Below, in pieces: positions 1-64,000 of a DNA stretch of 64,000 nucleotides. Each line of letters starts with the position of its first letter. Position 1 is the stretch's first letter. The position numbers were made by a program, and so were the translations under genes. The DNA is from Coleofasciculaceae cyanobacterium (GTDB lineage Bacteria; Cyanobacteriota; Cyanobacteriia; Cyanobacteriales; Xenococcaceae). The stretch lies in the NCBI GenBank assembly GCA_036703275.1, contig DATNPK010000084.1, positions 1-64,000 on the forward strand, in the 5' to 3' direction. A model generated the notes under the pieces. That model searched no databases. It saw nothing but the letters and a program-made list of their open reading frames with translations, and was not told the DNA's origin.

Positions 1-252
1 AATTTTAGGGTCATTCGTCTCAACGGAGAGTCTGACCATGTTCATTTGTTGATTGAATATCCGCCTAAGCTTTCTATTTCTCAGATAGTCAATTCTCTTA
101 AAGGCGTTTCTAGTCGTATGTTAAGAAAGGAATTTAAACTAACTCCCCACAAAGAACATTTGTGGAGTCCTAGCTATTTTTGTGTCAGTTGTGGAGGTGC
201 GCCAATTGCGAAGATTAAAGAGTCTATTGGCAATCAAGAATCGCACCTTTAG
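1..252 (+). CDS. tnpA: IS200/IS605-family transposase TnpA, 3' part
   Basis: C-terminal 83 codons of a Y1 HUH transposase; the reading frame is open to the window edge, so the start lies outside. The HUH motif is visible as SDHVHLL near the edge (codons 11-17), followed by LIEYPPK. The likely catalytic tyrosine is in the SYFCVSCGG stretch, a signature of IS200 TnpA. Proteins of this family cut single-stranded DNA at hairpin-bearing ends and insert without target duplication. The stop is at 250-252, directly before the element's right-end hairpin. No tnpB is seen on this side. The motifs present look intact, so the transposase may be functional if the missing part is. Confidence 0.88.
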   Translation, partial: NFRVIRLNGESDHVHLLIEYPPKLSISQIVNSLKGVSSRMLRKEFKLTPHKEHLWSPSYFCVSCGGAPIAKIKESIGNQESHL

Positions 253-283
253 GGTGGGGTTTTCGACCCATCTATTAAATTGA
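1..283 (+). mobile_element. IS200/IS605-family element, right end
   Basis: The transposase stop is followed by a short hairpin (GGGT 257-260, loop TTTCG, ACCC 266-269), as expected for the subterminal hairpin that TnpA recognises. Past about 271-283 the sequence reads on the minus strand as ModA coding sequence, so the element end lies there. The exact last base cannot be fixed without an empty-site comparison. The left end is outside the window. Confidence 0.7.
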
Positions 284-551
284 TAAAAAGATCGATCGGC
301 GCACCCTGTTCTATTTGATATTGTAAAGAGCCAGAAGAGCCAAAATTAAAAATGATTTTTGTTTGAGGATATTTTTGCTGGTAAAGAGTTTGAATATCTG
401 TCAGGGCATCCTGCATACTAGCAGCGGCGGATACAGTCAATTCTGTATTGTCTGAATGGCGATCGCTAACCTGAGCGCAACTACCAATTAAACCCACCAA
501 ACAGTAAACAAGTAAAAATTTCTCAATTTTGCCTCTTATTTCCCTTGGCAT
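249..551 (-). pseudogene. modA: modA, molybdate-binding lipoprotein, truncated by the IS element
   Basis: N-terminal part of a periplasmic molybdate-binding protein of an ABC transporter. The start at 551 gives a basic, hydrophobic signal with a lipobox-like LIGSC. The ModA signature LTVSAAASMQDALTDI then follows, then FNFGSSGSLQYQIEQGAP and PIDLFI. Homology stops at about residue 90, and the last residues (NLIDGSKTPP) are read through the insertion-element end. Normal ModA has about 250 residues, so the C-terminal lobe and part of the ligand pocket are lost. The rest of the gene, if it exists, lies beyond the element to the left of the window. No modB or modC is visible here. Confidence 0.8.
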
Positions 552-622
552 TAATAGCAGCAGTGCAATTTTAAAGAGTTGAAGATAATTAAAACTTGAA
601 GCGAGTTTACCTAAATACAGGC

Positions 623-716
623 GATTCGGAGATCACGCCTGTGCTAAGCATCCCTTATTGCTGCTGCCTTCCGGCTCTGACAAGGTTCGGGCGTTAATAC
701 TGCATGAGTCCGAATC
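623..716 (-). ncRNA. ffs: signal recognition particle RNA (small, 4.5S type)
   Basis: Read on the minus strand, the sequence carries the conserved SRP domain IV tetraloop region, with CCGGAAGGCAGCAGC and the upstream half GAACCTTGTCAGAGC. The RNA is closed by a perfect 8-bp terminal helix between 709-716 and 623-630 (GATTCGGA/TCCGAATC), which defines its approximate ends. It binds Ffh and acts in co-translational membrane targeting. Length of about 95 nt fits the small bacterial form without an Alu domain. It sits alone between the broken modA and uppS. Confidence 0.92.
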
Positions 717-806
717 ATTACCTAGCATAACATATTTATTGCCACTGCTAATTTTAAGTTGAAATTTGATGAGACACAAGCTATGAGCTTTTATTTCCTC
801 CCTAAA

Positions 807-1559
807 CTATTTAACCTTACCAAAACGGCGATCGCGCTGTTGATAGGTCGCTAAAGCTTTATGAAACTCAACCCGATCGAAGTCTGGCCATAAAGTAGCA
901 GTAACATAAATTTCAGCATAGGCCATTTGCCAAAGTAGAAAATTGCTGATTCGCATTTCGCCACTGGTACGAATTAAAAGATCGGGATGAGGAATTCCTT
1001 TGGTATAAAGATGTTGTTCAAATATCTCTTCGTTAATCTGAGCAGCTTTTAAGTACCCTTGTTCTACTTTAGTAGCGATCGCCTGACAAGCCTGAATAAT
1101 TTCATGTCTACCGCCATAGTTAGTCGCTACAGTAAATTGAATTCCTTGATTATTTTTAGTATCTTCCATCGAGCGATCGATTTCTTGGCGTAAAGAATTC
1201 GGTAGATCCAACAAATTACCGACAAAACGAATTTTTACGTTTTCTTGTTTCATCTCCTGTAATTCCCGTCGCAAAACTCGCTCAAACAAGGTCATCAGAA
1301 ACTGCACCTCGCCGTGTGGTCGCCCCCAATTTTCCGTTGAAAAAGCATAGGCAGTCAGAGCAGGAATGCCCCAGTCCTTACAGCAGCGTAGCAAATCCTT
1401 CAAAGCATCCACGCCCTTCTGATGACCAAGAATGCGAGGTTTACCCTGGTTTTTAGCCCAACGACCATTTCCATCCATAATTACTGCCACGTGTCTTGGT
1501 AGACGGCTTGTGCTTAAATCTGTGGGTAGTTGTTGCAAAGTGACTGGTTCTACACTCAT
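807..1559 (-). CDS. uppS: isoprenyl transferase (undecaprenyl diphosphate synthase family)
   Basis: Cis-prenyltransferase that condenses isopentenyl diphosphate onto farnesyl diphosphate to make the C55 carrier lipid for peptidoglycan and polysaccharide export. The catalytic motif [13 protein letters not shown] is at about residues 25-37, with Asp29 as the Mg/diphosphate-binding residue. [13 protein letters not shown] follows, and the C-terminal signature [20 protein letters not shown] is intact. Length of 250 aa is normal. It is the last gene of the minus-strand series lysA-cdaA-uppS, 150 bp after cdaA. Start ATG at 1559. Confidence 0.96.
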
Positions 1560-1712
1560 CGTTAAAATAGGACTCGAAAATGCTGAATAATTATAAAAGA
1601 ATTTAATCCACTTTCTTATTGAGCATTCCTTTTAAGACCACGCTGTTGTGATCTAATGTGTTTCAGTTGAGGGGTAGTCTAGTTGTAATAACGGTTAAAT
1701 TCTTGAGAAGCT

Positions 1713-2633
1713 TTACGGCTTCTTTTTACGGGAATTTGACGGCAACAAACGTACAACGCGCTCTAGGAGTATTTTGCCTTGAAAACCAATTTTACGACTA
1801 AGACGTACCGCATCCCGATCGACTATTGGGGCAAATCTATCTTGTAACAGCTCCTTTAGTTTACTACTGGTTAGAGGTCTATTTAACGTTCCTCGTTCAG
1901 CTAATGAAATTGAACCAGTTTCTTCTGAGACAACAATACATAAACATTTTTCTACTCGTTCGGTAATTCCCATTGCTGCGCGGTGGCGAGTTCCCAATTG
2001 GCGAGAGGCTGTGCGCTCAGAAAGAGGCAGGATTGCTGCTGCTGCCAAGATTCTCGAACCGCTAATTACAACTGCACCATCGTGCAATAGGGTACTAGTT
2101 TGAAAAATAGTTTGCAAAAGTTCTTTGGAAACCTCCGCATTCAAAATGACTCCTGCCGATACAAAATTTTCTTCCTCCAAAAAACCAGTCGTTTCCATCA
2201 ACACTAATGCTCCAGTTCGATTTTGAGATAGCTCTTTGATAGCATCGACAATACGATCAATGACGCTATCTGGTTGAGTCGTAGGTCTACCAGAACCTTG
2301 AAACAGTTTCAGAACTTTTCCTTGCCCAATTTGTTCTAGCAAACGGCGAAATTGAGACTGAAAAATAACTGCCATTGCTACAGCAGAACCTAACACCAAT
2401 TTTTCCAATAAGAACTCGAGTAACTGTAGCTCTAACTGTCCACTGACTACAGTTGCCAGCATCAGGACGATAAATCCTCTTACCATCCACAAGCTACGGC
2501 GTTCACCCTCGCCAATAATTAACAGCAAAGCGTAGCTCAAGGCTAATACTAAGCCCAAATCGATGAGATTAATTAAATTTGGCAACCAGGAAAGAATCTG
2601 ATTTGAGTCAGGAACCAAACCCGACAATGACAT
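1713..2633 (-). CDS. cdaA: diadenylate cyclase CdaA, membrane-bound
   Basis: Makes cyclic di-AMP from two ATP. The N-terminal 100 residues hold about three hydrophobic segments (around 23-40, 52-66, 78-92), as in CdaA. The DAC domain follows: DGA motif in LLHDGAVVISG (about 185-187) and RHR motif in GTRHRAAMGITE (about 216-218), so both catalytic motifs are present. Length of 306 aa is typical. It lies between lysA and uppS in the same orientation. In cyanobacteria c-di-AMP is linked to osmotic balance and night survival; that role here is inferred from the family. Confidence 0.95.
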   Translation of the reverse strand: MSLSGLVPDSNQILSWLPNLINLIDLGLVLALSYALLLIIGEGERRSLWMVRGFIVLMLATVVSGQLELQLLEFLLEKLVLGSAVAMAVIFQSQFRRLLEQIGQGKVLKLFQGSGRPTTQPDSVIDRIVDAIKELSQNRTGALVLMETTGFLEEENFVSAGVILNAEVSKELLQTIFQTSTLLHDGAVVISGSRILAAAAILPLSERTASRQLGTRHRAAMGITERVEKCLCIVVSEETGSISLAERGTLNRPLTSSKLKELLQDRFAPIVDRDAVRLSRKIGFQGKILLERVVRLLPSNSRKKKP

Positions 2634-2758
2634 TATTTTAGTTACTTTGCTATGAATGGTTAGCGGGACACAAACCTGAGAATTTAAAGTGTTGAATTAG
2701 GTTCGAGTACTTAGAATCAGCAACTTTAAATAGTAGGCTGGCTTCTATACTAAATCTA

Positions 2759-4165
2759 CTATTGGTGTTTTACCAGTCTTTCGGGTAAGCGATCGCGTTC
2801 TATCAAATTATGATAGGTTTCACGTTCAATAATTAAGTTAGCTTCTCCTTCATAAACGACTAAAGCTGCTGGTCTACCAATTCGATTATAGTTGGATGCC
2901 ATACTATAGTTATAGGCCCCTGTGTCTAAAACTACCAAGACATCTCCAGGTTCTGTTTTAGGCAGTGCAGCATCTTTGATGACTACATCTCCCGATTCGC
3001 AGTGTTTACCTGCTACTGTAACTTCTTCAGTTGTGGGTTCAGCCATGCGATTGGCAATCACAGCACGATATACAGACTTGTAAGTAATGGGACGAGGGTT
3101 GTCCGACATTCCTCCATCTACCGCTACATAAGTATGAAAATTAGGAATTTCTTTGCTGCTGCCTACAGTATATGCCGTAACACAAGCCGAACCAATTAAG
3201 GATCTTCCTGGTTCAGCAATCAACTTAGGTAAAGGTAGACTTGCTTCGTTGCAGGCTTTTTCCACTGCTTGACTGACTGCTTTAACCCATTCGCAAATGC
3301 TTGGTGGATCGTCAGATTCAGTGTAGCGAATACCCAACCCTCCCCCAACATTAAGAGTTGTTACAGGTAAGCCATAACCCTGAGCTTTTTTCATCCAGTC
3401 AACTAATACAACCGCCAAGTCTTGATGGGGTTGTCGTTCAAAAATTTGTGAGCCGATATGAGCGTGTAAACCAATACAGCTTAAACTTTTTTGCTGAGAA
3501 AGGTAAACAAACACTTCATCCAACTGATTAGGATCGAAACCAAACTTACTGTCTAAATGTCCTGTACGAATATATTCGTGAGTATGGCATTCAATCCCAG
3601 GAGTAAGACGAATCATAATGGGTACTGGTTGTTCACTTTGAGTGGAAGCGATTTGTGCCAAAGTTTTTAACTCTAGCCAGTTGTCAACCATGATGGTACA
3701 ACCAGCTTCTACCGCCAACTCCAATTCAGCAACAGATTTATTGTTACCGTGGAAATAAATTTTGTTTTGGCTAACCCCAGCTTGTAGAGTCGTGTATAGT
3801 TCTCCTCCAGATACTACGTCAAATCCCAATCCTTCACTATCAATAATTCGGCATACAGCCAGACAACTCCAGGCTTTAGAAGCGTAAATCACCTGAGATT
3901 CTCCACCATAGTAAGTGGCAAAACTATCACGATACTGGCTGCAAGCTGTTCTAAGTGTAAATTCATCTAATACGTATAGAGGAGAACCATACTGATTGAC
4001 TAACTGTTGCAGTTCACAGCCTCCAATTTCTAAATGATTGTGGCGATTGACTTTGGCAGTCAAGGGCATTAACTCTTGATTGGGGGAAGGAGGAATTTCT
4101 AAACTGGTAATTTGTGGAACATAACGATGTCCAGTATTGGGTAAACTGCGATCGGTCGAAAGCAT
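2759..4165 (-). CDS. lysA: diaminopimelate decarboxylase
   Basis: PLP-dependent fold-III decarboxylase converting meso-diaminopimelate to lysine. The PLP lysine is in VIYASKAWS (Lys97). GLHAHIGSQ, the glycine-rich NVGGGLGI, AEPGRSLIG and the dimer-interface cysteine in HCESGDVV are all present. At 468 aa it is a little longer than the E. coli type because of an N-terminal extension of about 40 residues. It is the first gene of the minus-strand set lysA, cdaA, uppS and divergent from rimI, so the 4166-4317 gap probably holds both promoters. Confidence 0.96.
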   Translation of the reverse strand: MLSTDRSLPNTGHRYVPQITSLEIPPSPNQELMPLTAKVNRHNHLEIGGCELQQLVNQYGSPLYVLDEFTLRTACSQYRDSFATYYGGESQVIYASKAWSCLAVCRIIDSEGLGFDVVSGGELYTTLQAGVSQNKIYFHGNNKSVAELELAVEAGCTIMVDNWLELKTLAQIASTQSEQPVPIMIRLTPGIECHTHEYIRTGHLDSKFGFDPNQLDEVFVYLSQQKSLSCIGLHAHIGSQIFERQPHQDLAVVLVDWMKKAQGYGLPVTTLNVGGGLGIRYTESDDPPSICEWVKAVSQAVEKACNEASLPLPKLIAEPGRSLIGSACVTAYTVGSSKEIPNFHTYVAVDGGMSDNPRPITYKSVYRAVIANRMAEPTTEEVTVAGKHCESGDVVIKDAALPKTEPGDVLVVLDTGAYNYSMASNYNRIGRPAALVVYEGEANLIIERETYHNLIERDRLPERLVKHQ

Positions 4166-4317
4166 AATTCTCTAATAAGTTGTTGGGAGTAAAATCTGTA
4201 ATAATCAACTATTTTCTAGTTTACAGTCGTCTACTGTCAAAAAGTAGCTAAGTTAGATCGTGTCTAAAAATATAAATTGTTAATATTTTCTTGGAACAAC
4301 TAGAGATTAGGGAAAGA

Positions 4318-4872
4318 GTGAAAATTTTAAAAATTAAATTATTAACTGCACCCCAAGTATCTGAAATCGTAGCTTTGGATCGAATTTGTATAGGTGGTTT
4401 ATGGACAGCAGAAGCATATTTAAGAGAAATTGATAGTCCCAGAAGTACTCTGCTGGCTTTATATTATGCGGATGACAATGCTTCACAATCCCAATACGAG
4501 ATGATCGGCATGGGTTGTCTGTGGGCAATTGTCGAAGAGGCTCACATTACATTACTGGGGATTCATCCTAATCATCGCCGACAAGGATTAGGAGAACTGC
4601 TATTATTAACTTTGTTTGAAGATGCGATCGCTCGCCAGCTAGAATGGGCAACCTTAGAAGTAAACGTCAATAATTTGGCAGGGATCGGTCTATATAAAAA
4701 ATTTGGCTTTCAAGTTGCAGGCATTAGAAAAGGATACTACCAGCCAGCCGGAGAAGATGCTTCAATTCTATGGTTGAAAGGCCTACAGCAGCCAGAGTTC
4801 AAATCTAATTTGTCTCAGTGGCAGCATAAATTGCGCGCTCGCCTAAGTAAAAATCACTACTATTTGCACTAA
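4318..4872 (+). CDS. rimI: ribosomal protein S18 alanine N-acetyltransferase (RimI-type GNAT)
   Basis: GNAT-fold acetyltransferase of about 184 aa. The acetyl-CoA pyrophosphate loop is seen as HPNHRRQGLGELLL, followed by LEVNVNNLAGIGLYKKFGF and the typical ending GYYQPAGEDASILW. The start chosen is the GTG at 4318, which has an AGGGA Shine-Dalgarno-like stretch just upstream; an in-frame TTG at 4291 would add 9 residues. By family it acetylates the N-terminal alanine of ribosomal protein bS18, but the exact substrate cannot be read from sequence. It lies 116 bp upstream of clpC on the same strand. Confidence 0.85.
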   Translation: MKILKIKLLTAPQVSEIVALDRICIGGLWTAEAYLREIDSPRSTLLALYYADDNASQSQYEMIGMGCLWAIVEEAHITLLGIHPNHRRQGLGELLLLTLFEDAIARQLEWATLEVNVNNLAGIGLYKKFGFQVAGIRKGYYQPAGEDASILWLKGLQQPEFKSNLSQWQHKLRARLSKNHYYLH

Positions 4873-4988
4873 ATTAAAATTTGTTAATTTCAATACCGTA
4901 TTTCCCTCACATTTCGGCAGGATCAGGAAACTAAAAGGCTGTGCTAAAATCACCATAACAAGGGCAAAGCAGGTGGATGGAATAAGAC

Positions 4989-7460
4989 ATGTTTGAACGC
5001 TTCACAGAAAAGGCAATAAAAGTGATTATGTTAGCCCAGGAGGAAGCACGCCGTCTGGGTCACAATTTCGTAGGGACTGAACAAATACTCTTAGGTTTAA
5101 TCGGAGAGGGTACTGGAGTCGCAGCTAAAGTTCTCAAATCAATGGGAGTTAATCTAAAAGATGCTCGGATTGAAGTTGAGAAAATTATCGGGCGCGGTTC
5201 TGGTTTTGTCGCAGTAGAAATCCCCTTTACTCCAAGAGCTAAAAGAGTTTTGGAATTATCTTTAGAAGAAGCACGTCAGTTAGGGCATAACTATATTGGC
5301 ACTGAACATTTACTTTTAGGGTTAATTAGAGAAGGTGAGGGAGTTGCTGCCAGAGTCCTCGAAAACCTGGGCGTAGACTTGTCCAAAGTCCGCACCCAAG
5401 TAATTAGAATGTTGGGAGAAACTGCTGAAGTGGCTGCTGGTTCTGGCGGTACTCAAGGCAGAAATAAAACTCCTACTCTAGATGAATTTGGCTCAAATCT
5501 TACCCAAATGGCAGGGGAAGGAAAACTTGACCCTGTAGTTGGTAGACAGAAAGAAATTGAGCGGGTAATTCAAATTCTCGGTCGCCGTACTAAAAACAAC
5601 CCCGTTCTGATTGGTGAACCTGGAGTTGGTAAAACCGCGATCGCCGAAGGATTGGCACAACGGATTGCTAATAGAGATATTCCCGATATTTTAGAAGATA
5701 AACGAGTCGTTACTCTAGATATTGGCTTATTAGTAGCTGGTACTAAATACCGTGGTGAATTTGAGGAACGTCTCAAAAAAATCATGGATGAAATTCGTCA
5801 GGCTGGCAATGTAATTCTCGTAATTGACGAGGTACATACCTTAATTGGTGCTGGTGCAGCCGAAGGCGCGATTGATGCCGCCAATATCCTTAAGCCAGCT
5901 TTGGCCAGAGGAGAATTACAGTGTATTGGTGCAACTACCCTCGACGAATATCGTAAGCACATCGAACGAGATGCAGCCTTAGAACGTCGTTTCCAACCCG
6001 TTCAGGTAGGCGAACCAACGGTAGATGAAACCATTGAAATTCTCTACGGTTTACGCGAGCGTTACGAACAACACCATAAATTAAAAATATTAGACGAAGC
6101 ATTAGAAGCAGCAGCCAAGCTGTCAGATCGTTATATTAGCGATCGCTATTTACCCGATAAGGCGATCGACTTGATCGATGAAGCTGGTTCTCGCGTCCGT
6201 TTGATTAATTCTCAGCTTCCTCCAGCAGCTAAAGAGCTAGATAAGGAACTGCGGGAAATTCTCAAGCAAAAAGACGATGCGGTTAGATCGCAAGACTTCG
6301 ACCAAGCTGGAGAACTGCGCGATCGTGAAATGGAAATCAAGGAGCAAATCCGCAATATTGCTTCCACTAAGAAAAACGAAGCAGAAGGCGGAGAAGAGTC
6401 TCCTTTCGTAGACGAAGAGGAAATCGCTCACATTGTTGCTTCTTGGACTGGTGTACCAGTTAACAAGATTACCGAATCTGAATCTGAAAAACTGATGCAC
6501 ATGGAGGATACCCTTCATCAGCGCATTATCGGACAAGAAGATGCAGTCAAAGCCACTTCGCGCGCCATCAGAAGGGCTAGAGTGGGTCTAAAGAACCCTA
6601 ACCGTCCGATCGCTAGCTTTATCTTCTCTGGACCTACTGGGGTAGGTAAAACCGAACTTACCAAAGCACTAGCAACCTACTTCTTTGGTTCGGAAGACGC
6701 GATGATTCGTCTCGATATGTCCGAATACATGGAACGCCATACGGTTTCTAAACTGATTGGTTCTCCTCCAGGATATGTCGGCTATAACGAAGGTGGACAG
6801 CTAACCGAAGCGGTTCGTCGTCGCCCCTATACAGTGGTGCTATTTGATGAGATCGAAAAAGCACACCCCGATATCTTCAATATGCTGTTGCAGATCTTAG
6901 AAGATGGTCGCTTGACTGATGCCAAAGGTAGAACAGTAGACTTTAAAAACACTCTACTGATCTTGACTTCCAACATCGGTTCTAAAGTAATCGAGAAAGG
7001 TGGTGGCGGTCTTGGTTTCGAGTTTGCTGAGGACCAAGCAGAAGCTAAATACAACCGTATCCGTTCTTTGGTCAACGAAGAGTTAAAAAGCTACTTCCGT
7101 CCAGAGTTCCTCAACCGTCTCGATGAAATTATTGTCTTCCGTCAGCTAAACAAAGACGAAGTAAAAGAAATCAGCGAACTCTTACTCAAAGAAGTGTTCC
7201 AACGCTTAACCGAGAAAGACATTACCCTAGAAGTTACCGACAAATTCAAAGAGCGTTTGGTAGACGAGGGCTACAACCCCGCCTACGGTGCGCGTCCTCT
7301 ACGTCGAGCAATTATGCGCCTTTTAGAAGATGTCCTAGCTGAAGAAATTCTTTCTGGTCGTCTAGGCGAAGGAGATACCGCAACAGTAGATATCGACGAA
7401 GAAAACAAAGTCGCGATCGTACCTCAAAAAGAGAAGGTAGAATTACTTCCCTCTTCGTAA
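4989..7460 (+). CDS. clpC: ATP-dependent Clp protease ATP-binding subunit ClpC
   Basis: Hsp100 AAA+ unfoldase that feeds substrates to the ClpP/R protease. Two Clp-N repeats span about residues 1-145. The first AAA+ domain has Walker [10 protein letters not shown] (about 209-217) and Walker [15 protein letters not shown]-type middle domain follows (around 425-460, with the [13 protein letters not shown] motif). The second AAA+ domain has GPTGVGKTE and [13 protein letters not shown]. The C-terminal D2-small domain contains [13 protein letters not shown]. Length of 823 aa is the standard cyanobacterial size. Start ATG at 4989 is preceded by a GGTGGA stretch. A rho-independent terminator follows at 7491-7520. 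Confidence 0.98.
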
Positions 7461-7490
7461 TCGCTCAATAGCAATTGAATAATTAATTTA

Positions 7491-7520
7491 GGTGGAGATG
7501 TCAAAGTCTCTGCCTTTTTT
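7491..7520 (+). terminator. rho-independent terminator of clpC
   Basis: Stem GGTGGAGA / TCTCTGCC with two G-U pairs and an 8-nt loop is followed directly by TTTTTT. It starts 30 bp after the clpC stop and points the same way. Confidence 0.8.
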
Positions 7521-7624
7521 ATGGCAAATCATGTTTGGGTTAATCGATCGTGTCTTGTCTCAGTGGCGATCGCACTTGGGCTAACTAATACTATAGTCAT
7601 TCCAAATAACAACCAAACGATCTC

Positions 7625-7800
7625 TTAAAAAAGTAGCAAGTAGCCTTAAAGGACTCTATCACGGACGACACGTAGTTAGTCTATTACGGATTCCGTGCAT
7701 GATTAGCCCGTGCATGATTAGCTCCTTACGTCCTAAAGGACTAGCCCTAAAGAATTAGCTTCGCGTCCTTCGCGTCGCAGTAGCACGTAGCAAGTGAAAA
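7625..7800. repeat. intergenic palindromic repeat cluster (TCCTTTAGG / GTGCATGAT family), copy 1
   Basis: The 485-bp gap between clpC and the DUF1800 gene has no convincing gene. It holds the words CCTAAAGGA, TTCGCGTC and CGTGCATGATT in mixed orientations. Two perfect tandem 15-mers CCGTGCATGATTAGC occupy 693-707 and 708-722 of the 7-kb block (7693-7707 and 7708-7722). The same words return near 14.0, 28.7 and 47.2 kb, always between genes. Function is unknown. Confidence 0.7.
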
Positions 7801-7945
7801 TAATTTACTCCTGACTTCTGACTTACCTAATTTTTAACGTTGAGATTAACCGTGCGATCGCTGTCTTCTTGATTTTCTTTTTACCAACAGTCTCTAAAAT
7901 TTTATTTAAGTAAGGCTATAATGCTGAACAAAAAAGTCGCGAATT

Positions 7946-9433
7946 ATGAGACAGAAATTACAGCATTGGTCAATTATTATACTTTTGAGCCTGAGATTAT
8001 GGACTGGTTTGATTGAACCAGCTCAAGCTAGCAATGGACTATCTCCCCCTAGCCAAAAACATATTTTGGAAAGATTGAGCTTCGGCGTAACTTCAGCACA
8101 AACAAGACTAGTAAACGAAATCGGCATAGAAGCTTATATTCAGTCTCAACTTTCTCCTCAACTTGTTCCAGAATCTGCCATAGTCAATGATTATTTAGCA
8201 AAATTGAGTTCAATTCATCAAAAGCCAATTGAACTACAAAAGCAAGACATTGCTATTCGCAAAAAACTACGTAACTCTAAACTATCTATCAAGCAAAAGA
8301 AAAAAATACGTCGAGAAATCGGAAGCTTAAACGCTCAAGCCAGAGATGAAGCCATGGATGCTCATTTAGTTAGGGCAATTTATTCCGATCGCCAGCTACA
8401 GGAGGTAATGGTAGATTTTTGGTTTAATCACTTTAATGTTTATGCAGAGAAAGGTTCAGTAGAGCTGTGGTTAAGCGATTACGAAAATAAAATTCGGACT
8501 CATGCCTTAGGTAACTTCCGTGACTTATTGATCGCGACAGCGAAACATCCAGCAATGCTAATCTACTTGGATAACCGCAAAAATACTGACCCAAACAGTC
8601 CTGGAGGAGAAAAAAACCAGTTGGGTCTCAACGAAAATTATGCTCGCGAGCTAATGGAATTACACACTTTAGGGGTAAACGCTGGTTACACTCAAGATGA
8701 TGTCATTGCCTTAGCTAGGATATTTACAGGTTGGGGTATGGATACTCGTGGCAAAAAAGGAGATGGTCAAGGCTTCTTCTACTATGAAAATCGTCACGAT
8801 CGAGAAGACAAGATGTTTCTTGGGCAGAAAATCTCAGCTAACGGCATGAAAGAAGGTGAACAAGCTATTGATATTTTGGTAAGACATCCTGCAACCGCCC
8901 ATTTCATTAGCTATAAACTAGCGCAATATTTCGTAGCAGATCGACCACCCGAGAGTTTGGTAGACAAGCTGTCGCAAGAGTTTAGGGAAACTAATGGAAA
9001 CATTAAGCTAGTCTTAGATGCTTTGATTCATAGTGAAGAGTTTAATAGTCCTGAGTATTATAAGCAAAAGTTTAAAACCCCTTATCAATATGTAATTTCT
9101 TTAGTTCGCATGGGAGAAATTGAACAGCCTAATCTCAAAAGGGTTCGGGGAATGTTAGAGCAGTTATCGATGCCTTTATATATGTGTCTTGCGCCTACTG
9201 GCTATCGAAATACTCAAGAAGCTTGGCTAAATCCCCAAGCAATGTTACAAAGAACAGGTTTAGCAACCGCGATCGCTAATGGAACTTTAAACCGTAGCTA
9301 TTCGATCGAACAAAAACAATTAACCAGGAACTTTGGTAAGCTTTCTAGCAACACTAAACAGGTAGTTACGAAAAGTCCTCGTAAGCTTCGTTCGGCTCTA
9401 ATTATGGGTAGTCCAGAGTCGATGTATCGATAA
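7946..9433 (+). CDS. DUF1800 family exported protein
   Basis: A 495-aa protein of the DUF1800 family, recognised by LSFGVTSAQ near the N terminus, VDFWFNHFNVYAEKG, the block NENYARELMELHTLGV with GYTQDDVIALARIFTGWG, and the NPQAMLQRTGLA ending. An N-terminal signal (basic RQKLQHW, hydrophobic stretch, then AQAS at about 28) suggests export. Members almost always sit next to a DUF1501 gene, as here (9538). The biochemical function of the pair is not known. A lysine-rich segment at about 105-130 looks like a helical insertion. Confidence 0.88.
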   Translation: MRQKLQHWSIIILLSLRLWTGLIEPAQASNGLSPPSQKHILERLSFGVTSAQTRLVNEIGIEAYIQSQLSPQLVPESAIVNDYLAKLSSIHQKPIELQKQDIAIRKKLRNSKLSIKQKKKIRREIGSLNAQARDEAMDAHLVRAIYSDRQLQEVMVDFWFNHFNVYAEKGSVELWLSDYENKIRTHALGNFRDLLIATAKHPAMLIYLDNRKNTDPNSPGGEKNQLGLNENYARELMELHTLGVNAGYTQDDVIALARIFTGWGMDTRGKKGDGQGFFYYENRHDREDKMFLGQKISANGMKEGEQAIDILVRHPATAHFISYKLAQYFVADRPPESLVDKLSQEFRETNGNIKLVLDALIHSEEFNSPEYYKQKFKTPYQYVISLVRMGEIEQPNLKRVRGMLEQLSMPLYMCLAPTGYRNTQEAWLNPQAMLQRTGLATAIANGTLNRSYSIEQKQLTRNFGKLSSNTKQVVTKSPRKLRSALIMGSPESMYR

Positions 9434-9537
9434 ACTGTTGAGGGTTAGTTAGCTTCGTTGAGATTAATTCTTTTTAGCTATTAGCTATCAGTTATTTACT
9501 TCAAGATTGAATTTGTTATTATTCGGGTTCGATAAAT

Positions 9538-10758
9538 ATGCAAAGAAGAAAATTTTTTACCGCAGCGAGTTTAGCAACGGCGGGAATGTTGCTTCCAGTG
9601 GGTTGCAATAGTTGGGTAGCTCAAAGAGTTAATTCGGCAAGCGATCGCCAACGCTTAGTCGTAGTTTTTCTGCGGGGTGCAGTTGATGGTTTGAATATTG
9701 TTATTCCCCACCAAGAAGCCGAATATTATGAGGCAAGACCAACTATAGCTGTTCCCTATCCTCAGGAAAAAAATGGTGGGATTGACCTTGATGGCTTTTT
9801 TAGTTTGCATCCCAAACTGCAAGATTTGATGCCTTTATGGAACAATAAGAATTTGGCGTTTGTTCATGCTAGTGGTTCACCAGTACCAGAACGCTCCCAT
9901 TTCCAGGCTCAAGATTATATTGAAAACGGTACGCCAGGAGTAAAAAATACCCAAGACGGCTGGATGAATCGGCTTTTAGCTGAATTACGTCCAGATACAC
10001 CAACTCAGGCACTTAACGTCGGTGTAACTACTCCCTATATACTTAAAGGCAAAATGGCGATCGCATCTCTTAAACCTGGAATGAATTCCGCCGCCCCAAT
10101 TGCAACAGATCGTCCTCGTGTCGATAAAGCTTTTAGTAGTTTGTATAGTGGCACAGATGCCTTGAGCAAGGCCTATCAAGATGGCAAAAAAGCTAGAGAA
10201 ATAGTTTTAGCAGACTTAAAGCAAGAGATGATTTCTGCTTCACGGGCGGCAAAAAGTGCCAACGCCTTTATCGATGATGCAGCCGAAGTAGCGAGGTTAA
10301 TGGTCGGAAATGCCAAAACTCAATTAGCATTTATGGAGATTGGAGGTTGGGATACTCACATCAATCAAAATCCTGTTTTCGATCGCTTGCTGCCTTCTCT
10401 GGGTAGAGGTTTAGCTATACTTGCTCAAGGATTAGAACCAATCTTCTCTGACACGGTAATAGTTGTAATCTCAGAATTTGGTCGGACAGTTAAAGAGAAT
10501 GGGAATAAAGGAACAGATCATGGCTATGGCAATGCGATATGGCTTTTAGGAGGAGGAATTCGGGGAGGAAATGTCTATGGAGAGTGGCAAGGTTTAGATC
10601 GATCTATACTATATGAAAGTAGAGATTTACCTGTAACGACCGACTTCAGAGCAATTCTTGCGCCTATTTTACAGCAGAATTTATCAGTTTCTAGCGATAG
10701 CTTAAATCGGATCTTCCCTAATTATCAACCGACTAATCAGATTGATTTTTTAGCCTAA
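9538..10758 (+). CDS. DUF1501 family protein, predicted Tat-exported lipoprotein
   Basis: 406 aa. It starts with a twin-arginine-like signal (MQRRKFFTAAS), a hydrophobic stretch and a lipobox-like LPVGC at about 20-23. DUF1501 is a sulfatase/alkaline-phosphatase-like fold. Seen here are RLVVVFLRGAVDGLN, ERSHFQAQDYIENG, FMEIGGWDTHINQ and VISEFGRTVKENGNKGTDHG, the last resembling the metal-binding end of that fold. It lies 104 bp after the DUF1800 gene in the same direction, probably in one operon. Substrate is unknown. Confidence 0.86.
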   Translation: MQRRKFFTAASLATAGMLLPVGCNSWVAQRVNSASDRQRLVVVFLRGAVDGLNIVIPHQEAEYYEARPTIAVPYPQEKNGGIDLDGFFSLHPKLQDLMPLWNNKNLAFVHASGSPVPERSHFQAQDYIENGTPGVKNTQDGWMNRLLAELRPDTPTQALNVGVTTPYILKGKMAIASLKPGMNSAAPIATDRPRVDKAFSSLYSGTDALSKAYQDGKKAREIVLADLKQEMISASRAAKSANAFIDDAAEVARLMVGNAKTQLAFMEIGGWDTHINQNPVFDRLLPSLGRGLAILAQGLEPIFSDTVIVVISEFGRTVKENGNKGTDHGYGNAIWLLGGGIRGGNVYGEWQGLDRSILYESRDLPVTTDFRAILAPILQQNLSVSSDSLNRIFPNYQPTNQIDFLA

Positions 10759-10844
10759 AAAATTATCATAGTTTCGTCAAAATATTTTAAAATTTAATAA
10801 AAGCTAAGAACTAAAAGCTATCAGCTGCTCAACCCAACCTGACA

Positions 10845-11477
10845 TTATATGGAACTATTCCAGATGCTTTTTCCTTCATCTTCATGAAAGCGATAGAATA
10901 ATGCTTCGTCTTTAAACTGATGTTCATCTAGTACATGATGAAATATACCTTTATCAATCATTGTTTGACCTACATTAACTGCATCTTCCCTAGATAGTTT
11001 AATCTTATCTACAATCCAGTCAATGGCTTCGTTGCCCAAAAAGCAGCGTTGAAACAGCTTTAATTTATAGCGGCGAGTTTTGATCTCTACTCCTTGTTGA
11101 GAACGCATTTCTAAGGCTAATTGTCGAATGCTAATCCGATTTAAACTAGTCTTTGATTGATCGGTGCTATGAGAAGAATGAGTATTTGCAGCCTGTTGGA
11201 CTGGACTTGAAGTGGCAACAATATCTGATTTGTACTGGTTATTCTGCATCCAAATGCCCACACTATTTTTTTCTTTAACTAACAAAGTGGCAATTTTAGA
11301 TCTTTCTTCATGGTCTAGATATTCTTCACGACACTCTTTGATCGCTGCTTCTATTTCTTCTCTCGGAAAAGCTTTTTCTCTGATAAACAAATTATCGTTG
11401 TAAATTAAGCCTGATATGGTTTTATCTCGGTGTTGTATCTTGCAATACTTTACCTGCGTATGATCTAAGAAAAGCAT
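10845..11477 (-). CDS. DEP-domain protein of unknown function
   Basis: 210 aa, soluble. Residues about 110-200 form a DEP domain: the RRYKLKLFQRCFLGNEAIDWIV stretch (Gly-Asn-Glu-Ala-Ile-Asp-Trp core), then a helix with GQTMIDKGIFHHV and the terminal FYRFHEDE. DEP domains usually mediate membrane or partner association in signalling. The N-terminal half has no domain I recognise; it begins with LFLDHTQVKYCKIQHRDK. It is convergent with the DUF1501 gene and follows the DndD-like gene on the same strand after a 104-bp gap. Confidence 0.75.
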   Translation of the reverse strand: MLFLDHTQVKYCKIQHRDKTISGLIYNDNLFIREKAFPREEIEAAIKECREEYLDHEERSKIATLLVKEKNSVGIWMQNNQYKSDIVATSSPVQQAANTHSSHSTDQSKTSLNRISIRQLALEMRSQQGVEIKTRRYKLKLFQRCFLGNEAIDWIVDKIKLSREDAVNVGQTMIDKGIFHHVLDEHQFKDEALFYRFHEDEGKSIWNSSI

Positions 11478-11580
11478 TTATTTTCTTACTCCTATATCTG
11501 CCCCTATAGTTGTTCCAAGTAATAATCAATTTACACAGTTATAACTCAACTTTCGTCGTCTTAAGTGTTCTAAATAGTTA

Positions 11581-13650
11581 TTAGCGTTTATGCTGAACTG
11601 GAACGATCGCGCTATATTCAAAATTGTTTAAACTGGGTTGAACCAAAAAATAATTTTGTTGGCTTAATTTAATGTTGTCTGACTCACAGTTTGCTTTAGG
11701 GGAGTAATAAGTTAGCACATATTCTTGACCAATTAATAATTCTGTTTCTGTCTCTACTTCTCCTTGCCACTGAGTCTTGGTTACTAAAATAACTAATTGA
11801 TTGGCTAGTTGAGGAATCGCTTTGGCTACCTGTCTACGGTAAATTTGGTCTAAGCTACCGAAGGGGGAGTCCATGACGATGGGAAAAGTGCTGCTATCGT
11901 AACCCATAAGAGTATTGCGCTGACTCCATTGTCTCACTCGGTCGATAATGCCCCCGATAAACGACAGGCTTAAGATTTGGTTTTCTCCTGTAGAGGCTGC
12001 AACAGGTGCTTCTACCCCTAATGTATTTTCCACCAAGGTTAATTTATAATCACTACTGAGCTTTGGAATATAAGGAGTAAAAGAAATAAAGCTAAATATT
12101 TCCTGGACTTTTTGTTCTAAAGTTAGGCGAAACTGCTGTTCTAGACGTGTTCTAACTTCGTTTAATCGGTCGATCGCATCCTGCGCTACCTGGATTCGCT
12201 TTTGAGTCAGCTTTTGTTTGCTTTCAGTTAGCTGATGTCGCGCTATGGTTTGACTTAATTTATCTAGCTGTGTCGAGCGATCGCTTTTTTGCTGCTGATT
12301 TTCTCCCTGTTCTAAAATTAAGTTTTTTAACTCATCTTCAATTGCCTCTATGTTCTGCTGTAGCTGTTGAGTATTTTGATTGGGATAGCTTTTTAGCTGC
12401 CTATTAGCTTGTTCTATCTCTGCTTCGATACGGTTGAGTTCAAGATAATGATGCTTAATTTCTACTTGCTGTTGGTCTAGCTGTTGCCAAAAATTAGCTG
12501 ACTCTACTTCAATTTTGCTTACCTGTGTCTCTAAACGAATGGCTGACTCCTCAACGTTTTTAATTTCAACTTTTTTGAGCCAAGACTTAACTTGGTTGTA
12601 GGATTCAGTATCGGGGTTTAAAGCTTCGCCACAAAGACAGCGTTGCTGTGATAATAGTTGTTGAATAAACTCTTGCTTGAGTCCGCTGGAAAGTTGGTTG
12701 CGATCGCGTAATGTTTGTAGTAGACCTAAGAAATTATCAGCTATAGCTGGCAGAAAAATTAGGTGGCTATCGTTCGACAGTAGTTTCTTGAGCTTATTTT
12801 TGCTTTGGAGCAAATCTTTTTTGAGTGACTTGTGCTGTTTGAGCAGTTTAATTTTTAGCTGTTGAATCTCATCTGCACCACTAATCTCTAGTAGCTGTTG
12901 CGAGAAATTCGCTTTTTTCTGTTCTAACTGAGTTACTTGAGCGACAATTTTGGCAATACGTTGGTTGATGGCTTCACGCTCTTGCTCTAAATTAATTTGT
13001 TTTCTCAATAACTGTTTAGTTTGAGCATCTCCAAGTTCTTCTAACTCTTCTTGTAAAGTTCTCCGAGCTTTCTTTAAATGCTCGATCGCTCGATCTAAAA
13101 TCTTAACTCCCAGCAATTCTTTAGTATCGTCGGCGATATTAGAATTATGATTCTGGCGAAAAAAACCATCAATTCTTTCCCCATCAAAGAAAAAATATTG
13201 ATGCAGACTGGCAGGTAAAATGCGATTAATAATATCTTCGGGAGGCTCAAGGGGTGGATACCATCGTCCATCGTCTCCTGCAACCAACATAAATAACTTA
13301 GTCTGGCTATACTGCACCTGATGCTGAGAGTCTTTGTTAGCGTAACACTTGCGCTTTAGCTGATAGAGTTTGCGATCGCGCTCAAACTGTAGCTCTACCC
13401 AGCATTCCACACCCCGTTCAGCCTGAGCTTCCGTAACAGCTCGCTGATTAATTAATAGTTCTGGAGAAGCAAAAGCTGCCGTAAACTTTTCGTAGAGTAC
13501 CCAGGTAAAAGCATTGAGAATCGAAGTTTTACCTGCACCGTTATTGCCATAGATAACTGTCGTGTTGCGATCTCCGCTAGCAAATTTAATCTGAGGAGTT
13601 TTGCCGTAAAACTGTCTAAAATTACACAGTTGCAGATAATTTAATTTCAT
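11581..13650 (-). CDS. DndD-like SMC/Rad50-type ATPase
   Basis: 689 aa. N-terminal AAA/ABC half: LQLCNFRQFYGKTP, then Walker A GNNGAGKTS at about 35-43, and YFFFDGERID, a motif shared with DndD. Long coiled coils fill about 190-530, interrupted by a hook-like turn with a CLCGEALNP motif (two cysteines) as in Rad50/DndD. The C-terminal half has the ABC signature region STGENQILSLSFIGG and Walker B IVMDSPFGSLD. DndD is the ATPase of phosphorothioate DNA modification, but DndA, DndB, DndC and DndE are not adjacent. It is translationally coupled (ATGA) to the small gene upstream. The actual role may be a separate DNA-repair or defence function. Confidence 0.82.
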   Translation of the reverse strand: MKLNYLQLCNFRQFYGKTPQIKFASGDRNTTVIYGNNGAGKTSILNAFTWVLYEKFTAAFASPELLINQRAVTEAQAERGVECWVELQFERDRKLYQLKRKCYANKDSQHQVQYSQTKLFMLVAGDDGRWYPPLEPPEDIINRILPASLHQYFFFDGERIDGFFRQNHNSNIADDTKELLGVKILDRAIEHLKKARRTLQEELEELGDAQTKQLLRKQINLEQEREAINQRIAKIVAQVTQLEQKKANFSQQLLEISGADEIQQLKIKLLKQHKSLKKDLLQSKNKLKKLLSNDSHLIFLPAIADNFLGLLQTLRDRNQLSSGLKQEFIQQLLSQQRCLCGEALNPDTESYNQVKSWLKKVEIKNVEESAIRLETQVSKIEVESANFWQQLDQQQVEIKHHYLELNRIEAEIEQANRQLKSYPNQNTQQLQQNIEAIEDELKNLILEQGENQQQKSDRSTQLDKLSQTIARHQLTESKQKLTQKRIQVAQDAIDRLNEVRTRLEQQFRLTLEQKVQEIFSFISFTPYIPKLSSDYKLTLVENTLGVEAPVAASTGENQILSLSFIGGIIDRVRQWSQRNTLMGYDSSTFPIVMDSPFGSLDQIYRRQVAKAIPQLANQLVILVTKTQWQGEVETETELLIGQEYVLTYYSPKANCESDNIKLSQQNYFLVQPSLNNFEYSAIVPVQHKR

Positions 13651-13835
13651 TGCACGACTTGCTTGATAATATTGAGAACATCATCGTTAATATTACGTGG
13701 AGTCTTTAAATATAGCTTGTCTTTCTCTAGCTTTAAAACCTGCTCAATTACCTGCTTTACTTCCACTGGCGCGTTGGTAATTGGCTCTTGAATCGAAGTT
13801 AAATCAGATATATCGTTTTGGTCTTTTTTATTCAT
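13647..13835 (-). CDS. small protein coupled to the DndD-like ATPase
   Basis: 62 aa from the ATG at 13835; a TTG at 13859 would add 8 residues but has no support. The protein is acidic at the N terminus, then helical (PVEVKQVIEQVLKLEKDKLY) and ends in IIKQVVQ. Its stop overlaps the ATPase start by 4 bp (ATGA), so the two are co-translated. Small ORFs in this position are annotated elsewhere as DNA-modification-associated small proteins; that match is from memory and rests on position and size. No catalytic motif is present. Confidence 0.65.
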   Translation of the reverse strand: MNKKDQNDISDLTSIQEPITNAPVEVKQVIEQVLKLEKDKLYLKTPRNINDDVLNIIKQVVQ

Positions 13836-14269
13836 GGTTTGACAATACCTAAAAAACAAGCAAGCCTAATTTATGACAAGTTATTTCTGTATATTTTAGA
13901 GTATCAAAAGTTTTTCTCTGTCCCTGCGCTGAATCTAAACATTGCAATTACTTTGATTAGAGGAATGATCGAAGTCCCCTAAAGGATATGCCCGTGCATG
14001 ATTTGCGACCCGAAGCTATATGCCCTAAAGGATACCGCTGCGCGTCGCGAAGCGGTATCCTTTAGGAGTCCTTTAGGACTGCATCAAGAACACAGATGAT
14101 TAATTAGCTTACCAACTATGTTTATTTTTTTGATTAAGCACTTGAAGTAAAAGCTAATAGCTAACAACTAATCAATCAACAGCGTAGTCTATCAAGCATG
14201 AAAACTGCTGTAGGTTAGTCAATCACAGAAATTTAGGTTATCTTCGGTAAAAAACATTCTATTTAGCTA
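13836..14269. repeat. intergenic palindromic repeat cluster, copy 2, with a 16-bp perfect palindrome
   Basis: This 434-bp gap has no gene. At 14024-14039 and 14051-14066 lie perfect 16-bp inverted arms (CCTAAAGGATACCGCT and its complement) around an 11-nt loop, itself rich in GCG/CGC. Flanking words GTGCATGATT and TCCTTTAGGA match the clusters at about 7.7, 28.7 and 47.2 kb. A transcript would fold into a very stable hairpin, but no T-run follows, so it is not a standard terminator. About 14140-14200 is AT-rich with no recognised signal. Confidence 0.75.
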
Positions 14270-14617
14270 ATGAGTATTAGTAGCCTAGAATTTGAATTTG
14301 ATCTGATGTGGGATGAATTATTTCCCGATTTAGATTTAGAAACAGAAGTACGGCTAATTCCTAAGCGTCGTTTTAAATTCGACTATGTTAATTTTCCTGC
14401 CAAAGTAGCGATCGAAATTAACGGACAAATTTGGCATCAAGGCGGACACAGCACTGGTAAAAGCCTGATGCGAGATTATGAAAAACTCAATTTAGCACAA
14501 CAATACGGCTACTGCGTTTTTCAACTATCCAAAGAAATGATTACTGAAAGCTGGTTAAGAGCGATCGCCAATACCATTCGTAGTCGTAGTTTAGTTAGTG
14601 TTCCTGTAAAGTCTTAA
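14270..14617 (+). CDS. small Vsr-like / PD-(D/E)XK-type endonuclease-domain protein
   Basis: 115 aa. The core is FKFDYVNFPAKVAIEINGQ, with an Asp in beta-2 and a Glu in the next strand (VAIEINGQIWHQGGH), the layout of Vsr-like and DUF559-like nucleases. RDYEKLNLAQQYGYCVFQLS then follows, as in those families. The protein is short and nearly only this domain. It is divergent from the DndD-like operon across the repeat cluster and convergent with rlmB. Nuclease activity is inferred from the fold. A link with the DndD-like ATPase is possible but rests on proximity alone. Confidence 0.7.
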   Translation: MSISSLEFEFDLMWDELFPDLDLETEVRLIPKRRFKFDYVNFPAKVAIEINGQIWHQGGHSTGKSLMRDYEKLNLAQQYGYCVFQLSKEMITESWLRAIANTIRSRSLVSVPVKS

Positions 14618-14644
14618 CTCCTGAGTTCTGAGTTCTGACTTCGT

Positions 14645-15466
14645 TTATTGTCTTTGTCTAAATATTTCATAAAGAGCGATCGCTGCTGCCACAGAAGCAT
14701 TAAGACTAGGTGTTTGACCTACTAAAGGAATCGCGACTAACTGGTCACAGTTTTTTTCAGTCAACTGACTCAAACCTTTGCCTTCGGAGCCGATGACTAG
14801 TCCCACTGCACCATTGAAGTTTGTTTCGTAGAGCATTGTATCGGTATCGGCAGTCGTGCCATAGATCCAAAAACCCGCTTCTTTAAGTTTAGAGATCGCT
14901 TGGTTCAGGTTTACTACTCTAGCGATCGCCATATTTTCTAATGCCCCTGCTGCTACCTTCATGACGCTAGAAGTTATACCCGCTGCTCTACGTTGGGGAA
15001 TAATTAATCCTTGAACTCCTAAAGCTTCTGCTGTACGAATAATTGCCCCTAAATTGTGAGGATCTTCAATTCCATCAGCAATCACGATTACAGGGTCAGG
15101 AGTCTGTTTTGCCTGGTTAATCAGCTTGGATAAGTCCCAATAAGAATAGGGAGCAACTTGAGCTGCAATACCTTGATGATTGCCCCCCTGGGTTAGCTGG
15201 GACAGACGACGGGAATCCACCTCATCGATAATTGTGCCGTTGGCTTTGGCTTCTTTAACCAGGGGATAAAACTGTCCATGAGCCATTAATTTATCGACAA
15301 TCCAAATGCGATTGATTTGGCGATCGCCTTTTAATGCTGCTAATACGGCATGACGACCATAAGTTAAATCAATTTCTTCCTTCGGTTGCGATGGTGCGAT
15401 CAGAGCCGAAACTGATTCAGATTGGCTTCTTTTTCTTGGCTGAGAAGAAGTTTTATTGGGTTTCAC
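14645..15466 (-). CDS. rlmB: 23S rRNA (guanosine-2'-O)-methyltransferase RlmB family
   Basis: SPOUT-class rRNA methyltransferase, 273 aa. The N-terminal RNA-binding domain starts with the motif [14 protein letters not shown] (about 34-47). The knotted SAM-binding domain has motif 1 [18 protein letters not shown], motif 2 [13 protein letters not shown] and motif 3 [20 protein letters not shown]. By family it 2'-O-methylates a guanosine of the 23S peptidyl-transferase centre. The first 33 residues are Ser/Arg/Lys-rich and probably disordered. mrnC lies upstream on the same strand with a 111-bp gap, consistent with co-transcription of two rRNA-maturation genes. Confidence 0.93.
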
Positions 15467-15577
15467 TGGTAAGTAATCTCAAAGAATAGATTAAAAAAGA
15501 GGTTAAATAACTAGCTATTAACCAATGATCGATAACTAATAACAACCCCAATAGGTTAATTTTAAAGAATAAAAGGA

Positions 15578-15985
15578 TTAATTACTAAGTGAATTAAAAT
15601 CTAATTTGGCTAATAATTCTTGTAACCGCTGCGGATTAGTCAAATGAAGATAGCCAATTAATGCTTCTAAGGCTGTCGCTTGCTGATAGATGGTACGAGA
15701 TAGACGACGAGGTTTGGCTACACAGGCATTGCGTCCACGACGTAAAATTTCTTTTTCTGTATCGACTAGATAAGGCAAAAGCACTGATAAATGGATCGCC
15801 TGACTTTCGGCTCTTACTTGGGTAACAACTTGGCTATGGTAATTAGCCATACGCTTAGGAGGCATTAAGAATCTGGTGCGAACATATAGTTCAAATACAG
15901 CATCTCCGATATATGCCAGAGCGATTGGCGACAACTTTTCAAACTGATTAGTTTGAGTTGATTGAGTTGCGGTCGAATCTAGCAT
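15578..15985 (-). CDS. mrnC: mini-ribonuclease III
   Basis: 135 aa: an RNase III catalytic domain without a dsRNA-binding domain. LSPIALAYIGDAVFELYVR carries the conserved Asp of the IGDAVYE-type motif, and ATALEALIGYLHL is the second RNase III signature, with the acidic residue in EALIGYL. In bacteria this family matures the 3' and 5' ends of 23S rRNA. It precedes rlmB on the same strand. Start ATG at 15985. Confidence 0.93.
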   Translation of the reverse strand: MLDSTATQSTQTNQFEKLSPIALAYIGDAVFELYVRTRFLMPPKRMANYHSQVVTQVRAESQAIHLSVLLPYLVDTEKEILRRGRNACVAKPRRLSRTIYQQATALEALIGYLHLTNPQRLQELLAKLDFNSLSN

Positions 15986-16074
15986 AACTCCACAATTTGT
16001 TCAAGTTTGAGCCGTGTCTATTGGCGCATTGTTGTTTTTGTCTTGCTCTGGTAAATTCACATCCAAACGGGACG

Positions 16075-16503
16075 TTAATTTTTGATGTTTTTCATTGCCT
16101 CTTCAACAGAAGGCTGGAGAGAAAGAAATTTCTCTAGACGAACTAGCTTTACGGTTTGAGTAACTCGTGGATTAGTAACAACCTGCAAGCTTCCACCAGC
16201 AGTTTGTGCCTTTTTAACGAGCTGCACCAAAGCTCCTAAACCAGAACTATCAATAAAATCAATCTGTGCCAGAACCAAAACCAGATTTTTTGGTCCTTCG
16301 TCTATACAGTTACCGATGACCTTGCGGAATGCTGGTTCAGAAAAGGCATCTAGTAATCCAGTAAGACGAAATATTTGGTTATTTTCCCTGACTTCACGGG
16401 TGCCTCTTAAGCTCACAGTCAGGTTTAGCTGCTCAGGAATAATCTCCTCCTCAACTGTACCTTGATGATTTTTAACAATCAGCACTGTGCCGCAAAACGG
16501 CAT
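16075..16503 (-). CDS. STAS-domain anti-sigma-factor antagonist
   Basis: The STAS domain spans most of the protein: VSLRGTREVRENNQIFRLTG, GLLDAFSEPAFRKVI, then the phospho-acceptor segment DFIDSSGLGALVQLVKKA with the conserved serine, and TQTVKLVRLEKFLSLQPS. These proteins are switched by serine kinases and phosphatases in partner-switching pathways. The frame stays open to 16740, but that extension is hydrophobic, unlike the family, and contains a terminator hairpin, so I start at ATG 16503 (142 aa). GTG at 16485 or 16416 are alternatives. A GAGGAGGAG stretch at 16444-16452 has no ATG, GTG or TTG at usual spacing after it (only ATT), so the start is unresolved. Confidence 0.85.
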   Translation of the reverse strand: MPFCGTVLIVKNHQGTVEEEIIPEQLNLTVSLRGTREVRENNQIFRLTGLLDAFSEPAFRKVIGNCIDEGPKNLVLVLAQIDFIDSSGLGALVQLVKKAQTAGGSLQVVTNPRVTQTVKLVRLEKFLSLQPSVEEAMKNIKN

Positions 16504-16636
16504 ACTATTGTTAACTTTATCAATGGTAAAGTATAGCCCATTTTTAAGGGTAATGTTAATTAAGCCATTTAAACTAAATCTTTGTCGTATTTTTGTAGAC
16601 TTAATATAATAAAAAAAATTAATTGATTTGATCCTC

Positions 16637-16673
16637 ACACAAAAAACCCTACTTTCATACCAAAAGCAGGGTT
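16637..16673 (-). terminator. rho-independent terminator upstream of the STAS gene
   Basis: On the minus strand an 11-bp stem (AACCCTGCTTT with AAAGTAGGGTT, one G-U pair), loop of 7 nt, then TTTTTTG. It stands about 135 nt before the likely STAS start and points toward it. No coding gene lies between it and 17060. It therefore ends either a short RNA or the leader of the STAS mRNA (an attenuator). Confidence 0.75.
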
Positions 16674-16740
16674 GCAGAGCAAGAGGAATTAATATAAAAA
16701 ACTGTGTATGGCTGTAAAAACAGTAACCTAAATAGATCAT

Positions 16741-17059
16741 ATTTTGAATAAAGCAATGCTATCGCTTTAAATTCTGCAATACATTCGTATAAACACTGAA
16801 GTTTTAAAATTATGAATGTCTTTTAAGCTGCTTATTTAAAATTTTGCCCTTGAGAGCTTGATTAATAATAATTTGACCAACCTGTTGAGATTAATCACCG
16901 AGAGAACTTTTCGCTTCTAAGCATTCCTAACCAACGACTTAACACTTCGGTACTAGGTTAATAATCTATAGGTTAAGCATAGAGTGTAAAGTAGGCAATA
17001 AGAATTAATCTCTAAAATTTGCCAATATTTCTCTTTGCTTTGCCTCTCGAATATAAATA
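16741..17059. other. intergenic region between the STAS gene and the sugar-binding protein gene
   Basis: 319 bp of AT-rich sequence with no ORF I can support. It should contain the promoter of the 17060 gene and the start of the minus-strand RNA that ends at 16637-16673. Partly self-complementary words (around 16930-16990, with CTAGGTTAATAATC and CTATAGGTTAAG) are visible, but I see no recognised RNA family. Confidence 0.4.
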
Positions 17060-18364
17060 ATGTTTATCGATCGTTTAATCTCAAAACTCAATCAAAGTTG
17101 CTTCAAGTTATTCCAAACCAATCGCTGGTTAATTGCCTTTTTGGCTTTTGTGCTGTCGCTCCAAGTTGCTATTTTACCTGGCGCGACTCAGCAACCTATC
17201 GTCATTAAAACTTTGATTCGTGCAGATGAGGCTCAACAGTTACAGCCTCTGGTTAATAAATTTAATCAGCAGCACGCAGATATTAAATTTCAAATTGTCG
17301 AAGCTCCCAGCGATAGCAATCAAGTTGAAGACTTATATACATCTTCCTTTTTATTAGGCAATTCTCCTTATGATGTGGTTTACATGGATATTGTCTGGAC
17401 TCCTAAATTTGCTGCTGCGGGATGGTTAAGAGATATTTCAGAGCGCCTATCTGCCGAGGAAGCCGAACAATATCTTGAGGCAGACATAGCAGGGGGAATG
17501 TACCAGGATAAGCTATATCGCCTTCCCTTCCGTTCTGATGCAGGAATGCTTTACTATCGTCAGGATTTACTAGAACAAGCAGGATATGAACCCCCAGAAA
17601 CCTTTGATGAACTACTAAAAATCTCCCAGGATTTGCAGCAGCAGAAATTAGCAGACTGGGGATACGTATGGCAGGGTAAACAATACGAAGGATCGGCTGC
17701 CATGTTTGTGGAAATATTGCAGGGTAGTGGTGGTTTTTGGGTTAATCCAGATACTTTAGAAGTTGGGTTAGATCGACCAGAAGCGATCGCCGCCGTCGAG
17801 TTTTTACGGGAGACGATCGCCCGTAATATTTCTCCCCCAGGTGTTACTACTTATGCCGAAGAAGAGACTCGTTTATTGTTCCAGAATGGCAAGGTGGTTT
17901 TCTTGAGAAATTGGCCTTACGTTTATAGCTTGGCAGCCGAATCGGCGATCGCCGGGAAATACAATATTAAGCCAATGGTTCATGCCGTCGGCCAAGATAG
18001 CGGGGCAACTTTAGGAGGCTGGGGATTAGGCATTGCTACCAGCACGCAACACCCCGATGCGGCGTGGCAGGTAATTGAATTTCTCAGCAGTGAAGATGCT
18101 CAACGAGAATTTGTTTTAGATACTGGTTTTGTCCCCAGTCGTATCGCCTTGTTTAACGATCCTGAAATTGTAGCTAAATACGATTATTACCCTCAGCTAC
18201 TAGAAGTAGTGCAAAGTTCGGCTCTGCGGCCTCCCATCCCTCAATATGCTCAAGCCTCAGATATCCTACAACGTTACCTAAGTGCTGCCATTACTGGCAA
18301 AATAACTCCTGAACAAGCAATGCAAACTGCTGCCAATGAAACTCGAAATTTATTTACCAAATAA
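17060..18364 (+). CDS. sugar ABC transporter substrate-binding protein (family 1)
   Basis: 434 aa. An N-terminal signal or anchor (LIAFLAFVLSLQVAILPGATQ, about 24-44) is followed by a family-1 solute-binding fold: TLIRADEAQQLQPLVNKFNQQ, YDVVYMDIVWTPKFAAAGWL, LPFRSDAGMLYYRQDLLEQAGY, and LGGWGLGIATSTQHPDAAW. This class binds maltose, trehalose or glucosylglycerol-like oligosaccharides outside the membrane. The ligand cannot be read from the sequence. It is followed 33 bp later by a permease gene, clearly one operon. Confidence 0.9.
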   Translation: MFIDRLISKLNQSCFKLFQTNRWLIAFLAFVLSLQVAILPGATQQPIVIKTLIRADEAQQLQPLVNKFNQQHADIKFQIVEAPSDSNQVEDLYTSSFLLGNSPYDVVYMDIVWTPKFAAAGWLRDISERLSAEEAEQYLEADIAGGMYQDKLYRLPFRSDAGMLYYRQDLLEQAGYEPPETFDELLKISQDLQQQKLADWGYVWQGKQYEGSAAMFVEILQGSGGFWVNPDTLEVGLDRPEAIAAVEFLRETIARNISPPGVTTYAEEETRLLFQNGKVVFLRNWPYVYSLAAESAIAGKYNIKPMVHAVGQDSGATLGGWGLGIATSTQHPDAAWQVIEFLSSEDAQREFVLDTGFVPSRIALFNDPEIVAKYDYYPQLLEVVQSSALRPPIPQYAQASDILQRYLSAAITGKITPEQAMQTAANETRNLFTK

Positions 18365-18397
18365 GGAATTAAACAAAATAGCCAATGACCAATAACA

Positions 18398-19276
18398 ATG
18401 CTTAATAAACAAGAAAAACTTACTGGCTGGCTAATGCTTTTTCCAGCTTTATTTATTTTAAGTTTAATATTTATTTATCCTATTGCCAGAGCTTTCTGGT
18501 TAAGCTGGTTTACCGAAAACTTAGGTACACAGCTACAGCCTGTTTTTACGGGTTTGGCTAATTATCAAAGGATGCTGGGAGACGGTAGATTCTGGCAAAG
18601 CTTAGGGAATACTTCTGTCTTTACAGTAGTTAGTGTAGTCTTAGAATTGTTTCTCGGCTTAGGCGTTGCCTTGGTCTTGAACAAATCCTTTTTTGGACGC
18701 GGAGTCGTGCGGACAATTGCCATTATTCCCTGGGCCTTACCTACTGCGGTTATGGGGTTAGCTTGGGCATGGATTTTCAACGATCAATATGGAGTAGTCA
18801 ACGATATTCTGTTCAGGTTAGGCTTAATTGATACAGGAATTAACTGGTTAGGCTCACCTGCTTTAGCTATGGTTGCTTTAATTATTGCCGATGTTTGGAA
18901 GACTACGCCTTTCATCAGCATTATTTTACTCGCAGGTTTACAGTCGATCTCAGAAGACTTGTATGAAGCCCACAAAATGGATGGAGCAAGTCCGTGGCAA
19001 AGTTTTTATCAGATTACTCTGCCACTATTGATGCCACAAATTTTGATCGCTTTATTATTTCGATTTGCTCAGTCTTTTGGCGTTTTCGATTTAGTACAGG
19101 TAATGACTGGAGGAGGCCCCGCCGGTTCGACAGAAACAGTTTCGATTTATATTTACTCTACGGTAATGCGTTACCTAGATTTTGGTTATGGCGCAGCTTT
19201 GGTGGTAATAACTTTTCTGTTGTTGGTCTTAGCTGTGGCAACTATTTCGTTAATCTTAAACAGAATTCGTACTTAA
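18398..19276 (+). CDS. sugar ABC transporter permease (MalF/UgpA type)
   Basis: 292 aa with six hydrophobic segments; the first is LFPALFILSLIFIYPIARAF. The cytoplasmic EAA loop that docks the ATPase reads YEAHKMDGASPWQSFYQI followed by TLPLLMP (about 190-212). LQVMTGGGPAGSTETVSIYIY is typical of the MalF/UgpA branch. It pairs with the binding protein upstream. A second, MalG-type permease and an ATPase gene are not adjacent, so the transporter must be completed by genes elsewhere. Confidence 0.92.
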   Translation: MLNKQEKLTGWLMLFPALFILSLIFIYPIARAFWLSWFTENLGTQLQPVFTGLANYQRMLGDGRFWQSLGNTSVFTVVSVVLELFLGLGVALVLNKSFFGRGVVRTIAIIPWALPTAVMGLAWAWIFNDQYGVVNDILFRLGLIDTGINWLGSPALAMVALIIADVWKTTPFISIILLAGLQSISEDLYEAHKMDGASPWQSFYQITLPLLMPQILIALLFRFAQSFGVFDLVQVMTGGGPAGSTETVSIYIYSTVMRYLDFGYGAALVVITFLLLVLAVATISLILNRIRT

Positions 19277-19332
19277 ATTATCTACCTACATTTTAATTAA
19301 TTTTAATTCGCTGCCTCATTCCTCGTAGCACG

Positions 19333-19611
19333 TTATCCTTCATCCTCAAAAGAGGGAAGTATATCCCAAGCCTGAACAATGATTGTGCTTAACCATTTGC
19401 GACGATCTAGATCCAAAACCAGATCATCTTGTAAAATACTTTCAGTTAACTCTTCTAAAGATTGCCCTTGGCGACGAGCTATTCGAACCACACCAGCGAT
19501 CGCCGTAGCAATAATTTCTTCGTTGATGGAGTTATTTTGAAGAGCCAATATTTCTTCCGTGTTAGCGGGAATAGAATAATCCATAGATTGAGCCAAGAAA
19601 TTGAGCGGCAA
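19333..19611 (-). CDS. small conserved-looking protein of unknown function
   Basis: 92 aa, acidic, no membrane segment. It shows EEIIATAIAGVVRIARRQGQ followed by SLEELTESILQDD and then LDRRKWLSTIIVQAW. The mix of a short helical core and a charged C terminus looks like a real soluble protein, but I do not recognise a family. It is convergent with the ABC permease gene. Its start at 19611 has a possible alternative at the Met near residue 10. Confidence 0.55.
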   Translation of the reverse strand: MPLNFLAQSMDYSIPANTEEILALQNNSINEEIIATAIAGVVRIARRQGQSLEELTESILQDDLVLDLDRRKWLSTIIVQAWDILPSFEDEG

Positions 19612-19757
19612 ATTAAGGAGATGTAACAGCTATATACTAATGTTTGAATTTGTCACATCTGAAAGACAAAAATTAATAATTAGATAAGCTTAACTTATTA
19701 GTAATTAATTTGACTCAGCTTTAAAACTTCTTAAGAATATATTAATATTATTTATAT

Positions 19758-21785
19758 ATGAAAGAGTTAGCCTACATCGAAATACCTACCTCAGATACAA
19801 CAGGGGTAAGAGAGTGGTTAAAAACCCAATGGCAACCACAATTGGGAACAAAAGCGGCTACGCGCGATGGAATTCGCCTTCAGTTTAATTCATCAGCCTT
19901 TAGTGAACTATCAATCTTCGTCTGGCAGCTACAGCGCACTACCTATCTGAAAATCTTTCAATGGGGACAATCGATTCCCCAAGAGGCGCAAATTAAGCAG
20001 CAGTTAATTAAAGAAATTCGGGCTAGTTTTCCCCAAAAGTATCCTGTCCCACCCGCGATCGATTTAGCGCAACAGTCTATTTTTGAAGCTTTGGCACAAG
20101 CCTATCCTAAAACAGTTCATTTCTTCCAGAAAATGCCCAATGGAGAGTACGATCTCAATCGGGTTTATTGGTGGGAAAAACGCTGGCGTGAGAGTGTTGA
20201 AAATCCGCAACAGCCTCGAGAAGTAATTTTTAAAAGTAATTCAGCTTCAAATAACCAACAAGAATACGATCTGATCTATATTGGCGGTGCGTTGGGAGTG
20301 ATTCACGCTGCGGTGATGGCGCAAAAAGGCTATCGAGTGCTATTGGTTGAAAGACTACCCTTTGGCAGAATGAATCGGGAATGGAATATCTCTCGGGACG
20401 AATTCCAAAGCTTGATCGATCTGGGTTTGTTTACTGCTCAAGAATTTGAATCGGTTATTGCAGCAGAATATATTGATGGCTTTAGTAAGTTTTTTGATGC
20501 CTATAATCCAGATTATTTGAAGGCTAAGATTTTACATACACCTAAAGTACTTAATGTAGCAATTGATGCAGAAAAACTGCTGCGCTTTTGTGGTGATAAA
20601 CTACTTCAGGCTGGGGGCGAAATTTGGGACGAAACGGAATTTATTCGTGCTAATGTATCGGATACGGGGGTTACAGTAAAGTTAACTCATTTGCCAACCC
20701 AAATCAGCAAACAGGCAACCGCAAGGCTGCTGATAGATGCGATGGGGACAGCTTCACCTATTGCTTGGCAACTCAACGGTGGGCGTACTTTTGATAGCGT
20801 TTGTCCTACAGTTGGGGCAGTAATTGAAAGTGGTTTTGCCCCCGAAGTTTGGGATAAAGATTATGGCGATGTCTTAAATTCTCATGGCGATATATCTCGA
20901 GGCAGACAGTTAATTTGGGAACTGTTTCCTGGGGGGAACGGAGAACTGACTTTTTATCTGTTTCATTACCATCAGGTACATCCTAAAAATCCTGGTTCTC
21001 TTTTAGAGATGTATGAGGATTTCTTTACTATTTTGCCAGAATACCGTCGTTGCGATCTCGAACAACTGGTGTGGAAGAAGCCGACTTTTGGCTACATACC
21101 AGGACACTTTAGCACGAGCGATCGCGATCGTACCGTAGCCTTCGATCGTTTGGTGACGATTGGCGATGCTGCTTCTTTACAATCTCCTTTAATCTTCACA
21201 GGGTTTGGTTCATTAGTACGAAACTTAGAACGGCTGACTAACCTGCTAAATACTGCCCTACAACACAATCTACTAACTGCCAATCACTTAAATCAAATTA
21301 GAGCTTATCAAAGTAATATCTCTGTTACCTGGCTATTTTCCAAAGGAATGATGGTACCTACCGGTAAAACCCTGCCTCCCCAAAGAATTAACTCGATGCT
21401 CAATACTTTTTTTGGTTTACTGGCAAACGAATCCCCTGAAGTTGCCGACACCTTTATCAAAGATCGTACTGACTGGTTTACCTTTACTAGATTAGCGTTG
21501 ATTGCTGCTCGCAAAAATCCTGCTTTATTAATTTGGATTCTGGAGATGGCAGGAAGCAAAGATCTGATCCGCTGGCTTGGTTCGTATTTAACCTTTAACC
21601 TAGATGCTTTGAGAAATCTGCTACTGGCTGGCTGGTTTTCTGGTTGGCTGAAACAATCTCAGCCTTGGTTAGAAAAGCAATATCCTGGCTTGTGGCTCAA
21701 GCTGTTAAGCTTGAATTATCAATTACGGCATTCAACCAAAGCTGACGATTCAAAGAAGCACGCTCATTCATTACCAAATAGTTAG
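19758..21785 (+). CDS. CruA/CruP-type lycopene-cyclase-like flavoprotein
   Basis: 675 aa FAD-dependent oxidoreductase. A 165-residue N-terminal region precedes the dinucleotide-binding fold YDLIYIGGALGVIHAAVMAQ (about 171-190), ending in LLVERLP. The EWNISRDEF motif just after it is a hallmark of CruA/CruP proteins, and GDAASLQSPLIFTGFG is the second FAD-contact region. CruA cyclises lycopene in green sulfur bacteria and many cyanobacteria; CruP is a paralog with a protective role. The length favours CruA, but I cannot separate the two by eye. The C terminus has amphipathic or hydrophobic stretches that fit membrane association. The stop overlaps the convergent peptidase stop by 4 bp. Confidence 0.75.
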   Translation: MKELAYIEIPTSDTTGVREWLKTQWQPQLGTKAATRDGIRLQFNSSAFSELSIFVWQLQRTTYLKIFQWGQSIPQEAQIKQQLIKEIRASFPQKYPVPPAIDLAQQSIFEALAQAYPKTVHFFQKMPNGEYDLNRVYWWEKRWRESVENPQQPREVIFKSNSASNNQQEYDLIYIGGALGVIHAAVMAQKGYRVLLVERLPFGRMNREWNISRDEFQSLIDLGLFTAQEFESVIAAEYIDGFSKFFDAYNPDYLKAKILHTPKVLNVAIDAEKLLRFCGDKLLQAGGEIWDETEFIRANVSDTGVTVKLTHLPTQISKQATARLLIDAMGTASPIAWQLNGGRTFDSVCPTVGAVIESGFAPEVWDKDYGDVLNSHGDISRGRQLIWELFPGGNGELTFYLFHYHQVHPKNPGSLLEMYEDFFTILPEYRRCDLEQLVWKKPTFGYIPGHFSTSDRDRTVAFDRLVTIGDAASLQSPLIFTGFGSLVRNLERLTNLLNTALQHNLLTANHLNQIRAYQSNISVTWLFSKGMMVPTGKTLPPQRINSMLNTFFGLLANESPEVADTFIKDRTDWFTFTRLALIAARKNPALLIWILEMAGSKDLIRWLGSYLTFNLDALRNLLLAGWFSGWLKQSQPWLEKQYPGLWLKLLSLNYQLRHSTKADDSKKHAHSLPNS

Positions 21786-22840
21786 ATAGTCATACAGTAA
21801 GTAGCTAAAATTTCAATGCAGTTAGCGATCGCACCTAAATGAGCAATTTCATAACCGTGGGTATTCTGGGTAGGGAAACTTAGACAAGCACCTCGAGAAA
21901 CATGACCAAACTTCATCGCGATCGAGGCATCACTACCAAAACTATCGATTACGGCTAGCTGTAGGGGAATTTCGGCTTGAGTTGCTGCGGTACGAATTTC
22001 CGCATTGAGGAACTCGTCATAAACGCCGTAGTTGTCTTGAGATAACAAAACAGGGGCAATACCCGATTCAATTGGGTATTCATCGGCTAAGGGACAAATT
22101 TCTAGGGCAATTAGGGCATCTAAAGTCTGGTTTTGGCTAAAGTATAGTGCGCCAATTGCGCCGACTTCTTCCTTTGCCGATGCTACTAAATAAATATCTA
22201 CAGGAGGGCTGGCTATCTTGGATGCAAGAGACAGTAAAATAGCCACGGAAGCTTTATTATCTAAGGTATAGCTAGCAATATAGTCTTTGAGACGGAAAGG
22301 CTGTTTGCGATGTTTGCCGATGACTACCCTAGTACCAGGGCGTACCCCACAAGTAGTTAATTCTTCCAGACTACACTTAGTTTCTACCCAAGCATCCTCC
22401 CAATTCAAAGGCGTGTCTAGCTGCTGAGCTTTTTGCGGTGATTCGTGAGAAACGTGACGTGAGCCAAAAGAGAGAATACCGCTAATCACTTCTCGATCGC
22501 CTAAGATATCAACTACCCCTTCGCCATATACCCAGGGAAATGAACCTCCTAAACGGCGCACCTGTAAACAACCATCGGCATCAATGGACTTAACAATCAT
22601 TCCAATTTCATCCTTATGGGCGGTAATCGCGATCGCTCCCTCGGATTGACCAGGAATTTTAGCAATTACGTTGCCCGCGCGATCCTGCCAAGTTTCTAGG
22701 TTTAAAGATTTGAACTGCTTCAGTATGATTCGATCCACCTCTGTTTCCATGCCGCTAGGAGAATGACACAAAACTAATTCTTGGATTTTCTTAAACAGGC
22801 GATCATAATCTTTAGCGGGCTTGCTACCATTGGTTTCCAT
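21782..22840 (-). CDS. M42-family metallopeptidase
   Basis: 352 aa. The metal-binding and catalytic segments of the M42/M18 fold are present: ITAHKDEIGMIV (His ligand, then Asp-Glu), SYTLDNKASVAILLSLA (bridging Asp), VASAKEEVGAIGALYF (catalytic and ligand Glu), and FPTQNTHGYEIAHLGA (final His). Members are co-catalytic metal aminopeptidases forming large tetrahedral particles. A shortened N terminus and an extra loop at about 105-160 are within family range. Convergent with the flavoprotein gene. Confidence 0.9.
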   Translation of the reverse strand: METNGSKPAKDYDRLFKKIQELVLCHSPSGMETEVDRIILKQFKSLNLETWQDRAGNVIAKIPGQSEGAIAITAHKDEIGMIVKSIDADGCLQVRRLGGSFPWVYGEGVVDILGDREVISGILSFGSRHVSHESPQKAQQLDTPLNWEDAWVETKCSLEELTTCGVRPGTRVVIGKHRKQPFRLKDYIASYTLDNKASVAILLSLASKIASPPVDIYLVASAKEEVGAIGALYFSQNQTLDALIALEICPLADEYPIESGIAPVLLSQDNYGVYDEFLNAEIRTAATQAEIPLQLAVIDSFGSDASIAMKFGHVSRGACLSFPTQNTHGYEIAHLGAIANCIEILATYCMTI

Positions 22841-22933
22841 AATTTGGGCGATGTAGTTCGATTGGAATGACTAAATGAATAAATCGCTTATGTCGTTGTC
22901 AACTTAAGCTATAAATTTTTTGATGATAATCGA

Positions 22934-25501
22934 TCACTTCTGGTTAGAATCCAAATCATTTTTTTCTGTTTCTTCGTTCGATAACAATTTTTCCACTTCT
23001 TTAGGTTTCGCCATTGCTTCTTCTGAATCATTCAGCTGTAGCAGTTTGCTAGCTTCGTTGGCAGCCAAAGGACGACCAAACCAGAATCCCTGCATATTCA
23101 CGCAGTTCAAGCTACGCAACAACTCAACTTGTTCTTGAGTTTCTACCCCTTCAGCGACTATTGTCAAATTAAAACCTTTGCCTAATTCAATTAATGCGGT
23201 CACCATGGCTAAATCTTGAGGACTATCGGTAAGTTGCTGAACCAAAGACCGATCTATTTTTAAAGTGTCAAGAGGAATTTGCTTGAGATATTCTAAAGCC
23301 AAAAATCCAGTGGTAAAGCCATCAACCGCAATTTTAACTCCTAAAGCTTTTAGTTGATTAATTAAGTGTCGGCTATGGTCTATATTATCCATCAAGGTGG
23401 CAGCACTAATTTCCAATTCTAATAAGCTGGCATCCAATTCGGTTTCGGCTAAGATCTCAGCAAGTTTCTGTGGTAGGCTTGGCTGCTGAAATTGGACCAA
23501 AGACAAGCTTACAGTAATCTTGGATGAAGGCAATGCTTGCCTTTGCCATTGTTTGTTCTGGGCGCAGGCAGTGCGAATTGTCCATTCGCCAATTGGCACA
23601 ATTAGTTTAGTTTTTTCGGCTAATTTGATAAAATTCCCTGGTGCAACCAAACCCAATTCTGGATGTTGCCAACGTAGCAAAGCCTCGACGGCTACAATTA
23701 TGCCGCTGTTGATATCAATTTGTGGCTGATAATAAAGTTGAAATTCTTCTCGCTCTATAGCTTGTTCTAATAAACCTTCTAATTCTAAAGCTACCAAGGC
23801 TTGAGAATTCATGGCTTCGTCATAAAATTGATAACTGCTTTTGTTGTTGCAGGCGCGTTCTAATGCTGTATTAGCACTAGCTAACAAGATTTCTGGATCG
23901 ACTCCATCCTGAGGATAAACTGCAATTCCTGTAGCACTATTGATTGTAGCCTGAGTGTTTCCTATGGTAAAAGATTGTTTAACAGATTGGCTGATTCGTT
24001 GATTAATTTTGGTTACTTCTTCTATATCACTAACTTGAGGTAATAGCAGTGCAAATTTATCCTCTTGCCAACGAATAACTGTATCACCTGCACGTAAGCA
24101 GGTGCTTAATCTTTTTTCCAAAGCTAATAATAATTTATGACTTTTTTCTATTCCGATAGTAACATTAATATCAGGCAAAAATTCTAGCTTACAGAACATA
24201 ATTGCCAATAGTTTTTGAGTTCTTTTGGCAGTGGCGATCGCCGTTAATAATTGTTGATCAAATAATTCTTTCTTATATAGATCTATTGCTATTTTTGAAG
24301 CGGTTTCTGGGGAAATACTGGTTACTAAGTTGCGAATAACCAAGCAGATTTTCTCTTCTAAGCCGATATTAATTAAATCTATGTGGACTATAGCTTTAAT
24401 CAGACTAGTGTTCTGATGGCGTAACAAATATTCTCCTTCTACAGGATTTTTCTCAGCTATGATTCTCCGTAGAATTGAGGCAAACTTTTCTGACTCACCA
24501 ACCAACTCATAGACATTCATCTGTAACAATTCAGTATTGGAATAGCCTAGTAACTCGCTACAGGCAGAATTTACTTCGACTATTTGCTTAGTGGCTGATT
24601 CAACTAAAATAATTCCCTCAAAGATTTGTTGAGTTATTTTACTATAGAGAGATTTAGTCTGCTGTAACTCAGTTTCTAATATTTTCTGCTGACTTATATC
24701 CGTAATGTAGCTTCTAATTACCCTTTTTTCAGGTAGATAATGAGCAGTTTGCCAAAAATTTTTGTGGTCTATTTCAATTTCTCTGCTAATTATATTGTCA
24801 TGCCCCTGATGATATTGAGTAATTAAATTTTCTAAGAGAGGATGCTTTAGTTTTTGATGATGAATATTTTTAAAGTTAATAATTCCAGCGGAATTTATGT
24901 AGGTAATATTGCCATATAAATCTATTTCAATAATTGGCTGCGGACTTAGCTCAGCTAAGGAAGTATTTGGCGGATCTTCAACAGGTTTATTACTTTTATA
25001 ACTGCTATTTTGCTCAGGAGTAACAACCGTCTCTTTATTGATAAAAGTGTCTCGATTAATTACGCCATTTGATTCTGCACTAAGATGAGGTAACCTAAGC
25101 TCTTTTGGTTTTGTGATATTGTCTGGTAGCTCTGAAGTAATTTTGTATCTTACCGAAGCATCTCCGCTAAAATGCACCAGATCCCCAGGCTGCAATTCGT
25201 GAACCAAACCTTTTTTGCCATTAATATAGATTCCGTTTCTGCTTCTGTTGCCCTGCAAATCTCCATCTAAAATCCAATAGGAACATTGATTAGTTTTAAC
25301 ATCTGTCCTTCTGAGGAGAGTGGCATGATTACGAGAAGTTTTCTGGCATGAAAGAACAATATCGTTACTGGAATGACGACCAATGGAGTAAGTAGCAGCA
25401 TCAAGATGAATTTCTCTGACAAAAGAAGGATCTTCAATTACTAATATATGTTGAACCCGATCTAAATCCATTATCTGATTTTGGTTATAATTTGTATCCA
25501 T
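22934..25501 (-). CDS. FHA-PAS-PAS-GGDEF-EAL signalling protein, both c-di-GMP domains degenerate
   Basis: 855 aa, cytoplasmic. FHA domain at about 15-115 (YSIGRHSSNDIVL and KTSRNHATLL). PAS-like region around 185-275 (ISQQKILETELQQTKSLY as linker) and a second PAS around 285-390. GGDEF domain at about 405-570, in which the active-site motif is replaced by RWQEDKF, so cyclase activity is unlikely. EAL domain from about 580, with VEALLRWQHPELG kept, but the usual Asn of the NLS motif reads VSLSLVQF and the DDFGTG loop reads VDGFTTGF. LKIDRSLV and VAEGVET remain. It may be a c-di-GMP receptor or weak phosphodiesterase under phospho-threonine/PAS control. Confidence 0.88.
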   Translation of the reverse strand: MDTNYNQNQIMDLDRVQHILVIEDPSFVREIHLDAATYSIGRHSSNDIVLSCQKTSRNHATLLRRTDVKTNQCSYWILDGDLQGNRSRNGIYINGKKGLVHELQPGDLVHFSGDASVRYKITSELPDNITKPKELRLPHLSAESNGVINRDTFINKETVVTPEQNSSYKSNKPVEDPPNTSLAELSPQPIIEIDLYGNITYINSAGIINFKNIHHQKLKHPLLENLITQYHQGHDNIISREIEIDHKNFWQTAHYLPEKRVIRSYITDISQQKILETELQQTKSLYSKITQQIFEGIILVESATKQIVEVNSACSELLGYSNTELLQMNVYELVGESEKFASILRRIIAEKNPVEGEYLLRHQNTSLIKAIVHIDLINIGLEEKICLVIRNLVTSISPETASKIAIDLYKKELFDQQLLTAIATAKRTQKLLAIMFCKLEFLPDINVTIGIEKSHKLLLALEKRLSTCLRAGDTVIRWQEDKFALLLPQVSDIEEVTKINQRISQSVKQSFTIGNTQATINSATGIAVYPQDGVDPEILLASANTALERACNNKSSYQFYDEAMNSQALVALELEGLLEQAIEREEFQLYYQPQIDINSGIIVAVEALLRWQHPELGLVAPGNFIKLAEKTKLIVPIGEWTIRTACAQNKQWQRQALPSSKITVSLSLVQFQQPSLPQKLAEILAETELDASLLELEISAATLMDNIDHSRHLINQLKALGVKIAVDGFTTGFLALEYLKQIPLDTLKIDRSLVQQLTDSPQDLAMVTALIELGKGFNLTIVAEGVETQEQVELLRSLNCVNMQGFWFGRPLAANEASKLLQLNDSEEAMAKPKEVEKLLSNEETEKNDLDSNQK

Positions 25502-25839
25502 ATTGCTCTGAGCATCAATTAAAATTGATTTTCAAGAAATAGACTTGCAGCAATTCTACTTGAATAATTTAGATAGAAAAATATATTATTAGGTACTATT
25601 TATTGCCGATCATAAACTCAAGCATTAAACAGTAGCAAACTTTCCATCATTTACCAGCTATGCCAGATGATAGTCAATTTTATTGTTCCCTAAAGTAGTT
25701 ATAAAGTATCAGCCCGAATTAATTGTTCATTCGATATTATTAGACAAATAAATATACGAAGCAAAAAAGTAGTGAATTTGCGGTTAGACAATCCTGGAAT
25801 TGGAGCATAGGCTGGAGTAGATGAATGGTTAATTAATTC
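25502..25839. other. divergent intergenic region
   Basis: 338 bp of AT-rich sequence between the divergent FHA-GGDEF-EAL and comM genes. It must hold both promoters. I see no ORF, RNA gene or clear terminator. Confidence 0.4.
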
Positions 25840-27369
25840 ATGTTGGCAAGGGTTTGGAGCGCAGCGATCGCAGGTATTAACGCGGTTAAAGTAGGTGTTG
25901 AAGTCGATGTTTCAGGAGGACTGCCAAAAATTATTGTGGTCGGATTACCTGATGTCGCAATTCAAGAATCGAGAGAGCGAGTCAAAGCAGCGCTTAAAAA
26001 TGCTGATTTTGCTTTTCCCGTGCGTAAAATTGTGATTAATCTTACTCCTGCCGATCTACGCAAAGAGGGACCATGTTTTGATTTACCCATTAGCGTCGGA
26101 ATTTTAGCAGCATCCGAACAAGTAGATCCTCAGCTATTAGGAGACTATCTGTTTTATGGCGAGGTTTCCTTGGATGGTACTTTAAGACCAGTATCAGGAG
26201 TACTACCGATCGCAGCAGCAGCGTCAAGAATGGGTATTGCGGGATTGGTATTGCCGCTGGGTAATGCTCGAGAAGCAGCGGTAGTTAACGATATTAATGT
26301 ATACGGATTTGAGAATCTTAGACAAGTAGCCAACTTTCTCAATCAGCCAGACAAATACCAGCCTGTAATAGTTGAAAATTCACTGGCAAAAGAGCAACCT
26401 CTGACTCACATCCCAAATCTAAAAGATGTTAAAGGACAGGTACAGGGAAGACGCGCTTTAGAAATTGCCGCAGCAGGAGGACATAACTTAATCTTTGTTG
26501 GGCCTCCAGGCAGCGGTAAAACGATGCTGGCACAACGCCTTCCAGGAATTTTGCCGAGTCTTTCTTTTCCTGAAGCCCTGGAAGTTTCTCAAATTCACTC
26601 TGTTGCTGGCTTACTTACGGATCGAGGGCAGTTAATTACGCAAAGACCTTTCCGTAGTCCCCACCATTCCGCTTCAGGACCATCTTTAGTAGGCGGGGGG
26701 ACTTATCCTCGTCCTGGTGAAATATCTTTAGCTCACAAAGGTATACTTTTTTTGGATGAGCTGACAGAGTTTAAACGCAACGTACTGGAGTATTTACGCC
26801 AACCCCTAGAAGATGGTCAGGTAACAATTTCTCGGACTCGCCAGTCAGTGGTTTTTCCAGCACAATTTACCCTGGTTGCTAGTACCAACCCCTGTCCCTG
26901 TGGTTATTTTGGCGATCCAATCCAAAATTGTACTTGCTCTGGGCGACAGAGAGAAAACTACTGGGCAAAATTATCTGGACCATTGATGGATCGCATCGAC
27001 CTTCAGGTAGCAGTAAATCGTCTCAAGCCAGAAGAAATGATGAGACAAACTATGGGAGAAGACACGGCGGCAGTTAGTCAGAGGGTAATGGCTGCGCGTA
27101 AGCTGGCAGAACAAAGGTTTGAGTCAGAAACGGGAATTAGCTGTAATGCGGAAATGCGATCGCAGCACCTGAGAGAATTTTGTGTCCTGGATGATGTCAG
27201 TCGCAACTTACTAGAATCAGCAATACGTAAATTGGGTTTATCTGCTAGGGCGATGGATCGGGTGTTAAAAGTATCCCGCACAATTGCCGATCTAGCGGGC
27301 GATCGCGATTTGCAGAGTAAACATTTAGCCGAAGCAATTCAATATCGCACTATAGACAGGATGCAGTAG
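25840..27369 (+). CDS. comM: YifB/ComM-family Mg-chelatase-like AAA+ ATPase
   Basis: 509 aa. The N-terminal Lon-protease-like domain is at about 1-170 (VEVDVSGGLPKIIVVGLPD, VKAALKNADFAFP, NLTPADLRKEG). AAA+ domain: Walker A VGPPGSGKTMLAQ at about 225-237, sensor region RPFRSPHHSAS, Walker B GILFLDELTEFKR. A cysteine cluster NPCPCGYFGDP and CTCS (about 350-367) and the C-terminal Mg_chelatase_C region LSARAMDRVLKVSRTIADL follow. In transformable bacteria ComM is a branch-migration helicase that extends integration of incoming DNA; that role is inferred here. Start ATG 25840. Confidence 0.93.
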   Translation: MLARVWSAAIAGINAVKVGVEVDVSGGLPKIIVVGLPDVAIQESRERVKAALKNADFAFPVRKIVINLTPADLRKEGPCFDLPISVGILAASEQVDPQLLGDYLFYGEVSLDGTLRPVSGVLPIAAAASRMGIAGLVLPLGNAREAAVVNDINVYGFENLRQVANFLNQPDKYQPVIVENSLAKEQPLTHIPNLKDVKGQVQGRRALEIAAAGGHNLIFVGPPGSGKTMLAQRLPGILPSLSFPEALEVSQIHSVAGLLTDRGQLITQRPFRSPHHSASGPSLVGGGTYPRPGEISLAHKGILFLDELTEFKRNVLEYLRQPLEDGQVTISRTRQSVVFPAQFTLVASTNPCPCGYFGDPIQNCTCSGRQRENYWAKLSGPLMDRIDLQVAVNRLKPEEMMRQTMGEDTAAVSQRVMAARKLAEQRFESETGISCNAEMRSQHLREFCVLDDVSRNLLESAIRKLGLSARAMDRVLKVSRTIADLAGDRDLQSKHLAEAIQYRTIDRMQ

Positions 27370-27491
27370 ATAAACTACAAAAGCAGGTGATAGGGGCAAA
27401 AAAAATCAAGTTTAGTTAATAGTAATTAAAACCACAGTCGGTTTTGCTTAACTAGTAAAGTATTAAACCATTACACGATCGGATAAATGAA

Positions 27492-28574
27492 ATGGAAATA
27501 GGTATTCCGAAAGAGACTAAAGACCAAGAATTTCGTGTGGGCTTAACTCCCAATAGCGTCCAGGCGTTATCCAGAAATCACACGGTATTTGTCGAAACCA
27601 ATGCCGGGATAGGGTCTGGTTTTACAGACGAGGAATATCGTGCTGCTGGGGCAAAAATCGTGACTGATGCTGCCGAAACTTGGAATAAAGAATTAGTAGT
27701 TAAAGTAAAAGAGCCTTTATCGAGGGAGTATCAATATCTTCGCCCACAACAACTGTTGTTTACCTATCTTCATCTGGCGGCCGATCGCCATTTAACCAAA
27801 GCCTTGATCGAGTCTGGCACGACGGCGATCGCTTATGAAACTGTAGAATTGGACAACGGTATGTTGCCTTTACTTTCCCCCATGAGCATAATCGCGGGGC
27901 GTTTATCGGTTCAGTTTGGTGCCAGATATCTAGAGAAACAGCAGGGAGGCAGAGGAGTCTTACTAGGCGGTGTACCAGGAGTCGCCCCAGGTCAAGTCGT
28001 AATTCTTGGCGGTGGAGTTGTTGGCACAGAAGCAGCTAAAATTGCCATTGGGATGGGGGCAAAAGTGCAAATGATTGATATCAATGTCGAACGTCTGAGC
28101 TATCTAGAAAGCCTCTTTGGTTCGCGGGTAGAACTTCTCTATAGTACTTCCGCACAAATAGAGCAGACTGTAGCAAATGCAGATTTGCTGATTGGTGCGG
28201 TATTGGTAGTTGGCAAAAAAGCTCCTGTTTTGGTATCTCGTAGTTTAGTCGCTCAAATGCGTCCTGGTGCGGTAATTATTGATGTAGCAGTAGATCAGGG
28301 TGGCTGCATCGAAACTCTGCGTCCAACTTCTCATACTCAGCCGACTTACGTTGAAGAAGACGTAGTTCATTTTGGCGTACCTAATATGCCTGGTGCAGTA
28401 CCCTGGACAGCAACACAGGCTCTAAACAACAGTACTTTACCCTATATTATGCAGCTAGCGAATCATGGTTTATCGGCTTTAGAGAAAAACCCAGGTTTGG
28501 CAAAAGGATTAAATATCAAAAACGGACAAATCATTCATCCCGCAGTGCAAGAAGTTTTTCCAGATTTAGTTTAA
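27492..28574 (+). CDS. ald: alanine dehydrogenase
   Basis: NAD-dependent interconversion of alanine and pyruvate plus ammonia. 360 aa, the usual length. N-terminal signature IGIPKETKDQEFRVGLTPNS with the pyruvate-binding Arg and the catalytic Lys in LVVKVKEPL. The NAD-binding Rossmann motif is VVILGGGVVGTEAAKIAIG (about 170-188), and the active-site region is HFGVPNMPGAVPWTAT. It lies 122 bp after comM on the same strand. Start ATG 27492. Confidence 0.97.
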   Translation: MEIGIPKETKDQEFRVGLTPNSVQALSRNHTVFVETNAGIGSGFTDEEYRAAGAKIVTDAAETWNKELVVKVKEPLSREYQYLRPQQLLFTYLHLAADRHLTKALIESGTTAIAYETVELDNGMLPLLSPMSIIAGRLSVQFGARYLEKQQGGRGVLLGGVPGVAPGQVVILGGGVVGTEAAKIAIGMGAKVQMIDINVERLSYLESLFGSRVELLYSTSAQIEQTVANADLLIGAVLVVGKKAPVLVSRSLVAQMRPGAVIIDVAVDQGGCIETLRPTSHTQPTYVEEDVVHFGVPNMPGAVPWTATQALNNSTLPYIMQLANHGLSALEKNPGLAKGLNIKNGQIIHPAVQEVFPDLV

Positions 28575-28654
28575 ATATTGGTTGAACTATGTGTGTTTGG
28601 CGATCGCCAAAAAGACAGCATCATTAACTATTTGCTACAGAATGACTTCATTTG

Positions 28655-28730
28655 TGCGACGCAAAGCTAGTCCGTGCATGATTTGCGAAGCTTATCATGC
28701 ACGGACATATCCTTTAGGGGACTCTTTTTT
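28655..28730. repeat. intergenic palindromic repeat cluster, copy 3
   Basis: Perfect 13-bp inverted arms GTCCGTGCATGAT (28670-28682) and ATCATGCACGGAC (28694-28706) enclose TTGCGAAGCTT. The word TCCTTTAGGGG follows at about 28712. These are the same words as in the clusters at 7.7, 14.0 and 47.2 kb. It lies between convergent ald and the GST-like gene. Confidence 0.72.
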
Positions 28731-28735
28731 AGCAA

Positions 28736-29941
28736 CTAACCAGCAATAAAATTAGCAGGGTTTTGATCATAGCGGTGTCTGACTGGAAGGGGTTCAGGTT
28801 GAGTTTCACCTACTAAAGCAGCAGTTTGTTCTAATGCTGTCCGTAGTCTTTTTGCAGCATAAATTGACATATCTCTAGGTACATTAATTCTGTCTCGTAA
28901 GTATCGCAGAGCAACATCTGAACCTAATGGAGGGGTACACATTTCCCCCGTCATCATATTAGTTAAAGCGCAGCGTAAAGCCTCATCAAATAATTGCTCA
29001 TCGGCGGGATTGACTTTTAAAACACTATCGCGGTGTTTAATTACCCGTTGGAGAGCTTCCGAGCGGGAGGTTTCGGGTTCGGGATAGGTAACATCTGGTA
29101 GTCCAAACCAATCACCCCGATCTACTTGTTCTTGATTAGCTAACGCTTGAGGTTCACCGTTGGCATAACATCCCCCCATTTGCGGGGGTAAATCATGAAC
29201 ATGGGTATGGAAATCGCTTTGAGTACCACGATAAGTAGGACGAGTTTCCATCGCATCAAACCAGGCTGACAGATGTGGGTTTTCCTCTCGTAGAGAATAG
29301 CCTTTGTAGTAATAAAGACTAGCGTTCATCCGCTCTACGTAGGGAGTAAACACGACATCTGCACTACTAAATTCCTCTAAAAAATATGCTCCAGGAGTAC
29401 TCGCTAATGCTTCCTCTACCATCGCTACTGTTTCAATAAATTGTTGACGATTACCTTTTTCTTGTCCAGGAAAAATGGCTCGATAGCATAGCCAACCACA
29501 CCAGGCTCTAAACAGTAGTCGCTCCAGTTTTCGCAACGGTAGCACCTGGGGATCTTCCATTCCTCGATACAAAACACCGAAAACCCGTTCTAAAGCCAGC
29601 AAGATGTCATCGCTTTCGGTGATAATTTGTCCATCAAGCTCAACCGCTGGTAGCATTCCAGAGGGAACTTTACGCTTGTACCAGCTTTCTTTTTTGCCAT
29701 AGCAAAACATGGTCACCTTTTGAATGCGGTAAGGAATTTGCTTCTCTTCTAACCACAGCCAAATTTTTTGACAGTAGGGACACCAAGCATGATTATCCCG
29801 AAATAGGGTTACTCGTACATCAGCTTCTGTCTGTCCAAACAAACGGAGGGTAGATTGGGAGTTAGTCGTGCCGTTGATAGGATCGATGGCAAAGTCAGTA
29901 AGTTTTGCTAACTGTGACCAAGTAAGAGGTGTAGTAGACAT
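28736..29941 (-). CDS. glutathione S-transferase family protein
   Basis: 401 aa. N-terminal thioredoxin-fold domain with a glutaredoxin-like redox site [19 protein letters not shown] (about 53-71) and the GSH-binding cis-proline region [15 protein letters not shown], then ITESDDIL. An all-helical GST C domain follows (about 125-240, with [20 protein letters not shown]). The last 150 residues ([33 protein letters not shown]) are an extension seen in cyanobacterial and plant relatives. Role is probably thiol redox chemistry; substrate unknown. Confidence 0.87.
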
Positions 29942-30155
29942 AAAATATTTAAAATATTTGACGAAATTTAAAACTGAATTATTTTGGCGTTGCTGATTTG
30001 AGTAATGACGTATTTGCGTAGCTTATCCTTTAGGACAAAATATTACTGTTCGTAGATATCAGCTATCAGCTATTAGCTTTTTAGCAACGCCATTATTTTT
30101 AATCAACTCGTAAGCTTAAGATACAAGTGTTTGCTTAAACTAGTATCTGATTTTA

Positions 30156-31145
30156 TTATCCTTTTTTTTGCTCGTAACTTCTGGCATCTTGACTCCTTTT
30201 ATTGACTGCGCCGAGCATCTGTCCTAAAAAAGGTAAGCCGATTAACGCAGGGATAAAATAGCGAGAGGTACACAGCAAACCTAAAGCTGCACCCGTAGCT
30301 TCATTAAAGTAATCTTGATAGAAATAGATTATGGCTGCATCCCGAGTGCCAATACCTGCGAAAGTTAAGGGTAATAAACCCGCCAAGATTGATAGAGGAG
30401 AAAGTGCCAAACTAACAACGAAAGGAACGATCGCTTTTAAAGCTAAAATAAATAGCCAGATTTGTAGCAAGTGTAAAAACCAAACAAAAACCGAAGTACT
30501 AGCGATGAGTATTAGCTGCTGTCGATCTCCCCAAAAATAACCGTGCATCTCTCCCCAAGCAGCCTGCATTTTATTGAGCTTTGGCTTTAAAGACTTGGGG
30601 GCGAATCTTACGGCAATGGTAAAAAATAAATTGGCACACTGCTGATAGCTTAACAGCAATAAGCCTAAAACTAATCCTGTTGCTACCCCTACAGTCATTG
30701 CCCAAAATAGACCATCTTTGGCAGGATACAGAAATAAGCCAAACACACACCAAACTAATAGAGAAAGCAAGTCACAAGCCTTTTCAAAAATAGAAATTGA
30801 GAGAGCGAGACTGCCACTTAGATTAGATCTTTCGGACATAAAATAAGATTTAGCTATATCTCCCATTTTGGAAGGTAAAACCATGTTCAGGACACTTGCA
30901 CCCAAAATTAATCGATTAGCTTCCAAAAATCTTAAGCTGCGCTGAGGTACTAATTGTTGCAACCGCCAGGAGGTAACTAAGGTGATTGGAATTACCATCG
31001 CTAGACTGACTGCGAGCATCAGGCGATCGCTATTTTGAAAGACTCTAAACAAATTAATCAGATCGATCTGAGTATAAATGTAAAGCAGGATAGCAACGCT
31101 AATTATGATCGAGACAAACCGTTTGAGATTCATATTTAACGCCAA
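30156..31145 (-). CDS. lysylphosphatidylglycerol-synthetase-TM / flippase-like membrane protein (YbhN family)
   Basis: 329 aa with about eight hydrophobic segments. Family marks: MVIPITLVTSWRLQQLV near 50-66, LGASVLNMVLPSKMGDIAKSY (the Pro-Ser/Gly-Gly-Asp block) at about 82-102, and LLPLTFAGIGTRDAAI around 258-273. Homologs are integral inner-membrane proteins linked with lipid or polyprenyl-linked transport, but the substrate is unknown. The gene stands alone with about 160-210 bp on each side. Confidence 0.82.
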   Translation of the reverse strand: MALNMNLKRFVSIIISVAILLYIYTQIDLINLFRVFQNSDRLMLAVSLAMVIPITLVTSWRLQQLVPQRSLRFLEANRLILGASVLNMVLPSKMGDIAKSYFMSERSNLSGSLALSISIFEKACDLLSLLVWCVFGLFLYPAKDGLFWAMTVGVATGLVLGLLLLSYQQCANLFFTIAVRFAPKSLKPKLNKMQAAWGEMHGYFWGDRQQLILIASTSVFVWFLHLLQIWLFILALKAIVPFVVSLALSPLSILAGLLPLTFAGIGTRDAAIIYFYQDYFNEATGAALGLLCTSRYFIPALIGLPFLGQMLGAVNKRSQDARSYEQKKG

Positions 31146-31304
31146 AGAGTGAATCTGTTGAATGCTGGAAGTTTAAAGAGAAAACATTCTGTAAATGTTT
31201 CTAAGTTCATGCCGAGCAATCTCTTAAAAGTAAAGTCACTTTGTGAGATTGGGTAGTATAAAGAATTATATTAATTTGCTGACTTTAGCTGCAAAAATTC
31301 TGGG

Positions 31305-31997
31305 TTGTTACTGATGAGAGATAAATCTAACGCTTTTGCCATGTTCAAATCATGGCTCAATCAAGGAAAGCAGCACTTTAAAAGTATCCCAGTTTTGATT
31401 TGGTTGAATGCCATAACTGTGATTATTTTGAGCCTACTCAGCATTTACGCCAAGATCAAAAGCAAAGGTTCGGGTATCGAAAATCTGTTTAGCGATCCTT
31501 TCTATTTCGGTATTTTTTATTTAGGCTGGTTCACCAGCGTATCGGAAATTATGTGGTGTACTGCGATCGCGATTTGTCTTTTCTCGGCTTTTTTATTGCC
31601 CGAATCCAATCGCCGCTTTCAGATATTCTTGTGCGCCAGTGCGTTAGTTATGTTGCTACTTTTTTTTGACGATCGCTTTCGCCTAACTCTAATTTTGTGC
31701 GTTTTCTTTAACACCTGTAAAATAGTTAAATTAGCTGTCTATAGTCTTTATGGTTTGTTACTAGTTGGCTACGCATGGCTATTTCGCAGGACTATTCGCC
31801 AAACTCCTTATATTCCTTTGCTAGTATCTTTTTGTCTGTTTGGATTTTCCAGCGCGATCGATATTACTCCCATCAGCAGTCGCGGTATTCATGCCATGCT
31901 AGAAGATGGTACTAAGTTAATTGGTTTGATAAATTTAACAATTTATTTTTGGTGGATTTGTCAACAAGAAATAAAAAAAAATATAGTGCAGAAATAA
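31305..31997 (+). CDS. predicted integral membrane protein, unknown function
   Basis: 230 aa with about six hydrophobic segments (around 30-47, 68-95, 102-120, 128-155, 162-180, 205-225) joined by short basic loops. I recognise no family. An internal ATG at 31335 (MFKSWLNQGKQ) is an alternative start. Divergent from the YbhN-family gene. Confidence 0.6.
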   Translation: MLLMRDKSNAFAMFKSWLNQGKQHFKSIPVLIWLNAITVIILSLLSIYAKIKSKGSGIENLFSDPFYFGIFYLGWFTSVSEIMWCTAIAICLFSAFLLPESNRRFQIFLCASALVMLLLFFDDRFRLTLILCVFFNTCKIVKLAVYSLYGLLLVGYAWLFRRTIRQTPYIPLLVSFCLFGFSSAIDITPISSRGIHAMLEDGTKLIGLINLTIYFWWICQQEIKKNIVQK

Positions 31998-32125
31998 TTA
32001 AAAGCTACAGGGCAAACGCATACTAAAAAATTGAAGGATAGTGAAAAGGAAACCATAAGATAACTTTCGCGCTGGTTCAAATCTCAACAATTGGCTCAAC
32101 CTAAAAGCTACGCCACCGTTACTTT

Positions 32126-32785
32126 CTAACTCGTAATCGGGTAAAGCTGTTCCCAAAGCATAAGTCTAACTAGAAATTGTTGCCAATAATGATTTAAATC
32201 TTCAGAGTTAAGCTGAAAAAGTTGAGCAGACTGATTCTCTATGGCGATCGCAATTATTGCCTGGTCGACTTGAACATTATATAAATGGTTAATCGCAAAG
32301 GTGTAGGCAGTAACCTGTAAACAATAATCAGTTATCCATTCGATTTTTTTAGGTTGGGCAGCAGTTTTCCAATCAAAGACACAAAGATTTCCTGACCATT
32401 CTCCTAAGCAGTCAAAACGCCCTGCATAGTGTTTTTCTGCATGATAAACTGCCGACTCTAATAAATGAACCTCAGAGACAGATTCTAAAACTGGTTTAAT
32501 CGAATGCCAGTAAAGATTGTCTTCTACATCATCAGGTAAATCTTGACCATCCAAATAATAGTTGATGGCAGTATGCACAGAAGTACCACGTCGGCAGGCT
32601 TGTGTACTAATTTGCTGTGCTTTTTTAACTCCAACTCGCTGACGCCATTTTTGCAAAGCTAAACGGTCTTTTTCAGGTTTGGTAGCAGTTAAAATTGTGC
32701 TAACTGAGGGGTAGGCTTTTCCATCAAAGCTCAGTCTTCTTTTACGATCAACGGTAATGTATTTAGCGGGAATATAAGTAAACAT
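32126..32785 (-). CDS. PD-(D/E)XK exonuclease-like protein (RecB/MGME1-like)
   Basis: 219 aa. The nuclease core is visible: CRRGTSVHTAINYYLDG (conserved Gly-Thr and His), YHAEKHYAGRFDCLGEW with the metal-binding Asp, then LCVFDWKTA as the D-W-K catalytic strand, and a Gln-Thr-Ala-Tyr helix (YCLQVTAYTFAI). The same order occurs in RecB-like and mitochondrial MGME1-type ssDNA exonucleases. It begins with a target-like beta element KRRLSFDGKAYPSVSTIL. Stand-alone position gives no pathway clue. Confidence 0.78.
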   Translation of the reverse strand: MFTYIPAKYITVDRKRRLSFDGKAYPSVSTILTATKPEKDRLALQKWRQRVGVKKAQQISTQACRRGTSVHTAINYYLDGQDLPDDVEDNLYWHSIKPVLESVSEVHLLESAVYHAEKHYAGRFDCLGEWSGNLCVFDWKTAAQPKKIEWITDYCLQVTAYTFAINHLYNVQVDQAIIAIAIENQSAQLFQLNSEDLNHYWQQFLVRLMLWEQLYPITS

Positions 32786-32895
32786 TCAATATGTATGCTT
32801 TTGATGAACTGGCTGTCTCGAAATTTGTTGGTTTGTGGCTGTGAGCTATTAGTCCTTCGGATTCGACAGTTCTTACAGTAGTTTGTCAAGCTAAA

Positions 32896-33819
32896 TTACA
32901 GGGCAAACTGCTGCAATAAATAACTATAAAATTTTTCTTTATCTACCTGAGTCATTACTTTAACTTTTCTGCCGCCAGTTTTAAGGATTGTTCTTCCTTG
33001 ACTAACACCAGTAGTAATTATGTCTGTCTCTTGTTCTTTTGTTTGATATAGTTCTGGACGAGCTAAATAAGTGGTGGCTAGAATGTCCCAAAAGTAATAG
33101 TTTTGGGGAATTGCTAAGGAATAGCATAAACCCGCTAAATCTGATAAAGGGTGTCTGCGTTGTTTAGTTAAGTTGCGAATAAACTCTGGAGTCACAGGAA
33201 CGTGATTAGTTAAATCTAATGGACATAGTGTAATAGAAATATCAGTATCCCAGATTTGTTTAGCTGCTAAGGGATCCCAAAAAACATTCCATTCTGCTGT
33301 GCCATCATGTTCTAGAGCAAATACTTTTTCGACATTTCCTGATACGGTTAACGCGCCTCCCATCCAAACAATTTCAGCTATTTGGTTAGCTATTACTGGT
33401 TCAAGTGTGATCGCTTCTGCTACGGTAGTCAAAGGTCCAGTTACCATTAAAGTTACAGGTTGTGGTGCATTTTGCAATCTCTCCACCATAAATTCCTGCC
33501 CTGATGCTTTTACTAAAGGTGTCAAGATCTGGTCGGACTCATTAAGAATCGGAAAATTATCAATAATCGTGCAATCGCGCCGAAAATCAGCTGGAAAAGG
33601 ATTAATTCCTCTAACAGTACTTTTAGCGATCGCAACATTGATATGTCCCATTAAATTTAGTATTTTGCAACTTACGCTAACCGCAGCATTGATATAACAG
33701 TCTGCTGGAGTAACAACTATTCCTAACGGTTCGATTTCTGTCATTGTCATCAATAAGATCAGCGACAAGAAATCATCGATCGCTCCATCATGATCCATCA
33801 ACACCAGTTTTTTAGACAT
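32896..33819 (-). CDS. nucleoside hydrolase (inosine/uridine-preferring family)
   Basis: 307 aa. The calcium-binding N-terminal motif reads LVLMDHDGAIDDFLSLI (DxDxxxDD type). TGPLTTVAEAI, VWMGGALTVSGNV and AEWNVFWDPLAAKQIW (with the Asn and Asp of the active site) follow. It hydrolyses the N-glycosidic bond of nucleosides; base preference cannot be deduced. It lies 18 bp downstream of the smtB-like gene on the same strand, so the two may share a transcript with smtA. Confidence 0.9.
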   Translation of the reverse strand: MSKKLVLMDHDGAIDDFLSLILLMTMTEIEPLGIVVTPADCYINAAVSVSCKILNLMGHINVAIAKSTVRGINPFPADFRRDCTIIDNFPILNESDQILTPLVKASGQEFMVERLQNAPQPVTLMVTGPLTTVAEAITLEPVIANQIAEIVWMGGALTVSGNVEKVFALEHDGTAEWNVFWDPLAAKQIWDTDISITLCPLDLTNHVPVTPEFIRNLTKQRRHPLSDLAGLCYSLAIPQNYYFWDILATTYLARPELYQTKEQETDIITTGVSQGRTILKTGGRKVKVMTQVDKEKFYSYLLQQFAL

Positions 33820-33837
33820 ATTAAGCTTTAGTTATTT

Positions 33838-34212
33838 TCAGTGTGGCTCATCTAAATGTTCAGCTACTGATTGGTATAGCTTTAGCACATGATGATCTAG
33901 CAGGCGATAGTAAACTTTTCTACCACGCTTGTTATAACTGACCAGCCTTAGCGATCGCAAGGTACGTAGTTGATGGGAAACTGCTGATTCGCTCATCTCA
34001 AGTAAAGTTGCTAAATCGCAGACACACAAGTCTTGCTTCGCTAATAAAGATAAAATTCGTAACCGATTTGCATCTCCCAATAAACGGAAAAAATCCGCCA
34101 TCTGCTGTGCTTTGCTCGAATCTAAAGCTTCCAGGCGGAGATTTTTCCAGGCATCAACGTCAACAGAATGGCGATCGCTACAGGTAGGAATTTGATGCTT
34201 GACTGCTGACAT
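33838..34212 (-). CDS. smtB: ArsR/SmtB-family metal-responsive repressor
   Basis: 124 aa winged-helix repressor. The recognition helix region reads [22 protein letters not shown]. Metal-site candidates are [11 protein letters not shown] (alpha-3N type cysteines) and the C-terminal alpha-5 [19 protein letters not shown], with Asp/His residues matching the zinc site of SmtB. It sits 63 bp downstream of a metallothionein gene on the same strand, and an operator-like palindrome precedes that gene, so zinc-relieved repression is the likely mode. In the classical Synechococcus locus the two genes are divergent; here they are tandem. Confidence 0.9.
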
Positions 34213-34275
34213 AAATACTTTACTAATAAGCTTGTCTTTGTTTTCAATAAATAGGCCGATTACTTGTTCTCTCGT

Positions 34276-34440
34276 TTAACCACAGTTACAGTCTGACATC
34301 TGGCAACTTTGATCGTTGTTATGACCATTGGCACAGGCTTCGCAGCAGTAATATTTATTATCTTTTTTGATGGCATCTGTTAATGATATTTCGCAAGAAC
34401 AGCGATCGCAGTCACATTTTACTAAGCTAGCATTAGTCAT
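34276..34440 (-). CDS. smtA: SmtA-type bacterial metallothionein
   Basis: 54 aa, too short for most ORF calls. Cysteine pattern: KCDCDRCSCEISL at the start, YYCCEACANGH in the middle, and CQMSDCNCG at the end, in all 11 cysteines and one conserved His in CANGH. This is the SmtA zinc-cluster pattern (C-x-C-x2-C-x-C ... C-C-x2-C). It sequesters zinc and cadmium. The start ATG at 34440 has a weak GAAAAG upstream. A SmtB-like operator lies 40 bp before the start. Probably co-transcribed with smtB. Confidence 0.93.
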   Translation of the reverse strand: MTNASLVKCDCDRCSCEISLTDAIKKDNKYYCCEACANGHNNDQSCQMSDCNCG

Positions 34441-34473
34441 GATCTTTTCGTTTTTAATTATTAACTAATATAT

Positions 34474-34495
34474 ATTATATATGAACATACGTTCA
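34474..34495 (-). promoter_or_regulatory. smtA promoter with SmtB-type operator
   Basis: Perfect inverted repeat TGAAC-ATAC-GTTCA at 34482-34495, close to the known SmtB core TGAACA...TTCA. On the minus strand it is followed at once by TATAAT (34479-34474), a good -10 box. Repressor bound here would block RNA polymerase. The smtA start is about 34 bp further on. Confidence 0.75.
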
Positions 34496-34583
34496 GCTAT
34501 TATAGGAAACATAATTAATTTTATTTAAGGGTTGCAAACTAGACATTCAGTCTGCTAAATTAGTTGAGCGCAATTAAAAGCGA

Positions 34584-34656
34584 GCCAGGATAGCTCAGGT
34601 GGTAGAGCAGAGGACTGAAAATCCTCGTGTCGGCAGTTCAAGTCTGCCTCCCGGCA
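34584..34656 (+). tRNA. trnF: tRNA-Phe (GAA)
   Basis: 73 nt. Acceptor GCCAGGA, D-arm TAGCTCAGGTGGTAGAGCA, anticodon arm GAGGACTGAAAATCCTC with anticodon GAA, T-arm GGCAGTTCAAGTCTGCC and discriminator A656. CCA is not encoded. The 3' acceptor strand is TCCCGGC, giving an A4/C69 mismatch where relatives (from memory) have a T. The D-arm/anticodon segment 34605-34623 is the protospacer of the CAST homing crRNA, with GGTA directly 5'. A transposon end begins 10 bp after the gene. Confidence 0.95.
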
Positions 34657-34666
34657 TTTACTGTAC

Positions 34667-34790
34667 TGTACAGTGACTAATTATTTGTCGTTGGAGACAG
34701 ATTACTGTCATCATGACCAATTACTTGTCGCAAAGACTAATTACTGTCCGCCAATGAGGTGGTGACAAATTCCTGTCATCAACTGATTTT
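34667..34790. mobile_element. type V-K CAST transposon end with TnsB-type sites
   Basis: Begins TGTACAGTGAC at 34667, the terminal sequence I recall for V-K CAST ends. Five related units follow, each a GAC-xAATTA-x-TGTC-like block: GTGACTAATTATTTGTC, GAGACAGATTACTGTC, ATGACCAATTACTTGTC, AGACTAATTACTGTC and GTGACAAATTCCTGTC. They are spaced like TnsB binding sites. The end lies 62 bp from the PAM in tRNA-Phe. Whether it is the formal left or right end is unresolved; it is the end next to the CRISPR RNAs. The matching other end is not found in the window. Confidence 0.88.
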
Positions 34791-34814
34791 TTTCATTGTA
34801 TGTTTGTTTCAGAA

Positions 34815-34842
34815 GATTTTCAGTCCTCTGCTCCTTTCAATC
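34815..34842 (-). CRISPR. delocalised homing repeat-spacer unit targeting tRNA-Phe
   Basis: On the minus strand, GATTGAAAG (34842-34834, the 3' end of a V-K repeat) is followed by the spacer GAGCAGAGGACTGAAAATC (34833-34815). All 19 bases match 34605-34623 of the tRNA-Phe gene. The next bases differ. The protospacer is preceded by GGTA, which fits the NGTN PAM of Cas12k. Only the repeat tail is conserved, as described for delocalised homing crRNAs of V-K CASTs. Confidence 0.88.
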
Positions 34843-34911
34843 GTTCCTTAATTTTGAAGATTATCTATCTCGATTTAAAAATCACACTAAAAAATTCTTA
34901 TAGTTTTTTTG

Positions 34912-34999
34912 CTTTCAACCTATTTTGAACCTAACTAGCGAGCAAATGCGCCATAGTGTATCCTTTCAATCCATCTCCGCCTGAAATGGTCTTGGCAAC
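34912..34999 (-). CRISPR. degenerate V-K CRISPR mini-array (one full and one partial repeat)
   Basis: A 37-nt repeat occupies 34963-34999. Read on the minus strand it begins GTTGCCAAGACCAT and ends GATGGATTGAAAG, and it aligns along its length with V-K repeats of the GTTTCAAC...GGTTGAAAG type. A 33-nt spacer follows (34930-34962), then a partial repeat with the tail TTCAAAATAGGTTGAAAG (34912-34929). The GATGGATT tail pairs with AATCTATC in the 3' end of the tracrRNA. A possible further decayed repeat lies near 35125-35155. The spacer's target is unknown. Confidence 0.75.
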
Positions 35000-35194
35000 T
35001 TTATAAGCTACAAGTTCTTTGTAAAAGCAATTTCAGAGTAAATTTTGCTGAAGCTAAAAAATTAAGTTTATTTAAACTCTTAAATTATAGCTGTAACTAA
35101 ACTACAAAAGCTTACAAAGCCCAACTCAGTTAGATTTCAACAGTTTGTTGAACCCCCTAGGGATTTCGCCCACGCTTAGGTTCGACAAAAAAGG

Positions 35195-35425
35195 AAAATT
35201 AGGATAGATTCCTCCTTGCTCGGAGGTGATTCAGTAGCGATCGCTGTAGTACATCTACACCACTTATTACTGGGGGCGCACCTTATTCCTATCCGAAGAT
35301 AGCAGTTTTAGGGTGGACAGCTACCAGGGTCAGAAAGCATCCATCCAGAAGATGGTAAAACTAACCCATACTTAACATAGTTCAGAGGTTCAGAAGAACA
35401 TAACCTACGGCGCAATTTGTCGAAC
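35195..35425 (-). ncRNA. type V-K tracrRNA
   Basis: Downstream of cas12k on the same strand. Blocks shared with the V-K tracrRNA family, recognised from memory: GCGCCG near the 5' end, CCTCTGAA, GGGTTAGTTT, the strongly conserved CTTTCTGACCCTGGTAGCTG, GGTGCGCCCCCAG, GATGTACT, and the terminal hairpin CACCTCCGAGCAAGGAGG. The 3' anti-repeat AATCTATCC (35210-35202) can pair with the repeat tail GATGGATT. A T-rich stretch (TTTTCCTTTTTTG) follows. Ends are approximate. Confidence 0.88.
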
Positions 35426-35493
35426 ATTATATTTAGTTTTCGAGGTTCTAATTCTGTTTATGCAAGAATCGTTACACAAAGATATTGAGAACT

Positions 35494-37353
35494 TTAGTAC
35501 CCATCAATAGCAATTTTTTTAGCAAGTTCAGTCGGACTTCCTCTGATTGATTGTTTACCTTCTTTTATTTTTATTCCTGCTTTTGCTGCTTGAGATTTGA
35601 TATTATCAATCAGCCTGCCATAGCTCCATTGATGAATATTAGTTCGGTATTTTTTGGCATATTTTTTTTGTTTTTCGATACATCCAGGAATTTTGGCTTC
35701 TGCCTTTGCTTGAACTTCTGCTTGAATAATATCTCTTTTATTTTTAATTCTGGGTACGACAATACATCCTGCTCTATATTCTTTAGCTAATTTAATGACC
35801 GCTTTAGCTAAAAGGCGATCGATATATTGTCCTAGTTCTGATTCGCCAAATCTATTATCCGCATGATGTCTCTGAGCAACATTTCTTTTGTGAGCTAAAA
35901 AATGCTTTTGCTGCCGTTGGCGATTGAGTAAGCGATAGTCTTTCCCTAATAATTGTTTAGTACTGCGATATGTAATTGCTTTACTGGTTTTACCATCAAC
36001 TATGGCTACAGTAGCAGGTTTTTCCAACTGAATTGCTACTCCCAAGAGAATATTAGTTTGACCTTGATATAGAGGTTTATGTGGAAGAGAATAGGAATTA
36101 TTGATTCGGTCAAGAGATGTTTTAGTTTTTTTGACTAAAGCTTGTTGTTTAGGATTAAGATTTTCTTGTTCAAGATCCTGCAAAGTTTCGTGAAATGTCT
36201 CGGCTTTCTTCTGGCGAATTAAATCCGATCCTTCCGTAGTTAAAAGCAACGTATCAACAAAGCAATGTAGAGTTAGATGATTAACATTCCAAGGTTTACC
36301 TTTATCGTTGCCTTCTTTCCATATCATCCTTGACGATCGCAAGGCTAATAATGCACCCGAATGAGTATTATTGCTTTGTTTTTTTAGCTCTTGCTCGTCA
36401 TAGAAAAGTTGAAATAGTGAAAGCTGTCGCTTGTCGCAGTAAATTTGAAAGCAATGCTTACCAATATACTTTTCCAATCCATTAAATTTCACAATCAAAC
36501 GATCTTTTTCATTTTTGCCCCACTTTGTATCCTCATTGGATAAGAAGTTAACAGGATAAGGAACTGATTTCGATTGAGTCAGTAATATATCTTGCCAAAG
36601 TTTCGCCTGAGCATCATCTTGAGGAACATAGGTTGAAGCGATCGCGAGAGTATCCAACCATTTTTGTCCTGTTAAATCTCTTCCTTGCGGTGCTTTCCCA
36701 TTTAGTTTCTTTGTTAATCTTTCGATCCTAATTTCTACCTTACGACGGCGTTTAGCAAATTTTTCAGGATCTTCTAGCTTTTGACGTACTTTACAACCGT
36801 TTTTCAGCAGATGAACGATCGCACAGCGAACCCAAACATCTTCGGAATCATCATACAGAGCGAATAACTGGCTATGAGTGCTTTTATACTCATCAGGCTT
36901 GAGATTATAAATAATCTCAGTTGCCTTACCTTTGATATCTTCTAAAGAACGATCTTGAAAAGATCTGCTTCCCAGACTGTATTCTTGGAAAAGTTCATCA
37001 TCACTTTTTAGCATTGCTAGCCAACGTTCTTGTCCTCTTAATTCATAAGTCCAACCTTTACGTACCTTTAGCCACGATTTATAGACAAAATCCACCATTG
37101 CGATCGCCGAACTATAAAATCGCCCTGGCTGATTTTTATATTTTGGATGTTCTTTCAAAGGTTGACAAAGATTTTTAACAAGTCCTCTTGGTAGTTTTCC
37201 TTTTTGTTTCCATATTTCAAGATCTGGGTGTTCTGCAAGTTGTTTGAACAATTCGTTGATTAACGGAGTATTTTTCTCCGCCATTAATAGCCAGAGCTTA
37301 TGACGAATATCTTCTGGTGCAGTTAAACGGCATTGAATAGTAATTTCAGTCAT
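35494..37353 (-). CDS. cas12k: Cas12k, nuclease-dead RNA-guided targeting protein of a V-K CAST
   Basis: 619 aa, nearly the full length of known Cas12k (about 640). N terminus MTEITIQCRLTAPE with LMAEKNTPLINELFKQL, then RFYSSAIAMVDFVYKSWL, KFAKRRRKVEIRIERLTKKL (about 198-217), NNSYSLPHKPLYQGQT (about 418-433), LLGVAIQLEKPATVAIVDG in RuvC-I position (about 436-454) without the catalytic Asp of active Cas12, SELGQYIDRLLAKA (505-518), and the end GKQSIRGSPTELAKK. It binds crRNA plus tracrRNA and directs TnsC/TnsB/TniQ insertion. It seems about 10 residues short at the C terminus relative to ShCas12k. tnsB, tnsC and tniQ are not seen. Divergent from the MerR-type gene. Confidence 0.97.
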   Translation of the reverse strand: MTEITIQCRLTAPEDIRHKLWLLMAEKNTPLINELFKQLAEHPDLEIWKQKGKLPRGLVKNLCQPLKEHPKYKNQPGRFYSSAIAMVDFVYKSWLKVRKGWTYELRGQERWLAMLKSDDELFQEYSLGSRSFQDRSLEDIKGKATEIIYNLKPDEYKSTHSQLFALYDDSEDVWVRCAIVHLLKNGCKVRQKLEDPEKFAKRRRKVEIRIERLTKKLNGKAPQGRDLTGQKWLDTLAIASTYVPQDDAQAKLWQDILLTQSKSVPYPVNFLSNEDTKWGKNEKDRLIVKFNGLEKYIGKHCFQIYCDKRQLSLFQLFYDEQELKKQSNNTHSGALLALRSSRMIWKEGNDKGKPWNVNHLTLHCFVDTLLLTTEGSDLIRQKKAETFHETLQDLEQENLNPKQQALVKKTKTSLDRINNSYSLPHKPLYQGQTNILLGVAIQLEKPATVAIVDGKTSKAITYRSTKQLLGKDYRLLNRQRQQKHFLAHKRNVAQRHHADNRFGESELGQYIDRLLAKAVIKLAKEYRAGCIVVPRIKNKRDIIQAEVQAKAEAKIPGCIEKQKKYAKKYRTNIHQWSYGRLIDNIKSQAAKAGIKIKEGKQSIRGSPTELAKKIAIDGY

Positions 37354-37444
37354 AAATTAAAACTACTATTAAAAACACAATATGTGCTTATTAACTTAAT
37401 ATTTTTATATATATAGCTCTTTCTCCGTGGCATCATTATTAGAT

Positions 37445-37930
37445 ATGAAAGAGCGTTTTTACAGTAGTACAGAAGCATCAAAAATTACTGGCTGCTCTCG
37501 CCGACAATTACAGTATTGGCGAAAGCAGGGTGTTGTCGTGCCGACGGTTAATCCTGGTGGCAAAGGGAGAAATGTTTATTACACAGAATCAGATTTATTG
37601 GTTTTGTCAGTTATGGAGTATTTGCTGTCACTAGGATTAAATTTCGAGATTTCTCTAAAAGTTTTAGAAATTCTTAGAAATAAAGATATGTGGTTTTTAG
37701 ATAAATCTTGGACGAGAAAAAAAAACAACCGCTTAATGCTTATATTAAGTGGGCAAGAAGAAAATACAATTCAATTAACAGATTTCGATCTTGAATTAGC
37801 TATAGACAAATTAAACGAAGGTTGTGCAGTTGCTCCTTTCTGGCGCGGTCGCATTTATGCAAAATTACAAAATAATCTTCAAAATTTTTTTCATGAAAGA
37901 AATAGATTTGATCGCGAGAGAAAAAATTAA
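37445..37930 (+). CDS. cvkR: MerR-type repressor, CvkR family
   Basis: 161 aa from ATG 37445; a GTG at 37427 would add six residues. An N-terminal winged helix of MerR type reads FYSSTEASKITGCSRRQLQYWRKQGV, with wing GGKGRNVYYTESDLLVLSVMEYL. The C-terminal part (from about 75) is helical and lacks the metal-binding cysteines of classical MerR proteins. Divergent from cas12k across about 90 bp, the arrangement described for CvkR, which represses cas12k and the tracrRNA region in V-K CASTs. AT-rich palindromic stretches in that gap are candidate operators. Confidence 0.88.
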   Translation: MKERFYSSTEASKITGCSRRQLQYWRKQGVVVPTVNPGGKGRNVYYTESDLLVLSVMEYLLSLGLNFEISLKVLEILRNKDMWFLDKSWTRKKNNRLMLILSGQEENTIQLTDFDLELAIDKLNEGCAVAPFWRGRIYAKLQNNLQNFFHERNRFDRERKN

Positions 37931-38114
37931 AAATAAATTTTAAAAGGGAAATAAAGTAATCAACTCTAAATTCTCTCGTTGAATGCGATCTCGTTGTTGT
38001 TCTGGAAAATCGTGAACTGAAACATTGCAGAAAATACCTATATTGGCTTTTTATCAAAAATTTACGATTATATTGGATTTATTGGAATTACTTCGATCAC
38101 TTGCTGGTTTTAAG

Positions 38115-40466
38115 ATGAATAAAAAGCACCTCTCGGAACGGGATATTTGTACAAAATTTATTACTCCTGCGTTAGAGAGAGCGGGCTGGAATGTGCAAAC
38201 CCAGATTCGAGAGGAGTTTTCTTTGACAAAGGGGCGAATTATCGTTCGGGGGAAGCTACACACCAGGGGTAAAAATAAACGGGCGGATTATGTGCTGTTT
38301 TATAAACCCAATATTGCGATCGCGGTACTGGAAGCGAAAGATAATAATCATTCTGTTGGGGATGGGATGCAACAGGCTTTAGAGTATGCGGATTTATTGC
38401 AAGTACCGTTTGTTTTTAGTTCCAATGGCGATCGCTTATTGTTTCATAACAAGATTAATACCGACGGAGTTATCGAACGGGAAATTGAATTTGAGGCAAT
38501 GCCGTCACCAGAGACTTTATGGCGGTTATGGTCGCAACATCAGGGTTTAACGGAAGCACAACAGGAAATTGTAACTCAGGATTACTATAGCGATGGGAGT
38601 AATAAAACACCTCGCTACTATCAGCTTTTGGCAATTAATAAAACCATCGAAACAATTGCTAAAGGACAAAATCGGATTCTGTTAGTGATGGCGACGGGGA
38701 CGGGTAAAACCTTTACAGCATTTCAAATTATTTGGCGGTTGTGGAAGTCACGGACGAAAAAGCGGATTTTATTTTTGGCAGACCGCAATATTTTAGTAGA
38801 CCAAACCATGACCAATGATTTTAAACCGTTTGGTTCGGCAATGACCAAAATTCAGAAGCGAGTGGATAAGTCCTATGAAATCTACCTCTGTTTGTATCAA
38901 GCGGTGACGGGTTCTGAAGAGGAAAAAAATATTTATAAACAGTTTAGTCCTGACTTTTTCGATCTGATTGTCATAGATGAGTGTCATCGAGGAAGTGCAG
39001 CAGAAGATTCAGCTTGGCAGGAAATTTTAGAATATTTCACTTCAGCAACTCAAATCGGCTTAACGGCGACTCCCAAGGAAACTAAGGAAATTTCTAACAT
39101 CGATTATTTTGGCGAACCGATTTACACTTATTCCCTACGTCAAGGGATTGATGATGGTTTCTTAGCCCCTTATAAGGTAGTGCGGCTCGATCTCGATCGC
39201 GATTTATCGGGTTGGCGACCGAATAAAGGTCAAAGGGATAAGTATGGCAATGAGATTGAGGATCGGATTTATAATCAGAAGGATTTCGATCGCTCTTTAG
39301 TACTGGAAAAGCGGACGGAGTTAGTCGCCCAAAAAGTTACGGAATTTCTCAAGCAAACCAACCGTTTTGATAAAGCGATCGTTTTTTGCGAAAATATCGA
39401 CCACGCGGAAAGAATGCGACAGGCTTTAGCTAATGCCAATAGCGATTTAGTTGCCGAAAATTCTAAGTACGTAATGCGGATTACGGGAGATAATCCAGAG
39501 GGGAAAGCGGAACTGGACAATTTTATTTTTCCTGAGAGTGTTTATCCCGTCATTGCTACTACCTCAAAGTTAATGACCACAGGAGTAGATGCTAAAACCT
39601 GTAAGTTAATTGTGCTGGATCAAAGGATTCAGTCAATGACCGAGTTTAAACAAATTATCGGTCGAGGAACACGCATTGATGAGGATTATGACAAGTTTTT
39701 CTTCACCATTATAGATTTTAAAAAGGCAACAGAACTGTTTGCCGACCCCGATTTTGATGGCGATCCAGTTCAGATTTACGAACCCAAACTTGATGATTCC
39801 CCCGTACCACCCGATGAGGTTCAATCCCCCGAAACTAAGAGCAAAAGCGATTGCGTAAAAGAACCAACCTCTTGGGGTGATTGGGATACAGAAGATGATG
39901 ACCAGCCTAAACGTTATGTAGTTGCCGATGTGGAAGTAAAAGTTTCTTTGGAACGGGTGCAATATTATGATGCGGATGGTAAGTTGATTACAGAATCCCT
40001 GAAAGACTATACTCGCAAAGCGGTCAATCAAGAATTTGCTTCCTTAAATGATTTTTTACGGCGTTGGAGTGATGCAGATAAAAAACAAGCGATAATTGCT
40101 GAATTAGCTACTGAAGGAGTATTTTTTGAGGAATTGGCGCAAGAAGTAGGACGGGATTGCGATCCCTTTGATTTGATCTGTCATATCGTCTGGGATGTAC
40201 CACCCTTAACCCGCAGAGAACGGGCGAGGGAAGTGATAAAACGCAACTATTTCACTAAGTATGGTGAGAAAGCCTGTAGGGTACTAGATGCTTTACTGGA
40301 CAAGTATGCTGATGAGGGAATTGAAGCGGTAGAAGAACCCCAGATTTTAAAAATTGCCCCTTTTACCGAGATGGGAACACCAATGGAACTGGTGCAAGCT
40401 TTTGGCGGTATCCAAGGTTATCAAGAGGCGGTTCGGGAATTGCAAAGGGAACTTTACAGGGCATAA
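38115..40466 (+). CDS. hsdR: type I restriction enzyme R subunit (HsdR)
   Basis: 783 aa from ATG 38115; the frame is open to 38025 but the extension is unlike the family. The N-terminal nuclease domain has the PD-(D/E)XK strand [14 protein letters not shown] after [13 protein letters not shown]2 translocase: Walker [19 protein letters not shown]-box variant [10 protein letters not shown], motif III GLTATP, and motif [12 protein letters not shown]. The C-terminal helical domain is about 640-783. It cuts DNA after translocation by the HsdR-HsdM-HsdS complex. First gene of the hsd set, 185 bp after cvkR, same strand. Confidence 0.95.
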
Positions 40467-40507
40467 TGGTTTAGTCTTTTATATTTTTCTGAGGATTATT
40501 GATAATT

Positions 40508-41947
40508 ATGGCGATCGCAACGTTGGTAAAAAGCATTCAAGACATCATGCGGAAGGATGTGGGTGTGGATGGTGATGCCCAACGGATTAGCCAGTTGGTT
40601 TGGTTGCTATTTCTCAAGATTTTTGATGATAAAGAGCAGGAATGGCAATTTATGGTGACTGGTTATAAATCGCCTTTAGAAGAGAGTTTGCGGTGGTCAA
40701 ATTGGGCAAAAAATCCCGAAGGAATCACGGGGGATGAGTTAATCGATTTTGTGAATAATCGGCTTTTTCCCACTCTCAAGGGTTTAGCAACGGCTGCGGG
40801 GGTTTCCAATCAGGGTAAGGTGATCGGTTCGGTGTTTGAGGATGCCTATAACTACATGAAATCGGGGACTTTACTCCGTCAGGTGATTAATACCATCGAA
40901 ACGGATGTGGATTTTAATTCATCGAGCGATCGCCATTTATTTAATGATATTTACGAAAAAATTCTGGCGGATTTACAATCTGCTGGTAATGCGGGGGAAT
41001 ATTATACCCCTCGTGCGGTGACGCAATTTATGGTGGATATTCTCAATCCCAAGTTAGGGGAAAGTATACTCGATCCTGCTTGTGGTACTGGTGGTTTTTT
41101 AACCTGTGCGATCGAGCATTTGAGGAAACAAGTCAGTAATGCCGATGATGAAAATTTACTGCAAGCAACTATTCATGGAGTTGAAAAGAAGCCTTTACCC
41201 CATATGTTGGCAATGACCAATATGATGTTACATGGCATCGATGTACCGACCAACATCCGTCACGATAATACTTTAAGTCGTCCTCTACGGGATTATAGTC
41301 CAGCCGAAAGAGTAGATATTATTGTGACTAATCCACCGTTTGGGGGGATGGAAGAGGATGGCATTGAAAATAATTTTCCCAAGAAATATCAAACCAGGGA
41401 AACGGCAGATTTATTTATGGGTTTGATCATGCACCTGTTGAAAAAAAATGGGGGGCGAGGTGCGGTGGTGTTACCCGATGGTTTTTTGTTTGGGGAAGGA
41501 GTGAAAACCAATCTTAAAAAGGAACTTTTAGAGAATTTTAACCTCCATACCATCGTCCGTTTACCGAAGGGGGTTTTTAGTCCCTATACAAGTATTTCGA
41601 CGAATATTTTATTTTTTGAAAAGGGTAACAAGACTGAAAGTATTTGGTTTTTTGAACATCCCTATCCAGAGGGTTATAAATCCTATTCTCGGTCTAAACC
41701 CCTAACCATTCAAGAATTCGATCGCGAGAAAGCTTGGTGGAACAAGCGTCAGGTTAATGAGTATGCTTGGCAGGTTTCCACACAGGAGATTGTTGCCCGT
41801 AACTATAATTTAGATTGTAAAAATCCCCATGAGGTAGAGATCGATCGCGGAGATCCGATGGAATTAATGGCGGAATTTTTAGAGATTTCCCAGCAGGTGG
41901 AGATTCAGGATTCTCTAAAAGCTGAATTAATGGAAGCGTTGGAATAA
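40508..41947 (+). CDS. hsdM: type I DNA methyltransferase M subunit (HsdM)
   Basis: 479 aa from ATG 40508; a TTG at 40499 is an alternative. N-terminal HsdM helical domain (RISQLVWLLFLKIFDDKE), then the N6-adenine methyltransferase fold: NAGEYYTPRAVTQFMVDIL, SAM motif I LDPACGTGGFLTC, and catalytic motif IV VTNPPFGGMEED. The rest of the fold ends with FSPYTSISTNILFFEKG. A complete, normal-length subunit. It lies 41 bp after hsdR. Confidence 0.95.
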   Translation: MAIATLVKSIQDIMRKDVGVDGDAQRISQLVWLLFLKIFDDKEQEWQFMVTGYKSPLEESLRWSNWAKNPEGITGDELIDFVNNRLFPTLKGLATAAGVSNQGKVIGSVFEDAYNYMKSGTLLRQVINTIETDVDFNSSSDRHLFNDIYEKILADLQSAGNAGEYYTPRAVTQFMVDILNPKLGESILDPACGTGGFLTCAIEHLRKQVSNADDENLLQATIHGVEKKPLPHMLAMTNMMLHGIDVPTNIRHDNTLSRPLRDYSPAERVDIIVTNPPFGGMEEDGIENNFPKKYQTRETADLFMGLIMHLLKKNGGRGAVVLPDGFLFGEGVKTNLKKELLENFNLHTIVRLPKGVFSPYTSISTNILFFEKGNKTESIWFFEHPYPEGYKSYSRSKPLTIQEFDREKAWWNKRQVNEYAWQVSTQEIVARNYNLDCKNPHEVEIDRGDPMELMAEFLEISQQVEIQDSLKAELMEALE

Positions 41948-42056
41948 TAAAATGTTGGTTTTTCAGTTACAAATATGCTAAATAATTAATTTTTAAAGTA
42001 AAAAATAAGGGGTGGATGGTGCGGAATATGCTAATTTAGCTTGAGGTTAATAAACT

Positions 42057-42350
42057 ATGAAAAGTTTAGAGGAAATAACCCAACTTTTACAGGTAAATCA
42101 AAAGTATTTACGGGAAAGGTTTCGAGTTTCCCAGATGCAAGTTTTTGGTTCTTATGCTAGGGGTGAACAAACAATTAATAGTGATGTAGATATTTTGATT
42201 CGTTACGATCGCCCACCAACACTTTGGATGTTAGGTGAATTACGGGATTATTTAACTGAAGTTTTGGGGGTGCGTGTGGATATCGTGACGGAAAAAGGTC
42301 TTAAGCCAAGGATTCGAGAGCGGGTTTTGGCAGAAGCGGTTAAGGTATGA
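42057..42350 (+). CDS. mntA: MNT-type nucleotidyltransferase, antitoxin of an MntA/HepT pair
   Basis: 97 aa. Minimal nucleotidyltransferase fold with the active-site motif FGSYARGEQTINSDVDILI (about 32-50), with Gly-Ser and two metal-binding Asp residues, and VRVDIVTEKGLKPRI with the third acidic residue. In known pairs MntA adds AMP to HepT and neutralises it. The stop overlaps the next start by 4 bp (ATGA). Placed between hsdM and hsdS, an unusual insertion point for a restriction operon. Confidence 0.9.
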   Translation: MKSLEEITQLLQVNQKYLRERFRVSQMQVFGSYARGEQTINSDVDILIRYDRPPTLWMLGELRDYLTEVLGVRVDIVTEKGLKPRIRERVLAEAVKV

Positions 42351-42691
42351 CAAAAAGAGATTTAATCGATTTTTTAGAAGATATTCTGGAAGCCATAGCC
42401 GAAATTAATAGTTTTGTTAAAGGTGTTGGTTTTGAAGAATTTGCGAATAATCGAGAAAAGACTTTGGCTGTGGTTAAGTTATTGGAAATAATTGGTGAGG
42501 CACCAAAAAAAATCCCCTCTGATTTACGCGAAAAGTATCCCGATATTCCTTGGCGTGCTGTAGCAGGAATGCGCGATCTTTTAGTACATGAATATTGGCA
42601 GGTTGATACGGAGGTTGTTTGGCAGACGGTGAACGAATCTCTGCCTTTATTAGCCAGGGTGATTGCTGAAATGATTCAAGATAATCGATGA
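42347..42691 (+). CDS. hepT: HepT-like ribonuclease toxin (DUF86)
   Basis: 114 aa HEPN-fold protein. The catalytic RX4HXY motif reads RDLLVHEYW (about 86-94), with LEIIGEAPKKIPSDLREKYPDIPW and RAVAGM before it, typical of DUF86. The motif is intact, so it should be an active RNase when unmodified. Start ATG overlaps the mntA stop; its own stop overlaps an ATG in front of hsdS. Confidence 0.9.
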   Translation: MTKRDLIDFLEDILEAIAEINSFVKGVGFEEFANNREKTLAVVKLLEIIGEAPKKIPSDLREKYPDIPWRAVAGMRDLLVHEYWQVDTEVVWQTVNESLPLLARVIAEMIQDNR

Positions 42692-42711
42692 GAGGGGCGA
42701 TAATTTTTTTG

Positions 42712-44187
42712 ATGAAAACCGTAGAACTGTTAGATAAGTATTTTGAAACCGCTTTTGCTGCACCAGATGGGATTAAACGCTTACGAGAATTAATTTTAAC
42801 TTTGGCGATGCAGGGTAAACTCGTACCGCAAAATCCCCAAGATCGCCCCGCAAGTGAACTTTTAAAAGAGATTGAAGCGGAAAAGAAACGGTTAATAAAA
42901 GAGGGAAAGATTAAAAAGTCTAAGCCTTTACCTGAGATTACACCTGATGAAATTCCCTATGATTTGCCTGATAGTTGGGAATGGGTTAGGTTAGGAAATT
43001 TAATAGAGTTAATTTCTGGACAACATTTAACTCCAAATGAATATAACGAAAATAGAATCGGTTTTCCTTACTATACTGGTCCATCAGATTTTGGTATTAA
43101 AAATCCAGTAACTACTCGATGGACAACTATTGATAGAGCTATTGCAATTCAAGGCGATATTTTATTGGGAGTAAAAGGAAGTGTTGGTAAAATTAATCTA
43201 TTTTTAGAAAAAAAAGCTGCTATTGGTCGTCAGTTAATGGCATTGCGGAGCATCAAAATTGACAGAAATTTTTTGATGTACTTTCTAGAAGGAAAATTTG
43301 AAGAGCTTAAAAATTTATCTGTAGGTATTGCTATTCCTGGAATTGGAAGACAAGACGTATTAACACGATATTTTCCACTTCCACCACTTGAAGAACAGCA
43401 CCGAATAGTAGAGAAAATCGATCGCCTGATGGAATAAGTCGATCGCCTGGAAAAACTACAAACAGAACGCGATCGCAAACGTTTAATTATTCACGCAGCA
43501 GCAAGCGATCGCGTTTTAAATGCACCAGATAAAAATAGTTTTAATGATGCTTGGAATTTTATCCAAAATAACTTTAATGAACTCTATTCAGTCAAAGAAA
43601 ATATCAGCGAACTCCGCAAAGCAATCCTACAACTCGCCGTAATGGGTAAACTCGTCCCTCAAAACCCCAACGATCCACCTGCAAGTGAATTACTCAAGGA
43701 AATTGAAGCAGAAAGGAGAGAATTAATTAAAGAAGGCAAAATCCCAAAACCTAAACAAGTTGAGCCAATAAAAACAGAAGAAATACCTTATTTATTGCCT
43801 AATCACTGGATATGGACAAAGGTAAAACTTATTTGTGCTGTCATCGTAGACTGTCCTCACTCAACACCTATATTTATACCTGAAGGATTATTGTGCATTG
43901 ATACTAACAGTTTTAAAGCAGGATCTTTTGTTGAGCATAAATTTAGATATGTTTCCGAAAAAACTTATTTAGATAGAGTTAAACGACTTGTACCTCAAGA
44001 AAATGATATTGTTTTTGCAAGAGAAGGTAGTATCGGTGAGTCTGTCATTATTCCTCCAAAAATGCAGTGCTGTTTAGGACAAAGAGTTATGCTTTTTCGT
44101 CCAATGCAAAAAATATTTCCCAAGTATCTACAACTGCATAATTATCGCTACAAGTTCATATCTAGTTTAGAAGCAATTAGCAAATGA
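42712..44187 (+). pseudogene. hsdS: hsdS specificity subunit, interrupted by a stop and truncated
   Basis: The first target-recognition domain runs from MKTVELLDKYFETAFAAPDG through a conserved linker region LAMQGKLVPQNPQDRPASELL to PLPPLEEQHRIVEKIDRLME. A TAA at 43435-43437 then interrupts the frame, which continues without a shift (VDRLEKLQTERDRKRLI) into the second half. The second half repeats the linker motif (VMGKLVPQNPNDPPASELL) and has target-recognition domain 2 up to YLQLHNYRYKFISSLEAISK, then stops at 44187. The expected second central and C-terminal conserved helix is missing. So there are two defects: a nonsense codon and a 3' loss. The first half alone could act as a half-S subunit that dimerises. 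Confidence 0.85.
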
Positions 44188-44198
44188 ACTAGAAAAAT

Positions 44199-44393
44199 AT
44201 GTTAAGCGAAATTAAAGCAGAAATAATTCAACTCGCCAGTAATACCACTTTTGCTCGAAATTTAGCTTTAACATTGATTGTGGCGAGCGCTGGTATATGT
44301 AGTCTTGCCGAACTACAGAGCCAAAATACTCAAGCAGCCGAACAAGCATCGATTATCTTTGAGCCAAACTCAAGCAAAATAATTATTGATTGA
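44199..44393 (+). CDS. small protein with a hydrophobic segment, unknown
   Basis: 64 aa. MLSEIKAEIIQLASNTTFARN is followed by a hydrophobic run (LALTLIVASAGIC), then a polar Gln/Ala-rich tail. It could be a small exported or membrane-anchored protein. It starts just 12 bp after the truncated hsdS frame, so it may mark the far edge of the accessory region. I recognise no family. Confidence 0.45.
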   Translation: MLSEIKAEIIQLASNTTFARNLALTLIVASAGICSLAELQSQNTQAAEQASIIFEPNSSKIIID

Positions 44394-44522
44394 ATCCAAA
44401 TAGATATTTAAAGATGTTTAACCAATAACCAGAAATTTATACTTCTTATTAAGTAACTAAAATCAAACGCCCGACTAACGATAGGATTTAGTATGATGTT
44501 TGATTTAATTAAGAGTTAAGAA

Positions 44523-45029
44523 ATGAATTATCTAATTGCTGTACTACCCGATCGCTTCCAGGCAGAAGAAGCTTACACAGCGTTAGAAAAAGCAGGAATC
44601 CCCCTGAGTAAAATTGCGATCGCCGGTAGGGGTTATAGAACGGCTGACGAGCTTGGACTATACGATCCCAAGCAACAGGCAAAGAAAAAAGCCAGGTTTA
44701 TGTCTTACTGGCTAGTTCCTTTTGGCTTTATTGGCGGCTATATATTTAATTTAATTACAGGATTGGATAATTTAGATTGGGCTGGAGAGCCTGGAAATCA
44801 TATAGTGGGAGGAATTTTGGGTGCGCTCGGCGGCGCTATGGGTAGCGTTTTTATTGGTGGTGGCGTAGGTTGGGCTACTAGTACTGCGAGTGATACAGTT
44901 CCTTACCGAGATTATCTTGATGCAGACAAGTACCTGGTATTAGTTGAGAATTTAGGCGGTTTTGGCGATCGCGCTATTCCGATCTTGCGTCAATTAGCTC
45001 CTGAAACTATTCAAAGCTACGAGGCTTAA
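44523..45029 (+). CDS. glycine-zipper membrane protein, possible stress-type protein
   Basis: 168 aa. The N terminus MNYLIAVLPDRFQAEEAYTALEKAGI followed by SKIAIAGRGY resembles a general-stress/ferredoxin-like sensor segment that handles two related chains. Hydrophobic stretches WLVPFGFIGGYIFNLI and the glycine-rich GGILGALGGAMGSVFIGGGVG follow, then VLVENLGGFGDRA as a second half of the fold. No enzyme motif. Conserved-looking cyanobacterial protein; function unknown. RBS-like AAGAG before ATG 44523. Confidence 0.7.
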   Translation: MNYLIAVLPDRFQAEEAYTALEKAGIPLSKIAIAGRGYRTADELGLYDPKQQAKKKARFMSYWLVPFGFIGGYIFNLITGLDNLDWAGEPGNHIVGGILGALGGAMGSVFIGGGVGWATSTASDTVPYRDYLDADKYLVLVENLGGFGDRAIPILRQLAPETIQSYEA

Positions 45030-45158
45030 TTGCTGAAAGAAAAAGATTTATAGTTAACCTAGGATATTAATCGGTTATTTTACGATTGCTGGCTAAATTA
45101 TGAATATAATGAGTCTGAAAATTATTAATTAGTAAATATAATTCAAGACCAATGCAAA

Positions 45159-45707
45159 ATGAATAAATCTCTTCTCATCATTGGTATTACTCTGATATTT
45201 ATATTTCCTGCAAGCATAGGCGGATTTGTCTATTCATTGTTACGTAGCGAAACTGCTGAAAAGCAGACAGAAAATCCTGCCGACTCCAATTTAGAAAATA
45301 ACCAATTTGAGAGTTTACCAAAAGAAAAAAATATTATCGCACCAGCACCGCCAAGCAAGAGCAACGGTGCATCAGGAATAGGCTTAGATTCAAACCAGGG
45401 TATACCTACAGGTAAATATTCTAACCCGCCAACTACCGTCAAATCCTTTGGCGACTCGGGGTTTTCTGATGCCAGTCGTCCTCCTGAAATTGATTCTAGT
45501 GTAGAACGCAATCGATTAATTCAGCAGAGTTTAGACCAGTCAATTCCTGATTACAGCACTCCCTCATCGAGCAATAACTTTAATCGCCCTCAAGAAAACA
45601 GTTTGATCGATTCTTTAGAGGATGATAGCTTTTTAGAGATTCCCGATCGCAGCAACGAAGAACCATCTATTACTTCTCCTACCACAGAGCCTTTATTGCA
45701 ACCTTAA
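45159..45707 (+). CDS. single-pass membrane protein with a disordered Pro/Ser-rich tail
   Basis: 182 aa. One N-terminal hydrophobic segment (LLIIGITLIFIFPASIGGFVYSLL) and then about 150 residues rich in Ser, Pro, Asn and Asp (PAPPSKSNGASGIGLDS). No domain recognised. It may be a periplasmic or cell-wall-facing tether. Separate from the preceding gene by 129 bp, same strand, and convergent with folC. Confidence 0.6.
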   Translation: MNKSLLIIGITLIFIFPASIGGFVYSLLRSETAEKQTENPADSNLENNQFESLPKEKNIIAPAPPSKSNGASGIGLDSNQGIPTGKYSNPPTTVKSFGDSGFSDASRPPEIDSSVERNRLIQQSLDQSIPDYSTPSSSNNFNRPQENSLIDSLEDDSFLEIPDRSNEEPSITSPTTEPLLQP

Positions 45708-45738
45708 AACTTTTTATACTGACTCTTGAGCGCAGCGG

Positions 45739-47043
45739 TTAGTTCATCAGGTTCGCCTGAGAAATATTGGTCTGCTGAAATAAATAACCGATTAAATATA
45801 AAGAGCCACACAGCACAATCAGTTTTTCTGCGTCACTATTTTTGCTCGACTCGATAACTTCATCCAGGGCGTTTATTACATTCTGATGAGTTTGACAGTT
45901 ATTTAAACTAGGACAAACCTGAGTAGCTAAAATCGCTAAGTCTTTGGGTTCAGCACTGCTATGATCTGGTACGGGAACTAAATGTAGCTCATCTTGAGGC
46001 TTCAACAATACTTCAAAAATATCTTGGTGATCTTTAGTAGATAACATTCCCATGATCCAGGTAACTGGTCGATCGATCGTGTCTAAATATTGTCTTAAAG
46101 CGATCGCGGCTGCGGGATTATGCGCTCCATCAATCAAAAGAGGCTGATTTTTCCAGGTTGTCCACTGTAATCTTCCCCACCAGCGAGTTTTATTCATGCC
46201 AGTTTGAATCGCTAGTTCGGGAATGATCCAACCCTGTTGCTGTAATATTTTAATTGTGGCGATCGCGATCGCGGAATTACTTAGCTGTACCTGTCCGAGT
46301 AAGGGTAAAGGATATTTAAGATCTTGATACTTTGCCCATCTAGTATTATTTGGCGCAGCCAGACTAATTTCTTGGGCTGGTTCGATTGAGGTGATTGGCG
46401 CATTAAGCTCTTGTGCTTTTGAGATGACTACTTCTTTAGCTGCGTCGGGTAGTTTACCGACGACAACTGAACAATTAGGTTTAATTACCCCTGCTTTTTC
46501 TCGTGCAATGTCAGCTATAGTAGGACCAAGACGTTGCCAATGTTCTTTACTCAAAGAAGTAATCACGCTGACCAAAGATGATTCTTTGACGTTGGTAGCA
46601 TCAAGTCTTCCCCCTAAACCTACCTCAATTACGGCTAAGTCTACCTGCGATCGGGCAAAATAGAGCCAGGCTGCTGCGGTAATCACCTCAAATTGAGTCG
46701 GGCTTTCGGCATGAAGATCGATAGCCAATTGAATATCCTGTAATATTTCGGCTAAATTAGCACTAGATATAGCCTGTCTATTGAGACTAATGCGCTCTGT
46801 CCAATCAACCAAATGAGGGGAAGTATAGCGCCCGACTCGATAACCAGCCTCGGTTAAGATCGAAGCTAAATAAGCGCAAACCGATCCTTTACCGTTAGTT
46901 CCAGCAACGTGAATAATCGGAACCTGATTTTGAGGATTGCCCAAATCTGCCAACAGTTTTTCAATTCTCTTCAAGCCCAGGTTAACCCCGAAACGTTGAA
47001 AAGGTTTTAGAAGAGAATTAATCTTGTCTTCTTGAAATGTCAT
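45739..47043 (-). CDS. folC: folylpolyglutamate synthase / dihydrofolate synthase
   Basis: 434 aa Mur-ligase-family enzyme. The ATP-binding P-loop is VAGTNGKGSVCAYLAS (about 46-61). SPHLVDWTERISLN, VIEVGLGGRLDATN, SLSKEHWQRLGPTIADIAREKAG and LIDGAHNPAAAIALRQYL are the family signatures. It adds glutamates to folates and, in bacteria, also makes dihydrofolate from dihydropteroate. Normal length. Start ATG 47043. Confidence 0.95.
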   Translation of the reverse strand: MTFQEDKINSLLKPFQRFGVNLGLKRIEKLLADLGNPQNQVPIIHVAGTNGKGSVCAYLASILTEAGYRVGRYTSPHLVDWTERISLNRQAISSANLAEILQDIQLAIDLHAESPTQFEVITAAAWLYFARSQVDLAVIEVGLGGRLDATNVKESSLVSVITSLSKEHWQRLGPTIADIAREKAGVIKPNCSVVVGKLPDAAKEVVISKAQELNAPITSIEPAQEISLAAPNNTRWAKYQDLKYPLPLLGQVQLSNSAIAIATIKILQQQGWIIPELAIQTGMNKTRWWGRLQWTTWKNQPLLIDGAHNPAAAIALRQYLDTIDRPVTWIMGMLSTKDHQDIFEVLLKPQDELHLVPVPDHSSAEPKDLAILATQVCPSLNNCQTHQNVINALDEVIESSKNSDAEKLIVLCGSLYLIGYLFQQTNISQANLMN

Positions 47044-47154
47044 GTTGACAGCTTTGCCAAATTACTGATGAATAACACAATCATAATCGAAAGTAGGGCA
47101 TCAACTTTAAGTTATCCTTAAATTTTTGCCAAAGTAATCAGAGATTTGTAGTCA

Positions 47155-47305
47155 GAGATTACTCCGCCGTCCTAAAGGATTAGAAGTTCGCGTCACGCGA
47201 AGCTAGTCCTAAAGGATAAGCTTCGCAAATGCTAAAGCATACCGCTCCGCGACGCGAAGCTAGTCCTTTAGGGCATATCCTTTAGGGCATATAAAACGAC
47301 GGAGC
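47155..47305. repeat. intergenic palindromic repeat cluster, copy 4
   Basis: Contains CCTAAAGGAT twice, TCCTTTAGGGC twice, and several CGCGAAGC / GCTTCGC words (GCGTCACGCGAAGC, GACGCGAAGCTAG). It is the densest of the four clusters. It lies between folC and the group II intron, with no gene. The outer words CCGCCGTC / GACGGAG at 47168 and 47294 suggest an outer imperfect arm. Confidence 0.7.
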
Positions 47306-47373
47306 CTGCTCTGACCGTTGGTCAATATCATCGAGCCAAAGTCATAAAAGATTTGGTAGTGGAGTGATACGCT

Positions 47374-47499
47374 TTAGACCTTGGTATAGAAAACTTCTCG
47401 CAGAGTATGCAGATGATTAATCTGCTTACCAACCACTTCTCGCGCTCTTTGATTCTTTATCTCTCTAGCTAATGCGCGATAACTGGTATAACTATACAT
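47374..47499 (-). CDS. possible small protein next to the intron insertion
   Basis: 41 aa, beginning MYSYTSYRALAREIKNQRA, then REVVGKQINHLHTLREVF and a TKV end. Composition (alternating basic and hydrophobic helix, no low complexity) looks like a real small protein or the C terminus of one. The start is 5 bp from the group II intron's 5' end, so the intron has separated it from its upstream sequence. I do not recognise a family; it could also be chance. Confidence 0.4.
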   Translation of the reverse strand: MYSYTSYRALAREIKNQRAREVVGKQINHLHTLREVFYTKV

Positions 47500-47504
47500 A
47501 AATT

Positions 47505-50331
47505 GTGCGACTCGTTTAGTGCGAAAGTACTATTTTTAGTACATAACCACTAGCATGGTACGACCAAGTGTTAAGTTTTTAACAATTTTTAACAGGTCAA
47601 CTGAACCATGACAACTAAATATTCCGTATAGGTGAAATGTTCCTCATTAGAGGTAGCTAAATAATAATAAAAGCAAAATACATTAAGCCCTATCTCTCAG
47701 GTGTTGGAGATGAAAGCGTAACCCCTGCGGTAGAGAATGGTCATCAATCCGCAAAGCGGGGTTAAACGGGGTAATTACTGGTAGTCTGAACTGGTAATCC
47801 TAAGTGCAAGAACTCTATGGATAGAGCGTTCGCTCGAAGTATCACAACCATCGTTATATAGAAACGGCTAAATCAGTACTGACAAGCCGTAGCCAAAAGG
47901 CAAAATCGCAAATGTTAATCATAAATAATTTAGTTATGATTCAATACCAACCGCGATCGGTGGAAAGATAAAGTCGTAAGCACCGTTACGCCTAAGCAGC
48001 CAAATCAGGTCTGACAGGCTGCAACTAAAATAAGTAAACCTACGCTAAGTTTCCCTTATTCTGCCACAGATAAAGGACAATACCAACAAAGTAGGCGGTG
48101 TATAGACACATCCTAAAGATCCATACCAACGGAATATTTGGAACGAGAAAACCCTCCTATGACACTCAGTAATGGTCGAAATTACTGAGAAATCAACCAA
48201 GATGAAACCTCTCCTAATTATTAGGAGGTTATAGGAGGAGCAGGATTCAGCAAAAAGCTAATGCCCTAACTCGAAAACGAGTAACGCTGGCGACAGATGG
48301 TGTAATACCAGGGATATGCCCACGTGCTGACTGTAATTAGGAAGGTAAAGAACAAGTAGGAGTATATATGGCTAATACAGATTCTAAAACGGGGTTTATA
48401 AAAGGGCAAATCAAATTCGCCCCACAACCCCTTCCGAATACTGTGGCATGGAACGAAATAAATTGGCGTAAAGCCGAATTATCAGTGTACAAGCTCCAAA
48501 AGCGCATTTACCAAGCCAGCAAAACTGACAATGTAAGAAAGTTACGTAGGTTACAAAAAACCCTCTTAAACTCATATAATGCCAAATTGTTAGCGGTCAG
48601 GAAGGTAAGCCAGGATAATAAAGGATAAAAAAACGGCTGGAATAGATGGCATCAAGTCATTGACTCCCAAGCAAAGATACGTCCTAGTCAAAAACCTAAA
48701 GCTAGAGGAAAAAGCCAAACCTGTACGCAGAGTATGGATACCAAAAGCAAATGGTCAAAAGCGTCCTCTTGGCATACCTACCATGAAAGACAGAGCATTA
48801 CAAGCGTTGCTTAAAGCAGCATTAGAACCAGAATGGGAAGCCCGTTTTGAAAATAATTCTTACGGATTTAGACCAGGAAGGAGCTGCCACGACGCAATTT
48901 CCAGCATCTTTAACCAAATTAGATATCAATCTAAATTCGTACTAGATGCCGACATAAGCAAATGCTTTGACCGCATAAACCACGTCAAACTTCTAGAAAA
49001 AGTTAACACTTTCCCGAAAGCAAGAAAACAAATTAGAGCATGGCTAAAAGGTGGAGTTCTAGATGAAGGAAAAACTATTTTCCCCACAGAAGGAAGTCCA
49101 CAGGGTGGAGTCATAAGCCCACTCTTAGCCAATATCGCCCTACACGGAATGGAATTAAGAATAAAAGAATATGCTGCCACCTGGAAAGGAACTAAAAAGG
49201 ATAATATCTATTCCTTAGCCCTGATTAGGTACGCAGATGATTTCCTAATACTTCATAAAGACCTGAACGTAATAAAAACTTGCAAAGGAATCATAGAAGA
49301 ATGGTTAAAAGATGTCGGACTAGAACTCAATCAAGAAAAAACCAAAATATTAAACACTCTTTCAGAACACGAAGGAAGTAAACCAGGGTTTAACTTCTTA
49401 GGTTTTAACATCCGACAATATCCAGTAGGAAAACACCAATCTGGAAAAAACACAATAGGCAAAATACTGGGATTCAAAACGATTATTAAGCCATCAAAGG
49501 AAAAAGTTAACGAACATTACCGTAAACTGGCAGAAATAGTAGACAAACACAAAGCTGTTCATCAGCACGTGCTAATCGCTAAACTTACTCCCATCATTAA
49601 TGGATGGTGTAATTATTACAGAACGGTATGCAGCAAAGACACTTATAGTAGTGTAAATAGTCTGGTAGTTCACAAATTACTGAGATGGGGATATCGTAGA
49701 CATCCCAATAAGGGAAAAAAATGGACTGTAAATAAATATTGGTTAACAGTTGGAGGAGATAATTGGGTATTTGGATGTAAAAAAGATGGAATAAAATTCT
49801 TACTTCCTAAACATTCAAAAACAAGAATCATCCGCCATACTAAAGTCAAAAGCGAGTCCAGCCCGTATGACGGTGACATAGTATATTGGGGAACAAGAAT
49901 GGGTAGACACCCAGAACTCAAAACCTCAATAGCTAGGTTACTAAAGAAACAGAAAGGGATATGTAATCACTGCGGACTAACTTTCAAACCTGGAGATATT
50001 ATCGAAAACGACCATGTGATTGCCCTTCAAGCTGGAGGCAAAAATGAACAAGATAATCTTCAGGCAATACATAATCACTGTCACGATGCTAAGACCAATA
50101 GGGATTTATTAGCTATCAAGCGATATAAAAACCGAAAAGGTTGGGAAAAATTCTACAAAATTTTCCAGGCACAATTTATAGATTGTAACTGGATGTGGAA
50201 TGACGATCTACCTACAGAGGTCTGAAGGTACACATAACAAGTGCCTAATTAGAGAGAAGCCGTGTGAAGCGAAAGTTTCATGCACGGTTTTGAAGACGAG
50301 TCGCCTCGGTGACGAGGTGGCTTAGTTTAAC
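47505..50331 (+). mobile_element. group II intron encoding a reverse transcriptase
   Basis: The 5' end GTGCG at 47505 opens a long structured leader of domain I-III type. The RT/maturase reading frame (48368-50225) lies in domain IV. Domain V is recognisable at about 50255-50297: AGAAGCCGTGTGAAGCGAAAG, then CATGCACGGTT. Domain VI follows (CGCCTCGGTGACGAGGTGG), and the 3' end is near 50330 (TTTAAC). Total about 2.8 kb. It lies between folC and ndhH, roughly 140 bp before ndhH. Exact ends need a homolog comparison. Confidence 0.9.
48368..50225 (+). pseudogene. ltrA: group II intron reverse transcriptase/maturase, frameshifted
   Basis: The N-terminal part (48368-48628, start MANTDSKTGFIKGQ, then AWNEINWRKAELSVYKLQ) runs into TAA at 48626-48628, right where the family reads KKTAGIDGIKS. 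That text resumes one base out of register just after an A7 run (48630-48636), so a single-base insertion (most simply the T of GGATAAAAAAA) has split the gene. The rest, to 50225, is intact: RT domain with YGFRPGRSCHDAI and the catalytic RYADDFLIL, thumb/maturase with NGWCNYYRTV, and HNH domain CNHCGLTFKPGDIIENDHV and NHCHDAK. With full-length protein broken, self-mobility is doubtful. The intron RNA may still splice with help from a related protein elsewhere. Confidence 0.88.
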
Positions 50332-50474
50332 TAAATAATTCAAATAATTCGTCAAGAATTTCATTTAAGTAATGAGTTTGACTTCATTTCGAGTCAAGAA
50401 ACTAGATAAGATAGATAATCAATAGAAGTAGTAAGCATAAATAAATTTCTTAACAGAAGCAAGATCGCTAATTT

Positions 50475-51659
50475 ATGGCACAGATAGAAACTAGAACCGA
50501 ACCCATGATTCTGAACATGGGACCTCATCATCCGTCAATGCACGGCGTTTTGCGTCTGATTGTGACTCTTGATGGGGAAGATGTGATTGATTGCGAACCA
50601 GTAATTGGCTATTTGCATCGAGGTATGGAAAAGATTGCGGAAAACCGTACCAACGTAATGTATGTTCCTTATGTAAGTCGTTGGGACTATGCTGCGGGAA
50701 TGTTTAATGAGGCAATTACGGTAAATGCTCCGGAAAAGCTCGCCGGTATTGAAGTACCAAAGCGCGCTCAATATATTCGGGTAATAATGCTGGAGCTGAA
50801 CCGCATTGCTAACCACTTATTGTGGCTTGGACCATTTATGGCAGACGTGGGTGCGCAAACGCCCTTTTTCTACATTTTCCGCGAACGAGAACTAATCTAC
50901 GACCTTTGGGAAGCTGCTACGGGGCAGCGGTTGGTTAATAATAACTATTTTCGGATTGGTGGCGTATCGGTAGATTTGCCTTATGGCTGGATCGATAAAT
51001 GCCGTGATTTTTGTGATTACTTCGATCCTAAAGTAGATGAATATGAAAAATTAATTACTAACAACCCTATTTTTCGTCGTCGCGTCGAAGGTGTGGGGAC
51101 AATTACCCGCGATCAAGCAATCAACTGGGGTCTTTCAGGACCAATGCTTCGGGCTTGTGGGGTCAAGTGGGATTTACGCAAGGTAGATCATTATGAATGT
51201 TATGACGATTTTGACTGGGATGTTCAGTGGGAAACGGCAGGGGATTGTTTTGCTCGCTACCTTGTGCGAGTCCGTGAAATGCGCGAATCAATTAAAATTC
51301 TTCGTCAGGCATTAGACGGTATTCCTGGTGGTGCTTACGAAAACCTAGAAGCGAAACGGATGGCTGAAGGGCGTAAATCGAAGTGGAATGATTTTGAATA
51401 TCAGTATGTCGCCAAAAAAGTGGCTCCTACCTTTAAAATTCCCGCAGGTGAACATTATGTCCGTATGGAAACTGGGAAAGGCGAACTAGGAATCTTTATT
51501 GTCGGTAATGACAATGTTTTTCCCTGGCGTTGGAAAATTCGCTCTGCCGATTTTAATAACCTACAAATTCTTCCAGAATTGCTTAAGGGAGTCAAGTTGG
51601 CTGATATTATGCCTATTCTCGGTAGCATTGATATTATTATGGGTTCAGTCGATCGCTAG
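50475..51659 (+). CDS. ndhH: NAD(P)H-quinone oxidoreductase subunit H (NDH-1)
   Basis: 394 aa, the normal length. 49-kDa-type subunit of the peripheral arm near the quinone site. It starts at [23 protein letters not shown] (the His-Pro-Ser-Met motif), then [50 protein letters not shown], and ends [17 protein letters not shown]. In cyanobacteria it works in respiration and cyclic electron flow around photosystem I. Its promoter region is only about 140 bp from the group II intron end. A strong terminator follows. Confidence 0.97.
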
Positions 51660-51686
51660 AATCAGCAAATTCTAGCTATATTTTTT

Positions 51687-51716
51687 AAGGTGAGAATTCT
51701 CACCTTATTTTTTTTT
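51687..51716 (+). terminator. rho-independent terminator of ndhH
   Basis: Perfect 8-bp stem AAGGTGAG / CTCACCTT with loop AATT, followed by ATTTTTTTTT. It starts 28 bp after the ndhH stop and separates ndhH from the polysaccharide cluster. Confidence 0.92.
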
Positions 51717-51785
51717 AGCTAGTAAATAGTAAAATTATCAGCGATCGCTTTTTAGAAAAAACGATTAATTTTATCGTAACTAAAG

Positions 51786-53132
51786 TTGATGCCAAAAGTA
51801 ATTGATAAGTTGAGTCCAGGTCTACGTAAAATCATCCGTAATATAGGTTGGTTGTCTGGAGAAAAGGTTCTGGGAATGATCCTCAACCTTTCGATCGGCA
51901 TTTACGTCATTAGATATTTGGGATCTGAGGATTTTGGTAAGCTTAGTTATTGTCTTAGTCTAGTTGATATGTTTGGCGCGATCGCCAAGTTGGGATTAGA
52001 TGGCATTGTCGTGCGTGAGCTAGTACAAGATGAGGAGTCAACATCAGAAATATTAGGTACGGCTTTTATTCTTAAATTGTTTAGCTCCCTAGTAACTTTA
52101 GCTTTAATTGCCTGGGCTGTAACGGCTCTCAAAGGAGATGCACAAACTTACTGGATCACCATAGTTATTGCTTGGGGGTTAATGTTCAACTCGACCGAAG
52201 TAATTGATTTTTGGTTTCAGTCAAAAGTTCTGGCGCGATCGATTGTCATCATCAGAAGTACTAAACTCGTCCTCAGTTCTGCTGCTAAATTATTGTTTAT
52301 TCTGTTAAGACTTCCTTTGAGCGCATTTGTCTGGTTAATCTTGGCAGATGCAGTCATGATGGCTGCTGGCACTATTTGGATTTATTTAAAACAACATCAG
52401 TCAGTTTTTGTTTGGCAGTTTAATTTCACTAGAGCGATCGCTCTGCTTAAAGATTCATTCCCGCTCATTCTGTCTGGCGTAATGGTGGTAATTTACATGA
52501 AAATTGACCAAATAATGCTGGGGAACTTAGCCAACAATCAAGCCGTGGGCAATTATGCAGCGGCAGTAAGATTTTCCGAAGTTTGGTACTTTTTTCCTGT
52601 CGTTATCTGCTCTTCTGTCTTTCCTGCAATTATTCGGGCTAGAGGGAAAAGCCAAAAAGAATATTATGATAAATTACAACAGCTGTATGACTTGATGGCA
52701 TGGATGTCACTTTTAATCGCTGTGGCGATGACATTTTTGTCAGGGTTTCTAGTCGATGCGTTATTAGGAAAAGGATACGCCGAAGCAGGAAATATTTTAG
52801 CTTTGCATATTTGGGCAGGACCATTTGTGTTTTTAGGAGTCGCTCGTAGCAAATGGTTGATTGTGGAAAACTTTACCCGATTTAATTTTGCCACCACAAT
52901 CTTAGGAGCGATAACTAACGTCTGGTTAAACTTTGTGCTTATTCCGATTTATGGAGGTGTGGGAGCAGCGATCGCTACTGTCATAGCTTATGCCGTTTCT
53001 TCTCATGTCGCCTGCTTTATCTACCCGAAAATGTTCAATTGTGGTTGGATGTTAACTAAGGCACTATTCGTACCATTGAGAATTCGTCAAAATTTCAGCT
53101 ATCTAAACAATGTTAAAAAAATTCTTAGTTAA
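51786..53132 (+). CDS. Wzx-type polysaccharide flippase
   Basis: 448 aa with about 12-14 hydrophobic segments. Family signature at the N terminus: GWLSGEKVLGMILNLSIGIYVIRYLGSEDFGKLSY, split here by the usual helix break. The second-half signature is DSFPLILSGVMVVIYMKIDQIMLG. It moves lipid-linked sugar repeats across the inner membrane. First gene of the cluster; its end overlaps the next gene by 23 bp. Confidence 0.9.
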   Translation: MMPKVIDKLSPGLRKIIRNIGWLSGEKVLGMILNLSIGIYVIRYLGSEDFGKLSYCLSLVDMFGAIAKLGLDGIVVRELVQDEESTSEILGTAFILKLFSSLVTLALIAWAVTALKGDAQTYWITIVIAWGLMFNSTEVIDFWFQSKVLARSIVIIRSTKLVLSSAAKLLFILLRLPLSAFVWLILADAVMMAAGTIWIYLKQHQSVFVWQFNFTRAIALLKDSFPLILSGVMVVIYMKIDQIMLGNLANNQAVGNYAAAVRFSEVWYFFPVVICSSVFPAIIRARGKSQKEYYDKLQQLYDLMAWMSLLIAVAMTFLSGFLVDALLGKGYAEAGNILALHIWAGPFVFLGVARSKWLIVENFTRFNFATTILGAITNVWLNFVLIPIYGGVGAAIATVIAYAVSSHVACFIYPKMFNCGWMLTKALFVPLRIRQNFSYLNNVKKILS

Positions 53133-53814
53133 ATTAATTTCTCTGGTCAAATTAGATGCCCCACTCCTGTTTTGGCAAAGCGGATATTTACAAAAAAATG
53201 GTTGGGATAAAAGTTTTAGACTAAAACAGCCGATTGATGGCGATCGGCAGCCATTACCCTGGTATACATATTCAGCTATTGAATACATTAAGCAGCTAGA
53301 TTTTTCCGAGCGAGAAGTTTTTGAATATGGTTCGGGAAACTCGACGATTTTTTGGTCTAAGTTGGCAAAAAAAGTTGTCAGTATCGAAAATAATCGAGAA
53401 TGGTATGAAATTGTCTCCCAAAGCATCAGCCAAAATGTCGAAATTAAACTGATTAAAGATAATGCGGCGTACATTCAAGAAATTTTGCAGCACCAAAACT
53501 TTGATGTCATAGTAGTAGATGGTTCTCATCGGCTTGACTGTGCCACAACAGCAGTTAAACGACTCAAGCCTGGGGGATTTATTATTTTAGACAACGCGGA
53601 TTGGCACGTTCAAACAGCCAAAACATTACGCAATTCAAATTTAATTCAGGTTGATATGACAGGATTAGGTCCGATCAATCGTTATGCTTGGACTACTTCT
53701 TTTTTCCTCCATCGAGATTTTAATTTACAGCCCAAAGGCAATAATCAGCCCGAACATGGCACTGGAGCGTTAAAGCAATATGCCCAGGAGCAAAGGTACT
53801 GGGAACAAAATTAA
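53110..53814 (+). CDS. class I SAM-dependent methyltransferase-like protein
   Basis: 234 aa. The SAM motif I equivalent reads EYGSGNSTIFWSK (about 76-88), followed by the acidic residue in VVSIENN, then VIVVDGSHRL, and GGFIILDNADWHVQT. The gene begins inside the flippase gene (23-bp overlap), so the two are coupled. Substrate not known; a sugar or nucleotide-sugar methyl transfer is plausible from context. Confidence 0.8.
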   Translation: MLKKFLVKLISLVKLDAPLLFWQSGYLQKNGWDKSFRLKQPIDGDRQPLPWYTYSAIEYIKQLDFSEREVFEYGSGNSTIFWSKLAKKVVSIENNREWYEIVSQSISQNVEIKLIKDNAAYIQEILQHQNFDVIVVDGSHRLDCATTAVKRLKPGGFIILDNADWHVQTAKTLRNSNLIQVDMTGLGPINRYAWTTSFFLHRDFNLQPKGNNQPEHGTGALKQYAQEQRYWEQN

Positions 53815-53865
53815 TCTTCGCTCTGCTTGTACTTAGCTTAATTTTCAGTTATTAATTTTGATGAA

Positions 53866-54558
53866 ATGTTAAAAAAAAAGTTAGCTAAATTTAGAAGAAA
53901 AGCATTTGAAACTATCGGTTCAGACCGCTATTCGCGACCATCTTTGTCTGAGATGGACAAAAAGCTGGAGAAGTATCTGACCTACTCTAACGGCTTTTTT
54001 ATCGAAGCAGGGGCTAATGATGGATTTAGTCAAAGTAATACTTATTACCTTGAGAAATTTCGTGGCTGGACAGGAATTTTAATTGAAGGAATTCCTGAAC
54101 TTTATCAACAGTGTGTTGTAGAAAGACCAAAATCTCGGGTTTTTAACTGCGCCTTAGTTGCCGCAGACTCTACCGAGCCTTATATTACGATGAAGTACGC
54201 TAACCTCATGTCTATTGTGGAAGGCGCGCTTAAAAGCGAAGCTGGCGATTTAGTTCATCTGGAAAAAGGTAACCAAATTCAAAAAAACATCGTGCCATAT
54301 GAGGTTGATGTACCCACCAAAACCTTAACTTCTATTTTGGATCGATGCCAGGTTGAAACAATCGATCTCTTATCTTTGGATGTAGAAGGATTTGAATTAA
54401 ATGTACTCAAAGGCTTAGACTTTGAGCGATATCAGCCCAAATATATGCTAATTGAGGCAAGGTTCAAGGAAGAAATCGAGTCATATATCTCAGATTTATA
54501 TATTCAGGTCGATCGCTTTTCTAGTCATGATTATTTATATCAGTTGAAAAACATTTAA
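53866..54558 (+). CDS. FkbM-family methyltransferase
   Basis: 230 aa. Core seen: FIEAGANDGFSQSNTYYLEK (SAM motif I with Gly-Ala-Asn-Asp), GWTGILIEGIPELYQQC, and LLSLDVEGFELNVLKGLDF, the FkbM signature. Members methylate O-groups on sugars and other small molecules. 51 bp after the preceding gene, same strand, in the polysaccharide cluster. Confidence 0.88.
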   Translation: MLKKKLAKFRRKAFETIGSDRYSRPSLSEMDKKLEKYLTYSNGFFIEAGANDGFSQSNTYYLEKFRGWTGILIEGIPELYQQCVVERPKSRVFNCALVAADSTEPYITMKYANLMSIVEGALKSEAGDLVHLEKGNQIQKNIVPYEVDVPTKTLTSILDRCQVETIDLLSLDVEGFELNVLKGLDFERYQPKYMLIEARFKEEIESYISDLYIQVDRFSSHDYLYQLKNI

Positions 54559-54637
54559 TTACTCATCAAGCAAATTAGTAGCGTTAAACTGTACAAAACT
54601 CTTTTAATAGTCAATGCAGTCTTTGGGCGAAGTTTAA

Positions 54638-57283
54638 ATGAATCTGAATCGTCGGTTTTTTTTGACCTTGATGGGATCGAGCTTTTTAGCTAATATTTCT
54701 CTGGGCGCGATCGCTTTTCTACTAGAAGATTTAACTGCTAATTCTGAGTCCCAGTCAGAATTAGTCTTTTACGTAGCTCCCGATGGCAGCGATCGCCACG
54801 AAGGAACCAAGGATGCACCGTTTGCTACTCTGCATCGAGCGCGATCCGCGATCCGCGAACTAAAACGTCAGCAAAATGGTACTCTCAGACAACCAGTTAC
54901 AGTCTGGTTACGCGGGGGAACTTATTTTTTAGCTCAATCTTTAGAATTAACTAGCGAAGATTCTGGAACGGAAAACTTTCCCATTATCTATCGAGCATAT
55001 CCAGGGGAAAAACCAGTTATTAGTGGTGGACAGCGCATTACGGACTGGAAACAACAGGGAGACATTTGGCGTGCTAATCTACCGCAAGTCAAGACGGGAT
55101 GGAATTTTCGCCTGCTTCGCGTTAATGACGATTGGGCAATTCGCGCTCGTTATCCTAATTTTGAACCCAATAACCCTTTAACTAAAGGTTGGCTTTATCT
55201 TCAGCCATCGCCATCCCAACCCGTTGCCCCAGAGCGTGGCAGATTTAATCATGGTGTTGCTCGAGTACATAATCCAGGAGATAGGCTGGAGTGGAATATT
55301 TCTGTTCCTGAATCAGGAAAGTATCAAGTCTGGTTGCGTTATGCCAATAACATGAAAGCCTATGGTGTCGATAACATGGGCGGAAGAACAGCTTTGCGTT
55401 TAGGCAAGAGAAATACTAACATCTCGATTGCCGATCTGCCAGATACAGGGAGTTTTTCTACCTTTCGTTGGCAGTCGGTTGCTACAGTTGACCTTAGTTC
55501 GGGAAAGCAGCAATTAGTTTGGCAAAATCTTCAAGGCGGTGGTTTAACCCTGGATGCTTTTTGCCTGACCAACGATCTTGATTGGAACCCTAACCAAGCG
55601 GTGCGTAGCCAATCGGGCAACAGCCAGACTGGAATTAAGCAACCTCAATGGGGAAAAAGTTTGATTATCGTTCACGCAGAAACATTTGAGCAGGCAAAAG
55701 GACAAGATTTAAGTATAGTTCCTGAAACAGGTTTACGTACCGATATTGCCACTGCTGCTAATCAATTTCCTCAGTGGCAAAGCTGGAATAATGCAGAAAT
55801 ACACATCTTGCCCGATCGCGGCTGGGTCAACGCGATTTTGCCAGTAACCAAGATAGATAGCCAGTCACACACTATTTATGTCAACTCTAAACAAAATCTC
55901 CTGCCAGGAAATCGCTTTTTTATTGCTAATACCCGTGAAGCTTTGGATAGTCCTAACGAGTGGTATTTAGACCGCGATACTGGAGAATTGCTTTACTACG
56001 CCGATTGTCCCAATTTTCCCCATGACGTAGATGTTGTAGCACCAAAATTAGAGCAACTCATTATTTTAAAGGGCGATCGCGATCGGGCAAAATATGTCGA
56101 AAACATTTACTTCTACGGTTTGACCTTTACAGATACCAACTATACTCTGACAGATAACTATTACTTTCCCGCAGATGCAGCTATTTGGTTATCGGCAACG
56201 CGACGATGTGTAATTGAAAACTGTAATTTTGTGCTACTGGGTGGTTATGGCATACGGTTAGAACAAAGTAGTGCCGAAAATTACTTAGTCCACAACAACA
56301 TGACTAAGTTGGGTCAAGGAGGAGTTGTGCTTTCGGGGAACAAGACGACTCAGCCGTTAAATAATACGATCGCAGCCAATCAAATTTATGACTGTGGCAA
56401 AGTTTACAAGCACGTAGCGGGAATTTATCTCATTACTGGTAGTGGTAATCTTATTGCTCATAACCGTATCAGTAATCTGCCGCGCTATGGGATCTCGCTT
56501 AAATCTCTCGATCGCGATCGCTATTCTCACCACAACATAATTGAGTTTAATGAAATTATCGATACCAATTTAGAAACCAACGACACTGGAGCAATAGAAA
56601 CCTTAGGACGAGATAAACAGGCTAGTGGCAATATTATTCGGTTTAACTTTATTCGTAATGTAGTTGGCATGAAAACTACCCAGCAGGGACAAATTGTTTC
56701 ACCATCCCTTACTTGGGGCATTTATCTCGATGACTACAGTAGCGGTACGCTGGTTTACGGCAATATTGTTATCGGTACTGTCCTGGGTGGAGTTATGATT
56801 CATGGTGGCAAAGACAACCAAGTTGAAAACAATATTTTTATTGGTGGAGTAGAAAACCAAATTCAAGTATCGCCCCAAGATGAATTTATGAGGAATAATC
56901 AGTTTTCTCGCAATATTGTTGTCTGTGACAGTTTGCAGGCAAAACTTTGGGATAGCAACAAAAATTGGCAGCCCGATTTGATCGTCAACAGCGATTTTAA
57001 TTTATACTGCCACACCGATGGTTTAAACCTAGCCAAAACTGGCAAAGCCATTACACCTGAAGGAGATTTTCAACAATGGCAAGCTGCTGGCTTCGATCTT
57101 CATTCTTTAGTTGCCGAGCCACCATTTCTAACCTCTCTAAACCAAGATTTCAATCAAATTCAGCCAAAAGATTTTAAACTCAAGAGTGACTGCGCTCTAG
57201 TTGAGCAACTTCAGATTCAAGCAATTCCCCTTGAATCTATAGGTATTGAAGGCTTTGAGCAACAACTCCAAGTTTTTAGCTAA
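54638..57283 (+). CDS. exported right-handed parallel beta-helix protein
   Basis: 881 aa. The N-terminal twin-arginine-like signal NRRFFLTLMGSSFLANISLG is followed by a repeat-fold entry YVAPDGSDRHEGTKDAPFATL. A jelly-roll, CBM-like segment sits around 215-310 (ESGKYQVWLRYANN, LSSGKQQLVW). Then beta-helix coils carry NxIxxN-type repeats (HNNMTKLGQGGVVLSGN, IIRFNFIRNVVG, GNIVIGTVLGGVMIHGG, ENNIFIGGVENQI). Such proteins bind, depolymerise or epimerise polysaccharides. Catalytic residues cannot be set from this reading. Probably acts outside the cell on the polymer made by this cluster. Confidence 0.82.
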   Translation: MNLNRRFFLTLMGSSFLANISLGAIAFLLEDLTANSESQSELVFYVAPDGSDRHEGTKDAPFATLHRARSAIRELKRQQNGTLRQPVTVWLRGGTYFLAQSLELTSEDSGTENFPIIYRAYPGEKPVISGGQRITDWKQQGDIWRANLPQVKTGWNFRLLRVNDDWAIRARYPNFEPNNPLTKGWLYLQPSPSQPVAPERGRFNHGVARVHNPGDRLEWNISVPESGKYQVWLRYANNMKAYGVDNMGGRTALRLGKRNTNISIADLPDTGSFSTFRWQSVATVDLSSGKQQLVWQNLQGGGLTLDAFCLTNDLDWNPNQAVRSQSGNSQTGIKQPQWGKSLIIVHAETFEQAKGQDLSIVPETGLRTDIATAANQFPQWQSWNNAEIHILPDRGWVNAILPVTKIDSQSHTIYVNSKQNLLPGNRFFIANTREALDSPNEWYLDRDTGELLYYADCPNFPHDVDVVAPKLEQLIILKGDRDRAKYVENIYFYGLTFTDTNYTLTDNYYFPADAAIWLSATRRCVIENCNFVLLGGYGIRLEQSSAENYLVHNNMTKLGQGGVVLSGNKTTQPLNNTIAANQIYDCGKVYKHVAGIYLITGSGNLIAHNRISNLPRYGISLKSLDRDRYSHHNIIEFNEIIDTNLETNDTGAIETLGRDKQASGNIIRFNFIRNVVGMKTTQQGQIVSPSLTWGIYLDDYSSGTLVYGNIVIGTVLGGVMIHGGKDNQVENNIFIGGVENQIQVSPQDEFMRNNQFSRNIVVCDSLQAKLWDSNKNWQPDLIVNSDFNLYCHTDGLNLAKTGKAITPEGDFQQWQAAGFDLHSLVAEPPFLTSLNQDFNQIQPKDFKLKSDCALVEQLQIQAIPLESIGIEGFEQQLQVFS

Positions 57284-57346
57284 CTACTTCTGCTTCCAAG
57301 CTCACGTGTTAATTGATTTGACTATATTGAACTATTGCTTTGTTGG

Positions 57347-58270
57347 ATGAAAACCCCAGTTGCTTTCTTAATTTTTAATCGACCAGATACTACCCAAAAA
57401 GTATTTGAGGTAATTCGTCAGGCGCAACCAGCCAAACTTTTAGTAGTTGCTGATGGTGCCAGAATTAATCGCCCAGAAGAAGCGGATAAATGCCAAACTG
57501 CACGGGCAATTATTGATTCAGTTGATTGGGAATGCGAAGTGTTAACTAATTATTCCGAGGTTAATCTAGGCTGTGCTAAAAGGGTTTCTAGCGGATTAAA
57601 TTGGGTATTTGAACTGGTGGAAGAAGCAATTATTTTAGAGGACGATTGTTTACCAGATCCGACTTTTTTTCCCTTCTGCGAACAGCTTTTAGACCGCTAT
57701 CGCCACGATAACCGCATCGCCGTCATCTCAGGACAAAACGTTCAATTGGGTAGAAAAAGAACTAATGATAGCTACTATTTTTCTCGCTATAATCTCTGCT
57801 GGGGTTGGGCAAGCTGGCGCAGAGCTTGGCAAGATTTTGACTTTGATATGAAACTATGGACAACAGTAAAAGAAGCAGGTTGGTTAGAAGATATTTTGCT
57901 AGATAATGGTGCGGTCAAATTTTGGGATTATTTATTTCAATCCACTTATGAAGGACAGATTGACAGTTGGGCAATTCGTTGGACGTTTTCCTGTTGGATG
58001 CAAAATTATCTAAGTATTTTAGCCAATCACAACCTGATCTCTAACATTGGCTTTGATGCTCAATCGACTCATACAACCAAAAAAAATGTTTTTGCTAATT
58101 TACCAACCAAGCCAATTGAATTTCCGCTCCAACATCCACCTTTCATGATCAGAAACAATAGAGCCGATCGCTTTACGCAAAGAACCTTATACGGTATTAA
58201 TCCAGTTGCCAATACTAAAAGAGCAGTCAAAATATTTCTGCAAACAACTCCTGTAAAAAAATGGCTTTAG
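57347..58270 (+). CDS. glycosyltransferase-like protein (GT2/HlpA-like)
   Basis: 307 aa from ATG 57347; a TTG at 57335 would add four residues. The start TPVAFLIFNRPDTTQKVFEVI resembles GT2-like proteins. The nucleotide-sugar metal site is likely EAIILEDDCLPDPTFF (acidic DxD-type segment). NLCWGWASWRRAWQDFDFDM is a hallmark of this group. Donor and acceptor unknown; the cluster setting suggests a step in repeat-unit assembly. Confidence 0.8.
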   Translation: MKTPVAFLIFNRPDTTQKVFEVIRQAQPAKLLVVADGARINRPEEADKCQTARAIIDSVDWECEVLTNYSEVNLGCAKRVSSGLNWVFELVEEAIILEDDCLPDPTFFPFCEQLLDRYRHDNRIAVISGQNVQLGRKRTNDSYYFSRYNLCWGWASWRRAWQDFDFDMKLWTTVKEAGWLEDILLDNGAVKFWDYLFQSTYEGQIDSWAIRWTFSCWMQNYLSILANHNLISNIGFDAQSTHTTKKNVFANLPTKPIEFPLQHPPFMIRNNRADRFTQRTLYGINPVANTKRAVKIFLQTTPVKKWL

Positions 58271-58348
58271 GTGTTGCTAAGCATAACTAATTATTGATAG
58301 TCTCATTCCATTAACTACCAACTACGTCAATATTTAACCACCTAATTT

Positions 58349-59602
58349 GTGAAAATTCTGAGCTTAAGCACCAGTGATTTGATCGGCGGCGCACCCCGCG
58401 CGGCCTATAGATTACATCAGGGATTGATCGCAGCTGGTGTTGATGCTCAAATGCTAGTCCAAAGAAAAATGAGCGATGAAGCTCAAGTGATTGGCGCAAC
58501 CAACAAACTATTCAAAGGTTTAGCCATTACTAGACCGACATTGGATGCCCTACCGCTGTCATTTTATCGTCAGCGCGATCGCACGCCGAATATTTATTCT
58601 TGCCAATGGTTGCCTAGTCGAATCAATGCTCAAATTCAAGCTTTAAACCCCGATTTAATTAATCTTCACTGGATCTGTGGTGGCTATTTTCCGGTAGAAA
58701 CTATTGCTAAATTTAACCGCCCTCTAGTTTGGACTCTTCATGATATGTGGCCATTTACTGGCGGTTGCCATTACAGTCAACAGTGCGATCGCTATCAACA
58801 GTCTTGTGGTCGATGTCCCATACTTAAAAGCGGTCAAACTTGGGATTTTTCTCGCTGGCTCTGGCAACGTAAAGCTAAAGCCTGGCAAAATCTTAACTTG
58901 ACTATCGTTACTCCTAGCAAATGGTTAGCTGATTGCGCTAAAGCTAGTTCACTGTTTCAAAACTTACCCATCAAGGTAATTCCTAATGGTTTAGATATTC
59001 ATAAATATCAGCCTATCGAGCGACAGCTTGCTAAAAAACTTTTGAATTTGCCTTTAAACAAGCAAATAATCTTGTTTGGTGCAATGGGTGGTACTAGCGA
59101 TCCGCGCAAAGGTTTTGCGCTTTTACAAACTGCTTTGCAGCACTTGAGGTTATCTATCTCACCAGATCGGGTTGAACTCTTAATATATGGTTCATCTCGA
59201 CCAGCTAAATCAGTTGATTTAGGTTTTAAAACTCATTATTTAGGTTATCTCCATGATGATATTTCCCTCGCCATTGCCTATGCTGCTGCTGATGTCATGG
59301 TAGTACCTTCTACTCAAGAAGCTTTTGGACAAACGGCTTCTGAAGCCTTGGCTTGCGGTACACCTGTGGTAGCATTTAACACAACAGGTTTAAAAGATAT
59401 TATCGATAGTCAACAAAACGGTTATTTAGCCACAGCTTACGATCCGCAAGATTTAGCCAGAGGAATTGTTTGGATTCTAGAAAGTCCCCAACGCTGGCAA
59501 CAGTTATCTGAATGTGCCAGAGCCAAAGTAGTTCAGGAGTTTACCATTCCAATTCAGAGCGCTCGATACCTTAAACTTTTTCAAGAAATTTTAGCCGATT
59601 GA
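58349..59602 (+). CDS. glycosyltransferase family 4
   Basis: 417 aa, GTG start at 58349. GT-B fold: N-terminal acceptor domain LSLSTSDLIGGAPRAAYRLHQGL, then LVWTLHDMWPFTGGCHYSQ, and a Cys cluster (CDRYQQSCGRCP). The C-terminal donor domain shows GAMGGTSDPRKGFALLQ and the E-x7-E type motif STQEAFGQTASEALACGTPV. It transfers a sugar from a nucleotide donor with retention of configuration. The stop is 1 bp before the next start, so the two are coupled. Confidence 0.92.
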   Translation: MKILSLSTSDLIGGAPRAAYRLHQGLIAAGVDAQMLVQRKMSDEAQVIGATNKLFKGLAITRPTLDALPLSFYRQRDRTPNIYSCQWLPSRINAQIQALNPDLINLHWICGGYFPVETIAKFNRPLVWTLHDMWPFTGGCHYSQQCDRYQQSCGRCPILKSGQTWDFSRWLWQRKAKAWQNLNLTIVTPSKWLADCAKASSLFQNLPIKVIPNGLDIHKYQPIERQLAKKLLNLPLNKQIILFGAMGGTSDPRKGFALLQTALQHLRLSISPDRVELLIYGSSRPAKSVDLGFKTHYLGYLHDDISLAIAYAAADVMVVPSTQEAFGQTASEALACGTPVVAFNTTGLKDIIDSQQNGYLATAYDPQDLARGIVWILESPQRWQQLSECARAKVVQEFTIPIQSARYLKLFQEILAD

Positions 59603-59603
59603 T

Positions 59604-60896
59604 ATGCAACTTAAACTAGCTAATAACCACAGCCAAGATATATCAAGCCATAAAAATGACAAAGCTATTTTCCTGTTTTTGGGGTTGGCTTTATGGGTTT
59701 TTATTCCCATATTAGGCATTTTTCCGCTAATTTTCTTTATTCATCTAAATCAAAAGCCAAAAAGCAAGCTTAACGTCATTGTTTCTCTATTGGTAATCTT
59801 GACAATTACTATTTTTGTCTCATCGGCAGATATTATTTCTGACTTAGCTGTGTACGTTGACAATTACGGCAAACTGGATACTAAAAATCCTTTTGAAATC
59901 TCTGGAGCGCTGGGTCTAGAATGTTTGCTTTGGTTAGTTAGTTATCCAATCTATATACTTTCTAACGGCTCTAACTATGCTTTTATTTTTTTCTGGTCTT
60001 TCTTGGCTAACGCCTTAACTTTCTTTGTAATTGCCAAAGGATTTTCACCTCGAAATTACGGTTTACTGCTGCTATTTATTGTTTCTAATCCTATTTATAT
60101 CGGGTTTCAGGGTTTTTTAGTTAGACAGTATTTTGCTACTTTGATCTTTCTTATAGCTATTATCAACATAGATAAAAAACCTTTAATGTGGGGACTTTAT
60201 CTACTTAGTTTGTTTGCTCATCTGGCAAATCTAATCTATTTGCCCATGTTGCTGTTATACGATAAAGTTCGCTTGTTAGGGAACAAAGTGGTCGTTGTAT
60301 TAATAGTTGCCTTAGGAGTTGCCTTACCTTTTAGTAATACTTTGGTGGTAAATTTATCCGAGCGTGTCGCAGGTTTATTACCTGGCGACTATTCTATGCT
60401 CATTGTCGGAAAAACCGCCTACTATGCCAAAGAAAGAGTTAATGAATCTAGCTTTATCGCTCCTTTAATCGAACATTTATTGGTTTTTGTAATTATTTTT
60501 GTTTTTGTTAAAAATAAAAACTTTAAGACTGCTAAAGAAAAATTAATTTATTTTTTATATCCTATTTTATTTATTTTAATGTACTTGGGAAAAGATATTG
60601 ATATGTTTTCTAATCGTGTTGCCTTTTTGCTTTTTCCTTTTGGTGGTTTATTTTACTATTTTGCAATCGATCATCAGTGGAAAATATTTAAAAGAACTAT
60701 TTTAGTTTTTGTATTCACGCTTAAAATTATCTATTTCAACTATTATTTATACAATATCACTTTAGGGCAAAGTGAATTTCATTATTTAAACGACCAGGTA
60801 TATAATTCGTCAATTATTGACTATATTGAAGTGGCTATAGACAACTTTACTGAAGACGTTAAGATAAAAGAAAAGCCTACTCGTCAAATAAGTTAA
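59604..60896 (+). CDS. EpsG-like polysaccharide polymerase (membrane)
   Basis: 430 aa with about 10-12 hydrophobic segments. The marks of EpsG/O-antigen polymerases are present: NPIYIGFQGFLVRQYFATL and a Tyr/Asp-rich loop LAVYVDNYGKLDTKNPFE near 90-107. No enzyme motif is defined for the family. The likely role is polymerisation of lipid-linked repeats. The start is 1 bp after the GT4 stop. Confidence 0.82.
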   Translation: MQLKLANNHSQDISSHKNDKAIFLFLGLALWVFIPILGIFPLIFFIHLNQKPKSKLNVIVSLLVILTITIFVSSADIISDLAVYVDNYGKLDTKNPFEISGALGLECLLWLVSYPIYILSNGSNYAFIFFWSFLANALTFFVIAKGFSPRNYGLLLLFIVSNPIYIGFQGFLVRQYFATLIFLIAIINIDKKPLMWGLYLLSLFAHLANLIYLPMLLLYDKVRLLGNKVVVVLIVALGVALPFSNTLVVNLSERVAGLLPGDYSMLIVGKTAYYAKERVNESSFIAPLIEHLLVFVIIFVFVKNKNFKTAKEKLIYFLYPILFILMYLGKDIDMFSNRVAFLLFPFGGLFYYFAIDHQWKIFKRTILVFVFTLKIIYFNYYLYNITLGQSEFHYLNDQVYNSSIIDYIEVAIDNFTEDVKIKEKPTRQIS

Positions 60897-60948
60897 GCTT
60901 TAGTTGATAGTATTTTTAGGTAAAGAAACTGATATTTAATGAAACATA

Positions 60949-61839
60949 ATGAATCATCAAGAAATAGGCGATCGCCATTCTCAAGTAAGTCCATTAATTT
61001 CGGTAATTACGGTAGTTTTTAACGCAAAAGAATCTTTAGAGCCAACTATACAGTCAGTAATCAATCAGTCTTACGAAAACACAGAATATATAATCATAGA
61101 CGGTGGTTCAACAGATGGAACGTTAGAAATAATTAAGCAGTATGAACCAGACCTTAAATACTGGATTAGTGAAAGCGATCGCGGTATTTATGATGCGATG
61201 AATAAAGGTATTAAGCTGGCTAAAGGCAAAATTATTGGTATCTTAAATAGTGGTGATTTATATAGCCAAAATGCCTTGCAAGAAGTAGCCGAACTATATT
61301 TACGCAACCAAACAAGTGAATATTTAATTATTACTGGAGCTATGACTCGTTTCGCTGCTCAAGCTAAGATTGAATTTATCCAAAAACGCAATCAAACTGA
61401 TTTAAACCGTAGAATAAATTTAGGAATGCCGCTCAATCATCCCGCAACTTTTGTAACTAAAAATATTTACGAAACAATCGGCTACTTCGATCCAGAATTT
61501 AAAATTTGTGGTGATTATGATTTAATTTTTCGAGCCTATCATAGTCAATTAGTTAAGTTTGTTTTTATTAACAGTGTTTTAGCTTCTATGAGCATGGGAG
61601 GGATATCCGAAACCTTGGCAGGTATATCAATTAGAGCTAGAGAAGCGATGAGAATTCGGCAAAATAAACTAAACACTGTCCACAATGCTCTAATATCTTT
61701 ACGACTGGTTTTAATTGGTTACGTCAAGCATCTGCTCATGACGTTTATGGGACCAAAGGCAGTTTTAATTCGACATAAAATTAATGCTAAATCTCGCCGC
61801 AAAAGTTCAGTTGGCGATCGCGAAAACCTATCTTATTGA
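60949..61839 (+). CDS. glycosyltransferase family 2 (WcaE-like)
   Basis: 296 aa. GT-A fold: LISVITVVFNAKESLEPTIQS, then IIIDGGSTDGTLEII, the motif SDRGIYDAMNKGI that is typical of this branch, GILNSGDLY in DxD position, and LNHPATFVTKNIYETIG with CGDYDLIFRAY. An amphipathic C terminus (LRLVLIGYVKHLLMTFMG) may touch the membrane. Same direction as the rest of the cluster. Confidence 0.92.
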   Translation: MNHQEIGDRHSQVSPLISVITVVFNAKESLEPTIQSVINQSYENTEYIIIDGGSTDGTLEIIKQYEPDLKYWISESDRGIYDAMNKGIKLAKGKIIGILNSGDLYSQNALQEVAELYLRNQTSEYLIITGAMTRFAAQAKIEFIQKRNQTDLNRRINLGMPLNHPATFVTKNIYETIGYFDPEFKICGDYDLIFRAYHSQLVKFVFINSVLASMSMGGISETLAGISIRAREAMRIRQNKLNTVHNALISLRLVLIGYVKHLLMTFMGPKAVLIRHKINAKSRRKSSVGDRENLSY

Positions 61840-62052
61840 GTTTTTAACAAAAATAACGATAGATTCAATTATGTAATAAATAAAACCACAATACCATGAA
61901 TAATTCTGATACAATCTCAAAAACTTATGCCCGATATTATGCTGCGTTGTTACTTTAGGCTATCCTAGTTCAACCGATTAATAGCCGATACATAGCAAAT
62001 TAATTCATAGAATCAGCAAACGGCAAAATAATTATTAAGGCTAAATATATTA

Positions 62053-62835
62053 ATGAGCAAAATTCACGAGAGAGTTGAACGAGAAAAGCAGTTTCATGAC
62101 GTTCGTTACAGTGACGAAAGTATACGTCGGCAAAAAGTAAGTAAATTTTATAGTATTACCGATTCAATCACTAAAGCGTACCAGCAAAAACTGTTAGACA
62201 GCAGTAAAAATTATCAGGTGATTGAATACGGCTGTGGCAAAGGAAGCTGCGCTTTTAAACTAGCCAAAAATCAGGCAAAACTGGTTACAGGAATTGATAT
62301 TTCACCAGTGGCGATTGAAGCAGCTAAGCAGCAAGCAGTCGCCGAAAATATTCATGACAATATTGAATTTAAGGTCATGAATGCCGAAAATTTGGAGTTT
62401 GCCGAAAGCTCTTATGACTTAATTTGTGGTTCAGGCATACTACACCACTTAGACTTAGATTTAGCTGTAAATTCTTTGGTCAAAACTCTCAAACCTAATG
62501 GTCAAGCAGTGTTTCTTGAACCATTAGGACATAATTTTTTAATTAACCTTTATCGCCGTCTAACACCTACGATTCGGACAGAAGATGAACACCCTTTGCT
62601 AGAAAAGGATTTACAAACGATTTCGCGTAGCTTTAAACAGACTAAAATTCGCTACTTTTACTTAACTTCTTTAGCTGCTTGTTTCGTGGCGGGCAAACCA
62701 GGATTTAAAACTTTATTACGCTGCTGCGAATTTATTGATTCTCTTGTGCTAAGGTTTCCAGGGATTAGACAACAAGCATGGTTAGTTCTAATTGAGGTAT
62801 CTGGGCCGATAAAGCAAAATAACTCGTCAGCTTAA
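62053..62835 (+). CDS. class I SAM-dependent methyltransferase
   Basis: 260 aa. Rossmann fold with motif I VIEYGCGKGSCAFKLA (about 57-72), VTGIDISPVAIEAAKQQ (acidic ribose-binding residue), YDLICGSGILHHLD, and PNGQAVFLEPLGHNFL. This matches small-molecule or lipid/quinone-type methyltransferases. A 213-bp gap before it holds no gene except a 20-codon open stretch. Confidence 0.85.
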   Translation: MSKIHERVEREKQFHDVRYSDESIRRQKVSKFYSITDSITKAYQQKLLDSSKNYQVIEYGCGKGSCAFKLAKNQAKLVTGIDISPVAIEAAKQQAVAENIHDNIEFKVMNAENLEFAESSYDLICGSGILHHLDLDLAVNSLVKTLKPNGQAVFLEPLGHNFLINLYRRLTPTIRTEDEHPLLEKDLQTISRSFKQTKIRYFYLTSLAACFVAGKPGFKTLLRCCEFIDSLVLRFPGIRQQAWLVLIEVSGPIKQNNSSA

Positions 62836-62908
62836 ACTATTTTGCATCATTCGACGATCAATTGACTACATAATGATAAACATATAACTAACCTAGACCA
62901 AAATCAAC

Positions 62909-64000
62909 ATGAGTGTGAGTAAAAATCCTTCTGTTTCAATCATAATTCCCACTTACAATGAAGTAGACAACATTGAGGCAGTTGTAATTAACTTTTTGGC
63001 TTCAGATTATTCCAATATACTGGAAATACTAATTGTAGATGGGTTAAGCACAGACGGGACACAAGAAAAAGTTATAGGTTTATCTCACATCCATCCTCAA
63101 CTAAAACTATTAGAAAACCCGCGACGTATTCAATCGGCAGCCCTTAATATTGGTTTAGAAGCCTGTAGAGGAGATATCTTTTTAAGAGCCGATGCTCACT
63201 GTAATTATGCCTTGGATTATATCGAACAATGTGTTGATGCTTTACAAAGTTCTCAGGCGGTTAACGTCGGAGGCGCACAACGATTTATTGCAGCCAATAG
63301 TTTTCAGGCTGGGGTTGCTTTAGCATCTAGAAGCTTTTTAGGAAGCGGAGGCGCAAAATATCGCGATCCTAACTACAATGGCTATGCAGAAACCGTTTTT
63401 TTGGGCTGTTTTTGGCGCTCGGTATTAGCTGAGCTTGGCGGATATGAAGTTAGTCGTAAAGAAGACTCCGAGCTAAATTTTCGCTTATTAAAAACTCGGG
63501 GCGATCGCTCTATTTATATCAGCTCTAAAATTAAAGTTTGGTATTATCCTCGTCCTAACTTATTAAGATTGTGGCGACAGTATGTTAAATATGGTCGTGG
63601 TAGCTGCATCATGTCGGCTAGATATGCTGATACATTGCCCCTGAGGAACAAAATACCTTTTTTTGGCGTAATGCTGCTAACTATAGCCTTAATTAGCGAT
63701 TTAACCTTGTTGCATGGCTCGTTATTTACTGTTCCCATAATTATTTTAGGAATGTGTCTGATTGTGATGGAAGCAGCTAGGGTCACTTTAAAATATAACA
63801 GCAATTTTCGCGAAGAATTTTGGAGCAAAGCTACAGAATCAATTCCTAATTTTACTAGTCGTTGGTTTTGGTGTACAGTGGCGATCGCTACTATGCCAAT
63901 AGCGCACTTTACTGGGTTTGGATATCAGCTTTGTCTAAGAAATATTTTGAGAAACAAAGATAATTGCTTTTTTGAATCTCGATCTAGTATTCCCCGACAC
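62909..64000 (+). CDS. glycosyltransferase family 2 (ExoA-like), cut by the window edge
   Basis: ATG at 62909; the frame is open for 364 codons to the end of the window. GT-A fold: SVSIIIPTYNEVDNIEAVV, then ILIVDGLSTDGTQE, QSAALNIGLEACRGDIFLR with the DxD-like site RADAHCNY, and GYEVSRKEDSELNFRL. Two or three hydrophobic segments at about 250-300 and 330 suggest membrane anchoring, as in succinoglycan ExoA. 73 bp after the methyltransferase gene. Confidence 0.9.
   Translation, partial: MSVSKNPSVSIIIPTYNEVDNIEAVVINFLASDYSNILEILIVDGLSTDGTQEKVIGLSHIHPQLKLLENPRRIQSAALNIGLEACRGDIFLRADAHCNYALDYIEQCVDALQSSQAVNVGGAQRFIAANSFQAGVALASRSFLGSGGAKYRDPNYNGYAETVFLGCFWRSVLAELGGYEVSRKEDSELNFRLLKTRGDRSIYISSKIKVWYYPRPNLLRLWRQYVKYGRGSCIMSARYADTLPLRNKIPFFGVMLLTIALISDLTLLHGSLFTVPIIILGMCLIVMEAARVTLKYNSNFREEFWSKATESIPNFTSRWFWCTVAIATMPIAHFTGFGYQLCLRNILRNKDNCFFESRSSIPRH

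Follow-up and report, generated by a model that had tools for sequence, protein, structure and literature searches.

A tRNA-Phe gene in the DNA analysed here (64,000 nucleotides, hereafter the window, which comprises positions 1-64000 of contig C84 in a 5.6-Mb genome of 116 contigs) is flanked by the left part of a type V-K CAST of the ShCAST/AnCAST kind. The reading that best accounts for the data, to which we assign a probability of about 0.93, is that this element homed to the tRNA gene via its own delocalised crRNA and was later split inside hsdS. Cas12k, together with the tracrRNA and an anchor guide of 17-19 nt, would have bound the protospacer beside GGTA, TniQ and TnsC would have connected the bound Cas12k to TnsB, and TnsB would have placed the left end (LE) 62 bp downstream of the PAM, past the tRNA-Phe gene, leaving the tRNA whole. 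A reciprocal chromosomal rearrangement with a locus here called X, most simply an inversion, would later have broken the element inside hsdS, such that the half with the guide, Cas12k and the regulator remained at tRNA-Phe, while the tniQ-tnsC-tnsB half with the right end (RE) came to lie elsewhere. The available parts of PMC9938897 and PMC11406308 describe V-K transposition in the same terms, with binding by Cas12k-tracrRNA-crRNA, assembly of TnsC and TniQ, and insertion by TnsB at a fixed offset that leaves the target gene intact; V-K elements have no TnsA and transpose replicatively, according to excerpts of PMC11406308. The locus offers a clean natural case of RNA-guided homing and what would be a clear case of CAST decay, by a rearrangement that cut within the restriction cargo and by a stop in the transposase. 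Feature coordinates are collected in Table 1.

Table 1 Features of the element and its attachment site (window coordinates unless another contig is named).
Feature	Position	Strand	Basis or remark
tRNA-Phe (GAA), attachment gene	34584-34656	+	ARAGORN; Rfam RF00005
PAM GGTA (NGTN), inside tRNA-Phe	34601-34604	+	sequence
Protospacer in tRNA-Phe, 19 nt	34605-34623	+	identical to anchor spacer
TGTAC directly before LE	34662-34666	+	target duplication or scar of older end
LE: TGTACAGTGAC terminus and four GACnnATT..GTC-type repeats	34667-34790	+	
Anchor spacer GAGCAGAGGACTGAAAATC	34815-34833	-	delocalised guide inside element
Truncated repeat R* ending ATTGAAAG	34834-34846	-	outer limit approximate
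Putative degenerate repeat (GTTCAAAATAGGTTGAAAG)	34912-34930	-	from TTGAAAG end
Full-length 37-nt CRISPR repeat, single	34963-34999	-	resembles repeats of relative G005 (L151)
Region expected to hold tracrRNA	35140-35460	-	from position; layout as in excerpts of PMC9938897
cas12k, 619 aa, frame open	35494-37353	-	NCBIfam NF038191, E 1.5e-253
CvkR-box-like site, 15 bp, upstream of cas12k	37374-37388		one mismatch to AnnACATnATGTnnT
cvkR-type MerR regulator	37427-37930	+	divergent from cas12k
Cargo: type I restriction-modification (hsdR, hsdM, HepT-like, hsdS1)	38025-43437	+	
hsdS2 N-terminal part, cut off	43642-44135	+	C-terminal counterpart on C76
Probable rearrangement breakpoint, approximate	44135-44200		locus X (folC side) follows
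hsdS C-terminal part matching hsdS2	L005 16309-16560 (G000:C76)	-	

Attachment site, guide and left half

The sequence-only reading from which the analysis started had taken GGTA within tRNA-Phe for an NGTN PAM, followed directly by a 19-nt protospacer. Both proposals were borne out by the sequence: GTN is the PAM given for V-K CASTs in the available text of PMC9938897, and the protospacer is identical over 19 nt to a spacer on the minus strand. The 17-mer GAGCAGAGGACTGAAAA has two copies in the window, on the plus strand at 34605 and on the minus strand at 34817-34833, and the match between tRNA and guide extends from there to 19 nt, as compared to the 17 that are usual among the V-K CASTs described in PMC9938897 (as excerpted). 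In 1000 Markov-1 resamplings, the longest exact match between the tRNA and the left-end side reached a maximum of 12 (mean 7.6), and since 19 was observed, a chance match of guide and tRNA is excluded. The transposon end TGTACAGTGAC was found where it had been placed, at 34667, just past the tRNA-Phe gene and 62 bp from the PAM, with a further TGTAC starting 5 bp earlier (34662). We also considered 34662 as the true LE start (57 bp; flanks TTTAC/TTTAT, equal at 4/5 positions), a candidate that was not adopted because RE begins directly with TGTACAGTGAC. Guide, PAM, target and end had been claimed to lie within 300 bp and can indeed all be read inside about 235 bp. The distance of 62 bp lies within the 46-82 nt reported from PAM to LE, with one exception, in the accessible portions of PMC9938897.

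LE begins with TGTACAGTGACTAATTA, for which the 5.6-Mb genome has only two mismatch-free sites, this one and C76:20800, where RE lies; four further sites carry two mismatches. A terminus of 17 nt is common to LE and RE. Both are TGTACA-type ends with repeated TnsB-like sites, and the pattern used recovers four repeats in LE and only one in RE. The GACnnATT..GTC-type repeats of LE are probable TnsB sites, as judged from their sequence. An alignment of LE with that of the relative G005 shows 74% identity over 179 columns. Inside LE follow the delocalised truncated repeat and an anchor spacer that matches the attachment gene beside a GT PAM. For the tracrRNA, the Rfam scan of the window at gathering score returned none; the expected region is spanned by a stretch (35144-36272) that is 78% conserved with G005, and its anti-repeat shows an exact match of 7 nt only.

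The Cas12k of the window matches that of ShCAST (PDB) with E 4.3e-206 and is the single Cas12k match in the whole genome. The divergent MerR regulator matches Alr3614/CvkR (7xn2) with E 1.6e-48, and a site resembling the 15-bp CvkR box motif, known from the available parts of PMC9938897, lies between the two genes. Cas12k, a CvkR-type regulator and restriction cargo in the published layout identify the left end of a type V-K CAST.

ShCAST (Scytonema hofmanni) has core proteins that are homologous to those described here over most of their length. It inserts 60-66 bp from its PAM, a range that includes the 62 bp seen here, and its ends are of the same TGTACA type. Its attachment gene and cargo differ from those of the present element, which is broken. 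Homing of Tn7-Cas12k elements to tRNA genes by means of a truncated repeat-spacer was reportedly described by Hsieh and Peters 2021 and by Saito et al. 2021, and what is seen here is the same phenomenon, with no difference in principle. Such homing is presented as established in the excerpted text of PMC9938897, where the anchor spacer of cyanobacterial V-K CASTs usually targets the flanking tRNA gene. AnCAST (Anabaena sp. PCC 7120) and the other V-K CASTs in those excerpts share with our element the tRNA facing LE, the R*-anchor unit, the array and cas12k, as well as the divergent CvkR with its box, the cargo and tniQ, tnsC and tnsB at the far end. The element here differs from them in being in two pieces, in carrying a stop in tnsB and in retaining about one full repeat. 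The arrangement of guide, PAM and end at tRNA-Phe is thus the norm for V-K CASTs and represents documented homing. The RNA-guided homing that the sequence-only reading had proposed is accordingly supported, with guide, PAM, distance and element type all in agreement with V-K homing as published in the consulted parts of PMC9938897.

Right half on a second contig and the apparent break in hsdS

None of the 19 window proteins scanned is a tns gene product. Across the genome, TnsC-type (TniB) matches lie on contigs C76 and C71, a long frame at C84:5733 gives a further, weak match, and TniQ is matched once on C76 and twice on C71. From RE inward, C76 carries tnsB, tnsC and tniQ, followed on the other strand by a C-terminal part of hsdS; no gene was seen between RE and tnsB, and an exact CvkR box precedes tnsB (L005 13022-13036). 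As compared to the ShCAST proteins in the PDB, TnsC (E 7.8e-113; below 300 aa), the C-terminal part of TnsB (E 1.1e-155) and a short TniQ (E 1.1e-85) are all of the ShCAST type. The tnsB gene consists of two frames separated by one in-frame TGA (L005 13060-13638 and 13660-14757). A search with PF08722 (TnsA) gave no match in this genome and likewise none in any control genome. The 8.7-kb contig C71 (L002) holds a different Tn7-like set, namely a TnsB-like C-terminal part, a 331-aa TnsC-like protein and two TniQ-like proteins.

The two halves break inside hsdS. Both types of hsdS part, the N-terminal one at the end of the window half and the C-terminal one on C76, sit in one hsdS gene in the relative G020 (L164 8552-9507), and in a sister CAST at tRNA-Gly in G020 the same order of cargo continues past hsdS into tniQ and tnsC without a break, this CAST being itself decayed (hsdR and hsdM gapped, tnsC truncated, tnsB unmatched). 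Where hsdS2 stops, near 44135, similarity to one side of the chromosomal locus X (the folC side, as found in G001) starts, and on C76 the hsdS fragment gives way, near L005 16577, to the opposite side of X. In G012, the closest relative, the two sides directly adjoin each other (C23:115890/115891), and in G003, G004 and G006 they are at most 1 kb apart, with a shorter stretch in agreement in G001; in 9/14 relatives they are apart or on different contigs. A Myxosarcina MAG (L185) has the G012 arrangement at X as well, with alignment figures that do not differ from those of G012; the two are probably one genome, and L185 was not counted as a second witness. A reciprocal exchange between hsdS and X explains both joints, and the element appears to have been cut in two by such a rearrangement, each half being joined to one side of X. 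Beyond the break, directly upstream of ndhH, the window contains a group II intron (48660-50331) that is matched in Rfam and encodes a reverse transcriptase/maturase with an HNH-like C-terminal part.

As the contigs are unjoined, the split is a reading of a 116-contig assembly, and it should be considered whether the CAST is in fact whole at tRNA-Phe, with hsdS reads mis-joined to X twice. The number of contigs, the short stretches that hsdS1 and hsdS2 have in common and the discontinuity of X in 9 of the 14 relatives would all be compatible with such an artefact, but it needs two reciprocal mis-joins. Moreover, searches with the junction regions in this genome (best 20-40 candidates scored for each) found, besides the regions themselves, only stretches of 80 bp and 99 bp in hsdS1 (both 76%), and because no repeat was found that reaches either joint, we disfavour misassembly and regard it as improbable.

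A further consideration is whether LE with the guide at tRNA-Phe and the right half on C76 derive from two CAST copies, the missing halves of which were lost separately. This would fit the unequal 5-bp flanks of LE and RE and the presence of more than one Cas12k locus in several relatives. Against it, the genome has one Cas12k and two exact ends, and the broken hsdS pieces are complementary and lie within one gene in G020. Beyond RE, C76 also carries a copy of the tRNA-Phe 3' portion and the former downstream flank: the flank, recognised in G012, lies at C76:1111-952, 19.7 kb beyond RE (72.6% over 179 columns, part of which are tRNA), and it follows a 52-bp direct repeat of the tRNA-Phe 3' part (98%) at G000:C76:1060-1111 (L050). 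An origin from two copies is thus as hard to credit as an assembly artefact. Similar 3' fragments of tRNA-Phe occur in several relatives, as left by elements that integrate into tRNA-Phe. Ten reading frames from the 19.7 kb past RE were scanned against Pfam, and no integrase was detected; these frames comprise metabolic genes, a PemK-like toxin, an IS240-type DDE domain, DUFs and two without a match.

In the preferred reading of a single element split by rearrangement, a continuous element with an open tnsB frame is therefore not what the genome contains. Since LE and RE lie on separate contigs and tnsB is interrupted by a TGA, the element has probably lost its mobility. Given this in-frame stop and the split, the label of a fossil, which had been given to the locus from the window alone, is apt.

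Relatives and the wider survey

Among named relatives, FolC is closest to that of a Myxosarcina MAG (90% identity), followed by Pleurocapsa and other Pleurocapsales (76-79%). A single-protein search with Cas12k in the named genome collection was also tried and gave no relatives. We compared the tRNA-Phe loci of 12 relatives, 7 of which have no Cas12k match (G002, G003, G006, G008, G009, G012 and G013). Conservation of 34667-34790 in such strains would speak against a CAST insertion; none of the seven carries this LE, G013 not being a clean case. With 34667-34838 as the query, blastn found nothing just past tRNA-Phe in these seven, and in four of them it yielded only the 22-bp match of guide and tRNA; in G012 there is an additional match of 15 bp about 0.4 kb upstream of tRNA-Phe. 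In G012, homology to the window ends at 34659; in G013, the alignment of the flank reaches 34686 and an end-like TGTACTGTACATTTAATAATG stretch follows tRNA-Phe.

Among the relatives with Cas12k, G005 has the same LE and anchor at the same tRNA-Phe, with Cas12k in two pieces. In G007 and G020, tRNA-Phe is flanked by a different V-K family with a TGTACATTAAAG end, the same 17-nt anchor and fragments of Cas12k. G004 has a TGTACATTAAAG-type end; the 600 bp examined there contain no anchor, and its only Cas12k fragment is weak and lies on a different contig. These loci bear on whether the end reached tRNA-Phe by another route, through a tyrosine-integrase element or an untargeted TnsB insertion, with the guide match being incidental; the 52-bp repeat beyond RE and the half-tRNA copies in relatives do suggest other integrating elements at tRNA-Phe, but guide and PAM recur in G005 at almost the same spacing, another V-K family shares the target and guide in G007 and G020, and chance is excluded by resampling, so that we give this route next to no weight.

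The genome of G020 carries two Cas12k copies (G020:C1:3559763 and 4970308) of equal score and length, both of which match the profile only from position 39. The restriction cargo of G020 L164 (C1:4968000-4986000) is 87-94% identical to window 38025-44135 in the four longest DNA blocks, and the Cas12k proteins of the G020 tRNA-Gly CAST and the window CAST are 58% identical. Judged from these identities, exchange between CASTs at different tRNAs (Gly, Phe) seems to be faster for cargo than for the core.

A match to Cas12k was found in 99/388 genomes at the class level. From the first 58 Cas12k matches listed, 39 loci were picked, not at random, and supplemented with the present genome (G000) and G005, with up to 8 kb of sequence 3' of Cas12k taken for each (three loci were shortened by contig ends). 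An anchor was defined as 17 nt with at most two mismatches, after a GAAAG-like end and with a GT PAM on the opposite strand. Such an anchor was present in 36/41 V-K loci, i.e. 34/39 of the others in addition to G000 and G005, and was not found in L130, L134, L136, L138 (short) and L144. The same-strand control, from which matches that themselves follow a GAAAG-like end were omitted, and the shuffled control each gave 0/41. In 22 of the 34 survey loci, a TGTRCA end was present at a distance of 43-66 bp from the PAM (motif within 160 bp), and the remaining 12 have ends outside the TGTRCA motif used. The survey loci of G083 and G032 have a tRNA-Phe gene, and their spacer is identical or one letter off.

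Flanks of the element and a probable earlier occupation of tRNA-Phe

A 5-bp target duplication had been expected around the element and was not seen, as TGTAC precedes LE and TTTAT follows RE. The missing duplication could stem from an adjacent deletion by the replicative transposase. Taking the TGTAC before LE as proof, by itself, of an older CAST end was rejected, since in G173 it is an ordinary 5-bp duplication present on both sides, with no recognisable older end beyond.

Directly outside RE, CRISPR repeats were found (L005 12640-12800). The full repeat among them (12689-12725) agrees with the repeats of the TGTACATTAAAG-ended family, hereafter family B, at 34/37 positions in G007 and 33/37 in G020, as compared to 21/37 for the repeat of the element itself and 24 for that of G005 in the TGTACAGTGAC-ended family, hereafter family A; the background is at most 21/37 (window and L040, both strands). 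With up to three mismatches, the pattern of this repeat has one occurrence in the present genome, two in each of G005, G007 and G020, and none in G012. That these repeats belong to a host array elsewhere was considered and is disfavoured, because the pattern occurs only once in this genome. The family-B copies of G005 (C567, L272) are in a left end with TGTACATTAAAG and the anchor GAGCAGAGGACTGAAAA. Apart from one mismatch and two single gaps, the 41 alignment columns beside RE match this stretch of G005, and the first base of RE is exactly where the alignment ends. Most of it is repeat, and its non-repeat part is an exact match of 13 nt with a score of 26, the best of 200 shuffles scoring 27; as this match alone does not beat every shuffle, the case for an earlier occupant rests on position.

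If the sequence outside the RE of family A is a piece of family B (repeats and the stretch from the array to R*), then A stands where the left end of B was, and the tRNA-Phe site was probably occupied before by a family-B CAST. Families A and B share an identical 17-nt guide and differ in their repeat. As each insertion leaves the tRNA target whole, the same tRNA-Phe may be occupied repeatedly, and we regard it as rather likely, from the sequences compared, that the two families homed in turn to this one gene. In G005, an intact tRNA-Phe is flanked by A, and a displaced half tRNA-Phe by B together with its guide and array. The evidence for successive use of one tRNA by two V-K families that share a guide bears on whether target immunity limits CASTs in nature; if serial homing is true, the succession of CASTs can be read from tRNA genes, and a site is not protected by target immunity against another CAST. 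In the open-licence literature, as far as its available text goes, we found no report of a V-K CAST split by rearrangement or of one tRNA occupied successively by two V-K families.

Two further loci are of note here. At G005:C567 (L272 194-700), the left end, anchor guide and array of the second V-K family lie beside half a tRNA-Phe that is without a PAM and not called by ARAGORN. This arrangement suggests that an integrase-type element restored the tRNA at another place and took the CAST along with the old 3' half. The more distant genome G301, which belongs to the same order, has a V-K CAST inserted within an older end at a tRNA-like target (C3, L267 at about 3180, and L122): TGTACATT precedes the new LE and ACATTCGCACATTAAATG comes after RE, with a 5-bp ACATT duplication and about 35 bp of the older end left.
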